NCBI GenBank assembly: GCA_009602725.1
Contig: WELB01000012.1
Coordinates: 833,098 to 897,097, forward strand
From: Spirogloea muscicola
Taxonomy: Eukaryota; Streptophyta; Zygnematophyceae; Spirogloeales; Spirogloeaceae
Length of the DNA stretch: 64,000 bases
Reading direction: 5' to 3'
A program made the translations under genes and the position numbers. Positions 1-64,000 of the stretch are shown here, one piece after another. The notes below the pieces were generated by a model, which did no database searches, was not told where the DNA came from, and was given only the letters and a program-made list of their open reading frames with translations. The stretch's first letter is position 1. Each line of letters starts with the position of its first letter.

Positions 1-364
1 GGCGGCGGCGCACGCGGCGGCGGCGCTGGCGGCGGCGGCGGCCAGGGCTGGCGCCGGGGGGAAGAAAGGAAGGCGGTGAGGAGGCGGCGGAAGGGGATGG
101 AGCTGGCGTAAAACAATCAGCGCTGGCAGCAGATTGTATCGCGTCAGCAGATTCGTGCGCAAAAAGCGCCCGGGGGGACAGATCACATCGTACTTGCGTT
201 CCGGGCTCCCCGCCCGCCCGAGGACCTGACGAGGACGGCGACTGAACGGCTCCCCGGCACCGTTCCGTTGGGGTCTTATCAATCTCCCGACCGTGGGTTT
301 GACTCACCTCCCTTGCGCCTTCGACGAAAATGCTTGTCAACAGAAGAAGCAAGTCCAATGTACG

Positions 365-545
365 GCGAAAGCCTAAAGCCCGAGTGAAATTCTTTCCCAA
401 GAAGGCGGGGTCTGCGAAAGCCAGCCCACAATAATCTAACATGGTCCAAAGGGCCGAACGGCGCCAAGACCACACTGCTATGCAAGAGACGACAGCGATT
501 TGGAGCTTAGTAACTCCGACTCAGCAGCCGCAAGTCGGACTTACT
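365..545 (-). repeat. LINE-like 3' tail (truncated)
   Basis: Read on the minus strand this has the order seen in the other LINE-like tails: a stop-proximal GAGTTACTAAG, a 'TTCGGCCCTTTGGACC' box, then GGGCTGGCTTTCGCAGACCC as a weakened hairpin. It is a diverged copy with approximate ends. Confidence 0.5.
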
Positions 546-639
546 GGCAGCTGTAAATGGAAGTGCGCAGTAAGTCGCGCAGCTTCATTGACAAAGCGTC
601 GATCACAGCTGACAGCCAAAGTGGACAACAGCAGAATGA

Positions 640-790
640 GAAACCAAATATATACCTCTACAAAAGTACGTCGATGACTGTAAGCGGCCGGCCAATATGA
701 ACCGACAAGGTCCAAAAGGCCGGAAGTCGGCAAACATACGATTCTACTCTCCGTGACTAACTGCAAACACACGCTCAATGAGCCCTAGTC
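640..790 (-). repeat. diverged LINE-like 3' tail
   Basis: On the minus strand it carries 'GGCCTTTTGGACCTTGTC' followed by a GGCCGGCC segment where the hairpin would be. This is an older relative of the tail at 365-545. The ends are approximate. Confidence 0.4.
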
Positions 791-844
791 AACAATTGCA
801 GATTGGAGAAAGTAGCAGGCGGATAAGCGTCACCCCGTTGAAAC

Positions 845-932
845 GGAAAGATTTCGTGTATTTGAAACAAACGAAGGCCAAATGGCCAAGTACAAAGGCA
901 AGCACATATTAAGACCTACATAACCTACAGTA
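845..932 (-). repeat. dispersed repeat module R, copy 1
   Basis: About 85 bases recur nearly unchanged at 5,108-5,192 (+) and 9,962-10,042 (-). The shared core includes CTTGGCCATTTGGCCTTCG, itself containing the palindrome TGGCCATTTGGCC. The module codes for nothing visible and is separate from the LINE-like tails it sits beside. Confidence 0.7.
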
Positions 933-934
933 GA

Positions 935-961
935 TTGACCCGCTCAGAAACCACGGGTCAA
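935..961. repeat. 27-nt hairpin, copy 1
   Basis: A perfect 8-bp inverted repeat, TTGACCCG...CGGGTCAA, encloses an 11-base loop. The same hairpin with a 10-base loop occurs at 10,792-10,817. Both are preceded by CCTACA. It may be a terminal structure of a small element. Confidence 0.6.
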
Positions 962-2152
962 AGGAGAAACGGAGAGGCAGTCAGCTAAGGCGCGGGCTGC
1001 CCACAAGTGCATGACACAAGGAATGGCAAGATGCATTATGTTCAACCAAGCAAGCGAACAGATGGAGAACGATATAGGTGCGGATTCAAACGATGAAGCC
1101 TCTATACGTCTCTTTCAGTCAATCAACTTGGGCTGATGTCCAGAAACAGCTAATTAATAGTGAGGCGATGGCTGTGAGCGGCCAGCCCAACAAGGAATTG
1201 ACAAAGTTCGTAGACATTGCGTCCACCAATGAGAGGGCAGCTAAGTGCCCCGGGGCATAGCCTCACCCCCTCCTGCCGCCGTGTTCCTTCTCATATGTGT
1301 CCACCTGCACAAGGTTGCAACTCTCGGCAGCGCTCGTTGGAAGAGTTCGGTCTTCAGTATTACGAACAAGGAAAGATGTCACTACTCGACAGCCAGGAAT
1401 GTAATTATTGGACGACCGCCCGAGCCCAACACATGACTATTAGAGCAGCTTCTTTTAAGATGCACGTCTTTGTTTCGTTGGTTTGAGACCCAGCACAATA
1501 TTCTACTTTTTGGTGCTGCCACACTTTTAAGGAATTGTGGCAAGAAGTCAGTCTTGCCTGTGGCAGCTCAAGTATGTTGTTTCCAATTTTCAGATCGTGA
1601 AGGTTGCCAGTTCCACGGATGCCCGCCTCTGCTGTCTTGGTTGCTGGTTCTATCCTTCGAGGAGATGTTGCATCTTGAGCAGGTGGGACAAATCTTCCAG
1701 ATTGAAATTTCTATACATGCTTCGCAAAGTTGACATTATGCCCTACTTTTCAATTGCGGGTACCTCAACTATGCAGAGAATTGTGCAAGAAAGGATGTTT
1801 CGGGATGCCTACTACTGCCTGCCCCATCAGGGCAGGCATGGTATGAAGTGCAACATGCTTCGGGAATGATTGAACATTCCACTTCTTCACTGATGTCTGA
1901 TGGCCACGTCTACTGCACTTCACTACTAACTGACACAATTTGTCCAGGATCAACAAGTTGGTATTTGGCAACTTGTCCGTTCAGCACAAGCCGGTGCAAG
2001 TAAGAATTGTAGATACGTTGTGGAGTACTATACAATTCTTAAGTCAGCACATGACTGGGAAATTTCCAGTAGTGATGTTAAGGTCTCTGAGCAAAAACTT
2101 GCATTTAGCTAAAGCATGTTAGAGGCTTGCCTTTGCAAAGCATCTCTACCAA

Positions 2153-4344
2153 CTACCGACTAAGATTGGAGCTCAGCGCCTGGTGGGGGTTTGATGGCAA
2201 TTGCAGGTGGCTGTGACCAGCGCGGTGGCCTGTCTTCAAGTCAGACACGTGGGGTACTTGGCCGCCACATTGCTGTGCCAGAGCAAGCTTCAAGGCCTTC
2301 ACCTCGCTGAGAGAGCGACTTAGTGCAGCCTGGTATAGGTCTGACGTCAGCTTGAGCATCGCCTTCTCCTTCTCCTGCTGCTGCACCTTCTGCACCAAAT
2401 ATTTGATGGCAAGCGCCTTGCTGTCCTCCTTTGATATCTCATTTTGCTGCTGCTGCTGCTGCCGCTGCTTCGAGTGTAGTTCTGGCTGTAGAGCTGGCTG
2501 CAGGGATGACTCCTGCTGCGATACCTCTGGCACTTGCCCTGAAGGTTGTTGATGTGGCAGTTGCTGCAGTGGCTGCTGTGCTGGCTGCTCACTTGACGGT
2601 GGTGGCAGTGGCTGCTGTAGCTCCTCCTGCTCCTGAGGCTCTTGCTGCTGTGGCCCAGAGACGTCTGCCAAATTCGCGGCCACATCAGCAGTTTCCTCCT
2701 GCTCACCTGTGCAGAGGCCCTCCGGTTTGATGGGCACTGCATCAGCGGACAGCTCAGTTTCGGCTGCCGTATTACTATGATCTGCAGCTGCCTCCACAGG
2801 CTGTGCCACAACAGTGTCAGAATTGCTCAAGACCTCTGCTTTCTGCTCGACTGAGGTAGATGGTGGCCCCTGGCTTTCCAGTGGTTGGCATTCCGCTAGC
2901 TGGTGGCTGCAGGCAGGTGGCTCTGTCGTCACGCCCATCCCAGTCTTGCTGGCCTCAGCCTCAGACATTGTGTTGCCGCCATTGAACACTCCACTTTCAG
3001 CACCCTCTGGTACTTCTGGTACTTGAGGCTCGCAGGTTGTGTCTGGCTCTTGGTGTGACGGCTCTACTTCATGAGCAATGCTAGCATTGGAGGCATACTC
3101 CGTGACCAAGTCTTTGGCTGGTGAACTCGGCTCCAAGCCAGATGTCACCTCAACACTCGGCTCCGTTTCAGGGGTCTCGACAAATGCTGCCTGTGAGGAA
3201 TTGCTGGAGACCGCCGCATCAATGGCCTCCTGGAAAGCCACTGCAGCTTTCACCAACTCCCGGCGACGCTGCCTGACTGATGCATTGGTGGTCTGCAATT
3301 GCACACGACAAACATGCAGTAATTTTTAGTCATGCTCCATTGGGCAAGGAATGCAAGATGCAGATACAGTCACAAACCAATGCTTTTCCAACTACAAAAC
3401 ACTGAAAATCAGACAAGTCGGGACATCAACTCTATTGGTCCATAACTATCACGTATCAGACAAGTCAGGACATCAACTCTATTGGTCCATATCTATCACG
3501 TATTCTGCTGCGTCAATCTCAGCAAGCATGCCTATTGAGGCCGTGTGTGGGTGCAGAAACAGTACAGCAAGCTAATCAAAAGCCTTAGCTGGATGCAGCT
3601 CAATACCTGGATGCTGTCAAGCTGGAGGAGGTGACTCATGACCAGCTCTGCCCATCGCCGGCCGACCTTGGCATCCGTCCGCAGCAACTGCTTGTCCTCC
3701 GTCTCCCAAGATGTCTGCAGGTCCTTCAAGGAGCCCGCCAAGCTCACGAGCTTGCGCAGCTGCTGCAAGGGCCGACTGGCGCGCACAGCACGCCCACGGA
3801 ATGCCGCCTGGATCTTGGTTGCAGCAGCTGGCGGCTCCATACGCAGCCTGATGGAGACGCTGGGGCCGTCAGCGTCCCCCTTTCCCTCCTTCACCGGCAC
3901 TGGCACGACTTGGGGCTTGCTTTCCTTCACCACCTCTGATACCTTATCCTTCACCACCTCTGATACCTTAGACTGTTCACTGCGCTGTGCGCTGCTGGTG
4001 CTTGCTTCTCCACTGAATTTGGATGACAGCCAATGCACTGGTACAACTACTGGCCTCCCAGTCTCCGCAGGGCGCCGCGCACCGAGACCGTGGGCAGCGA
4101 TGTGCGGGCCGTCCCCATCGTGTGCAGCCACGCCCTTGTCCTTCTTGGTGGCGCGCGGCTGCACCCTGGCCAGCTTCCGCTCTCCGGCCAGCCTCTGCGG
4201 ACGTGCTGCGGCGGGCTGCCGTCGGAGAAGGTCGACCGCGGCGGGCACGAAGGGGCTGCCGCGCGCGAGGCCGGCCTGCGGCGGGACTGGTGGCCAGGCG
4301 CTGGGCGCGGCGAAGAGGTCCTCGAAGAAGGCGCCGCCACCCAT
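2153..4344 (-). CDS. BAG-domain co-chaperone with IQ motif (two exons)
   Basis: Predicted 625-residue protein of the plant BAG5/6 kind, whose BAG domain binds Hsp70 and whose IQ motif binds calmodulin. Exons are 4344-3607 and 3292-2153; the intron is phase 0 with GT-AG ends. The N-terminal 170 residues are basic and disordered. An IQ motif (TKIQAAFRGRAVRAS) lies at about 175-195. The BAG helices run from about 200 to 275 and are split by the intron (HLLQLDSIQ, then TTNASVRQRRRELV). A long acidic then glutamine-rich region follows, with a CAG/CAA run near 2,450, and the protein ends in a coiled coil. I chose the ATG at 4344 (MGGGAFFEDLF). The upstream ATG at 4617 would start inside a repeat tail and add a proline-rich stretch. 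The BAG/IQ arrangement is clear; the exact subfamily is not. Confidence 0.85.
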
Positions 4345-4555
4345 AACTGGCAAAGGCGGTGTGGCGCAAAGGTGGCGGCGGAAGCTTGCGGCAGGCAGGG
4401 CCGGCGAGGAGGGCGGCGACGGCGGGCCCGGCCGCGGCGGCGGAGATGGCGGCGATGGAAGTGGCGATGGGAGGGGTTGGGAGGGGCTGTGGTGCCGAGG
4501 CTGGGAGGGCGGAGGGTGGAGGTGGAGCTGGAAGGCGACAGGGCCGCTTAGAAGT

Positions 4556-4617
4556 GCTCGCCCGTAGAGAAGAAAGAAAGTAGAAGAGAAACCGGCAAAG
4601 CCAGCCCTAAAAAGCAT
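4556..4617 (-). repeat. LINE-like 3' end abutting the BAG gene
   Basis: The minus strand reads GGGCTGGCTTTGCCGG, then a TTC-rich tail and CTACGGGCGAGCAC, the 3' hairpin end of the local LINE-like family. It lies in the 5' region of the BAG gene and explains the odd hydrophobic start of the longest open frame there. Confidence 0.6.
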
Positions 4618-4785
4618 GGAGCGGACGTCGGAGGAGGGAGGGGGGAGGGAGGCCCGATGGCGCCCCGAGCGAGGGGGCCGGGAGAAGCTCGGGGGGGCCC
4701 GCGGGGAGGGAGGGCGGAGCTACTAGAGGCTTCTGGGAACGGAGGAGGGAGGCGGGAGGTGCGGGGGCACTCCAGGCGGCTCCCG

Positions 4786-5107
4786 AATGTTCTTTTCACC
4801 GATGAGGCCCATCTGGGCGCGGCTGATCCAGCTGGGCGCGGACGGCCAGCCCCGTACACGACGCGCCGACCTGGTCGCCATCCCGCCCGGCGGCGGTCCC
4901 CGCATCATCGCTGATGTGGTGACAACTGACTGCATCGACCCCGCCAATTCCCACCAGATCGGCGTCGTTTGCAGGGCACGCGGTCGGCCAGGGCGACCCG
5001 GGGCAAGGAGCGAAAATATGCTGATCACCCGGTTGGGGATGAATTCGCGGCCCTGGCGATGGATGTACACGGGGCTTTCGGCAGCCGCTGGCTGGATCTC
5101 CTTCAGC
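4786..5107 (+). repeat. LINE-like ORF fragment (C-terminal region)
   Basis: Codes for WARLIQLGADGQPRTRRAD and, after a conserved glycine-rich turn, IIADVVTTDCIDPANSH. Past a frame change it continues as KYADHPVGDEFAALAMDVHG and FGSRWLDLL. This order (RR-AD-L, then I-x-DV, then a 'G-x-x-W/L-D-LL' helix) is typical of the region downstream of the reverse transcriptase in non-LTR retrotransposons of algae and protists. No reverse-transcriptase core is present in the window, so the assignment rests on the C-terminal region and the truncation pattern. Confidence 0.6.
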
Positions 5108-5192
5108 TTTCTACTGTAGGTTATGTAGGGCTTAAGATGTGCTTGCTTTTGTACTTGGCCATTTGGCCTTCGTTTGCTTCAAATACACGAAA
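5108..5192 (+). repeat. dispersed repeat module R, copy 2
   Basis: Plus-strand copy of the module at 845-932, ending CAAATACACGAA. It begins exactly where the LINE-like ORF fragment stops and is followed at once by another LINE-like copy, so it was either an insertion target or inserted there. Confidence 0.65.
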
Positions 5193-5198
5193 TTCTTC

Positions 5199-5412
5199 TT
5201 CAGCGGCTTGCCCGCCAGGCCATTGCCCGGCAGCCGGGTCTGCCAGGGGCGATGCCCGGCTTCAACGCCGCCGGTTCGCTCTCACAAGTCATCCGCATGC
5301 GCCTGGCCGTATCGCCTCAACGCTCCCTTGCCCACGTCGTCCACACGCGAGCAGGCCGTGCTATGGCCGCCGCCTCTGGGTCTCGGCGGAGTGCCTCTTT
5401 CACTGCAGCGAG
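5199..5412 (+). repeat. LINE-like 3' copy, subfamily B, interrupted
   Basis: Codes for FNAAGSLSQVIRMRLAVSPQ, SLAHVVHTRAGRAMAAASGS and ASYS, the common C-terminal peptide of this family. It stops where a minus-strand subfamily A copy begins near 5,413, so it is the older of the two. Confidence 0.7.
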
Positions 5413-5640
5413 CTACTCAGGGAAAGGGCTCGCCCATTGACGATAGGGGCTGGAAAAAGCCAGCCCAGAAAAGAATGAACTAAGGACGAGAAGGGGCCAG
5501 GGGAAGTACGAAGAACAACAAGCACTAAAAAGAAACGAAGCAGCTACGAAGCACTCAGTAACCCCTGCTAAGCAGCCTCAGGTCAGAGAGACTGGGTTCC
5601 AGGAATCGGGTCCCCTGGCCAGAGCCAGAGGCAGCAGCGA
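5413..5640 (-). repeat. LINE-like 3' copy, subfamily A
   Basis: On the minus strand it runs from the stop-proximal peptide (LSDLRLLSRGY type), through a 3' UTR with GTGCTTGTTGTTCTTCG and CCCCTGGCCCCTTCTCG, to the hairpin GGGCTGGCTTTTTCCAGCCC and GGGCGAGCCC. It is inserted in subfamily B sequence on both sides. Confidence 0.7.
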
Positions 5641-5825
5641 GACTCAGACCTGATGTTGCTCACTCGTGGGTACTGAGCTTCCCTCTGCATCGTCTTTGTG
5701 TTCTGCAGTGTTTTGAGTGTAGTCCTTTTTCCGGCTCGTCTTTCTTTGGCTTTTGGACATTGTCCATTACTTTTTGGGCTGGCTTTGCCAGCCCCTCTTA
5801 TCTATGGGCGCGCACTTCTCTCCTG
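5641..5825 (+). repeat. LINE-like 3' UTR, subfamily B
   Basis: Starts in the last codons of the ORF (CTCACTCGTGGGTACTGA). It has the B-type 3' UTR (CATCGTCTTTGTGTTCTGCA, CTCGTCTTTCTTTGG), then GGGCTGGCTTTGCCAGCCCC and ATGGGCGCGCACTTCTC. It is probably the displaced right half of the copy at 5,199-5,412. Confidence 0.7.
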
Positions 5826-6125
5826 GATGCCCGGCCTCAACGCCGCCAGTTCGCTCGCCCAAGTCTTCCGCATGAACCTGGCGGTATCGCTTCAACGCTC
5901 CCTTGCCCACGCCGTCCACACGCGAGCAGGCCGTGCTATGGCCGCCGCCTCTGGGTCTCGGCGGAGTGCTTCTTTTCTTGCAGCGAGCTACTCAGACTTG
6001 ATGTTGCTCACTGGTGGGTACTGAGCTTCCCTCTGCATCGTCTATGTGTTTTGCAGTGTTTTGTAATGTAGTCCTTTTCCCGGCTCCTCTTTCTTTGGCT
6101 TTGGACACCGTCCATTCTTTTTTGA
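5826..6125 (+). repeat. LINE-like copy, subfamily B
   Basis: Codes for LNAASSLAQVFRMNLAVSLQ, then RSLAHAVHTRAGRAMAAASG, a stop, and the B 3' UTR up to the 'GTCCATTCTTTTTT' box. Its hairpin is missing where minus-strand A sequence begins. Confidence 0.7.
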
Positions 6126-6270
6126 AACAAAGTACGAGAAGGGGGCCAGGGGAAGCGCTAAGAAAAACAAGCACAACAAGAGACAAAGCAGCTACGTATT
6201 ACTCAGTAACCCCTGCTAAGCAGCCTCAGGTTAGAGAAGCTAGGCTCCTGGAAGTGGGTCCCCTGGCAAA
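6126..6270 (-). repeat. partial LINE-like copy, subfamily A
   Basis: Contains the A-type 3' UTR and the end of the ORF but no hairpin at its 3' side. Loss of the 3' end is unusual for a copy made by target-primed reverse transcription, so a later rearrangement is likely. Confidence 0.6.
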
Positions 6271-6274
6271 AAAG

Positions 6275-6665
6275 AAAGTGCTCACCTGTAAAGAAGAAGG
6301 GCTCGCAAAGCCAGCCCAAAATAGAATGGACAAAGCCAAAGAAAGAGCAGCCGGAAAAAGGACCACTACGAAACACTGCAAAACACATAGACGATGCAGA
6401 GGGAAGCTCAGTACCCACGAGTGAGCAACATCAGGTCTGAGTAGCTCGCTGCAGGGAAAGAGGCACTCCGCTGAGACCCAGAGGCGGCGGCCATTGCACG
6501 GCCTGCTCGCGTGGCCAGAGCCAGAGGCAGCAGCGAGGGCTCTGCCGGCACGCAGGCGCAGGGCGCTGGCCATAGACCTTTGCAGCGAGACGGCCAAGCG
6601 CATCCGGTACACCTGCGCTAGCGACCCGGCTGCAGGAAAGTCCACTGGCTCCCCATGGAAGCGGC
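6275..6665 (-). repeat. chimeric LINE-like copy (A-type ORF, B-type tail)
   Basis: Read on the minus strand, the peptide SLAQVYRMRLAVSLQRSMA with RAGRALAAASGSG (A-like) passes directly into B-type sequence in another frame (HASRPCNGRRLWVSAECLFP). The B 3' UTR and hairpin follow. The join near 6,500 lies at a GCCGCCGCCTCTGG-like stretch shared by both types. Confidence 0.65.
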
Positions 6666-6834
6666 GGATATTAGACTGGCCAAATTTGTCTAAGGGCTTC
6701 AATATCTGGTGCAACAAAGCTCGCGCCTATGCTGTGGCTCGCCAACGCCGGCCTCCTGGCCGAGCGATGCTAGGCGCGGCCGGAACAATAGCGACGCCTG
6801 GACGTCGAACGGTCATCGTATTATGTCTTAGTCC

Positions 6835-6930
6835 TTCGCACTCCGGTTCCTTCAGACCTTGTCCATTCCAATTGGGCTGGCTTCTCCCAGCCACCAGTCA
6901 ATCTGGCCGCGCTTGCTTTGTTTTCCCCAC
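6835..6930 (+). repeat. LINE-like 3' end, subfamily E
   Basis: Contains CCTTCAGACCTTGTCCATTC, the hairpin GGGCTGGCTTCTCCCAGCC and the E-type tail ACCAGTCAATCTGGCCGCGC. Only the 3' hundred bases are present. Confidence 0.65.
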
Positions 6931-6939
6931 CTCTTGAGC

Positions 6940-7195
6940 GGTCAATGACTCTCCAGGAAAGACAAAACTACACACCAAGACACGAAATGATGCAGATGGA
7001 TGCTCAGTAAGCACGAGTGAGCAACAGCAAATCAGAATAACTCGAAGCAGGAAAAGCGGCACTCTGCCGAGACCCTGAGGCAGCAGCCATAGCGCGGCCA
7101 GCGCGCGTGCGAGCCCTCCCACAGGAGTGTGTCGGGAGCTTTTGAGCCGACCGCAATCTTGCAGCTTCAACAGCAGCTTTTCACTGGGACAATGC
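6940..7195 (-). repeat. LINE-like 3' copy, subfamily D
   Basis: Minus strand: a degraded C-terminal peptide, then CACTCGTGCTTACTGAGCAT and the D-type UTR (CATTTCGTGTCTTGGTGTG, TTTTGTCTTTCCTGG). It is the counterpart of the plus-strand D copy at 9,475-9,800. Confidence 0.6.
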
Positions 7196-7519
7196 ATGAA
7201 AGCCCTCGGCCCTTGAATTGTTTTCAGTCTTTGTTCTTGGGATGAGCTTACGTTCTCACTGCCTTGGCTTTTTGGACCGTTTCGGACATTGTCAGCCTAC
7301 CTCGTGACAGCCGGCGCGAGGACCCGTGGCGTCGCGCACTCAAGGCATCCTCATCTCATTCGATGTAGCCCTATCGGGCGGCGTCATGGAGGAAAACAAA
7401 CTGCAGCCACATGGCCTTCCCTGCTGACTAGAATTTATTGAGCAGCCACTCCTCAGTGGCTTCTTGCTTCAAGAATTAGCGCTTTCCAACTGCTTCAACA
7501 TTGCTCATCGTTTTGTGGG

Positions 7520-7700
7520 CATCTTCAGGCACCTTCGTAGCTGCTTTGCGCTTTTCAGGCCCCTTCATCATTTGGCCCCGTCGAACCTTTGTCAATTCTT
7601 TCTCGGGCTGGCTTTTCACAGCCCTTGCCCCCATTAGGAGTGCCGTTTCTTCTTTGTGGGCTGGCTTTCCTTTCACAGCCCTCGCCACCTTGAGAAGAGC
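7520..7700 (+). repeat. LINE-like 3' end, subfamily C
   Basis: C-type tail: TTCAGGCCCCTTCATCATTT, CGAACCTTTGTCAATTC, the hairpin GGGCTGGCTTTTCACAGCCC, then CCCCCATTAGGAGTGCC and a TTCTTC end. A second, weaker GGGCTGGC...CAGCCC hairpin follows at about 7,655-7,682. Confidence 0.65.
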
Positions 7701-7794
7701 TGCTTCCTCCATTGCGGCTGCTGCTGTCCTGGCCCACGACTGACTGCTGCCCTGGGGCAGCGCCTGGGTGCCTGACAGCGGCTGTCTTCGCCTC

Positions 7795-8023
7795 TCAATG
7801 CGCCACGTCTGCTGCGAGCACCCCACAATAGCGCGCTTGAGAACAATTTGCCAGCAGTGGCATCGGCCCTCCAGCACACTCATGCACGTCAGGGAGCTTG
7901 TTCAGGAGGGCAAAGTGGTAGACACCTGGATGCTGCTCCAGGTCTGTCAGCACAGTGCTCAGGACAACGTGCCCAACAGCACTTGCTGGGCGCTGCTTAC
8001 AAGCCAGCTGCTCAAACTCAACA
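7795..8023 (-). pseudogene. possible CSN7-like exon fragment
   Basis: Minus strand from a TTAG acceptor codes for VEFEQLACKQRPASAVGHVV, then LSTVLTDLEQHPGVYHFALL and NKLPDVHECAG. This resembles the N-terminal helices of COP9 signalosome subunit 7 (a 'FLLLAK...VLEAPGVYVFGELLELPNV' type pattern). No PCI domain follows; the frame ends at 7,795 beside a repeat. I read it as a stranded exon, from memory of the family only. Confidence 0.35.
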
Positions 8024-8030
8024 CTAACAA

Positions 8031-9470
8031 GGGAGTGCGCCCCACGTCGTCATCAAAAGTATTGCGTGTCATAGCATAGTCGGGCACTTTGGCAGCAGGA
8101 TCTGGAGCAGGTCTAAAGGCATATGGAGTATCAACAGCACAATGCAGGGCCCCGTGGCTATATTAAGGCTTATCTGAAGTGGTTTTAACTGAACTACGTT
8201 ATCATTAGGAGGCATTCTGTATTCCGTCTTGGGCGTCACCCTTGAATTGGACCCAGATCGAGCACAAGTATTGTGCTTAAAGTAGAGTATGTCAAGTGAT
8301 TGTCAAGGGGTTGTATGCGGCCTGACCTTTTCTCCTGCCATGATGTCGCCACGGTTATGGCTACCAAGCGAGCTGCTCTGGAGGGCAGGGCTTCTGATCA
8401 CGATCGTACAGTCGCCCTCAGGAATGCAGAAGCTTGACCCGCTCATTGGTCTCTTCTTTGTGCTTTCTGGCTTTCCTTGACAGCTGGGTTTAGGGTTGCC
8501 ACCTCTGCATAGACAACTTATCCTGCATTGGCTCCGCCCAGAAAGCAGGTGGTGGCTGGTTTGGAGATGCAGCCACTGATTTCAGGTAGGCGGCCCTGCG
8601 CAGTACCCAAGTGTACCTGCTGCAAGCTTACGCGGCTATGGAAGGTGTGATCTCGACTGCTGACCAATCGCGGTGTGCCTTTTGTAGCCACAGTATTGGT
8701 GCAAGCTCAATGTGACCTTCGCAGCAACACGGACGACTCTAGATATGATAGGTGCACTCGAGCAGTAGCAGCGTCTGATTCCTGCAGGGACGCCTCCTTT
8801 CTCTTCTCCCAGTGTGCACGACTAGCCAGCTAATGCTGACGATGATTTTGATACCAAAATCTTCTTGAACGTCAACTGCTGGCTTTTCTTCATCTATCTG
8901 GCTGCATCCTTCAGTCAGTGCGTCTGGGAGCCCTTTCCGGTATTTGTTTTCTTCTGCTTTTGTTTCCCTCTCTCCCCTTGTTCTTGCAGGTCAGCCCTCG
9001 ATGTCGATGAAGCTCATTGCTTTGCGCAACGCGCAGCTTCCAGAAGGTCCTCTGCTTATGTCAAGTTACTATCTTAACTCAAATTAAATCTGACGTCTGT
9101 GCATTTCTATCCATAGGCATTTACTAGCTTGCCATATGAAGTCGTCGCCCAGCTAGCGGCATTGGCTCCACTGTTACTCAAGGCTCGTAGAAATAACGTC
9201 CTGGTTTGTAAGCCTGAGTATAAACAGTCCAGTGCCTTCAGTATATCCACTTTTCACACATGCAAGGATCATACAACTTGGGACTACTGTATGCAAGTAT
9301 TGCTGATGTGTTGCACCCCCACAAAGATAACAAATGAGAGCAATCTCACTCGGAAGGACGGAAGCCACCATGTCAGCAACAGGAAATACAATGCAACAAG
9401 AAGAACGCCATGCTGTGAGAGGCAAGTGCTCTCCCAAAGAAAAATGGAGAATGTACAAAGAGATGGAGGG
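8031..9470. other. no recognisable gene
   Basis: Moderately AT-rich sequence with pyrimidine tracts and short open frames on the plus strand. I could not assign any family. A short DVDEAHCFAQ peptide near 9,000 is discussed among the rejected items. Confidence 0.5.
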
Positions 9471-9474
9471 CCGC

Positions 9475-9800
9475 AGCCCACGGCTGGCTTTCACAGCCGC
9501 TCTTTCCAGCGCTCTCAGGCTCATGCGGTCCACCCGCGCGCTGGCCGCGCTATGGCTGCTGCCTCAGGGTCTCGGCAGAGTGCTGCTTCTCCTGCTTCGA
9601 GTTATTCTGACTTTCTGTTGCTCACTCGTGGTTACTGAGCATCCATTCGCATCATTTCGTGTCTTGGTGTGGAGTTTTGTCTTTCCTGGCACTGTTCTGT
9701 GGCCTTTTGACGCCTGCGGACAATGTCCATTCTTTTCTGGGCTGGCTTTGCTAGCCCTTCTATTTCTATGGGCGAGCCCTTCCCTTCAACATCAGCAACC
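9475..9800 (+). repeat. LINE-like 3' copy, subfamily D
   Basis: Begins inside the C-terminal peptide (SSALRLMRSTRALAALWLLP in one frame, FQRSQAHAVHPRAGRAMAAA in the original one). It ends ASSYSDFLLLTRGY and stop, followed by the D UTR, the hairpin GGGCTGGCTTTGCTAGCCC and ATGGGCGAGCCCTTCCC. Confidence 0.7.
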
Positions 9801-9961
9801 GATTTCTCTTCCATTCCCGCGGATATTGGTGTCTCTCTTAGCGAGCTCATTGCCCATTTACCAGGACTTCTGTAAGGCTCGAATAGGCCTCCCTTTTCAT
9901 GCGCACCGCGCGCCTTCGCTCTTCATTCCAGCCCCGAGTCCCCCGCGCCTTGAGGAGCCAA

Positions 9962-10042
9962 ACATTCGTGGTATTTGAATCAAACGAAGGCCAAATGGCC
10001 AAGTACAAAGGCAAGCACATCTGAAGACTACATAACCTACAA
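9962..10042 (-). repeat. dispersed repeat module R, copy 3
   Basis: Minus-strand copy of the module at 845-932, almost identical over GTATTTGAA through AACCTACA. It directly precedes a LINE-like ORF fragment, as copy 2 directly follows one. Confidence 0.7.
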
Positions 10043-10311
10043 CTGGCCACGCTGCGGCAAAGGCCGCCCGCAGCAAGGCGGCCAAACACGCCGACCACCC
10101 GGCTGCAGATGAGTTCGTCCGCCTGGCTGTGGACGTGCACGGGGCTCTCGGGTCCCAGTGGCTCGACCTGCTGGCCAGGCTTGCAAGGCGCGCTGTGTCC
10201 CGCAGGCGCGGTAAGCCGGCTGACTTCAGCGCCGCTGGCTCGTGGGCCCAGGTATACCGCATGCGATTGTCAGTCTCCCTTCAGCGGTTCATGGCCCACG
10301 CCTTGCATCGA
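10043..10311 (+). repeat. LINE-like ORF fragment
   Basis: Codes for KAAKHADHPAADEFVRLAVD, then VHGALGSQWLDLLARLARRA, VSRRRGKPADFSAAGSWAQV and YRMRLSVSLQRFMAHALH. This is the longest uninterrupted stretch of the shared C-terminal region. It is cut by a minus-strand A copy at 10,312. Confidence 0.7.
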
Positions 10312-10515
10312 GAAAGGGCTCGCCCATGGAAAATAGAGGCTGGTAAAAGCCAGCCCAAAAAAGAATGAACAAAGGACGAGAAGGGGGCAGGGGAGTACGA
10401 AGTACGAAGAACAACAAGCACAAAAACGAAAGCAGCTACGAAGCACTCAGTAACCCCTCCTAAGCAGCCTCAGGTCAGAGAGACTGGGTTCCTGGAAGCG
10501 GGTCCCCTGGCCAGA
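10312..10515 (-). repeat. LINE-like 3' copy, subfamily A
   Basis: Minus-strand A tail ending GGGCGAGCCCTTTCT at 10,312, with the hairpin GGGCTGGCTTTTACCAGCC. It is inserted into the ORF fragment at 10,043-10,311, part of which resumes at 10,516. Confidence 0.7.
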
Positions 10516-10785
10516 GCATCTGCGTGCTGGCCGTGCTCTCGCTGCGGCCTCGGGCTTTCGGCAGGGGGATAGTTTTCCGGCAGCTACCGGAGTTGAGGCT
10601 CCTCACTCGTAACTACTGAGTGGTCCATCCTCCTCCGTTCTGACATAGCATCTTCAGGCCCCTTCCTAGCTGCTTAGCGTTTTTTAGGCCCCTCCGTCAT
10701 TTGGCCCCTTCGAACCTTTCTAAATTGTTTTCGGGCTGGCTTCTCACAGCCCTTGCCCCCGTTGGGAGTGCCACTTCTCACCTAC
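10516..10785 (+). repeat. LINE-like 3' copy, subfamily C
   Basis: Starts in HLRAGRALAAAS-type sequence (CATCTGCGTGCTGGCCGTGC) and passes through a degraded ORF end (GAGGCTCCTCACTCGTAACT). It continues into the C UTR and the hairpin GGGCTGGCTTCTCACAGCCC. It is probably the 3' half of the fragment at 10,043. Confidence 0.65.
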
Positions 10786-10791
10786 AACAGA

Positions 10792-10817
10792 TTGACCCGC
10801 TCAAAACCACGGGTCAA
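10792..10817. repeat. 26-nt hairpin, copy 2
   Basis: Same TTGACCCG...CGGGTCAA hairpin as at 935-961, here directly after a C-type tail. Confidence 0.6.
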
Positions 10818-10879
10818 AACATAAAGGTTGCTAATGGATGCCTGAATACTAGATGGCAGATACGAAGCCCTTCTGCGGC

Positions 10880-11285
10880 TTCTGCGGCATTGAGCGGCTT
10901 GCCTGCCAGGCCATTAACCGGCGGCCGGGTCTGCGAGGGGCGATGCCCGGCTTCTTCAACGCCGCCAGTTCGCTCGCACAAGTCTTCCGCATGCGCCTGG
11001 CCGTATCGCTTCAACGCTCCCTTGCCCACGCCGTCCACACGCGAGCAGGCCGTGCTATGACCGCCGCCTTTGGGTCTTGGCTGAGTGCCTCTTTCCCTGC
11101 AGCGAGCTACTCAGACCTGATGTTGCTCACTCGTGGGTACTGAGCTTACCTCTGCATCCTTTCTGTGTTCTGCAGTGTTTTGTAGTGTAGTCCTTTCTCC
11201 GGCTCCTCTTTCTTTGGCTTTGGACATTGTCCATTCTTATTTGGGCTGGCTTTGCCAGCCCCTCTCTATGGGCGCGCACTTCTGC
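10880..11285 (+). repeat. LINE-like copy, subfamily B
   Basis: Codes for FFNAASSLAQVFRMRLAVSL, QRSLAHAVHTRAGRAMTAAF and ASYSDLMLLTRGY, then the full B UTR, GGGCTGGCTTTGCCAGCCCC and GGGCGCGCACTTCTG. It is the most complete B tail in the window. Confidence 0.75.
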
Positions 11286-11692
11286 CACCAACTAGAGCTC
11301 GCCCCAGCTTTCTGGTGCAAAGCATTAGCCTGAGCACTCTGCAAACACGCCGAAACTCGTCGTCGCAAGAACGACAGATATGCAGCCGGCAAGCCCATCT
11401 CAGCCGCAAACACATCTGCACGTCATGTGTAGCCTAAATTGGCAATTTATTTTGCAGGAGTGTGGAGAATGGAGGACCTAAAGCGAGGAGCCCGGGCCCC
11501 GGCAGCGGCAGCGGCAGCCCGCACACAACGCCGCCAGAGTGGCCTGCGCCGCCGTCCGCGGGGCGCGGCCCAGCAGCAGCGGCGCGCTCCCAGCGAGAGT
11601 TTGCCATTTCCGGCTAGCCGTTGGCGGCGCCCGTTTAACGTGGCAGCTAAAGGGCTCCTCCTCCCACTGGGCCCGAGGCCGAGCCATCCCGC

Positions 11693-13650
11693 ATGCCGCC
11701 GAGGGCCGCCATCGAAAGCCTGCCGGACGAGTGCCTGACGGCGGTGCTGGCGCGCGCCGCCGCCAGGCCAGGCGGGCCGCCGGGCTGGGCCGCCATCGTG
11801 AGCGTCTGCCGCCGGTGGCGCCGCCTGGCCAAAGCCGCCATCACGGAGATCTCGCTGCGGGACCGGGGGTGCCAAGGGTCCGGCCCGGGGGAGCCGCCGG
11901 TGGTCGGCACTGGCCTGGCCGCCGCCCTCCCCGCTCTGACGCGCCTCAGCCTCCACTTTGACTCCGTGCCCCACGAGGACCTCCGCCACCTGTCGGCTAT
12001 ATCGACGCTCACCGACCTGCGAGTGGAGCTGGCCGGGCAGGAGCACAACGATGAGATCGACCACGTGGAGCTGCAGCGCACCTTTCGGTCTCTCACTGCG
12101 CTCAGCACGTCGTGCGAGCGCTTACACTACACAAGACGTGCCCTGCCTTGCCCCTGGCTGACGTCGCCGGCTTCACGGCACTCGAGAGCCTCACAGTGAC
12201 CAATTCGCTAGCTACTGGTACTTGCCTCATGCTGCCAAGTGCTATGCTACCCAAGTTCCTGCTGCGTGACTGCTGATACCACTTACTAGTATGTTGGAAG
12301 CCAAGCTCTTTCTTGCATTATGAGGGTAACTGAGTGCTGACTTCAATTACCTGTTCTGATATTGCAGATGGTGACATCCACACGATCGCTACTGCTTGCC
12401 GGCACCTCACAGAGCTTCTGCTGTTGCATTCCGAGCAGGATCGGTCGGGTGGTTTCACTGCTGCTGGCTTGGAGTCGATTGGCAGGAATTTGCGCCAGCT
12501 TCGCAGATTCCGCGTACACTTTTGCCGCAGCTTCACGGACAGTGGGATCAGGCAGGTGGCTTTGGGTTGCACGCTGCTGCAAGACATCAGCATGCACTCC
12601 TGCCCCAATGTGTCTGCACACTCAGTCCATGCGGTTCTTGAAGCATGCCCTGAGCTCAGGAGACTGCGGTTTCACCAGAGGTGGAATGACCCAGGGCTAC
12701 GATTTTCACATGCCGTACATCTGACTATATCACGATTGGAAATGGTGGAGATCGTCATGTCCGATGATGCAGGTGCCAGTACGAATACTGCCATGGCCAT
12801 CCTGGCTTTATCCTGCACGCAATTGCGTGAACTACACGTGCACGCTGTAACCGACCCGCGCCCGGATGTCAGCAGGCTCGACCTATTGAAGAATTGTGCA
12901 GTCATGCCAGCGCTTGTGACATTGACAATGACGGGATTCCAGTCCATCGAAATGACATCCTTTGCAGCATTCTTAGTCGGTGCCCCGCTGTTGGAGAACT
13001 TGACCTTGGAGGATTGCAAGTTGCTCGGTGTTGTGCAAGCACTACCCATGATGGTTTCTCTTCGCTCCATTGAGTGTTGTTCATCATTGGTTGGGCCATT
13101 GTTCGACTACTGGGACTTTGGTAAATGGTGCCACAACCTGACTTCCTTGCTCACTTTAGCACAATCTGACGGGGAGAACTTGGCCTTATCGCTTGCCGGA
13201 TGCAACAAACTTGTGACTTTGAAAATTGAGGCCTATCATCGGTTGCGGCAAAGGCGGCTCCCATGGACCTGTCCCCCGCTTGGAAGCCTGAGAACTCTTA
13301 TCTGCGAAAATGTGCATTGGCAAGACTTGGCTGCGTTAGCAAGGGCGTCCCCACGGTTGGAAGAAGTGCACTTACAAAGCTGCACCACCATGAACAAGAA
13401 GGCCATCCTTGGTCTTCTCTCCTCGTGCCCCCGACTTGGTTATATCAGAATCCTGGGCTGCTCTAAGCTTTCTCCAGTAGTGATGGATCGCTTGGCATAC
13501 GGACTGAATGTCCGACGAGGTCATGTGTATGAGAGAGTGCATCTAGAGTTAGTAGATGGAAAGTGGGGACTCAATGGGGGGAAAGGCTCCATGATGTATT
13601 CTACGTATCGAGTTCATCGTTCTCAATGTAACACTGAGAACCCAAGTTGA
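11693..13650 (+). CDS. F-box / leucine-rich-repeat protein (two exons, one apparent frameshift)
   Basis: Likely substrate-receptor subunit of an SCF ubiquitin ligase. Exon 1 (11693-12217) begins MPPRAAIESLPDECLTAVLA and has an F-box ending VCRRWRRLAKAA, then leucine-rich sequence. Exon 2 (12368-13650) adds 426 residues of irregular leucine-rich repeats (for example LRQLRRFRVHFCRSFTDSGI). The intron 12218-12367 is GT-AG, phase 1, and joins to give a DGDIHTIATACRHL repeat. Near 12,100-12,110 the frame must drop by one base for the LRR pattern (LTLHKTCPALPLADVAGF, TALESLTVTN) to continue. Either the genome has lost a base, making this a pseudogene, or the assembly has a one-base error. Everything else is intact, so I lean to an error. 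Confidence 0.75.
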
Positions 13651-14148
13651 GATGGAACTTAGGCTCGAGCAAAGTTGATGTCTCTCATACTTCTGAGGTA
13701 CATGGAAGTAGCAATTTTAGAATATGATCCTAAACATTTTGGGTGATCACCACATGCAAATGGCCTCTCACAGTAGCATTGAATGGAAGTCGTTTAGCTT
13801 AAGGAACTTACATTTTCTGTTGAGAGCCTTTTGTTATAGCAACTTAAATGCAGGTTAGCATGTTGATTGCACACAGCTGCCATTGTTGGCCACACCAGAA
13901 GGAAAGATTGGGAAGGAGGCAGCCCACCAAAGCAGAAGTTGCCGTTGGAGCGGGCTGAGTACATAAATTCATAAATGATGCCTGCACTTGCTGCAGCGAG
14001 TGAAAAGGTGCTTGCGGTCAAATAAGAGAAGACTACTTGAAGTATGTGAACTTAGGCTGCTTCTGCTCGTGGTGGCCCTGTTACAGCGACCTGGCGCTCC
14101 CTCAGGGTCGACGACCCGTCTGGCAGCCCTGTGTGGGTGTAATAATCC

Positions 14149-15054
14149 ATGCCTGGGCCTCGCACTATGTTCAACACGATCTTGCTTCCCATCGGGAAGG
14201 TGCTCTTCATCAACGGTGCCAGCTCGGGCTATGCAGGTGTGACGAGGGATCAGCGTTGGCTCCATTGAGATCTGTGCTGCATACTTCAAGAAGTCATCTG
14301 ATGCAACCTGCGAGGCTGTAAGCTAGTGATATCCGCAGTCAGACGCACATCTTCTGCTGCATGGAATACGCTTGTGCAAATTGAAGTCGGCCGCAGGTAT
14401 CACACCGCTTGCACGACAGCATCAAATCCATACCTTCGCAATCCAACCGTGTCGCCCGGCTCGGCAGCGAGGTTTGGCGCTTTGTCACCGTCCACCATCG
14501 CCAGGCTGTTCCCGGCGTCTGCCACTCTCGCCCATGAATACAGGCCCATCCTGGCAGGAGGAAGCCCCTACACGTTCACCGCCCCCAGCCAAGTACGCGG
14601 GGGCCATGTAAACGTCTGTGGAGGCCTTCTCGCCACAGTACCTCGACTACCATATGAGTGCACCGCCCATCATCTCCCCGTCCTTGCCTACCTCCCTCCT
14701 CTACTCCCAGAACGTCCCCATCACGTTCTCGGCGGCGAAGGCCGTCTCTGTTGTGCTGATCGACCCCGGCGTGAGCACTCATGGCCTCACCATGGGTCAG
14801 CGCATGGTCAAGCTGCAGTGACCAAGTTCGTCGCCAACAGCAATGGCGCAATCTCAACAACAGTCACCCTCCCGCCCAACAGCAACATCGGCCCGCAGGA
14901 GTACTACTTGCTCTTTGTGATCGTCACACCTGACGGTGTTGGCGCAGCCGTTGTGCCATCTATATGTAAGTGGGTGCAACTAGGTGGGATCCCAGCCTAC
15001 CCGCCACCAGCCCCTTCGCCTTACCCCTCACCGCCACCATCAAGCTCTCGTTGA
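14149..15054 (+). pseudogene. decayed glyoxal-oxidase-like gene copy
   Basis: Homologous to the last two exons of the fusion gene at 16,078-21,551 and in opposite orientation. MPGPRTMFNTILLPIGKVLF with INGASSGYAG ends at a GT donor, matching exon 11 of that gene. Downstream are SAARFGALSPSTIARLFPAS, then VEAFSPQYLDYHMS, DPGVSTHGLTMGQRM and YYLLFVIVTPDG, matching exon 12. These pieces fall in different frames, with at least two shifts, and the usual middle section is eroded. The end is proline-rich. The first eleven exons' worth of sequence is missing apart from the end of exon 11. Confidence 0.75.
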
Positions 15055-16077
15055 GCAATGGTGCAGGCGACACACACCATTCGATTCCAACTCCATACAT
15101 GCTTGATAGATCAAGTATTGCTTAAACTCATAGCTGCCTAAGAGCTGTCGAGCTTGTACTTTTCAAGTCACACAAGATCACCGCATGTATTTGTCTTTCA
15201 GAGCACCTAAGTCAAGAATGTGCTCAAGCTTTGCAATGTATCACAGGTCCATCACAAGTAGGAAGTCATGTTTCTGTTGTTGGCAGGCCTTCACCCCTAA
15301 CCCAGTCACAGTGCCACATAATCGGCCCTCCTTCCAGCCGAGGGCCCCTCATACTTCCTCTGCAGGAGTTTAGACCTCACAGCACGATGTCCAATTCTTT
15401 CTTTCTTTGATCCTTTTCCTCCTCAAGGAAAGGTCGTTGCCATCAATGAGCTGGGCAGACCGTCTCTTAAGCAAATCTGATTCACTTCCTGAATGAGCAA
15501 ACTCACATGTCAATAGCACCTATTCTCAGGGATTCCAAGAGTATGGCTGCTGTAAGTATCCAAGAATTAATAACACACATAATAAGAAAATTCAAATGAT
15601 ACAAATGTCAGGCGTACATCACTTTTATGACAAGAATGTATACCTTCATGGAGCTTGCAGTCTGCACATTGCTGGAGCATGAGCAGGTAAAGGAGTGCAG
15701 GCAGATATACAACCTGACGCTGTGGCAAAGTGCCTGTGGGCAACTAGGCATACATGTGTGCAGCACATGTACAAGCCCACCAAGGTTCTTATTGCAAATC
15801 TTCTTGATGAATGTTCAGACAATCTGCACACAACCTCCTACTTGAAGGGTCAGACCAATGTGGTGGTTGCAGGACTGACGTTCGTGCTGCCCACCTGCAT
15901 GTCTGCTGGTTGGGCTGGGCATCACTCACTCATAAAATGACCATGTGAGCCTTCCGGCAAGTAAGAAATAACATCAATTTTTTAGTTGGTCAACTAGACC
16001 CTAGAAAGGAAGGAGGCAAATGGCAGGCTGCCGGCAGCAACAGGAAGGGAGGGACGATTCAAGCACGGGGCCAGTCA
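15055..16077. other. intergenic between convergent gene and pseudogene
   Basis: Low-complexity, AT-richer sequence with no family-level match that I can see. Short open frames at about 15,630-15,940 look incidental. Confidence 0.5.
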
Positions 16078-19000
16078 TCATGGGGGTGCTGGTCCAACAC
16101 TGATCCATATACCAGTCGAGGGCACAGCTGGCCCATTCGCTACTGCCTGCACCACGACAAAAAGCAGGTAGAAGCCCGGGGGACAAGTGGACGGCGTTGG
16201 GGGGCTGGTGAAGGACACAGTGTAGTTCCCTGTTGAGGTCTTGGTTGTACTGCTGGAGTCGAGCACGAGTGCACGCTGTCCCATGTTCCGGCCGTGTGTT
16301 GCTACTCCAGGGTCCATGAGAAGCACAGCCGCGGAGCTGACCGAGCCAGCTGAGAAGGAGATTTGATTGGCGTCATTATACTGAAGGTATTCGGGTAGTG
16401 AGGCAGGGTCAACACTAGGCTGAGGAGAGAGCTGCGCGGACAGGTAGGGCGGTGAGAAGGCCTCCACGGAGAGCGGGACGGTGGAGGGGTACTGCAGTGG
16501 GGCCTTTGCCACGGTGCTGCCCCCTGCAATGATCACTGTTCCATCAAAGCTGAGGGTTGCTGATGCTTGGTCTGGCCTGGCGATGGTGGAAGGTGGCAGG
16601 ACTCGGAATCTCGAGGAACTGCCAGGTGGCTGGCTTGGATCCAGAAGGAACGGGGTCAACAGAGGCTCGTCTGTGGTATTGCGCACTGCAGAACAGAGGA
16701 GCACTCAGACAAAACATGGCGGCAAAGGTACATCGATGATGGCAGCTCGGGGCAAGCCAAAGTTCGTGGCGAGCAGCGTGACCTGAGGAGCTCAGCTTAA
16801 GATGATCGAATACTGTGACGTTGGTTTGGGATGCTTGTGCAACCAGTATTCACCTGCACTGTGCAAGTGAGATTGGTGCATGCTCACAACAGCAGTACTC
16901 AGTCAACAGAGTTTCATGTTCACCTGCTGAGCCAGATGATGCGCCATTGATGAAGAGTACCTTGCCATCGGGCAAAAGTACAGTGCTGAACATGGTTCGC
17001 GGCCCTGGCATGTCCTCATACGTCCAGGTGGGTGAGGGATCACTGACATGGAGAGTACCGCAAGAAGAAGTGGCAGGGAGAGCGCCTCCGCAGACCATGA
17101 TGACCGCAGCAAAGCCGGCTGCAGCACGCAGTGGAAGCATGACACTGCCTGAAGCGTACGGGCTAGTCCTCGACAAGGAATTGGGGTCTCCACTGACATT
17201 AATGTCGGGAAAACTTCGGGTGCAGTTCCCGCTTCCAGCAGTGATGTTCAGCTCACACGCCTGTGACGCAAGCACAGCAGTGTGTTGTCAATCATTCATG
17301 ACCATATGTAACACACGCAGCGGGAAACAGGTTGGAAGGCAGGATTGCTCAGCAAAGGCAGGAAGGTGAGGAGATCTGCGACACGCTGGCTTCTCTCATA
17401 GGCTTCTGCACCTTGTTGTTGACAAGCAGAAAGAGGTTGCCACTAGGAAGAAGGTAGATGATCGGGTAGAGGTCGTAGTATCCAGCAGTCAAAAGGAGCG
17501 GGATTGAATGCGTGTTAGACCTCTCAAGAGGTCTCTGCTTCAAAAGCAGCTCATATGAGTAGCTTGTTGCAGCAATCGAGTCTGTGTCGTTGTTCAGGCC
17601 CTCGCCACCAACAAAGATGACATTGCCGTCCTGCAGCCTCTGTGCGGATGAAAAGAACCTGGTGACCAGCCCTTATGGAGCAGCTCAGCAAACGAGCATC
17701 GCCATGCTCGTGAAGCGGTTGCAGCATCTATGCTGCTGAAAGTACATAACCAAACTTCCTCTTCATTTGTTCAAGACAAGCCCAAGCACGTCAAGGCAAC
17801 GGCGAAGCAGGGAGCTGGTCAGGCTGACCTTCTTGTTCTGAGGGCCTGCTCAGGTGAGTCAAATTCGGCTGAGCCGTACGGCTGTGGATCGAAGCTCCTG
17901 AGGGCATACCAGCCCTTGGGGTCCGAACTGTTGCCGATGCCGCCAGCAACCAGCACTGCGCCTGTGGATGTGGTGTGACCGCAAGCGCCATACGTGTTTG
18001 TCACGGGCCCATGGAGGCCACGCACCTGTGCAGTCATAACTTGTTCAAGGCGCAAACCAGGTATCAAGTCCACTGTCACAGTTTTGAACTCCAGCTGCAG
18101 ACAAGCTCAGTATCTGCAGATTGACAGACCTGAAACGTGGTTGTGCTGAACTCCACAGCATGAGCGAAGCGGGACGCATCATCACTGGCCCTGACTCCCG
18201 TCTCCACGATATCCGTGCGATCCACAAAAAGGATGGTATTGTGCCGAGTCAGCACTGCCAGGGTGCCGGAGATACCAATGTCGGTGCTGAGCACAGCGAA
18301 GGCGCCAGCAAATGGAGGAGGTGGAGGGTGGACGGGCGGCCGTGGCGGCGGAGGACTGGGCGGCCTGGGAGGGAGAGCTCTTGGCGGCGGTGGGGAGGGA
18401 GGCGGCGGGGAGCTGGGAGGTGGGGGCCGCGGCGGCCTCGGCGGCGGGAAGTGGGGGCTCAGTGGCGGATTTGGGCTTCTGGGCGGCGGTGCTGGCTGCG
18501 CACTACAGCCTGGGATGGCACATCTGTCGTGGCCGGTGGCCTTGTACACACCACTCGGGGTCAGCATGTACGGATCGCCAATGTAGTCCTCACCCCAGGT
18601 GTGGATCTCCGGCACCGAGAGCGGACTGCCGGGTGTGTGGTTGAACGGGATGGGGAGAGTGGATTGGAGAGCCGCGTAGAAGCTGACAAACTGCTTGGCC
18701 ATGGTGGTCCACCGCGGCTGCCCGGGCCCGCTCGTGTCGGTCGCGATCCATGCCGCGCCATACTGGTCGACGTAGAAGTACTTGCCACCGTAGCAAGGGA
18801 CTCGCGGCGAGCGGTAGATGGGGCCGCCGATGACTGCAACGGAGGTCACTTTGACATGCGCGTCCTGGTGCGTGTAGGTCAACCTCGGCCACTGCGGCCA
18901 CAAAGGAAAGAGCAAGCTTGTGTCAGTGATGCTCTTTCTGCAGAAGTTGTGAAAGCGCTTTAGGTCTCTCCAGCTTTGGCAAGACAACTGCTTGATCAAT

Positions 19001-21551
19001 GAGGGAGACGCAAGTCATTGGGCAGCAATGGCTGGACCTCAAGGCCTCCCACCTTAAGCGTTCCGAAGATTTTGTGGGGGTCGGTGAAGCCGCCTGGCGG
19101 GGCATGCTTGTCATACTTTGCAATCTTTGTGAAATTCAACGTTCCTGTGCCAACAGAGTGGCAGCTGCATATTCAGACGTGCACCTTGCCATACGTCCGG
19201 TGCCATAAGAGCTGGCACCAGCAGGTAGCCCATCAGTGCGCAGCAGCAAGTGCTGGTGATGCCTTGGGGAGGTCCTGCCAGGGGCCGGAACTTCACACGC
19301 ACCTTCAAACATGCGCCAACCGTAGTTTCCTCCAGCCACAATGACATCAATCTCCTCCATGGTGTCCTGCAGTGCAGGAAGTCTAAGCTGGTGAGGGCTC
19401 CCGATGCTTGCAGTAGAGGCAACGATCCATATGAGAGAAAGCCAAGCATCTACAACGGCGACAGCAAAGGAGAGCGGCATCTGGCTAATGCAGAATAGTC
19501 AGAGCGTGGCTGGCTGTCAGACCTGGCCAACATCAGCACAGAGGAAGTCATCATTGTCGCGGTCAAAAGTGCAGCTCCAGGGGTTGCGCAAGCCAAGCGC
19601 ATAGATTTCGGGGCGAATCCCTGAGACGCCAACGAATGGGTTATGTGACGGTATCCCGTATGGACGGCTTGCTGTGTAGTTATCCACGTCAAGCCGCAGT
19701 ATTTTCCCGAGGAAGGTGGTGCCCCGCTGTGCGAAGTTGAAGATGTCGCCAGCTCCACCCCCATCACCGGACATGTAGTACATGTACGGCTCCAGCACAG
19801 TGCGCCGGAAGAGCAGGTGGCCGCCGTTGTGGTTGCTGTATGGCCTGCATGCAAAGCCCGTGGGACTCGCCAGCCAAAGTCAGCATCCACTGGGTGGCAG
19901 CTGCTGCAAACATGATGCCTCACCTGCCAAGGAGCTCCCCTGGCGTTCTCTACCTCGCGAATGTGAGGAGCCTCCGGACTTCAGCTTTGATGGCGACTGT
20001 CGCTGTACGTGGGCTGGAGCCCGCACTGTACTCGGCAACAATCGTGTTGGCCTCACACAAGGGCTGCTGCGAGGCTCCAACGTTGGGCTGCGGGATGTGA
20101 CACTGATTGACCGCATTGCACTCGCACGGCCCTTGGCAGTCCGGGTACTTGGTGCCATTGCAGATGTACGACACAAAGAAGCGGCCATTGACAAGGTAGT
20201 CCGGGTGCAGTGCAAACCCCAGCAGGCCACGCTCGCCGTTGGCTAAAGTCCTCGAGTGAATATCAAGAAACTGCACATGTGATGAGCGTGATCAGGGCGG
20301 ACCTTCGCCAAGGCGTAGCGGCCTCGTCACAGGAGGCGGTAGGCGCTGGCGCTCGAGCAGCACCAGCCAGCAGCGGGCTTGGCATAAGGAGGTTTGACTT
20401 ACAACGGTCCTGTTGGCAAACCTCTTGCCGCTGCCTTCTGGCGGGACCTGCGCAAGAAAAACATAGCCGCTGCGCGTGTGCAGGAAGACGCGGTTGGAGC
20501 CGTCGGGGTGCGGCAGCATGCCCAGGTAGTACCCATCATCGACCCGGTCGAGACAGATGTTGGGCAGCGGCGGCGCCGAGCTGGTTGGCGGAGGCGGCAC
20601 GTACGGCGGCGGCGGCGGCGCTGGGGGGAGCGGGCCATTGGGATCGTAAGGCAAGCCGGAGAAGCAGCGGTCCTGGTATGGCGACGCGCAGAAGTCGAGC
20701 CGAAATGCAGCCAGCGTCGGGTACTTGTCGCGCAGGCGGAACGCTGCCGGGCTTGGCTGCACGTTGAGCTCGTCGCGCTGTGCCTGCAGGTACTGGAGGT
20801 AGAGCGGCGAGTACGTGACGTTGAGGCCAGCGCAAGCTGCGTACGCGCCGTCGCAGTAGCTCCCCAGGCAGAGCAGCGGCAGAGCGCGCGCCGCGCCGAC
20901 CTCCGAGTCGAACAGGTGCGACGCCCACGGGTCGCATTGCTACAATGGACGCACGGCAGGTCGTTAAAGCCCGTCAGCGAGCTTCGCGACGGGGCATACT
21001 GTCAGTCGATCAGCGACCATGGTGGCCGCCACTTGCAGCGACCAGGTAGACGAGGGAGCTCACCGCGCAGGTGGCGAGCTGCAGGAAGGTCCGGCAGCCC
21101 GCAACCTCGTCGGCGGAGCCACCCGAGAAGGCCATCTGGGCGGCCTGCCGCTGCAGCCGGACGTCCGCGTCGTAGTCGCAGCACCCCAGGTGGGCGTACG
21201 CGCCGCCGTGGAGCTGCATGCAGAAGGGGCCCGCGGGGGACTGCGGCACAGGCCCGGCTGCGAGCGCCACCACCAAGAGCTCCGATCAGGGCGCCAATGC
21301 AAGGCACCACGGCGCCCGCAGCACAGCTGTCGCGGTGACGGAGACGTGATCTATGTCAAGCCAAGGAGCTACCGACGAGAGCTGACGACACAGTGGAGCT
21401 GGCCACGCCTGCGAGAGCAGCGGCGGCGGTGCTCACAGAAGTCCTCGCAGATGGGGTGCGCCAGCGCGCTCCCGACGAGCAGCAGCAGCGCGGCGGCCAC
21501 GGCGCGCGCCGGCCGTCCGCTGCTGCGGCGGGCGTGCCGCCGAGACGCCAT
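16078..21551 (-). CDS. HIPL dehydrogenase fused to a glyoxal-oxidase-like protein (12 exons)
   Basis: Predicted secreted protein of 1,263 residues. Exons: 21551-21437, 21257-21064, 20939-20403, 20270-19954, 19844-19523, 19366-19303, 19144-19053, 18891-18130, 18025-17829, 17658-17412, 17260-16924, 16685-16078. All introns are GT-AG, every phase matches, and the sum is an exact multiple of three. Residues 1-32 are a signal peptide (AAALLLLVGSALA). HPICEDFS and a cysteine-rich folate-receptor-like region run to about 200, followed by a proline linker (203-229). A glucose/sorbosone-dehydrogenase propeller of HIPL type spans 230-670 (GERGLLGFALHPDY, NHNGGHLLF, ALGLRNPW, CADVGQ, GGNYGWR). A PPSPPP linker covers 679-740. 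A kelch-type glyoxal/galactose-oxidase propeller plus DUF1929-like end fills 741-1263. One uninterrupted exon (18891-18130) holds the end of the first enzyme, the linker and the start of the second, so this is a real fusion and not two genes. The radical-copper site looks degenerate (see findings). Confidence 0.85.
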
Positions 21552-21572
21552 GGTGGCGCCCTCGCTGGCGGC

Positions 21573-21610
21573 NGGCCGCGCCGCAGCTCGGGCGGGGGGG
21601 GGGGGGGGGG
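21573..21610. other. low-quality G-run with an N
   Basis: A single undetermined base at 21,573 and a run of about 17 G lie in the 5' leader of the fusion gene. The run length is probably unreliable. It does not touch the coding exons. Confidence 0.7.
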
Positions 21611-22119
21611 CCAGCTGACTGACCAGAGCCGGCGGAAGCGGCCGACCGGGGGGGCGGCTCGAACCCGCACCGCAGCTCGGGTGGGCGGCGGCCTTAGGGG
21701 GAGACCCTTTCCATCGCCTTGTCGCTTTCCCCCGCCGCGTCAGCCTGCCAGCCACGTGGCGAGCAGCCGCGCGGCCAGCTCCGCGCCTCGCCACCTGGCA
21801 CGCCAGCGCGGCGGGGCCCGCCATGCGCGCGTCGCACGTGCTGCCAACGACCGGACGTCAGCGCTGACGTCAGCGGTGGCGCTTCGCGCCGGGGGCGCCT
21901 GTCGCGACGCGCCTGCGGCCGTCCGACGCGCCGCATCTCTCGGCGCAGTTCTCGCCGCACGACGCGGCGCGGGACCTTGTAGTGGGGATGGGGACGGCCC
22001 TGTTGCCCCAACTGGCGGCCGCCGCGTGGGCCCACGTGTTGGGGCGCTTGCAACCGCCGCAAGCATCTCGTGCACCCCGGCCACACCTCAGCACGACGGC
22101 GGCTCGTTGACCGCCGCTG

Positions 22120-22400
22120 GCCCTCCAAGCTTGCTTTCTGCGCCATCCGGCCTTTTCTGGCTTTGCCAGCCCCTCTTCTCTATGGGCACCACTTCTTCTT
22201 TCAGACCTTGTCCATTCCTTTGGGCTGGCCTCTCACAGCCACTGCTGTCAACTTGGAAGCGCTGTATACCAATACGACCACCGTCTCGGCCTGGCCTGCC
22301 TTTTGCCGCTCAGATGCCTTGTCAAGTCGTTTCTTCTTTCTCTTTCGAGCTGGCTTTTCCACAGCCCTCGCCCCCTTTGGATGAGCTCACTTTCCTGACG
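22120..22400 (+). repeat. stacked LINE-like 3' ends
   Basis: Three tail fragments in tandem: a B-type end (TTTGCCAGCCCCTCTTC, ATGGGCACCACTTCTTC), an E/C-like end (CAGACCTTGTCCATTCC, GGGCTGGCCTCTCACAGCC) and a third with GAGCTGGCTTTTCCACAGCC. Each starts where the TTC-rich end of the previous one stops. Confidence 0.6.
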
Positions 22401-22789
22401 CCTCTTTGCCTCCATGTCGGAGAGAAGAAAGGGCGATGGCTGTGAAAGGCAGCTGCGCAGAAAAGGAGATACAAATGGAGAGGTACAGGAGCTTCTCTTT
22501 ACGCCATCTGGGGTACGCAGGCAGGTTCCGTGCTGCGGGCTCGATGGCCCAGGTTTCTCAAATGCGCCTTTCCACCTCGCTGCTGAGGTCCCAGGCGTTC
22601 GTTTGCCTTGCAGCTGCTTGCTGGCCGTTGCATTGGCTGCCGCCTTCAGTGGCGCCTGTACATCCCTTCTCCTAACCATTTCTTAGTCACGTCCAAGTAT
22701 TGACTTAGGGAGGCTGAGTCACCGGTGCCTAGCCAAATCTTTCTGCTAGTCTGCGCTTCCTTTGTCGTCGTCTCCCTATAGCTTTGCCC

Positions 22790-23175
22790 GACCATTTATG
22801 CTTGGCAAGAAGAGAAGTGGCTCTTTCAAAGGGGGCAAGGGCTGTGAACAGCCGGCCCAAAATAATACAAGGTCCGAAGGGGCCAAAAGTGCTGTTGCAG
22901 AGCTCGGGTCGGATGGATCAATTAGTAACCACGACTGAGGCGCCGTAATCCGAAGGACGAGCAGCTGGATTGCAATCCCCTGACGGAACCCAGAGGCTGC
23001 AGCTAGAGCACGGCCAGCACGTAGGTGCATGGCGTGGGCCATGGACCGCTGGAGGGAGATGGAGAGGCGCATGCTATGAACTTGAGCTAGCGAGCCAGCG
23101 GCGTTGAAGTCAGCCTGCTCACCTCGCCTGCGGGACACAGCGCGCCGCAGAGGAGCACCTGTCAGGCGGCCTGCT
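22790..23175 (-). repeat. LINE-like 3' copy
   Basis: Minus strand codes for AVSRRRGEQADFNAAGSLAQ, VHSMRLSISLQRSMAHAMHL and RAGRALAAASGFRQG. A tail with GGGCCGGCTGTTCACAGCCC follows. Divergence from the A-C types suggests an older copy. Confidence 0.65.
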
Positions 23176-23329
23176 GGCCTCTACTGGCTCACCAAAGCAA
23201 AGCAACCGCGGGGGCTCTTGCTCGGCGACAAGACTCTGCGGCCCCAAGGTCACAGCTGGAGCAGCCGACGCCCGACACCGCCGTTGGTCTCCGGTCGTCT
23301 GCGCCGGCGGCGCAGACGGGGACTTGACA

Positions 23330-23590
23330 GTCGGGCCCCGGCAAGTGTACCGCATGCGCTTGGCCGTCTCGCTGCAGAGGTCTATGGCCCGCGCGCTGCA
23401 CCTGCGTGCAGGCGGAGCCCTCACTGCTGCCTCTGGCTCTGGCCTGGGGACCCGCTTCCAGGGACCCAGTCTCTCTGACCTGAGGCTGCTTAGCAGGGGT
23501 TACTGAGTGCTTCGTAGCTGTTTCGTTTCTTTTTTGTGCTTGTTGTTCTTCGTACTTCCCCTGGCTCGGCTTCTGACTCGGGGTTACTCA
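23330..23590 (+). repeat. LINE-like 3' copy, subfamily A
   Basis: Codes for QVYRMRLAVSLQRSMARALH, LRAGGALTAASGSG and LSDLRLLSRGY, then an A-type UTR (GTGCTTGTTGTTCTTCG) that is cut short at about 23,570. Confidence 0.7.
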
Positions 23591-23599
23591 GAGCCCATA

Positions 23600-24160
23600 T
23601 GCTGTATCCACTGGCATCGCTGTATCACTTCAGCACCTTCGGCCCTTTGAGCCTTGTCCATTTCTGGGCTGGCTTTCCACAGCCCTCGCCCTTTTTTAAG
23701 AGAGTATACTTCTGCAGTGTGGGACGTGGGCTTGCTGCTGTAGATGCACTTTTCCTCACTTTCCCAGTCGCAAGCTACTCTGACATGCGGCTACTAAGTG
23801 GAGGTTATCATGTATTCATCCTCTTTGGCACTTGCTGAGCTGTGTGCTTCAGCACTTTTCGGCCCTTTCGGACCTTGTCAACATTACTTCGGGCTGGCTT
23901 TTCAAGGCCTTCGCCCCCTTCTGGAAGAGCCACTTTCTTGCGCAGTTGCCATAGCTGTGTGATTCAGCGCTTCGGGCCTTTTCGGACCTTGTCCATTCAA
24001 TAGCCTCCCACATTCATCCCCTGTAAATCAGATCTCGTTCTCAAGGCTCCCTGTATGCATTCGCTGGCTTTTGTAGCCGCCCCTTATGGTAGCAGGCGCT
24101 TCTTTTAGGGCTGGCCTCTGTCAGCCCCAAATCTCTATGGGCGCGCAATTTCTTTCTACC
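23600..24160 (+). repeat. series of LINE-like 3' tails
   Basis: Four successive tails, each with a 'CCTTTTCGGACCTTGTC' box and a hairpin of the GGGCTGGC...CAGCCC kind (about 23,669, 23,890 and 24,110). Two carry a 'TACTCTGACATGCGGCTACT'-type ORF end. The last finishes ATGGGCGCGCAATTTCTTTC immediately before the F-box fragment. Confidence 0.55.
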
Positions 24161-24167
24161 CTGTGAC

Positions 24168-24350
24168 GTGCTTCTCCGGGCAGCCCCGGCGACCGAGCCT
24201 GCGCTGCTGCTGAGGGCCCTCATGGACAGCCTGTGGGACGAGTGCTTGGCGGTGCTGGCGCGCGCCGCTGCGATGTCAGATACTTCGCCAGCTTTGGCTA
24301 CGACTTGTGCCGCCCGCCAGTGGTGCTGCCTGGTCAAAGCTGCCGTCTAA
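24168..24350 (+). pseudogene. stray F-box exon fragment
   Basis: Codes for ALMDSLWDECLAVLARAAAM, then TTCAARQWCCLVKAAV and stop. It aligns with the F-box of the gene at 11,693 (IESLPDECLTAVLARAAA, VCRRWRRLAKAA) and also matches it at the DNA level (GACGAGTGC, GGTGCTGGCGCGCGCCGC). It lacks the LRR part and sits between two LINE-like tails, so it looks like a transduced or captured fragment. Confidence 0.65.
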
Positions 24351-24469
24351 AATTTCCAGCTTTGTGGACCTTGTCTATGGGCGAGCCATTTCTTGTTCAT
24401 TCTTTTGTGGGTTGGCTTGTCCCAGTCCACGCCCCCTTAAGAGCTGATTTTGTTTCCAGGTGCTTCAGG

Positions 24470-24640
24470 CTTCCTACTGGTCAGAGAAGGGCTCGCCCAT
24501 TGAGGATAGAAGATAGGGGCCGGGAAAAGCCAGCCCAAAAAAGAATGAACAAAGTACGAGAAGGGGCCAGGGGAAGAAAGTGCTCGCCCATAGAGAAGAG
24601 GGGCTGGCAAAGCCAGCCCATCTTCTAAAGTCCCAAGTCA
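24470..24640 (-). repeat. nested LINE-like tails (A and B)
   Basis: Minus-strand A tail (GGGCGAGCCC, GGGCTGGCTTTTCCCGGCC) joined to a minus-strand B tail (GGGCTGGCTTTGCCAGCCCC, ATGGGCGAGCAC). The join sits at a TTCTT/TTTC stretch. Confidence 0.6.
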
Positions 24641-24859
24641 GAGAAAGAGGAGCCGAACAAGCACTTAGAAAAACAAGCAGAAGAAGAACCTAAGCAACTA
24701 CGAAGCACTCATTAACAACTTGTAACTGTTGACAAGGGCGGGTTATTAAGCGGATTTCCTCATGTTTCCTCTTGCGGGTTTACTTGCTTTCCTGAGTGAT
24801 CTCCATCTTTTCCGGATCTGTCAGACCTAGTTCAGTCTTTTCTTCAGACCTATATCTCC

Positions 24860-25090
24860 TTTTGGGCTGGCTTTTCACATTTGAGGCTCCTCATTCGTAA
24901 CTACTTAGTGGTCCATCCTCCCCCGTTCTGACATAGCATCTTCAGGCCCCTTCGTAGCTGCTTAGCGCTTTTTAGGCCCCTCCGTCGTTTGGCCCCTTCG
25001 AACCATTGTCAATTCTTTTCGGGCTGGCTTTTCACAGCCCTTGCCCCCATTGGGAGTTCCACTTCTCTTTTCACAGCCCTTGCCCCCAGT
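24860..25090 (+). repeat. LINE-like 3' copy, subfamily C
   Basis: ORF end TTGAGGCTCCTCATTCGTAA, C-type UTR (CATCTTCAGGCCCCTTCG, CGAACCATTGTCAATTC), GGGCTGGCTTTTCACAGCCC, then a duplicated 'TTTTCACAGCCCTTGCCCCC' end. Confidence 0.65.
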
Positions 25091-25239
25091 GGAAGAGCCA
25101 CTTGGGGCTGGCCTTCTTCTACAGCCCATGCTCGCGCTCTTTGGAAGCCGCTCCTTTTTGAAAGAGCATGTTTTACTTTGAAAATTCTGCTCTTTCTGAC
25201 GGCTGGCCCTTACTTTTCTTTTACGGCACCTTCTTGGGC

Positions 25240-25370
25240 GTTGGATGTTGTCCATTCTTTTTGGACTGGCTTGGACCTGCCGGCCAAGCTTGCGCGGCGC
25301 GCTGTCCCGCAGGCGAGGTGAGCCGGCTGACTTCAACGCCGCTGGCTCATGGGCCCAGGTAGAAGGAACC
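25240..25370 (+). repeat. LINE-like ORF fragment
   Basis: Starts with a 'GATGTTGTCCATTC' tail box, then switches to ORF sequence coding for AKLARRAV and ADFNAAGSWAQV. It ends abruptly at about 25,365 in unrelated sequence. Confidence 0.55.
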
Positions 25371-25399
25371 TCGCCCTACACACGCAGTTAGGGTGAGCA

Positions 25400-25870
25400 G
25401 TCCTTCTTGAGTTCGGCTGTGGGGGTTTTAGGGACCAACCCACTACACAGGCAAAGCACTAGCGCATAGGCGCAGCGGAAGACAGGCCCCGTGGCGCCGC
25501 CGTCCGGCGGCGACTCCACCTCCTGGGCGCAGGCCGGCGCAGCAGGCCCCGCAGCAAGGTGCGGCGGCGGCTGCGGCGGCGAGCAGCGGCAAGGCTGCTC
25601 CTGGGCTTCACCGGCTCGAACTCCCCCCGAGCCTCGGCCCCCAAGGCTCTGCGTGCTTCCCCGTGCCACCCCCCCCTCCAGGGGTGTGAGCGGGTCGCCC
25701 TATGGCCTGCCAGGCGGCGGGCCAAAGATCCTCCCTTGAACGGGCGGATCCTAGCGAGGGTATTCCTGGACGGGCGGGGCCCGCCTCTGGGCGGGCCACT
25801 TGCCCGGCAAGTCAGCCCGCCACCTGGCGGGCCCACTTGTCCCAAATAGCCGGTCATGTGATGCCAACAG
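25400..25870. other. GC-rich stretch with short palindromes
   Basis: Very GC-rich, with long open frames on both strands that reflect composition. At 25,760-25,850 there are several hairpins, including the perfect GCCCGCCACCTGGCGGGC. No protein family is recognised. Confidence 0.4.
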
Positions 25871-25899
25871 AGCCACTTGGCTTAACCAAACGGCTGGTT

Positions 25900-26108
25900 C
25901 ATTACACCAGGGGACCCGCTTCCAGGAACCCAGTCTCTCTGACCTGAGGCTGCTTAGCAGGGGTTACTGAGTGCCTCGTGGCTGCTTAGTATCTTCTTGT
26001 GCTTGTTTTTCTTAGTGCTTCCCCTGGCCCCTTCTCGTCCTTTGTTCATTCTGTTTTGGGCTGGCTTTTTCCAGCCCCTATCCTCAATAGGCGAGCCCTT
26101 CTTCTTAA
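25900..26108 (+). repeat. LINE-like 3' copy, subfamily A
   Basis: Starts GGGGACCCGCTTCCAGGAAC, ends the ORF (LSDLRLLSRGY, stop) and has an A UTR, the hairpin GGGCTGGCTTTTTCCAGCCC and GGGCGAGCCCTTCTTC. Confidence 0.75.
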
Positions 26109-26440
26109 GTCTATCGCATGCGGTTGTCAGTCTCCCTTCAGCGGTGCATGGCACATGCCTTGCATCTGCGTGCTGGCCGGGCTCTCGCTGCAGCCTCTGG
26201 CTGTCGCCAGGGGATTGTTTTCCCGCTAGTCTGTCGGATTTGAGGCTCCTCACTCGTCACTCCTCCACCCGTTCTGCCATATCGCTTTAGGCGCTACTAC
26301 TAGAGGTACTGCGATTCCAGTACTGAGAGTCCCCTTTGCTGCTGTCTTAGTACTTAGCACACCGGCTCCTTCAGACCTTGTCCAATTTATTGGGCTGGCC
26401 TCTCCCAGCCACCAGTCAATCTGTCCGCGCTTTTGTCCGT
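26109..26440 (+). repeat. LINE-like copy with subfamily E tail
   Basis: Codes for YRMRLSVSLQRCMAHALHLR and AGRALAAASGC, then an E-type tail with CCTTCAGACCTTGTCCA and GGGCTGGCCTCTCCCAGCC. It begins right at the TTCTTC end of the previous A copy. Confidence 0.7.
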
Positions 26441-26494
26441 TTCTAGGCCCCTCCGTCATTTGGCCCTACAAACCTTTGTCAATGCCATGCAGCA

Positions 26495-26810
26495 GGGTCG
26501 CTAGCGCAGGTGTACCGCATGCGCTTGGCCGTCTCGCTGCAGAGGTCTATGGCCCGCGCGCTGCACCTGCGTGCAGGCAGAGCCCTCGCTGCTGCCTCTG
26601 GCTCTGGTCAGGGGACCCGCTTCCAGGAACCCAGTCTCTCTGACCTGAGGCTGCTTAGCAGGGGTTACTGAGTGCTTCGGAGCTGCTTCGTTTCTTTTCT
26701 GTGCTTGTTGTTCATCGTACTTCCCCTGGCCCCTTGTCGTCCTTTGTTCATTCGTTTCTGGGCTGGCTTTTTCCAGCTCCTATCCTCAATGGGCGAGCCT
26801 TTCTTTGTCA
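26495..26810 (+). repeat. LINE-like 3' copy, subfamily A
   Basis: Codes for GSLAQVYRMRLAVSLQRSMA, LHLRAGRALAAASGSGQG and LSDLRLLSRGY. A complete A-type UTR and hairpin follow, ending GGGCGAGCCTTTCTTTG. Confidence 0.75.
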
Positions 26811-26814
26811 ATTC

Positions 26815-26975
26815 TTTTCAGAGCAAGCGCGGCCAGATTAACTGGTGGCTGGGAGAGGCCAGCCCAAAAGAATGGACAAGGTCTGAAGGAGTCGGAGTGC
26901 TAAGGACTGAGACAGCAGTAAGCGAACTCTCAGTAACCTCTCGTCAGTAGATGCAAGTCTGAGTAGCTAGCAGGC
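26815..26975 (-). repeat. LINE-like 3' copy, subfamily E
   Basis: Minus strand has the ORF end, ACTGAGAGTTCGCTTACTGC, CCTTCAGACCTTGTCCATTC, GGGCTGGCCTCTCCCAGCC and the E end GGCCGCGCTTGCTC. It is the clearest E-type tail here. Confidence 0.7.
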
Positions 26976-27140
26976 GGGCTTTTCGGGCTGGCTTTTCACA
27001 GCCCTTGCCCCCACTGGGAGAGCCACTTCTTCCGCTTGGCCAGCACCTCTTCTTTAAGGGCGCGCCATTCTCTTCCAGTCAGCGGCGCGGGCAGCAGCTT
27101 GGCAGTGTTGTTCATATCTCTATATCTGGGCTGGCTAATC
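26976..27140 (+). repeat. LINE-like 3' ends, subfamily C and relatives
   Basis: GGGCTGGCTTTTCACAGCCC with CCCCCACTGGGAGAGCCACT, followed by a TTCTTC end and a second weak hairpin at about 27,127-27,146 (GGGCTGGCTAATCACAGCC). Confidence 0.6.
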
Positions 27141-27495
27141 ACAGCCATCGTCCTAAAATAGAGCCGTTTCCTTTAAGTGGAAGAGACTTCCTCTTTTGTC
27201 GTAGCTGTCGAGAACCAGCGGGGGCAGTATTAGCTGTCGGTGAGCGGGCAGGCAACCGGGACCTGACGGCAGCCGCCCCGTGCCCGTCTACCTCGATCAC
27301 CGCCACGGAGAAGACGGTGTTCGGCACTCCCAAAGCGGCAATTAGAGGGAAGACGCTTCCAGTTAGGAGCCGTCACCCGTCGAGAAAGCGGCAGTTCAAG
27401 TCCCGCGCGGCGACCAGGCTTGGCGCTTGTCCCCCCCCTCCGCCGCGCGCCGCGCCGCGTTCCCCGCCGCGGCTCGCGGCGCGTCTCGCGGCGCC

Positions 27496-29354
27496 ATGGC
27501 GGCCTCGCCACTCGACGACGCCGTCGCGGGCCCGAGCGCGTCCGGCCCGCCCGCTGCCGTGGCCCGTCGCGGGCGCTCAAGTTCCGAGCTTGAGGCGGAG
27601 TCAGCTCCTTCTGGCAGGAGCTGACTTCTCAGCTCGCGCGCACACTTACCGCCCGGGCTCTCCGTCGCGCGTGGCCCGCCAGGCCAAGGAGCTCCACGTC
27701 GACGCCGCGCTCCTCAGCACCATACGTAACGCCATCAGGTACGCGCGCCCGCAGCAGTGCCGGCGCGACGGCTGCCAAGCTCCCCAGGCACAGGAGCTTG
27801 CTGAGCGAACCAAGGCCGAGCACGCCGTCGAGTGCCACCGCAGGCGCGCGGCAGGAGGTGGCGCTGAAATCAAGACGATGTCAGTCAGCTTTCAACAGGC
27901 GACTACTGACCAGACATGTTATTGGCTCTGTCTGGCGGTGCGGCCGGGCCTTTGGACATTGGATAATGTGCTTGCTGTGCGTTATGCAGGGCTGCAGGCA
28001 ACATGGTGACGTTGAAGCCGTCCAAGGGCCTCGCAGGCGACCGTATGGTCTATGCAGGCGATGTCTCAGCGGAAGGAGCTGCTGAGCTGAACCAGGTAGC
28101 AGACCAACTCCGCGTCAGTTGCCTGTTGAGGTCACAGGAATGTTGCCTTCATTGTGGCGCTCGATGGCTTCAGTCATTGTGAAGCAGCAGCCTAAGTGGT
28201 CAAGAGGTCAATGAAGCCTTGCAATGCTCGCGTACTGGGTTTCCTCGCTGTTCATTCTGTTCTTGCAACAGAGCCCTGGTGCCTGTTAAGAGCGTGCAGG
28301 AGCACCGTAATGATGAGCCTTTGTCATTGTGTCGCAGCTAAAGCCTCTCTTGTACCTCGAGCACCACCCCAGCACCCGCTCGGCCAGCATCAAGGTAGAG
28401 CAACATCTGCAGAGCATGCAAATCATCATACGTCTGAGCTTCTGTCAGTTACAGAGACTTTGAGCAGTTGTATAAGTCTGGTGCAGGCACGCAGATGAAT
28501 TGACCTTTTGAAGACACAGTCGAAGAGGCCATTCTCAGCTCTTGCAGAAGCATCAATTGTTTCTGGCAACTGGGGTCAATACTTGGACATGAGGGGCCGC
28601 TGCTGCTAGGCGCCAGTCAGGGGGAAACTCTTGCAGATGTGATGGTTGTGCGCTTCTGTAAGCACCAGGCTTGCTCACACTCTTGGCGAGTGGTGCGGTG
28701 CTCGGCAGGATGGTGCCACTGGCGAGGTCATCATGCTTCTTGTGCGTGAGCACAACGACTACCCGTGGCACTCGGGCGACAACTACCGCTGCTCAGTTGG
28801 AGGCGCTACGGAGGTGCGACTGTATGCCAATGGGCGGCCAGTGGGGGTGCAGTTTGTCAAGGACCGCCTGTTCGCTGCCCTTTCATCTCAGGTACTCCAA
28901 TGCTCTCTGACAGTAATGCCAGAGGTTCGTCTAGTAATGGTCCTCTGAAATGATCCCTTCTGTCTACTTTATAGACAGAAGAGACATAGCACAGTGTAGC
29001 AAGTGCTGGGGTAGAGGTTTTCGTTTAGAGGAGGGGAGATATTGACTGTCCACTGTGCTGCAGGTTGACGGCTCAGAGCGGCCAACTCTTGGTCCGAGCA
29101 TGGTGGAACTCCAGAAGTCCAAAAATGGAAACAGCTTCGTATTCACTGCAAAGAAGAGAGAGGGAGAGCCTGGGGAGGAGGTTGGCACTTATTTAGGCGT
29201 GAAGAGCTCCGCTGTTTTGCGCTTGAGGGGAACCACCGGCGTCGATCCCATTGTTCTGATTGTGCTGAGCTGGTTCAGCGTGAAAGCGCACGTCGGCGGC
29301 GTGAAGGGCGAGATTGGACATGCTCCATCAGGCCCAGAGACCTTGCATGAATAA
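27496..29354 (+). CDS. unrecognised multi-exon gene
   Basis: I do not recognise the family. The confident part is four exons with matching phases: 27998-28095 (NMVTLKPSKGLAGDRMVYAG), 28338-28394 (LKPLLYLEHHPSTRSASIK), 28709-28891 (EVIMLLVREHNDYPWHSGDN, then YRCSVGGATEVRLYANGRPV) and 29064-29180 or to the stop at 29354 (VDGSERPTLGPSMVELQKSK). Introns are GT-AG and phase 0. Upstream, an ATG at 27496 (MAASPLDDAVAGPSASG) and an exon near 27,610-27,740 (SARAHTYRPGSPSRVARQAK) probably belong to it, but the frame between them does not join cleanly. The product looks soluble and globular. The last block could be read through, or spliced at 29,180 (GAG|GTTGGC). Confidence 0.5.
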
Positions 29355-30204
29355 AAGCCCAGACCTTCAGTACAGGCTGTGCCATCATCAGCACAGAATG
29401 ATCAAGCTGGAGGGCTCTGTGAAGCTCTTTCGCCATGGATAAATATGCAAAGCGGTGGTCCGACATGTCTTTTATATGTTGTGCAGTAATAGGGATTCAC
29501 AGTGTCCATTTTCGTTAGGCGTACCAGATCTGGCTGGGGTCCTCTGATAATAAATGACTGCCTTGTTGAGGTTGTCAAATCTCTGACATTAGGCCCTGTG
29601 TGGAGATTTCCATAATTGAGCGACCAAAGCCGTGCTAGTATGTGTTTGGCTGATGCGCTACTTGCAGTAGTGCAGTATTTAGCCAGGCCTGGAGCGCGTG
29701 CACTTGTATGCAACATTGCATATTCGGTGGTATGTCATAAGGCGAGTAGGTGGGAGCTTTGCGGAGGCGTGGAGACAACTAGTTAAGCAGCACATTAATA
29801 GGTGTGCATCACAGAAGGAGAGTTGGATGTCAAGTATGGCAGTGTGGCGTAGCACTTGTCACTTTAATGCAGGTCAAGTGGCTGCCTTCCTGCTTGCGCG
29901 ATACAGGGCATCCTTGTGAATGGGAGTGATGCACACACTTCCAGTACTGGGTAACATCTATTTGAGGAGCGAAGGAGCACAGTGGATTGCGGGTGGAAAG
30001 AGCAGTTGCAGGGCAGAGAAGCGATGGTGGTGCAGGGTCTACCAGCAGCTCCATGCGCCTCGTGGAGTCCGGGGGTCTCAAGTGTCACCGTTACATGGGC
30101 GGCCAACTCCTGGCTGCAGGCACTGTGGTACGATGAATCTATCCACCGCGACGGTAACTTGCGGCGAAGGTGGTAGCGAGAAAGAGACTCTTCCAGTACA
30201 GGGC
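29355..30204. other. intergenic, nothing recognised
   Basis: No family-level match and no repeat tail until 30,205. The short open frames overlap on both strands. Confidence 0.5.
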
Positions 30205-30415
30205 GATGGCTGTAATAGAGAAGGGCTCGCCTATTGAGGATAGGGGCTGGAAAAGGCCAGCCCAGAAAAGAATGAACAAAGGACGAGAAGGGGCCAGGGG
30301 AAGTACGAAGAACAACAAGCACAGAAAAGAAACGAAGCAGCTACGAAGCACTCAGTAACCCCTGCTAAGCAGCCTCAGGTCAGAGAGACTGGGTTCCTGG
30401 AAGCGGGGCTCCTGG
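30205..30415 (-). repeat. LINE-like 3' copy, subfamily A
   Basis: Minus strand runs from GGAACCCAGTCTCTCTGACC through the stop and A UTR to GGGCTGGCCTTTTCCAGCCC and GGCGAGCCCTTCTC. It is a solitary copy outside the two clusters. Confidence 0.75.
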
Positions 30416-30548
30416 CTGTAATAGGCTTAGCCCGGACAAAGATGTAACATTAGAACCCCTTCGGCAGCCTGCGACGGCTGCCATGGCGGCCCTGCCCGCC
30501 GCCGCCGCTGCCGCCGCCGCCGCCGGCAGCGGCGGCTGCAGTGGCGGC

Positions 30549-30728
30549 NNNNNNNNNNNNNNNNNNNNNNNNNNNNNNNNNNNNNNNNNNNNNNNNNNNN
30601 NNNNNNNNNNNNNNNNNNNNNNNNNNNNNNNNNNNNNNNNNNNNNNNNNNNNNNNNNNNNNNNNNNNNNNNNNNNNNNNNNNNNNNNNNNNNNNNNNNNN
30701 NNNNNNNNNNNNNNNNNNNNNNNNNNNN
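30549..30728. other. assembly gap (180 N)
   Basis: A run of undetermined bases flanked by (GCC/GGC)n sequence. It probably hides the 5' end of the CBM48 gene. Long alanine-rich frames crossing it should not be trusted. Confidence 0.95.
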
Positions 30729-30948
30729 GGCCACGGGCGCAGACGCCGCCGCTGCAGGTCCGAGCCCGCCGCCGCCGCCGTCGCCGCCGCCGCCGCCGGC
30801 GCAGATGCGCTTAGGAGCGGCTCTCATCCTGGCTTGCAGCACCGACGGGCTGCCGCTCGGCAGGGCGACGACGAGCCCATCGCGGCCGCCGTCTCGGCAA
30901 TGTAGGCCACCATAGCCACTTCCCCATGACCGCTAGAGCTGAGGCTAG

Positions 30949-33451
30949 CGCCCGGCGCTTGTGCCGGCGGCAGCAGCGGCGCTGGCAGCTGGCGGCGACG
31001 GCGGCACGCGCGAAGTGGAGTTCCGGTGGGCCGGCGGCGGCGACGACGTGCGGCTCACGGGCGACTTCTGCGGCTGGGGCGCGCAGCTGCCCATGGCGCG
31101 CGCCACCGACGGCGCCGCCTTCACGCTCAAGCAGGTCCGCCCAAATCAGAAGCGTCACCAAATAGACCTCTGAGGTCCGCCCGAAAAGCAAAGCCAAATG
31201 GGACTCGAACCTGCATCTTCCAATGGATCCGCTGCGCGCCTGAAACTACGTTGCAGAGCCTGGCGCCGGGGACGTACAGCTACAAGTTCATCGTGGACGG
31301 CCGATGGCGGCACGCCGCCGACCAGCCCAGCACTGGCGACGGCGTGGACGGCTTCAACAACACCATCACTGTCGAAGGTGAGCGGGTGCTCCCTCTCAGC
31401 CCAGAATCGGCTGAGTAGCACTTATGGGCTGGCCCGCTTAACGTCCTGTGGTGATGATGCCCAAGTAGCAAAATCAAAGTCAGCTGATTTGGCCCTTGCA
31501 GCTGCATCAGCGCTTCACTTGCGAGCACAATGGGTCAGATTCGTCTGTGAATATTTAATGTATGTGAGCACTAATGTGCAGCCTGTGCTGCATTAGTGCG
31601 TCAGCTCACACCTTGCTGCCAATGCCGCAGCTCCACCTCTTGCCAGTGTCGAGGAGAAGGTCCCAGTGAAACCAGCACAGGGTGCCTCAGAAGTGGAAGC
31701 CAAGGAGGCGCTGCCCTCCGGTGGTAGCGCTCTGCCACAAGCGCCACCTGAGCAGAAGGAGGCAGACAGCCTTCCGAAACAGCCACCGTCGCCCTTGCCT
31801 ACTGACAAAGGCAGCGAGGACAATGGCAAGCCGGCTGTGAAGGTAGTGACTGGCGAGGCCATTGCCGCTGCCAAGGCTGACGAGAAGAAGCCCGCTGGGA
31901 AGAGGGCAGGGAAGAAGGCCACTGTTGTGCGGCCCATTGGGGAGGTCATGAATGGCGAGGTCATTCCTCAGCTCGCGGCGGCACTAGAGAAGGAGCCGGA
32001 CGTGAGCAGTGTCGACCTCACATTTGCTGACAACCAGGTGAGGAGAGACACCTAGGTCTTCTGAACCTTCTAGCAAGAGCAGAGGCTGCCACGTCTTTTG
32101 GCTGGTCACTACATAGGCACAGGAGCAGCTGGGGGGATTCCCCTCTACCTGACAGAGTGCTTGCCCAGCCCAAGCTAGACAGCAGGCGCAGGAGTCTATA
32201 TGCTCATAATACGCGTGCTGAGGTCTTCCAGCAACTGCAGATGACAAGGCAGATCATTGTGTTTCCACCAAGGGGCTGATCCGCTGGCTTGCATTGGCCT
32301 CCAACTGCTGGAAATCCTGCTGCTTTAGTTCTAAGATTGAGGCAGGGCAAACTTTGTGAGAGTGGACGGGGTTGACAATCATATCTGCGAGGCAGTATCC
32401 TCATCTATGCAAGCGGGGCTCTTTCCAGTGATGTAAGCCGCAAACGCTAAGCATTCAAAGCTCCTCGTGTTGCCTTGTGTCAACCTGCAGTTGCGCGGCA
32501 GCTTTGTCAAGGGGCCCGTCCCCTACTGCTTCTGGGCCTACTTTCCAAGCGGCACTCTTGAAGGTACCTCACTCGCATTGTCTTGTCAGGCCCGCTCATA
32601 AGCTGGCCATATCTTACGTATGGAGGGTTCTGTGCTGACCACTACTGACACGATCAGCATTGGCTAGCTACCTTATCTTGTGGCTGCTCTTGTGTGGTCA
32701 GCATGAGGACAACACCTGGCATCTTTGCTGCTCGTCAAGCTTGTAGCTCGTTCATAACCCCTTGCTAATTGACACTCTCGGTCCAATCACAGGCCCACGC
32801 GGCTTCTCGTTGACGTCCCACGGCGGGACACCAAGTACTGTGGAGCCTTTCTTGATTGACGAGCGCAAGATCACGGCCGAGCTGCTCGTGTTCTGGGTAC
32901 GCAAACGCCTCTTTGCACAGAAGATATTATCTCTAAATTAGTCCATTGCCCTGGCCTTTATCAGCCTGTGTCACGCATAAGAGATGCTGTCATGGACTGC
33001 TTACCGCAATGCCGGGAAAATCTGACAGGCAGGCTGCCACCGATTCTTTCATGCACCAACACGACGACAATTTTGACCACTCAGAAACTTAGGACTCTGT
33101 GCTCTAATGTACCTGCTTTTCTTCACTTTTGATGTATCCAACTGCTGTGGCAGTGGCATTTGACTATTGCTCGTAGACGACTGACTATGAATGCTCTGTG
33201 ATTGGGCAGCAAATTAAGACAGCCTATGCATAAAATACACACTTGCACCACGAGTATGCGCGTGTTCATGTTCAGAGCAGCATATTAAGGCTGGCATCCG
33301 TGAAGTCCATCATACTGTTAATGGCAGCTCGAAGAACATGGGACGTTTTTGAAATTCACACTCCTCAGTGAAGTACGTTAATTTGTAGTGCTTAAATTTG
33401 CATCTTGGCTCCTCGAAGACATTGCGACAGGTGCACAGGCTAGAGTCCTGA
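30949..33451 (+). CDS. CBM48 / AMPK-beta-like glycogen-binding-domain protein
   Basis: Exons: about 30,949-31134, 31257-31377, 31631-32037, 32491-32563, 32793-32896 and a short last one, 33431-33451. Introns are GT-AG with consistent phases. The first two exons form a CBM48 domain (VEFRWAGGGDDVRLTGDFCG, W; then LAPGTYSYKFIVDGRW and GFNNTITVEG), which binds starch or glycogen chains. A charged, disordered linker follows. The C-terminal block is SSVDLTFADNQLRGSFVKGP, then YCFWAYFPSGTLEGPRGFSL and STVEPFLIDERKITAELLVF. I recall this block from uncharacterised plant AMPK-beta-like CBM48 proteins; it is not the kinase-binding ASC domain. The 5' end is uncertain: a stop lies just upstream at 30,946 and a gap precedes it. 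The first intron contains a tRNA-like fragment. Confidence 0.75.
31190..31252 (-). repeat. tRNA-like fragment in an intron
   Basis: Minus strand has a good RNA polymerase III B-box (GGTTCGAGTCC) with tRNA-like sequence upstream (GCAGCGGATCCATTGGAAG). The T-stem and acceptor stem do not pair, so it is not a functional tRNA. It may be a tRNA-derived SINE remnant. Confidence 0.4.
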
Positions 33452-33670
33452 GACCCACTCTTGCACCAATATGTGCAAGTCAAGCTATGGGGAAGTGAAG
33501 ATAACTACCAACATGGGAAGATTAAGCTATGGAGTGGGGTAGCAAAAACAGCTACTGGTTACCCAACTTCCATGTGCAAAGAAGAAACCAGCATAGCTGC
33601 AGAAAAGTCTGCCGGCTTGTATAACAAGCTCCACCTTAGCAGAGCCTACACGTCCTCGCTAACAGGCTCG

Positions 33671-39316
<5,646 letters not shown>

Positions 39317-39602
39317 CTGCGGCGCGGCANTTTTTAGCTGGCGATGTGCCTGCCACAACTACAGGCAAACTGTCGCACGCAAGAGTGAACCGGCTTTGCA
39401 ATTTCCCACCTTGGCTCATAGACCGCGCAGTCCGCAGGAGTGGCAATGGCGAGCCGCCGCTCCCCAGTGCGGTGGTGCTGTGTGCCCGCTTCAGGGTGCC
39501 CGGCAGGCCGCAGCTGTCACGTCGTCTCAGCCGCCGTGCTGACGATGGCGCAGACGACACCGAGCTGACCGAATGCTCCGACCTGCAAAAACTCCACAGC
39601 AG

Positions 39603-40449
39603 TCAGACATTGGCATCCTTGCGAGAGGAGCGCCCGCGACCCCTGCCAAAGGCTGACATCGTGCGGTCTTCCACCAGAGAAAAGCAGGTTAGGTGGGTGG
39701 CAGCTAGAGCGGAGGCCGGCACACGTACCCCGTTGGCGACGAGGGCTTGCTGGAGCATGAGCTCGCCGGGCGCTTGGGGTTCGCTGACTTGACTTGCAGC
39801 GGCTGGCCGTGGAGGACGTGCTCTGGCTCCTGCAGGTCGCACCGGCCAGCCGGGCAAGCGAGCGCGCATCAGCACCAATGTCAGGAGCGGCAGGTACGGC
39901 GACTGTGCGCCCATGCTCAGCAGCAAGAGCACTTGTGTGCTCGGATGCCAGCACACAAGTGACCGGCACAACCCGACAGGCGGGGTTCGCCGAGAGATGA
40001 TCCCACGCACGTCGAGGGCAGCCTGGGCGGCCGCCTCCTCGCGATAGGTGACGAATGCGAACCCACGATTCGGCCTCGGCAGGAAGATGCTGGCCACAGC
40101 CCCGAACCTGCGAAGTGCAGTCATGAGCACTGGCATGAGGGTTTCTCGTCACCCCATCTTGAAGTCCAGTCTGGCTCGGATATAACGGTGTGTGTATCGA
40201 GGATTGTGTAATGGAATGTGTATATGCATTGGCTCGAAGGCGTGAATGCTGCACCGGCCCCCGAGGCTCTTCGAAGGCAGAGTGGGCAAGTCGGTAAGAG
40301 CGACGGCATTGTGATTTGTGTGGCGGGGGTTCGAGCCGCCGGGCGCACCGGGCAAAGTGGGCGTGGAGGTCCGCCTCGGTGGCCTCCGGGGTGACCAGCC
40401 CCACGAAGACGCGCCGCAGGAGGCCCGGGTCCACCTCCCACGGCGACTC

Positions 40450-40480
<31 letters not shown>

Positions 40481-40614
40481 TCGTCGCTGCAGCCCGGCGT
40501 GCGCTCGGTGCGCCTCCGCGCCCTGCTCACCACGTGCGGCCTGCGCGTCAAGGCCGCCCGAGCTCGGCGAGCTCTGGCGCTGCCCCTGGCTTGCCCGAGG
40601 GCTTCAAGCTCCAT
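39603..40614 (-). CDS. small RRM RNA-binding protein (four exons)
   Basis: Predicted 167 residues. Exons are 40614-40349, 40107-40011, 39829-39729 and 39642-39603, with phases consistent throughout. After a basic, then glycine-rich N-terminus (about residues 1-60), a single RRM follows: [20 protein letters not shown] (RNP2), then [21 protein letters not shown] (RNP1 RGFAFVTY), and [16 protein letters not shown] as the last strand. The protein ends in a short GRGRSS tail. The domain is similar to the RRMs of hnRNP/DAZ-associated-like proteins. It lies head-to-head with the USP gene, start codons 127 bp apart. The first intron holds a tRNA-like fragment on the other strand. Confidence 0.75.
40278..40345 (+). 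repeat. tRNA-like fragment in RRM-gene intron
   Basis: Has an A-box-like GGCAGAGTGGGCAAGTCGG and a B-box GGTTCGAGCCG at tRNA spacing, with a GGCGG/CCGCC T-stem. The acceptor stem does not close and the T-loop is 8 nt, so a tRNA-derived element is likelier than a tRNA gene. Confidence 0.4.
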
Positions 40615-40741
40615 TCTCCAGCGAAGGGCTCCCAGGCACAGCGTGCGGATCGAACCCGGCTCGGCATTCGGTCACTGGCGAGTCTTACACCCTACCCTGT
40701 GTCCTGACCTTGGCCAGGATGGCGGCCTCACTGCGGCGGCC
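40615..40741. promoter_or_regulatory. probable shared promoter of divergent RRM and USP genes
   Basis: Only 127 bp separate the two start codons. The segment includes, on the minus strand at about 40,640-40,700, another tRNA-like B-box (GGTTCGATCCG). No TATA box is evident. The inference of shared control rests on spacing alone. Confidence 0.4.
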
Positions 40742-43700
40742 ATGGACTCAGAGCTGCTGCCGGAGCTGGAGCTGGCGTGGGCGGCGCCGCAGCGCGTCGG
40801 CCCGGGGCTGCGCAACCTCGGCAACACCTGCTACCTCAACAGCGTGCTCCAGTGCCTCACCTACACGCCGCCGCTCGCCAACTTCTGCCTCGCAGCCCTG
40901 CACTCCACCGCCTGTGAGCCCACCTGGCCGGGCTCACCGCAGCCGCTGCCATGGCCGCTAGTTGGCTCCACCTCCATTGCTCGACCAGTGCTGGGAGCGG
41001 CCTGGCCGTGCTCGAGGAGGTAGGCCTGACCGGCGGTCCGTCTCGGGCGCAGGTTCGCGGCTGCGCAAGGGCGACGTTGACAGCTGCCCCTTCTGCCTGC
41101 TGGAGTGGCGCATCGCCAAGTCGCTGCGGAGCTCGCTGGCGGTGGACCAGCCGCAGCGCATGGTGCACCGCCTGCGGCACATTGCAAAGCACTTCCGGCT
41201 GGGCCGCCAGGAGGACGCCCACGAGCTCCTGCGGCTCGCCGTCGAGGCGTGCAACAAGGCCTGTGTGGAGCTCCACAGGATTGCCCAGAACCGCGACCGG
41301 AACGGGGCCGCGCCGCGGGGGCACAGCAGCGGCAACTGCCTCGACGCCGCCGGCGGCGGCAAGAGCGGCGCGGCGGCGGTGGCGGAGCCTCGCACGGTAG
41401 TCAAGGACATTTTTGGGGGCGTGCTGCAGAGCCAGGTGAAGTGCCTCGGCTGCGGCGCGGAGTCCAACACGCTGGACGAGTTCCTGGACCTCAGCCTGGA
41501 CATCCACCGCCCGTGCGCGACGCTCTCGGAGGCGCTCGCACGCTTCAGCTCGCCCGAGATGCTGGACGGCGACAACAAGTACCGCTGCGACCGGTGAGCC
41601 ACGGCAGCAGAAGCTGATGGGAAGTGCATCAGAATTAGAGCCAGCAGGGTGGCGCTTGGGCATCGCAAGCAAACCCCTTGTTCTTGTTGTACAGCGCTGG
41701 CTCAGCTGTTGGACTTGACAGCTTGCCTGCAACGCCTGTCTATGAAGTATTGACTGCGCACCAGACTTGACCTGGGCGTGCCCCGTTTCCTGGGTGGAGC
41801 AGGTGCAAGATGCTCTCGGCGGCCCAGAAGCAGATGACCATCCAGGTGGCTCCCACCGTTCTGGTGCTCCAGTTCAAGGTGAGAATGAATACTCAACCTC
41901 TAGTGATCTAGCAAGTTCTTGTGCACAGCCTGCGGTGCTTCGGGCGCTTGTGCAATTGACACTGGTGTGCAGCGACGTAGCTCGGTCGCACATTCTGATG
42001 TTTGTAGCTCTGCTTCTGCTTGCAGAGATTCGGAAACATCTTTGGCGCCAAGATAGACCGTCATATTTTGTTCGAGGAGCGCTTGAGCCTGCGGGAGCAC
42101 ATGACTTGCAACAGCAAGGTGTGCCTCGCTGGCCCACTATTGGCCAACAATCTGGCAATCACACGATGCAGCATCACCTAGACCATAAGCTTTCACTTCA
42201 AGTGTGCTGCTCTGCCAGTAATGTTTTTGCTGGATCTTTACCAACGTCTCTAACGGCTTCTGATCCTGGGCTGAGCGGCTGTGTCCACTGTTCACACTGC
42301 AGGACCCTTTGCCCAAGTACCTGCTATATGCCATCATTGTCCATTCAGGTTATTCCCAGGATTCTGGGCATTACTATGCTTACATTAAAGTGAGCATGAC
42401 ATGCTTTTCCATGGCCATGCTTCAGATGCCATTGACAGGCGCACATAGGCCATGGCTACAAAAACGTTATCCTGTCATGTTCTCCTAGCTCGTACAAGGA
42501 AATAGCTCGTACAAGAAGTTAAAGAAGTTCTTTACCATCTTCACGTTACATAGGGATAGGAGTCTTCATTAGGCTGAACTTCCGCTAGACAATCTGGTAT
42601 TGGCTTGCGTCATGATGAGGCACTGACAGGTGGATTCGTTTGACTGGCCCAGGATTCCTTTGGCTGCTGGTTCTGCTGCGACGACCAGCTCGTGACGCCA
42701 GCCAGCCCAGCCACTGTCCTGGCCGAGAAGGCGTACATGCTCTTCTTTGCCAGGACTTGCCCCCGGACTGCCTCCTGCTCCGGTTTAGGAGCACAGCCGA
42801 CGTTGTCCTCGTCCTCCAGCCCGTCCCCTCCTAACACGCCGCCCATGACCACGGCAGAGCCGCCAGCAAGCAAGCCGGCGGCACTGCTTCAGCAGCCCGC
42901 TCGTCTCGGCGTCGGCATTGCCCCGAGACCCATGCATGCAGCCCAGCTGCCTCCGTTGCCACAGCCAAGGGCAAAGTTGCTGCAACACTCTAGCGAGGCT
43001 GTCGTTTCTCCGAAGCCGGACCGTGGTGCCAGCAGCTGGAGATCAGAGGACGCACTCTTTAGTACCAGCAAGCGAGCCAAGACGGAAGCTGGTGCGGCTG
43101 TGATGCAGCCCACCAGCCTCGGCAGCTCAGCTGCAGCTGCAAGCCATCCTTGCGCCTCTACGGGCAATCCCCCGTCGAAGCAGCGGCTCCTGAAGGACAG
43201 ACCTTCTGGTGACACCAATGGGAGCTCTCTTAGTCAGGCAGAGGCAGGGCCTCGTAGTGACGTCAGCGCTCTCGCCCGTGTGACATCCGCTGGCACAGCT
43301 GCCACTGGCAGTGTTCAGGGTGCCGCTTTGAAGCTGCGCACAGCAAGGTGAGCGCAAGCATGTACCTGACGCTCAGTGCATGCGACCAGGATGGCTCAGC
43401 ATATACATCCAGTTGCCTGCTCCTTGTAATTTCGGTCTGTGCTAGCTGAAGTTGCCTTGTGACTGACTTTAGTGGTAGTGTGGTGAGGCCCTTTCACTTG
43501 CCAATCTTCCTGGCAGTGTGGGCTTGCTCAGGTTGACTTGTTATGTGTGAGTTGCTTGCAAGTTGATAGGACAGCACAAACTGACCCCTCAGCCTTTCCT
43601 GCATTTGCTGCGTGCAGCATAGCCTCAGCAGGCCGTGAAGCTCTGCAACGCTCCGGTTGGTGTGACGATGTGCGGTCTAAGATGCGGGCTGTGAAGAGGT

Positions 43701-44072
43701 GCCATCAGCAGGCTGGTGACTTCGGAAAGAGCAGGGCTCTGCTCATGTACGCCAAGTGACTCGGCCAGTCGCATGCATTACCAATTGTCACATTGCCTGG
43801 TTATGCAAGCAAGTTGGTCCAAGCACTATGATGTGCCAACCTGACTCTGCCTCCTCAAGGCTGCCAGAAATATCTGAGGTTGGTGCAGCCAATATGCCAC
43901 GTGGGTGATGCTCAGACGCGTTATTGACCGTCGCTGAGCACTTGTGCTTGCAATGCTCGTGCTGTGCAGAGAGGAGCTGCAAGCGGCAGCTCGGAAGGAG
44001 CTCCTAGCCAAGGTACCTCAGGAGGTGAAGCAGGAGCTGTATGCGCGAGTCCAGAGCTTGCTCCACCAGTAG
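40742..44072 (+). CDS. USP36/42-type ubiquitin carboxyl-terminal hydrolase (eight exons)
   Basis: Cysteine deubiquitinase. Exons: 40742-40913, 41053-41593, 41803-41878, 42026-42118, 42303-42389, 42653-43347, 43618-43755, 43970-44072. These total 634 codons plus stop with matching phases. The Cys box [18 protein letters not shown] has catalytic Cys30. The QEDAHELL box follows. CLGCG and CDRC form the zinc-ribbon knuckle. [20 protein letters not shown] with YAYIK is the His box (His317), and Asp333/334 in CCDDQLV complete the triad. All catalytic residues are present. The C-terminal half after about 360 is serine/proline-rich and disordered, ending in a basic helix ([20 protein letters not shown]). 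There is no MYND finger, unlike plant UBP16-19; UBP23-like or USP36-like is a better match. The last two exons are the least certain: exon 7 is followed in frame by a TGA that overlaps its splice donor. Confidence 0.85.
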
Positions 44073-44981
44073 AATGGCAGGGCCTCACCTGGGCCCCATT
44101 AGCGAAGCCGTGGGGAGAAGTGGTTGCAGTTGGCCCCTTGCCTGGTCCAGTGAGCCCAGTGAGCAGGCGGTCCTTGACATTGCCACTGGAGTAACATCAC
44201 GACCGATGCAGTGATCTTAGTCACACATGTATCAGGTCTTGTACTTCAGGCATCAGCGTGCACCTGGCTCCCAGCAGAAGTTTTGCCTACTTGAAGGAGA
44301 CTCCTGCTCAATGCAACCTTGCTTTGTCATCCTCCACCCAATCCGCCCTTCCAGTACTGAATAGAACAACACCAGACTTGGCCTATGTAGCAAGTTTGGT
44401 TTGTTCTCGTGTGGACAAACTGAGAGGCTAAGAGTGCTACCCAAGTGCCGGCGTAACACAATCGTGGTGTCACTCGTACTGACAGCATCTTCTATAGTAA
44501 ACTCTCAATATTGATCAGAAATTTTGATTGCTTGTGAAGCAGCGCAGTTCTGCATGCTCAAGGTTTGAATGCTCAAACTGCTGCGAAGCACCCTACAGGT
44601 CCTTAAGCGGCGGAGTATAACATGTTGTGTGACGTACCACACCCACCACTGCAATGGCCTTCTAGGAGCACCATTTGCTCCAGGCACTGGGGCTATATGG
44701 ATGTGCCTGTTCATATAGCTAACTAGTGACGTGCAACACTTGGCAAATGCACGACCTGGCAGGCCAATTGTATTCGGCATCTTGTATATGGAATGCAGCA
44801 CCAGGAGACTGCAAAGTCTTGGAAGGAAAGGGGTATTCAGTCATGCCAATTGGCGGATGCTGATACTGCCTTCCACATCAATTAATGGGAAAGTCTGGTC
44901 TCACAAAGTGCCCACGTTGACCCGCCACATTCAGCTTCATTTGCTGAATATGTAAAACAATGTACAAGTGGCACTTCCTGG
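44073..44981. other. convergent intergenic region
   Basis: Holds the 3' regions of the USP gene (+) and the sulfurase gene (-). No other gene or repeat is seen. Confidence 0.6.
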
Positions 44982-47900
44982 TCAACACGATACTGTGACA
45001 CACTCCTGGCCAACTGCAAGGACTTCCTCATGGCTGTGCCGCCATGAGGACGGATTAGCAAGGTCATTACTTGTCTGAGGACAAGCGCTTAAAGGTGAAA
45101 GGGTGGCAGAATCAGCAGGGTTTGCTTTTGTAGCCTGGCAGAGAAGAATTCCAAAGTCGATTCGGCCCTGCCACAGGCACAACATAACAACCACCAGCTC
45201 AATGCAACTTGAGCACACACAGCCCTGCAGGCAGAGTAATGTAACTGTGCGTCTGACGTGCATGCATGTAGTCAATAGAGGTATCCAGCGTTTTGCAAGT
45301 TCAGCAGGAGCTCATGCAGCAGCTGGGCTTAGGCACCTTATGTCGGCGGTAGGATGAGAGGGTGCGCAGCGGCTCCCTGGTGACGCTTGGCCTGCCTGAG
45401 TTCTGGTCAATGTTGATCATCTGGCAGCGATTGCACGCCCCTAACACCTGCAACAGCATGCAGCGGCCAGCTATACAAAGCATGCCTGCCGAGAGACTGA
45501 CTTCTAAGCCAGGAAGCTCATCAGAGACCTTGAACTGTGTTTTGAGAACATGTACAATTACATCACGCCCAGATGAAGTACACCAAGACGTACTCACAAA
45601 GGCCTGACTGAATTAGATGATGCGCCAAGCTCCAAACCCTGAACCTTAACAAGTGTGAGGGCAGAAAGACAGTAGATCAAGCATATCGGCCGGCATGGAC
45701 ACATGCCTGGAATCTGTGGCTGCCAATGAGGACTTCCCGCCACTTGTCTTCAGCATACGGGAAGCCCCCGGACACAACAAGGTTGGGCCGGAACTGCATT
45801 GTAGTAGGTGCGTCCGCTGGCACTGTGCAACTTGTCCTCTTCCTTTCTTCTGTGCAGAGGCCGAGAGCCAAACTATCACTTAAGAAGCTTTACAACATTG
45901 CCCATGGTAAGTGACGAAGACAGTCACGTGGACATTGAAGTCCATGTAATAGCCTTTATGAAGAGCAGAGAATCTGCTAGGAGGTCATAAGTACCAGCAT
46001 CTCGGACAATCTCCGCATCCTACCTGTAGACTCATAGCACGGTTCTTGCGCAGCTGCAGATGCCGCCCTCACCCTGCTACCCAAATTTTCAAGGCTGGCA
46101 GCAGTGATGAGCAGAAGCTGGCCCTCATTGGCAAAGCTCAGCCCAGGGCTAGGGCCTCTGTCACGGTCCCTCTCCACTGCCAGGCTTGAACTGCTCAGGG
46201 CCTCCTCCAGGGGCTCATGAGTCATGACTGTAGCGGAGCCAGCTTCCCCTTTGCGACCGACAACGTAGCGCTGGTGCACACCCTGGTGGACAAGCCGGCA
46301 CTCTGTGCGCAGCGCCTCGCTCAGCCATGATGCTGCCTCGTCCCCACAGTCCATTGCTTCCAGCCTGAAGCGACACCGGGTGGCAGTAGAGGAGTGAGCA
46401 AGGCGCTTGCTCGAGAAGAACAGTCTCTCACTAGCAGCAGAGATCCAGCATGCATGGTGCTAAGTAACAAGGCTCTTTGCATCTAGATACAGTCTCAACT
46501 CCCAAAACTTGAAGAAAACAGCGTGAAGTGCAAACAAGTTGTGGGACCTGTCACTGCAGACATGGACGGCTTTGCGTGAACTCGAGGAGGCCTGGAGGGG
46601 AACTCGAACGCCAGTATGCATGTGAGGGGCTCTAAGCACCAGCTCCCTGGCCGCCAAGTCCAGCTCGGGCTGGATGGAGCAAAGTGCCAGCCACTGTGTG
46701 CATGTGGAGATATGAGGATGAGATTTGTTATTGAGACTGCTAGTTCTCTTCATTCTCATTGGCATGGTACCATTCATCTCCTTAACCGCATTCTGGATGT
46801 TGCCTTACCTTCTTCTGAGTGAGGGCTTGCCCTGCTGGGTTGACAACCATCCACTCCCGGTCATACTGGAGGCCTGCCAGAAGAGCTTCCCAGCCATCAG
46901 AAAGCTACGAGCAGACTGGCAAGTGTGTGAGTTTGACAACCAGATGGTATCTTACACTTTCTGACCATCTGGCTGGATCCCACCTTCAGGCAGCTATACA
47001 CCCTGACTGAGAGCTGATCAAAAGTCAACAGGACAGCTCCTCTTGAAAAGAGCAACATTTCCGCATGTGCAGACCTTCAGATGAGTATGGCAGCATGCAT
47101 CTGGCCATTGAGTCGCTGCTGCTTGCAAGCTATGCGCACCTCGGTCGCCAAGCGGCCACGACGTCACTGATATGCCGGCACAGGACTTGACGGGATACAC
47201 AAAGATGGCCTGCAAGCGCAGCTCGTTGGCGCCTACAGCACGCTGATCGTTTAGGGGCCCCAACTTGGATTGCGTCAAAGCAGCAGGCAATCTCTGTGTA
47301 CGAGTGCCCTGACATGTCCTGGCAAGCTGCCTATTGCCTTCGACAAAGTACTCCTTGACGAAATTGAGTACAGCCTGCATGACAACATTGTTTGAAAGTC
47401 AGTCATTGGAGTCAAATAGTCATGCAGGCAACACAGATTGCTCTCAAGCTTCTCAAGCTCTCTTCATGTAAATTGCTGCTGGGTCAAATGACTTAGTTGT
47501 TCTCTTTGAGCCATTCGCCCTCTTGGCACAGAGTTTCTTTGTAGTGTATGCCACATTCTAGCGATCATCTCTCCAAGGGTTTTATTGACAAAGGAGCCAA
47601 GAGATAAGTGGCCGCACTGCTGCATCACTGTAGCTAGACATATATCCAAAGGACACGCGCACAGCGCCGGTGGGCTTGCCATCGATGATGTCATTGTCGT
47701 CCCAGCAGATATGTCCAGCCTGACAACAAAGAGCAAGGGCTAAAGAGTAATAAATCACCACCCGACTGATTTTGAGCTGCAAGGTCACAAGAATAGGAAT
47801 ACTAAAAAGAGGGTCCAAGCAAGGCTAGCATGGCATGCTCTTTGAACGAATGCTCTTCAACAAGGTAAAGTGGTAGAGTGCAACGCTCTTTCTAGCCAAC

Positions 47901-50900
47901 TGGTTACCTCGTAATGAGCCAGCAAGTTCTCATGAGAGAGATTCAGGTACTTTGCGCAGGCTCCCGGATTGCAGAAGCAGCCAGTCTGCAATTGGTAGCA
48001 ATACATGCAGGGGGAGGCTTATCAGAGAAAGTGCAAGATGCAATCTGAACGTGAGGGTCTGCTTTCAGAGCACATTGTCGTGCAAACATGCATGACAGTT
48101 ACATGCTCTCCAGCTGACTTGCTGAAGGCATGCCATGTTGGCAACTCGCAAGAGGGCACTGCAGAAACTAGGCAATTAGATGTGGACAAGTGAGCATGTG
48201 GCTAAAGGTGAGCAGTACTCTTAGATGAATGCCGTGTAAAACAGCAAGCTTCTCGACCTCTCGGTGGCCCACCCAGGATCCATCCACCCTCAGAATGTTG
48301 AAGGTCACTATCGGACCCTGGCGCTGCTTGCAGAAAATGAAAGGTCGGTTGCAAGCAGCTCGGCAGCTTGGCAGCAGCAATTACAGTCTGACAGACACAT
48401 CAGAGCTGACGTATACGGCGTGGAGTGGCTGGTCGAAAATAATTGATGACTATGCCGCATGCCAGCAACACCTCGCAGTAGTCAACATTACTATGCAAGT
48501 AAGCCAACCCACTTGAGTGAAGCTGTCCACATCTCCTTGGAAGTCATGGCTGCCATAGAGCACGCAAACAGGTTCCCCATTGCCGTGACGAAGCGCCGCC
48601 AGCTTGCTACCTAGGTGCATTGTTAGCACTCCAGTGTGCCTGCATACCAGCCTAGCTACAATTGTCAGCATTGTGCAAATAAAGGGGAAGAACTTAGGTG
48701 CCGCAACAAGCTCCAAAGCACCAACCACATCAGCAGGCAAATTGTAGGAAGCCAGCCACTCCGAGGCACAGGCCGACCTGCTGACGGCAGGCATGCTGAG
48801 ACGATCAATGGCAGCGAAGCCGTGCTTGAGAGCTGCTATTGAGAGGAAGGACGTTGTGCCATCCTCCAGCCATGCCTCCACTGCATCCCTCCTCCTCACA
48901 AAGTCTAGATCGCTGATGGCCACGGCCACAGTGCCTGGAGAGGAGCTCGCACATACCTCTGCTCTTCATTCAGCTAGGGTACTTGCCTCTCAGGCCAAGT
49001 AATTGGGGGCAGACAGTAACAACCAAGGCAGAAAAGTCGGGCTTGGAGCACCAGACCGGGCCCATGCATACCTCCTCCGAAGTACTTCTTTTGCAGGCAA
49101 TGTGCAATATCTGCACCACAGAAGAATGAAGACACTGGTCACTGCAGTCTTCTTGAAGCAGCACAATGACTGTGCAAAAGGAATTGGCCCACAAGCAACA
49201 TGTTTTGACCTTGCTCTCCTTCTTCCTTCACACCAACTGTAAGAGGTATGAAGCGTCATAAACCTGCAGCTACTTATCTCACTATTCATCGACCATTGAG
49301 CAACTGCAACAGATGCTAGTGACATTCTAAAGATATCATCAAAGTGGGGCTGCAAGAAAGCGGCAGCAGATGCCGCTTTCTTGCATGCTGTCAGGGAACA
49401 GAGGAAGCTCTTGTGCTTGCAATGTAAGGTGACCTGACCTTGTCGCACCAGGAGAGCCCCCAACCCAGTAGGGTAGCCAAATATCTGGAGCACGAAGCCA
49501 CCGCCGTCCACAGTACTTAGTTGACTCCGCCAAACCTTGTGACACCACTCAAAGAACCTTCTCGCTTTAGCGAGAAACCGAAGCAGCAGATAGCTGTTGA
49601 CTTTGACACATGGGCAGCTTGCCTTGTAGAAGGAGATGGCCACAAAGTCGACTGGGCACTTGGACAGGTCTGGAGGTCCTGTGCTGCAGGCCTTGGCAGC
49701 ATCCAGCAGCACCAACGTCCTCTCTCTGCTCCGAGAGAGAGCCATAGTTCAAGCGCAAGTCAAGCAGATCAGGGCAGAGGGCGATCCTTTTGCTACCAAA
49801 TCACAAGAGGATACTTTTGTGAAGCAAAATGAGGGTTGACGTACAGCTGCTGACTACATCCTCTTCTTGGCAGCAGGCAGAGTGCCACCTGGCATGAAGG
49901 TTGACAAAAGTGGCAGGCTCCGGCTCACCTCGGAGTGAGAAGCCCTCGGCCATGCCGTAGGTCCTCAATCAGACTCAGGTCAGTCCTTTCCCCGGAGAAG
50001 TTGCATTCAGCCGAGAGCGCAAGGAGGTGCCAGGCCTCCCCCACCACCTCCTCACTGTCGCCATCTGCAATCGTCGTGGCCCTACACGACCCACAGCAGC
50101 CGCACTGAGGGCTTGAAGAACTCTCCGTCTGGCAGCTGGTGCTGCTTGGTCCTGCCTTGTTCCTGCGCAGAGGCCTCCTCAGCTGAAGCTGCAACGGGAG
50201 AGCGCTGCCCTGCGATGCAGCCTCGGCATGGGCGTCGCCATGCCGAACGAAGTCCACAGCGGCTGCGCTTGCGCCGTTGGCAAGGGCGTACCTGGATACA
50301 GCCATGCAGGCACTCATAAGTCAACAGTCCATAATTGACAATGACTTGAGACAGCATAAAGTCATGCCGCTGACACTCTATGCATCAAGCAAAAATGCAC
50401 ACACTCTCTGATGCCCAGGACGCTGTTGTGGCTCTCCAGCTGGTAGAGAAATGTGCTGCCCCTGCTCCACGGGAACGTCTCGCCAACCAGCTTAAGAGCA
50501 GCGGAAGCCCCGGCTGTGAAGACGCACGCGTACTCTGACTGCGGGGCCTTACAGAAGGCAAGAACCTGCAAGAGTTGGAACTATGCGTCATCATGACCCC
50601 ATAGCTCCCATCAACCTCGCCCCAAGCCACGTGGACGTCTGGACTGGGACCTCACAAGGGCGCCTCCAAGAATCTTGTTGAGCTACTTTGAAGTGCAGAA
50701 AAACGGCTGTCACATCTGGTCTGAGCATAGCAATCTCCTCTGCGGTCTTTCATAGTGACCAGGCCGATGCATAGAATTTCAGGACACCTTGAGGAAGCCT
50801 CGAGAGCAGCCTGAAGTGACAACAGGTGACGGCCACCACTTGCGGACCAGCCGTTTGTGAACCAACAGGGACGGGGACGCACGCACACCTCAGCCCGCAT

Positions 50901-51755
50901 TTCCTCCACGAGACTGGCCGCTCGGCTGGCGCTGTCGCTCTGGCTGTCTGCAGTGGTCCTCTGTCAAGGATGCCTGATGCACGGTGCCGCATGCTCTCGC
51001 CACATCCCTACTCAGACGGTGACTACATCTTGCTGGAGCTTGGCCACGCCTGCCGGCTTTCACAGCTGCCACCAACCTCTGATGGAGCAACTTGTGCCAA
51101 ACGACTATGGGCCACCACAAAGGCTATTGGTACTGCAAGGCGGATACGGGGATTGCCGTAGAGGTTGGCAGACATATCTCGCATCGCCTCCTGCAACTGC
51201 GACTCTGAGTAGAGAGTGGCGCCTGCGTGGTCCACATACACGGACCCTGCATAGCCATCGAGGGTGGAGAGATTGAGTAAGACCCCATTGAGACGTCCAC
51301 CACCACCGCTGCCACAGCAGCCGGGAGGAGCCCACTGCGTGCTGCCAGTGTGGAACTGGTGCTTGTCCTTAGGCGACATCTCAGAAAGCCAACGCTGTGG
51401 CTCAAACTGGCGCCTGCCAGCGTGAGCTTAGGCTGCTGACGACCAGGGCCGCGGACGCCCCAGCACCACAGCCGTTTCGAGCCTTGCACAGAACTCGACA
51501 CAACGCTCCGGGCGGCCAGCAAGCGGGCCAGGTTGGCGCCGCATCAACCGGCCAGGCTGGCGCAGCCGGTCGCCAGCGGCTGGCCTCTTCTAAAGCGATG
51601 GACATGGCCACGCCTCGTCGCCAAGCAGTGGCTGAGGACTCACCGGCTAGGCGGGGGAACTCGCGCCGCCGCAGCTCGTGGATGCCGCCGGCGGCAGCGT
51701 ACCCGTACGCCTCGCCAAAGCGGGCCTGGAACGCTGCCTCGTCCTTGGCCGCCAC
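44982..51755 (-). CDS. MOCOS/ABA3: molybdenum-cofactor sulfurase (20 exons)
   Basis: A PLP-dependent enzyme that exchanges an oxo for a sulfido ligand on the Mo cofactor, activating xanthine dehydrogenase and aldehyde oxidase. Exons: 51755-51644, 51246-51148, 50947-50889, 50565-50405, 50291-49929, 49725-49623, 49484-49439, 49110-49072, 48934-48778, 48639-48513, 48323-48219, 47985-47908, 47719-47618, 47374-47140, 46873-46809, 46693-46548, 46364-46024, 45822-45707, 45447-45337, 45167-44982. They sum to 916 residues with all phases matching. Landmarks: [67 protein letters not shown]-lysine [13 protein letters not shown] (Lys299), [30 protein letters not shown] and the sulfur-relay motif [14 protein letters not shown] (458-471). 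The MOSC part starts near 615 ([20 protein letters not shown]) and includes [18 protein letters not shown] and [10 protein letters not shown]. Two introns have GC donors. Residues 150-190 in exon 5 are an extra low-complexity insert. Confidence 0.92.
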
Positions 51756-51899
51756 CGCCGTCGCGGCGCCGCGGCCGGGGGGAGGGCTTGGGGCCTCGCC
51801 GCGAGGCCGACTCGCCAGCGGCGCCTCGGGGCCCGGCTGGCCTCCATGCCGGCGCCGCCGCCGCCGCCGCCGCCGCCGCGGCCCGAGCGAGCGAGCGAG

Positions 51900-52030
51900 C
51901 TGCAGTTGAGCATAGCGCGTTTGATGATCAGCGGTTAACGGCAGTGTCTCTGGTGGTCAATGATTGCAGTTGCCGAGGACCGGGCGGATGTCTGCATGGT
52001 AGACTACCCCTTCACGTTCCTTCGGGCTTT
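51900..52030. other. upstream region of the sulfurase gene
   Basis: A (GCC)n and (GAGC)n rich leader is followed by sequence without a clear promoter motif. Nothing else is seen. Confidence 0.4.
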
Positions 52031-52150
52031 TAGGCTGGCCTCTCCCAGCTAGTAGCTGCTGAGAGCTTTTTAGGCCCCTTCATCATTTGGCCCCTTCGAA
52101 CCTTTGCCAATTCATTTTCGGGCTGGCATTTCACAGCCCTTGCCCATTAT
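52030..52150 (+). repeat. LINE-like 3' end, subfamily C
   Basis: GGCTGGCCTCTCCCAGC, then TTTTTAGGCCCCTTCATCA, CGAACCTTTGCCAATTC and GGGCTGGCATTTCACAGCCC. An E-type stub precedes a C-type tail. Confidence 0.6.
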
Positions 52151-52287
52151 ATTCAGACTTGCATCCCAGCCATTGCTATTGTAAAGTGGAAGAGCTGTTT
52201 CCTGGTCGGCTCTGAAAGCTCTTCCACTCACTTTTGAAGCGCTGTTTTCTTTGTTCTTCCGGTGTAGCGTACCCCTGTCCGGCTGTG

Positions 52288-52445
52288 CAGAAGAAGTGGC
52301 TCTCCCAATGGGGCCAAGGGCTGTGAGAAGCCAGCCCGAAAAGAATTGACAAGGTTCGAAGGGGCCAAACTACGAGCTAAGCAGCGACTGCGGGGCCTGA
52401 AGAGGCTACGGCAGAACGGGGGAGGATGGACCACTTAGTAGTTAC
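52288..52445 (-). repeat. LINE-like 3' copy, subfamily C
   Basis: Minus strand: ACTACTAAGTGGTCCATCCT, the C UTR (CTTCAGGCCCCGCAGTCG, CGAACCTTGTCAATTC), GGGCTGGCTTCTCACAGCCC and GGGAGAGCCACTTCTTC. It faces the plus-strand C tail at 52,030. Confidence 0.7.
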
Positions 52446-53048
52446 GAGTGAGGAGTTACGTGTGCAGAGCCTCTTTGACAAGACTCTTCTTCTTCTTCTT
52501 TTTCTTTGACAAGTGGCGATCGCCGTGGAAGAAGCAAGCCCTTTCAATGCTCAGAATGACTGGACGAGTACTGAAGCTGGAAAGCGCTAAAAAGAGATAC
52601 TACACAGCTACGCAAGGGTGTTCTAGGGATTTGGTCTTGCTCCAGTCTCGCTCCAGCGTCCCCAAGCACTTGCAGTGCGTTTGCGGGGCAGGCTTTGGCT
52701 TTGGCTGTTCATGCCACAGGGCGTCGATTGTCATACAACGTCGATAAAGACTGCAGAATTCAGTGCCTTGTCAGGCTTTAAGTGGCAGGCAGAGCAAATG
52801 AGAACAAATGCAGCGGTGCAAAAATCAGGGCAACAGCCTGTGGAAGGTTGGCACGAGCACCGATATGTCTGCGATAAAGCAGGAAATAGTAACAGATGAC
52901 ATGGTGAAATGAAGACTTCTGGTGAATGGATTGGACATGAAAGAACTTCTATATGCATAGATTATGAAAAGCCCGATATTTGCTGATAGTGTGACAGGGC
53001 GGCAAAATGTGGTGGCTACGACTGATACAAGTGAAATGTTGGAATAGG

Positions 53049-53119
53049 GCGCCGCTGGTGTAGTGGTATCATAGTACCCTCCCACGGTACTGACCGGGGT
53101 TCGATTCCCCGGCGGCGCA
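53049..53119 (+). tRNA. trnG-CCC: tRNA-Gly(CCC)
   Basis: A complete 71-nt cloverleaf without intron. The acceptor stem GCGCCGC (53049-53055) pairs with GCGGCGC (53112-53118), and the discriminator is A. The anticodon stem GTACC/GGTAC encloses loop CTCCCAC, anticodon CCC at 53081-53083. The T-arm CGGGG-TTCGATT-CCCCG is perfect, and the internal A-box (TGGTGTAGTGG) and B-box (GGTTCGATTCC) match nuclear tRNA genes. Confidence 0.95.
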
Positions 53120-53143
53120 ACACCAGCTTCCGTACAACCCATG

Positions 53144-53154
53144 TTTTGTTTTTT
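53144..53154 (+). terminator. RNA polymerase III T-tract
   Basis: TTTTGTTTTTT, 25 bases beyond the tRNA-Gly, is the expected polymerase III stop signal. Confidence 0.7.
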
Positions 53155-53329
53155 CGCGTGCCCAATTCTGCGGCCGCCTCAGTGGATCATAAGTTTCCAT
53201 TTGCAACTCTCATCGACGAGCTCGGTCTTGGAAGCCGCCAGTGAGTCGTTAATGCCTCTCAAGAATGCCTGCTCTTTCTTCCAAAAATTCTAGCAGCCCA
53301 GTACCAGTCCGCCCGCAATTTGCCAGATG

Positions 53330-53460
53330 CGGCAGCTAGAGCACGGCCTGTAACAGATGCAAGGCGTGGGCCATGAATTGCTGTAGGGAAAGGAGAGTTG
53401 CATGCAATACACCTTTGCTCCAGCAAGCGGAGTTGATATTAGTCTGCCCGCCGTGCCACC
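53330..53460 (-). repeat. diverged LINE-like ORF fragment
   Basis: Minus strand retains the DNA pattern of the RMRLSVSLQ-AMAHALHL region (GGCCCACGCCTTGCATCTG, AACTCTCCTTTCCCTAC), with gaps and a frame shift. It is an old copy. Confidence 0.5.
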
Positions 53461-53639
53461 ACTTGGACATCGCACAATGCGCCAAGCCAGTTCAAACAGA
53501 TTACAGCCACTGAGACCAAACGGCTCGTAGACGTCGCCAGCCAGTGGAGCTCACTCGATCCCATCCGCATGATCCGCGTACTTGGAGCCCATGCTACAGG
53601 CGGGGGTGGCTGGGCATGCCCAGTCTTCGAGGCTGAGAC

Positions 53640-53910
53640 CCCGACTTTTAGCTGTCAATTACATCTGCAACGATGCGCTGGCCCCCTCCTGGCATGGTGG
53701 GCACCAGATCGACCGGCCGCGTATGGAGTCCGTCAGCCCTGCGCTGGATGGATGATGGACATCCTCGTGAAGGCCACTTGTTCCCTGCCTCTGGGAAGAT
53801 GCCGATTATGGCGTCTCGAGTAGGTCGTGAGCCGTTGTCCGCTCGCCTCCATGCGCACCATGGACGATGTACCTCACATATTTTATCCGTCCTCAATAGC
53901 CACATTTGCA
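53640..53910 (-). repeat. diverged LINE-like ORF fragment
   Basis: Minus strand codes for SSIQRRADGLHTRPVDLVPT and MPGGGQRIVADVID. This parallels the RRADLVAIPPGGGPRIIADV region of the fragment at 4,786. It is a separate insertion from the one at 53,330. Confidence 0.55.
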
Positions 53911-54044
53911 CTGCAGAACCCCCGAAGACAGGGCTGAGGAAGGCCAAGAAGGGTCGACGGCCATTTGGGGGACTGCTTACTTGCGGCACTTGACTAGTGT
54001 TTCCTAAGCGACCATCCTTTGTGGTACTTGCATGGCTGCATAGA

Positions 54045-54125
54045 AGTGCTTTCTGGCCACTCCAGATTTTGTCCATTCATTTCTGGCTGGCTTTACAGAC
54101 CTCGTCCCAGTTGAAGAGCTACTGC
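54045..54125 (+). repeat. LINE-like 3' end fragment
   Basis: CCAGATTTTGTCCATTC, TTCTGGCTGGCTTTACAGACC and AGTTGAAGAGCTACT are a decayed tail box and hairpin. Confidence 0.45.
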
Positions 54126-56550
54126 CAAAGCTTGTAGGGTGTTGGTACATGTAGTGTAAATGAAACGACATTGTTGGCAGGTCAATGCGGAGGGAAAGAC
54201 AGGCTTGACGGATGCATGGAGAGGCTAGCCCCAAAACAAGGTTGGCGAATGGAGTCGCAACCTCTTTCATGGCGAGCAACAATGATAATCAAAGAGGACG
54301 GTTCCAGACAGCGACTTTGTGGAGGCTGCCATCAGTGGCAGAACGTCAGTGGTAGACCTTAAGTGGAGACTATCAACAGAAGGTGTCGAGAACACATTAC
54401 AGCCCAGGCAAAACTAACTTATCAACTGAATTCTTTTCTAAGCTATGCCAGCCATTATGCTTGCAAACCAACGTATACCTGAAACGAAGGCACGAAGGCA
54501 CGAAACCCGTAAGAAAGTAAATCTTTAAGAACTAAAAGGATGGAGCCAGTGGCATAAGTCACACTCTCCTTGAGGTCCGAGGATGCTTGGAACATCTCCG
54601 TGTCGGCTGGACGTGGTCTCATGAGAGCTGAGCTGAAGGGGCACTCGGAGCGTGGAGCCGGGGGCTACATGGGGAGAATCTGGGGAGCAGAGGGAGGATG
54701 CTGAGGGGCTAAGTTGTTTAGAATTCTTTTTCCCAGCCTCAAACATCTCTGGACCGTGGTCGAAATGAGTCGCCATTGTAAAGTACTACCTTACCCTTCC
54801 GGTACCCTCCAATCTCTTGTAAAGGCTGTGTGGACCTGCCCGGTAACACCTCAATGCGCAGCTGAAGCCTATCTTATGCTGCGGAAAACGGACTAAAGAG
54901 CTTTAAAGGCAGTCCATGAGTCATCCCACTTTCGCAAAGAAACCTTTTTACCTTTTTCCCGCCATGGTGCACTAACGAGGGCATGTCTCCTCTAAATGGA
55001 TTCAAGGACGAGCGGATCAGCAAGCAAAGCTTGCAATGAAGCCAGCCATTTGAAGCAATGGACAGCTAGAGCTTTTGGCACATGATTTATAAAGGCCATA
55101 TGTCATACTATTAAGGGGTCGTTGCGATAATACTTCGGTGGCTCACTTTTGTGGATCTGACTGGAAGAGGGGCCCTGATTTACTGGTGGGCCATGGTAAT
55201 GGCGAGGAAAGCAAGAAACCAACTCCGCTGATCAGGAACGATAACAGTGCGTGCAATGATCACATGGCGCAGTATAGCGAACATGGCACTTGGAGTAGAT
55301 ACTTTGCCTAATCGTCTCCTGGCAGTTCGTAATCTTGGAGACGATGCGCTTCCTTCGACGACTGTACAAGTGCCACGGTGAAGAGGCACGTGCGCCACGC
55401 GGCGGCACGCCCAGTGACGGACCTATCCATCGGCATGCCATGCTGGGGCATGCTGCCAGCATGGGGCCTGGCGGAGCAGCCCGACATTGCCCGGCCCGGG
55501 CTCGCCCCTCCTTGGGGTGGGCCCGGCGGCGAGCCAGACGCACCATCAGACGAGCTAGGGCAGTGTACATGGGCAGCCGCTAAGGGCGGCCTTCAGTGCC
55601 CAGTCCTGCTTCACTACGCGCGCCTTTCCTTCACAACGCTAAATTGACGTCTGTTACAGTGGGCCCCCTTGGAGCGCCGTAACAGACAACAGTAGCGGTA
55701 CAAGTGCCGCGCTGGCACACGACGTACTGCGCAATAAGAGACTGACGACCTCATAGCTCGAGATATCTCAGCGAACTAGCGAAGTTGCTCGCTACTACAG
55801 ACACATCCTTGTGATGTTACGACACAGTCAGGTGCTCACAACTTGTGGGAACCTTGACTGTGGAACTGATCTAGTCCTCCAAGTGTATGAAAGCCTGCTC
55901 TTTGTCGACACATGTGCTTCTACTAAGAGATTGTCTAAAGGTAGACTACATAGAATCTATGGTCCTTGCGAAGATGGAAGCTTGAGCTCGACGAGATGTG
56001 GGTGTCGAGGTTGGCACTCCGGCGGGCCCATCCGCCACCGGGTGGACAGCGCAGCTGCGGACTCCGGGCGTTCGGCAATGGCCATAGATGAGCCCGGAAG
56101 ATACACGACTCCCTCCTAAAGCGGCCTGCCAATGCCCAATGCCACGCACTCTGTGAGGACCATCCAGCGTCTTGCTGCGAAAGTACTCACTGGGTGCCGA
56201 CTAGCCGGCTTAAAGGCTTCTGGCAAAGAATCCAGGGTCTGAATGGCCTATTCGGGATGTCGACAACCGGATAACGGAGCACAGCAGTGGTGTCCGCTGC
56301 CCGGGCGGACGTGCGGTTGCCACGCGCCGGGAGCCTGCAGGGCTCGAAATGTTTCGGCAGCCTGCCCGCAGGTCGGCAGCCAGGCACGGCGGCCGAATTG
56401 GGCGCGCGGTGCGCATGAGCCAGCACACTATCCAGGCAAGAAATAGTGCAAGAATGGCGAGGCCCCGAAACAAATCCGTTGTCCAATGTCGGGTCCGGGG
56501 GGGCGAGGCGGCAAACTGCCCGCGCCGGAAGTTGCCCGCCCCCCCCCCCC
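54126..56550. other. no recognisable gene
   Basis: Mixed-composition sequence. It includes a 9-bp inverted repeat at 55,649-55,687 and GC-rich open frames at 55,330-55,640, but no family-level similarity. The stretch ends in a poly-C run at the assembly gap. Confidence 0.5.
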
Positions 56551-56551
56551 C

Positions 56552-56712
56552 NNNNNNNNNNNNNNNNNNNNNNNNNNNNNNNNNNNNNNNNNNNNNNNNN
56601 NNNNNNNNNNNNNNNNNNNNNNNNNNNNNNNNNNNNNNNNNNNNNNNNNNNNNNNNNNNNNNNNNNNNNNNNNNNNNNNNNNNNNNNNNNNNNNNNNNNN
56701 NNNNNNNNNNNN
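56552..56712. other. assembly gap (161 N)
   Basis: Undetermined bases after a poly-C run and before (GCC)n sequence. Open frames crossing it are artefacts of the N run. Confidence 0.95.
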
Positions 56713-57275
56713 CGCCGCCGCCGGCCTGCCGCCGCTGCCCGGCCCCCGCTCGCCGCGGGCCAGACACCTGGCCACCTTCCACCTGTACGAGACGTGCCAC
56801 TCGCCTCAGCCACCGCCTCCGCGCGGCCTGCCCCCGCCGTCGCCGCCGCCGCCGCCGCGCCTCCGCCGAGCTCTCTCTTCCGGGCCCATGGGCAGCGGCC
56901 GATGCCGCTGAGCCACCTGCCACGCCGCCCACTGCCGAAGGACATGGCGGCCACGTCCGCGAGGCACGGCCATGCAGCACGCCCGGCCGCGGTGACCGCG
57001 CTCGCACAACAATGGCTGTTCCCGGCGCATTCTCAGGCAAGCCGTGGCCCCTCCTCTTGCTTCCATATGAGTGTTGGCCTTACGCCAGCGCCTCCTCGCG
57101 GTGTGCACTCGCCGCTTGCCTCATGTCCTGCGAACTCTGATGCTGGCAGCCTCGCATGTCAGGTACTTGCACAGTGTGCACTTCGGCACCGGCCTCTCGG
57201 CAGCAGACTTTTGTGGGCAACTAGAAGCTCAAGTGCGACCGGTCAAGCACAGACTCAGCGTTAGATGCGCGAGGT
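56713..57275 (+). repeat. GC-rich duplicated unit, copy 1
   Basis: Shares an order of blocks with 60,367-60,960: GCCGGCCTGCCGCCGCTGCC, an 'ATGGCGGCCACGTCCGCGAG' block, a run ending 'CTGATGCTGGCAGCC', then a possible splice donor (GCGCGAG|GTAAATGG). It may be exons of a duplicated gene whose product I do not recognise. The reading frame differs between the copies. Confidence 0.45.
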
Positions 57276-57387
57276 AAATGGTCGCAGTGCATTGCCTGCA
57301 GATGCGCACCACCCATGGGAGGTCTTCACCGGCCTCGTCAAGTGGCGCAAAAATCAGGACAGCTCTCGCAAGCTAGAAACGCAGTCA

Positions 57388-58069
57388 GCTTGATGCAGCA
57401 GTGGAAGCAAGACCACAAGGTGCTAATTTTGTGCTGCTCTGGCGTGTTTGCTTTGAGGCACAGAGCATTGACCTGGCATGTATGTGGTGCAGGCGGCTGG
57501 CCAGCAGCTGAAATGCTGGAATTTGAGGGATCGTCGGCTTCTTTGGGACCTGCTCAGGTGTGCAGGGAGACCTTGTCCGCTTGACCCAACGATAAGACAA
57601 GTCCTGCAAGTCAGCAGTGGCGTTGCAGCAGCACACGCAAGACCGGCATTGTTGTTTCAGGCATTGCCGCAGCCGAGAAGCACGAGAAAGCTTGGGTGCA
57701 GTGGCCACGATGGATGCAGACACGCATCCTTCGTCTATTTATGCGGGCCACTGCACCCAAGCTTTCTCGTTGTTCGCGCCTACGGCAATGCCTGAAAGAG
57801 CATTGCCGGTCCTGCATGTGCTGGTGCAAAATTGCTGCTGACTCGCACGGCTTGTCTCATGATGATTGGGTCGTATTGACAATTTCACCCTGCACACCTG
57901 AGCAGGTTCACAAAGAAGCTGACAATCCCCTTATCTTCCAGCATTTCAGCTGCTGGCCAGCCGCCTGCACCACAAACGTGCCAGGTCAGTGCTCTATGCC
58001 TCAGAGCAAGCACGCCGAGCAGCACAAGTGAGAGCACCTTGTGATCCTGCTTCCACTGCTGCACCAAGC
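57388..58069. repeat. long inverted repeat (arms about 320 bp)
   Basis: Left arm 57388-57706 is the reverse complement of right arm 57746-58069, with an estimated four-fifths identity by eye. The 39-base centre itself contains GGATGC-AGACAC-GCATCC, so the strand could fold down to a 6-nt loop. Both arms code, toward the centre, for a peptide containing ALRHRALTWHVCGAGGWPAA. A transcript would form a long, imperfect double-stranded RNA. Confidence 0.85.
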
Positions 58070-58260
58070 TACTTACTTCTCTTAGCATGCCTGCGCTGTC
58101 CTGGTTATTGTGCCGCTTGAAGAGGCCATTAACGCCGTCCAATAGGTAGTGCACATTCTGCAGGCCATACACTGCGACCTTGTCACCTCGAGCATCCAAG
58201 GCTAATGCTGCGCTTGGCTTTTTGCAGTCGAGGCATTTGGTTGCCTTAAAAGGCCGCTGC
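57746..58260 (-). pseudogene. unknown coding-derived repeat, right-arm copy with longer flank
   Basis: Minus strand, from about 58,295, keeps an open frame containing FKATKCLDCKK, then ALDARGDKVAVYGLQNVHYL, FKRHNNQDSAGMLREVSSLV and QQWKQDHKVLSLVLLGVLAL. It extends beyond the inverted repeat. I do not recognise the family; a C-x-x-C pair near the start is the only motif. Confidence 0.4.
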
Positions 58261-58299
58261 CAAGAGGCTGGTGCCCACTTGCATACATTGGTCAACGGA

Positions 58300-59030
58300 T
58301 ATGCTCGTAAAGCTCAGCGCTTAGACAGAGAAGTCTTGGAATCACTCAAGCACTTCAAGACCGAGGGGATTGTTGACGAACGGCTATCGAGCCCGCTGTC
58401 AAGGCGCTGACCCGTTTTTAGAGTTGGCCTCCTCGTTGAACCCTTGTAGCCCATCGAAGTAGAGTATTTTGGGCTAGTGAGTCATAGCCCCCTTGAAAAA
58501 GCCACCACTAGCTGCGCTCCGGACTCTTGCCTAAAAAGATGATGGCCGGCCGCAAGGTGTTGGCAACTTCATGCTGTTGATGCAAGTAGCATGCCTCAAG
58601 AAGGTTAGGAAAGCAACCGAGGTATGCAGCACATTGTGCGGTTGGTTGAAGTGTTCTTTACGCGGCATTGAGGTGGGAGGGACATTGTGGATGCGTCTCA
58701 TTGCTGACCGTTCTGCTAATGGCACAGCCATACTTGCTTCATCATTGTTCTGCTAATGAGACAGCTGCTCTTGCTTCTTAGTCACGCATAGAACGCACCC
58801 CCCATTACTAAATGTCTCGTCTAATAGCATAGCAATAGAACGTGTTGTGGCAGGTTTATTGGCTGTCTCGAAGATGCCACTTCCGCAGATTGGTCATGGA
58901 GCATGATAATATATTGCCCTCGTTTTACCAGACATGGCGTCCATGCTCGCAGACCTTCACTTGGGCTGATGACATGTCTGCATCGATGTATGTGCCTGGC
59001 TGAAAACTTCTGAGCTCAAGGGCTTCGGGC
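58300..59030. other. no recognisable gene
   Basis: Short open frames only. No repeat tails are seen. Confidence 0.5.
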
Positions 59031-59412
59031 GAAAGAGTGAAGCATGCGAACCCTTAGGTTTTTAGCACGCCGTAGTTGGCAGCAGCAGGCAGCAGCAGGG
59101 CTGCGCGCCCTGCTGTGGCAGCAGGCAGCAGAAGGGCTGTGCCTCCGTGAGGCGCTGCTGCTTGCAGCGACTTTGCTGGGGTGTTGGAAGTCTGACCTGG
59201 CACGCGTCTGGCGGGCCATTGGCTGAAGTGCTGACAAGAAAGCGTTAGCTCCCTCCACGGACCTGCTAAAGAGCGCAGGAACAACTTGTCAGCTCGATAG
59301 AAAGGTGACAGGTTGTGCGGCTGCAGCGGTGACTTTGCGCCAGCGCAGGCATGCAGGACCGCATTGCGTAATGGTCAGGCACGGGCGAGCGTGGGTGCAG
59401 TGCCCGCATTCA
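59031..59412 (+). repeat. diverged copy of the inverted-repeat sequence
   Basis: Its reverse complement starts GGGCACTGCACCCACGC, like the inner ends of the arms at 57,706 and 57,746. It keeps CAATGCGGTCCTGCATG, GAGCTGACAAG, TTTAGCAGGTC, GTCAGCACTTCAGCCAATGG and CGTGCCAGGTCAG in the same order. It is the most diverged of four copies, with a GCAGCAGGCAGCAGCAGG repeat expansion near 59,080-59,130. Confidence 0.55.
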
Positions 59413-60366
59413 GAGTAGGCAATGAGTAAAAGGTGCCTCCTAGAGTACCGCAAGTGACGGCGGACGCCTGGCGGCGCCGTAGCACAATGGAAGGGCGTAT
59501 TCACCACACCCGAGCGAGCGACCCAGCAACTTTGACGCCGGACTGCTTGCTGCATTGCCTGTGACATTGGGTACTGCTTGCCCAGCAAGCTCCTGGAGTA
59601 GTCCGAGCCACCGAGTCCCACCTTCCCAGCGTCCAGGGGCCCTCGGCACAACGATGTGGGCTGAATTCAGGAGGAGAGGCTGTGAGTGGCAAGCCCTGGA
59701 GTAAAGAAGTCCAAGTCCGAACTCGAACACTGGACCTCAAGACGAGAAGCGGGGGTCGTTGCTGAGCCGAAGAAGGCTGAGGAGCAGGGCATGCCAAGTA
59801 GCAACGGCGGTGAGCCGAGGTGGACAGCCTGCGTGGCGAGGGCCACTCGCGGGGGCCGCCGAGCCGGCTCGGCGGCCCCCGCGCGCACGGGCTGGCGGGG
59901 GGAGGAGAGCGCGGGACATTCGTTTGGCCCCAGAGGCTAAGATGCCGTGGGGCTTTGACCATGGCGGGCCGCTGACCGGGCGGTGAGTGGAGGTGCCTTG
60001 GCGGGCCCACGCGTGGGAGCCGCAGAGCCAGTGGCTTTCCCGCGCGCACGGGCTGGCGGGAAGAGGAAAAGCGCGGGAGATCCGTTCGCCCCGGGAGCCG
60101 AGGTGCCCGGGGTTTTGACCTTGGCGGAGCCGCGGAGCAGGGCTGGCGGGGGGGAGGAGAGCGCAAGAGAGTCGTGGGGCCAAGATGCCGTGGGGGTTTT
60201 GACCTTGGCGGGGCCGCGGGCCGGGCCGCTGGTCGGGCCGCGCGGAGGAGGGGCAGGAGCGTGCACTGAGTGACCGGGGCCCGGAGCGGGCGAGTACAAA
60301 GGCCAGGGGAGACCGCCCCCAGCCGCCACTCCAGCCCCCTCGCCGCCCCCGCGCCCCGCTCCCCGN
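59413..60366. other. GC-rich sequence before duplicated unit
   Basis: Includes imperfect tandem similarity: CGCGCACGGGCTGGCGGG, GGGGAGGAGAGCGC and GATGCCGTGGGG recur two or three times at roughly 120-150 base spacing between 59,880 and 60,200. There is no gene I can support. A single N is present at 60,366. Confidence 0.5.
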
Positions 60367-61205
60367 GCCGCCGGCCTGCCGCCGCTGCCCAGCCCCTGCT
60401 CACCGCTGTCCGGCCTGGGCCTCCTGCTGCTCAAGGCGCGCCACATTTCCACAGCCGCCGCCGCCAACCGGCCTGCTCCCGCCCTCCTTGCCGCCGCGCC
60501 GCCGACGAGCTCTCCGCTACCGGCTCTGGTCGCCAGCGCCGCGGGCGTCGACGCCGTATCCACGCGCAAGCCGCCGGTGCCGCATTACATGGAGGCCACG
60601 TTCGCAAGCACGGCCATGGCAGCACGCTCGCCCGCGGCGGCCGCGCCCAGAGACCGGCCGCTTGCGCTCCGCCAGGGCCCCACCCTGGCAAGCCCAGGCG
60701 CCCTTCCCCTTGCTGTCATGTGCCTGTGCCTTGCAGCCGGGCCTCCGCGCTGCTTGCGGGCTTCTTGCTTTGCCGCCTCTGATGCTGGCAGCCCTTGCAG
60801 GAGCTTGCCCGCTGACGTGCCGCCACGCTCGCCGTGTCGCCGCCGTCGACATCGGGTCACCAGTTGTGCCTGACGGCCTGCGCCACTCCACTGTACAGGT
60901 GTCCAAAATCTTGGCCAGGGCGACCGCCACTCTCTGCCCGACCCGGCCCGAGGCCGACAAGCGCGTCGGCGCTCATCACGCTGGGGCCAAGATGGTGCAA
61001 CAGCCCCCCATCGTCTCCCATCCGCTTGAGAAGAAGCACCTTCCACCGCACGCCGCCAGCTGTCAGGCGACAGTTCAAGTACTCCCCAATCCACATCAGC
61101 TTTCTGCTGCCAAGCTCCCTTCAGATGGCCTCTCTTTACCAACCTCGTCTGGTCTAGAGACCTCTGAAAGTCTATCTTTGGTGGTCCGGTGCCCGAAGGC
61201 GTAGG
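60367..61205 (+). repeat. GC-rich duplicated unit, copy 2
   Basis: Counterpart of 56,713-57,275 (GCCGGCCTGCCGCCGCTGCC, 'GAGGCCACGTTCGCAAGCAC', CTGATGCTGGCAGCC). It continues into an open frame with VSKILARATATLCPTRPEAD and KRVGAHHAGAKMVQQPP. No family is recognised. Confidence 0.45.
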
Positions 61206-62170
61206 CCACGGGTGTCCGGAGGCTCTTGATGCAAGGCAACAGGATGCATAGAGGTTCACAGGCTGTGTACTCTCTGACCTAAGGATACCTGCACAGGAGA
61301 AACGCGACGTAAACAATGGAGCAAAGAACCTCGTTCAAGTGCTCCACAAAGGGGAGTGCAATGTAGCTGGTCAAGGCCGTACCACGACCAGAATGCAGCT
61401 GCTGCCGCTGCCGATGCCGCAGAAGGCCGAGGTCAGCCTGATCCAGCAAGATGCCAGGATGCTTGATGCTTTGACTTCTCTTTGATTTGTTTGGTGAACA
61501 TTTGTTGATGTGTTTCACAGTCCTGCCCGGGAGGCTCAGGCCCCTCCACATCTTCTGCGGCTCCCTGACTCACTTCGGACAATAACCAAGTGTGCTGGTG
61601 TCTTTGCCACAGCCGCGCATAAGGCCCGCGCCAAGTCCGTCTGGCCTGCGGTGCCCATGTCTCCTGTCGAGCGCTGCACGCGCCCGACGGAGAAGGCTCA
61701 TGCACGACGAGGTAAACAAGCTCAGCGCTGGCGGAGCCTGCTGAACTGTCGTTATGCACTATTCTCCCGTCTCCCTCACATCAGCGACCGTGTCAGACGA
61801 GCTTTGCCACGGCTGGAGTGCTAGTAGGCCTGTCGGAGGGCGCCGACCAGGTCCTTGCATGCTGAGTCATCTGTCCTGCATTGGCCGCTTGCAGTCACTG
61901 CTGCACGAACCTGATCGATGCCTGCTGTTGCATAGGAATCCACAGCATTCACTGACTGCCGCAAAGCACTCTGACTGCGCAGGTTGCCCAGCTCCGCTGT
62001 TTGTCTGAGCTGGCAGCGAGGGTAACCCAGGTGGAGATGCGGAAGGCAGAAGCCCGGCAAGTTGCTGAGCTGGGGAGAACGCTTGTGCACAAGCCGCTGC
62101 CACTGCCGTCCTTCCGGCGCATGTTTACACCACACCGGTGAGGCACTTGACTCAGCTCCACAGCCGGCAC
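61206..62170. other. no recognisable gene
   Basis: Overlapping open frames on both strands. A minus-strand frame at 61,433-61,759 and another at 61,821-62,324 are long but have no recognisable motif. Confidence 0.4.
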
Positions 62171-62176
62171 CCATGC

Positions 62177-62670
62177 TGGCCACTGCACCCAAGCTTTCTC
62201 GTGCTTCACTGCCATGGCAATTTCTCCAAAGGACAGTGCCGGTCCTGCGTGCAAAATCACCTCTGACTTGCACGGCTTGTCTTATTGTTGGGTCGAGCTG
62301 ACAAGGTCTCGCTGCACACTGCACAGGTCAAAGAAGAAGGTGACGAGTCCTCGGCTTCCAGCTTTCCAGCCGCTGGCCAGCCGCCAGCACCACGTACGTG
62401 CGAGGTCAGTGCTCTGTGCCTCAGAGCAAAGACGCCCAGCAGCACAAAGTAGCACCTTGAGATCTTGCTTTTACTGCTGCACCAAGCTGCTGACTGTACT
62501 TAATAAGCCTGAGCTGTCCTTGTTATTGTGCCGCTTGTCGAGGCCGGTAAAGACGTCCCATTTGTAGTGCATAATCTGATGCTGTATCCCGCGAACCTTC
62601 CACCTCATGTACCCAATGTGAAAGCTGTGCTTGGTTGTTGCAGGCGAGGCACTTGCTTGTCCAGTGATAG
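62177..62670 (-). repeat. solo copy of the inverted-repeat sequence
   Basis: Starts GGCCACTGCACCCAAGCTTT, exactly like each arm of the palindrome. It follows the right arm through GTTATTGTGCCGCTTG and into the flank (CGAGGCACTTGCTTG against CGAGGCATTTGGTTG). Minus strand codes for WDVFTGLDKRHNNKDSSGLL and FALRHRALTSHVRGAGGWPA. It is a single unit with no inverted partner. Confidence 0.7.
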
Positions 62671-62731
62671 CTGGTTCTGAGAGGCTGTTCCCCAGTTGGC
62701 TCAGACTACTGCTGGAAGTCGGCTCCATCAA

Positions 62732-63829
62732 CCTTCACGACATTTTACACTGATTCACTAGGTAGTCTTGCACTGGTTGCTCATCAGTTCTCTACTTGCG
62801 TATCAAGCATCTTGAGATTACCTATCAATTTGTTAGAAAGCATGTACAGCGGGGTGGCAGGTCCCAACACCAAATTGCTTTGCTCCACCAATTGCTTAGT
62901 GCGCTGCTTTATCCCATCATGAGTCGTGTACCAATATGGGCACTTTATATGGTTACTAAGCCACACACCGTGTGACACGCCGAACACCACTTCATGCATG
63001 CGCGGTGCCTTGGTCTCTCAAGTCTGCTTTGCTAATTTTCCCACTTGCTTTGCTCTTGCTTACACTCGCTTGATTCTGGTCTATTCTTATCTGGCTACTG
63101 GTTCTTCTGTCATCTGAACATCTACCAAACTAGTAATTTTGAATTCTGACATGGATTCTTCTTTGGCAAAGGTAATACTCGTTAATCTGAGACTACGAAG
63201 ATCAAGAGGTATTGAGCCCCCAAGCACTTTACGACATCACTATCCTGCGGCGTTGATTACAGAAATGCATCAACTTTCCTGGAGATGGAAGATGGCCATG
63301 CATCTTCAAGATCGCATTCTGGCATTGTCGATGGCTCAAAACCAGAATCACTGACAAATCATCCTATGTACATTGTCTGGTCGAGGTAAAAGCAGAAGGT
63401 TTGTGTCAGCAACTTCTGTGAATGTAGATGATAAGCAATCAAATCATACACGGGATCTTATCAAAGCTAGGCTTTGTGGGATGAAAGTCTTATCAAGATT
63501 CAGTCATTCCTTAGGATAAGATGATGCGATCGAAAGTTATATAGATGTATGATCTGCAGCAAACCATCGGTTGCCTCGTGACCATTCTTGGGGCAGACCA
63601 CGTGTTTCAACAGCATGAGGGAGTCAATACCTTGCGTCCGACCGTGATCTTTGCAGGCAAGAGCCCGGAGCTCAGCTAAGGGTGTAACGCTCCCTCCATT
63701 CAGGAGTGCCAACGGTGCCGGTAATCTTACAAGATCATATCGTATCTACCGTTTAGTAGTCCCAAGCGGTGCGGGTGGTTTGCAGCACCCCGTGTAGCCA
63801 AGTACCGTCCGAAGCCCCGGGCTTCGTAC
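62732..63829. other. no recognisable gene
   Basis: AT-richer sequence with short frames only, and no repeat recognised. Confidence 0.5.
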
Positions 63830-63932
63830 CGCGCGGCATCGTCCGCTGGTCTTACTGTCCGAGAGGCGCTGCTTCGCTCGCGCGCGGCATCGTCCGGGAG
63901 TTGTTTCCATCCGCCAGGCGCTGCTTGGCCTG
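63830..63932 (+). repeat. two tandem 51-52-nt units
   Basis: Units 63830-63880 and 63881-63932 share CGCGCGGCATCGTCCG at their starts and AGGCGCTGCTT near their ends, with diverged middles. Confidence 0.65.
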
Positions 63933-63934
63933 CG

Positions 63935-64000
63935 CTTCGTCCTTAGCACTTCGGCTCCTTCAGACCTTGTCCATTCCTTTGGGCTGTCCTCTCCCCGCGA
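63935..64000 (+). repeat. LINE-like 3' end, subfamily E, cut by window end
   Basis: CTTAGCACTTCGGCTCCTTC, AGACCTTGTCCATTCC and GGGCTGTCCTCTCCCCG are an E-type tail and the start of its hairpin. Confidence 0.6.

Follow-up and report, generated by a model that had tools for sequence, protein, structure and literature searches.

A gene of Spirogloea muscicola joining a predicted HIPL-type dehydrogenase to a glyoxal-oxidase-like fold with a replaced copper site

A stretch of 64,000 nucleotides of Spirogloea muscicola DNA (the window) was analysed and found to carry one gene in which a HIPL-type half and a glyoxal-oxidase-like (GLOX) half are joined in frame. The product was read as a real, secreted multidomain protein made of a HIPL-type dehydrogenase and a dead GLOX accessory module, and a probability of about 0.55 is given to this reading as a whole. 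Its basis in the sequence is the reading frame, the copies of the gene, the selection acting on them, the replaced copper residues, the kept GSDH motifs and the non-hydrophobic C-terminus.

The gene model was built by splice-aware alignment, the first half being guided by the land-plant HIPL P0006 and the second by domain two of P0122. The alignment gave 12 GT-AG exons (Table 1) joining to 3,792 nt including the stop TGA, which encode 1,263 aa with 0 internal stops, and no N bases are present within the gene in the window sequence. The preliminary description had given the same numbers of exons and codons, which are now recovered from outside proteins. The domain order is putative signal peptide, HIPL-type cysteine-rich region, GSDH propeller, proline linker, GLOX propeller and E-set domain. 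The cysteine-rich region contains two introns, and a short internal run of prolines comes after it; the HIPL part extends past the Pfam GSDH match to about residue 678. The linker has the SPPP-type composition of extensin-like hydroxyproline-rich linkers and may be of the hydroxyproline type, its hydroxylation and glycosylation being putative.

Table 1. Coordinates of the fusion gene, its parts and the neighbouring GLOX copy in the window
Feature	Position	Strand	Remarks
HIPL-GLOX fusion gene, whole	16078..21551	-	12 exons, 1,263 aa
Exons 1-6	21551-21437, 21257-21064, 20939-20403, 20270-19954, 19844-19523, 19366-19303	-	
Exons 7-12	19144-19053, 18891-18130, 18025-17829, 17658-17412, 17260-16924, 16685-16078	-	stop included
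Putative signal peptide	21462..21551	-	residues 1-30, judged by eye; residue 31 starts at 21461
HIPL-type cysteine-rich N-terminal region	20646..21461	-	residues about 31-201, from alignment to land-plant HIPL
GSDH propeller, Pfam extent	19060..20516	-	residues 245-543
Exon 8, junction exon	18130..18891	-	HIPL end, linker and GLOX start
Proline-rich linker	18316..18498	-	residues 679-739
GLOX-like propeller	16924..18315	-	starts at residue 740, continues into exon 12
Last exon	16078..16685	-	propeller remainder, then GO-like E-set domain (about 16395-16096)
Decayed separate GLOX copy	14087..14994	+	pieces 14087-14236 and 14420-14994

Three Pfam domains were matched above cut-off, namely GSDH (PF07995, 1.9e-22), Glyoxal_oxid_N (PF07250, 1.6e-16) and GO-like_E_set (PF09118, 5.7e-19), in accordance with the earlier assignment of a HIPL/GSDH propeller and a copper-oxidase-like propeller with its C-terminal domain. 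These matches were computed on a 13-exon, 1,292-aa draft, in which the acceptors of introns 8 and 9 were misplaced and a false exon lay inside intron 11; its residue numbering is identical to that of the final model up to residue 801. The N-terminal region had also been called folate-receptor-like. It does align with land-plant HIPL as a cysteine-rich region, but the folate-receptor label was not reproduced, PF03024 giving no match at E<=1 in the Pfam search of the draft.

The window copy (C12) is accompanied by five more fused loci on five other contigs of the same genome, which has been reported as triplicated. The six loci form two sets of three, the window copy belonging to one, and a common exon layout was found in the fused copies. 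Of the five further loci, C95 and C390a show neither stops nor frameshifts in their aligned stretches and the remaining three are broken; because half of the six copies are broken, the constraint on the fusion gene is not strong throughout. For the between-set pair C12-C390a, dN/dS was 0.175 in HIPL, 0.163 in the linker and 0.192 in GLOX, the last value placing the GLOX half under purifying selection though its copper site is replaced. The dS of the two halves in this pair was alike (0.86 and 0.81), and therefore HIPL and GLOX diverged as one unit. Chance is excluded by the existence of paralogous fused copies together with the purifying selection. The claim that the fusion is real and not an annotation merge or assembly join was thereby upheld, with six fused loci on six contigs, an in-frame linker under selection and three copies undamaged where aligned, all of the same 12-exon layout.

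At seven loci of this genome HIPL occurs without the GLOX part, so the GLOX module is dispensable. Their DNA matches the window on either side of a 2.6 kb block that they lack, and they appear to descend from the fused form through deletion of GLOX. They group with C12/C95/C123 in the HIPL tree (0.99), and the fused GLOX domains are monophyletic in the GLOX tree (1.0); in event counting, one fusion plus one loss ties with two fusions. Stops and shifts were omitted from the broken rows of the trees. The HIPL tree left out the partial C39, C42 and C231 and the second C28 place at 344-346 kb, and the GLOX tree left out the poorly aligned convergent copies of C28, C30 and C76 and the partial L014. 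In the window itself, the decayed GLOX copy lies tail to tail with the fusion and has 3 stops and 2 frameshifts in its aligned stretch.

The junction lies within exon 8, as had been described. This exon takes in the first ~60 residues of the GLOX half; its coding frame contains 0 stops, whereas the two other frames contain 5 and 4. It is very improbable that two separate genes or transcripts are present, with the HIPL ending in the linker or close to it and the GLOX half made alone. Such an arrangement would fit the unfused HIPL and separate GLOX copies at sister loci, and also the early Met of the C390a GLOX half, 27 residues into the domain; but a single exon covers the junction, no stop lies between the halves in C12, C95, C123 and C390a, the window GLOX half has no Met before residue 990, and the linker dN/dS is 0.16-0.33 in pairs with C12. 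A different history, in which two independent fusions occurred and the unfused tail-to-tail HIPL/GLOX pair was ancestral, was judged improbable to a lesser degree. The grouping of the seven unfused loci with C12/C95/C123 makes two gains equal in event number to a gain and a loss, whereas the monophyly of the fused GLOX domains, the common exon layout, the similar between-set dS in both halves and the match of the unfused loci to the window on both flanks of the absent block all point to a single fusion. An origin from ancestral unfused tail-to-tail pairs by inverted duplication was placed second in the light of the HIPL tree and the DNA alignment.

The GLOX half gave a fold-level match to 9N3U at 5.7e-28, and, in agreement with this alignment, the comparison of copies revealed that the copper-radical residues C/Y/Y/H/H read G/F/D/Q/H in all six fused copies, with four of the five positions replaced. 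In the window copy the Cys is G814, the cross-link Tyr is F869 and the axial Tyr-His pair is D1100-Q1101, while the last His is kept (H1192). The corresponding residues of 9N3U are described as holding the copper and forming the cofactor (PMC13094651), and C/Y/Y/H(/H) is retained in nine active-type GLOX copies of the same alignment. With these replacements, oxidase activity is not expected of the GLOX half, and an attachment or scaffold part is more likely than a second enzyme. The two-domain oxidoreductase with a copper-oxidase half, suggested in the preliminary description, was accordingly not supported. A two-headed enzyme, whose HIPL half oxidises sugar and whose GLOX half makes H2O2 as a functional copper oxidase, would draw on the well-preserved GLOX fold in Pfam, its purifying selection and the one remaining copper ligand; set against the loss of the cross-linked Cys and Tyr and of the axial pair from every fused copy, it is very improbable. 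Other dead GLOX domains exist, and the fused GLOX half groups with them.

For the HIPL half, the motifs HNGG (19837 region), GLRNP (19594 region) and GGNYGW (19330 region) are kept; GLRNP and GGNYGW align with sGDH and HNGG is present. This half probably still acts as a quinoprotein-like sugar (aldose) dehydrogenase, as far as such motifs indicate. However, no demonstrated PQQ use by a plant or algal HIPL was found in the literature searched. The same protein with a HIPL half that likewise lacks catalysis and works, as in animal HHIP, as a propeller for binding or signalling is unlikely but carries some weight, since the best solved-structure matches of this half are hedgehog-interacting proteins (1.3e-22), which are not known to be enzymes, and an enzyme activity of plant HIPL was not found in the literature searched. 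Against it, GLRNP and GGNYGW are common to PQQ glucose dehydrogenase and the fusion, whereas HHIP reads GLHDP at the GLRNP position; the roles of individual residues in the two motifs are presumed here.

The window protein ends in ...GIWISVGPAPP, in which no hydrophobic tail or GPI-anchor signal was seen by eye, and no hydrophobic tail is encoded in C95, C12 or C390a. The C-terminal ends of P0027 and of the C28_42k HIPL are hydrophobic. The missing tail sets the fusion apart from ordinary HIPL, and kinship of the first half is not denied thereby. A wall or surface tether is a reasonable expectation for such a protein. In the favoured reading, the GLOX fold would have lost its copper-tyrosyl-radical site prior to fusion, and the fusion would have arisen once, earlier than a duplication and than the genome triplication. 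The dead GLOX would serve the secreted protein as a non-catalytic accessory module on a hydroxyproline-type linker, holding an active PQQ-type dehydrogenase in the wall or mucilage, and this matrix module would have replaced the GPI-type anchor that ordinary HIPLs carry at their C-terminus. One descendant lineage would later have deleted the GLOX part and would now end in a proline tail. Binding of polysaccharide by the dead GLOX is a guess. It is tentatively suggested, as a possibility short of even odds, that the GLOX fold was reused more generally as a non-catalytic matrix-binding module on proline linkers behind HIPL or active-type GLOX, gained and lost as a unit and in one case replacing a membrane anchor, which would be a CBM-like use of a dead copper-radical-oxidase fold.

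The architecture is new and the domains are known. The preliminary description knew of no described HIPL-GLOX fusion, and none was found among the papers listed in the literature searches. Among the protein database matches listed (best 120 of 1,195 for the HIPL half, 6 of 6 for the GLOX half), there was neither a second HIPL-GLOX fusion nor a protein of this genome that was fused or near-identical; these loci may be modelled differently in the public gene set. The GLOX query used in the database and genome searches included 23 intron 8 residues, missed 7 exon 10 residues and was wrong near the false exon. Exon 12 alone as protein query gave 1 match, P0001, of 389 candidates. For Zygnematophyceae, 209 unique Pfam domain combinations are reported in PMC11096116, and HIPL-GLOX may be one of them. 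Literature searches directed at HIPL function listed no paper on that subject. The fused and unfused forms in one genome, with the anchor seemingly swapped for a matrix module, make it possible to compare, in a natural setting, where HIPL acts, and a GLOX fold under purifying selection without its copper site cautions that a Glyoxal_oxid_N domain need not make a protein an oxidase.

Among known systems, plant HIPL (HIPL1/HIPL2; PF07995) shares with the fusion the cysteine-rich N-terminal region and the GSDH propeller; the HIPL half is 36-41% identical to most land-plant proteins among the matches listed (best 120 of 1,195), with land-plant HIPLs among the top matches. PMC6726743 lists the HIPLs of Arabidopsis as GPI-anchored, and no GLOX was present in plant HIPLs among the matches listed, whereas the fusion has a proline linker and a dead GLOX and no hydrophobic tail. 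Animal HHIP, the best solved match of the HIPL half, differs in its GLHDP where the fusion keeps GLRNP. Copper radical oxidases of AA5_1 and glyoxal oxidases (9N3U) have both Pfam domains of the second half (PF07250, PF09118), but with its replaced residues the fusion is not a copper radical oxidase by the defining feature. A functional parallel is CcPDH, the mushroom PQQ pyranose dehydrogenase (AA12), a sugar dehydrogenase using PQQ that carries a binding module at its C-terminus; the domains described for it are an AA12 catalytic domain, a cytochrome b domain and a CBM1, with no GLOX fold among them (PMC4332668), and kinship with the fusion is not claimed. A similar arrangement is found in Spirogloea itself, where in P0122 and C20:605800-611895, the latter in frame, a catalytic-type domain is likewise followed across a proline linker by a dead GLOX, the partner there being an active-type GLOX and in the fusion a HIPL.

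The gene model of the fusion in the window (C12, each locus being named after its contig) was built by splice-aware alignment to outside proteins, a land-plant HIPL (P0006) for the HIPL half and the second domain of P0122, a same-genome protein with two glyoxal-oxidase-like (GLOX) domains, for the GLOX half, which were then joined. The joined alignments gave 1,263 amino acids in 12 exons with all introns GT-AG and no N in the gene, thereby reproducing the structure of the preliminary description. The junction, reported there to lie within a single open exon, was found in exon 8, whose coding frame had no stop as against 5 and 4 in the other two frames. The HIPL end carries no stop codon in the window, and in the GLOX half no methionine appears before residue 990, at 250 residues from its start; hence the halves in the window cannot be two plain genes. 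For the fused copy C390a this methionine comes sooner, 27 residues into the domain. The Pfam matches above cut-offs, run on the draft gene model, were GSDH, Glyoxal_oxid_N and GO-like_E_set.

Coordinates of the features in the window
Feature	Position	Strand	Remark
Fused gene	21551-16078	-	HIPL half, proline linker, GLOX half, E-set
Exon 8	18891-18130	-	HIPL end, linker, GLOX-half start
Linker	18498-18316	-	residues 679-739, inside exon 8
Decayed separate GLOX copy	14087-14994	+	tail to tail with the fusion
tRNA-Gly, anticodon CCC	53049-53119	+	sole Rfam match above gathering score in the window

The genome compared, in which the window occupies 833098-897097 of contig C12, comprised 153 Mb in 471 contigs, and 20 regions of HIPL-like or GLOX-like matches were examined closely. 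Both kinds of match were repeated across the genome, the match counts being lower bounds, and six same-strand fused loci were obtained on six contigs (C12, C95, C123, C390a, C289 and C105b). Two of them aligned to the window protein in 12 exons without stops or frameshifts, C95 with 94.0% identity over 1,259 residues (from residue 4) and C390a with 75.7% over 1,240 residues (from residue 14), the start codon lying outside both alignments. C123 showed 93.2% over 1,258 aligned residues with two frameshifts, and the remaining copies are broken, C289 by 4 stops and 7 frameshifts and C105b by a large deletion and 5 frameshifts. In C12 (762 nt), C95 (765), C123 (918) and C390a (798), exon 8 is open and spans a multiple of three nucleotides; in C289 it measures 784 nt, which is no such multiple, and has 3 stops. 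The linker of C123 is extended by an in-frame stretch similar to the remaining linker (region L026, exon 8, 3423-4340).

Selection on the fused frame was analysed by pairwise Nei-Gojobori estimates of dN and dS per segment. Between C12 and C390a, dS was 0.863 for HIPL and 0.810 for GLOX, indicating that both halves diverged together. The corresponding dN/dS values were 0.175 and 0.192, and the linker gave 0.163 (bootstrap 95% 0.08-0.38; 764 of 1,000 resamples usable, the remainder saturated), which is only rough between the sets as the linker dS of 2.144 is close to saturation. For HIPL, linker and GLOX, dN/dS was 0.175, 0.329 and 0.208 between C12 and C95, and 0.095 (290 codons, downstream of the C123 frameshifts), 0.305 and 0.211 between C12 and C123. 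These low pairwise values point to translation and use of the fused frame; the fusion architecture is real and selected.

The HIPL and GLOX trees (supports are FastTree local values) both split the six fused loci into two sets of three, as expected from one duplication followed by a triplication. Spirogloea muscicola, a unicellular zygnematophyte, is reported to have recently undergone a whole-genome triplication (PMC9065682, published in 2022, with reference to Cheng et al. 2019). HIPL followed by a proline-rich tail was found unfused at seven loci, with the HIPL frame free of stops and frameshifts at C105a, C390b and C28 and frameshifted at C285 (4), C462 (1, with one stop), C30 (5) and C76 (1); proline coding ends ahead of the tail's stop at C462, C30 and C76. 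At all seven a GLOX sequence lies tail to tail on the opposite strand, clean at C105a and C285 and partial or damaged at the other five, and a decayed copy so placed is also present beside the fused loci C12, C95 and C123. DNA alignment to the window, covering C105a and C28 among the seven, matched 18460-21548 to the C105a HIPL block (87%) and 14069-15854 to its GLOX side (82%), with only about 430 bp where the window has 15855-18459, from the linker to beyond the end of the GLOX half; C28 showed the same pattern. The HIPL tree groups the seven unfused loci with C12, C95 and C123 (0.99), leaving C390a, C289 and C105b outside. On event counting alone, this arrangement is compatible with two independent fusions; however, the fused GLOX domains are monophyletic in the GLOX tree (1.0), the fused copies share a common exon layout and dS matches across the halves, all of which argue against it. 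The simplest reading is a single early fusion, followed by loss of its GLOX part in one lineage and decay of the separate GLOX in that of C12, so that the unfused and C12 lineages underwent complementary losses.

The copper of 9N3U, a solved glyoxal oxidase, is bound by Y738, H739, H826 and Y510, with Y510 cross-linked to C450 (excerpted text of PMC13094651). Among 34 aligned GLOX sequences, the residues at these five positions are C, Y, Y, H, H in P0122 domain 1, C67 and C365; six further copies, for which the piece retrieved does not include the E-set, show C, Y, Y, H. All six fused copies carry G, F, D, Q, H instead, and alignment of the window GLOX to 9N3U gave the same replacements. The reading of the second half as a copper oxidase is therefore not supported; by its defining residues the GLOX half is dead and not an oxidase. 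The cysteine and cross-link tyrosine are also absent, where covered, from the convergent copies (neither position is covered at C95 and C12), both domains of C118, C152 and C2, the second domain of P0122, and the copies C20:610k, C20:612k, C341:6k and C341:4k, the tyrosine call being less certain in some non-fused dead copies where a tyrosine lies one column off. As other GLOX copies lack the site residues too, the loss of the copper site probably predates the fusion.

Dead GLOX domains also follow other partners. P0122 (1,218 aa) has the order active-type GLOX, proline linker, dead GLOX, and the same order was found at C20:605800-611895 with no stops or frameshifts (the first small exon is doubtful) and the linker within one 924-nt exon (609620-610543). 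Together with the HIPL fusion, the dead fold thus appears behind at least two partner kinds. Another dead GLOX lies downstream of the in-frame pair on C20 (L017, L019, L023; C20:605618-614400). The order at C341 is ambiguous, as the alignment jumped to another dead GLOX. Tandem pairs of dead GLOX domains occur at C118, C152 and C2. At C118 (L037, 65800-75700) a divergent, proline-tailed HIPL precedes its pair on the same strand, ending about 0.57 kb upstream; a stop in the HIPL frame leaves a fusion there unproven. C231 (L043) holds a C-terminal HIPL fragment amid long proline-coding repeats.

The preliminary description knew of no such fusion, and the protein-database search for the same HIPL-GLOX order returned no second example among the matches listed. 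Both domains in one protein were found in none of the best 120 of 1,195 HIPL-region matches (size range 0.55-1.75 query lengths) and none of the six GLOX-region matches (7,993 candidates sharing most words scored). This absence is weak evidence, since the matches listed likewise included no fused or proline-tailed HIPL of this genome, nor any of its HIPL copies at 83-98% identity to that of the window. Other proteins of the genome, P0122 and the HIPL P0027, are present in the database; P0027 (EukProt SM000027S09608, locus s27:301252-304972) matches contig C27 at those coordinates with 854 of 854 residues identical. The public gene models may therefore break up or omit the fused and proline-tailed copies. 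No description of the fusion was found among the papers listed by the literature searches, subscription papers and supplements being outside their scope; the architecture, from two known families, is apparently undescribed.

The closest solved relatives of the HIPL half were the animal hedgehog-interacting protein HHIP (1.3e-22) and the PQQ-dependent soluble glucose dehydrogenase (5.8e-14). The GHRNP motif of the dehydrogenase is retained as GLRNP in the fusion, whereas HHIP has GLHDP; GGNYGW is also kept and HNGG is present. A working dehydrogenase with putative use of PQQ is favoured. The fusion protein would be secreted and its linker hydroxylated, and the dead GLOX module may retain the dehydrogenase in the wall or mucilage. 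Three Arabidopsis HIPLs are included in a table of GPI-anchored proteins (excerpt of PMC6726743). By eye, hydrophobic stretches close both P0027 and the C28:42k HIPL, in contrast to the fusion, which ends in ...GIWISVGPAPP. A comparable logic, by analogy and not kinship, may be seen in CcPDH, a mushroom PQQ dehydrogenase described as having a C-terminal cellulose-binding module (PMC4332668).
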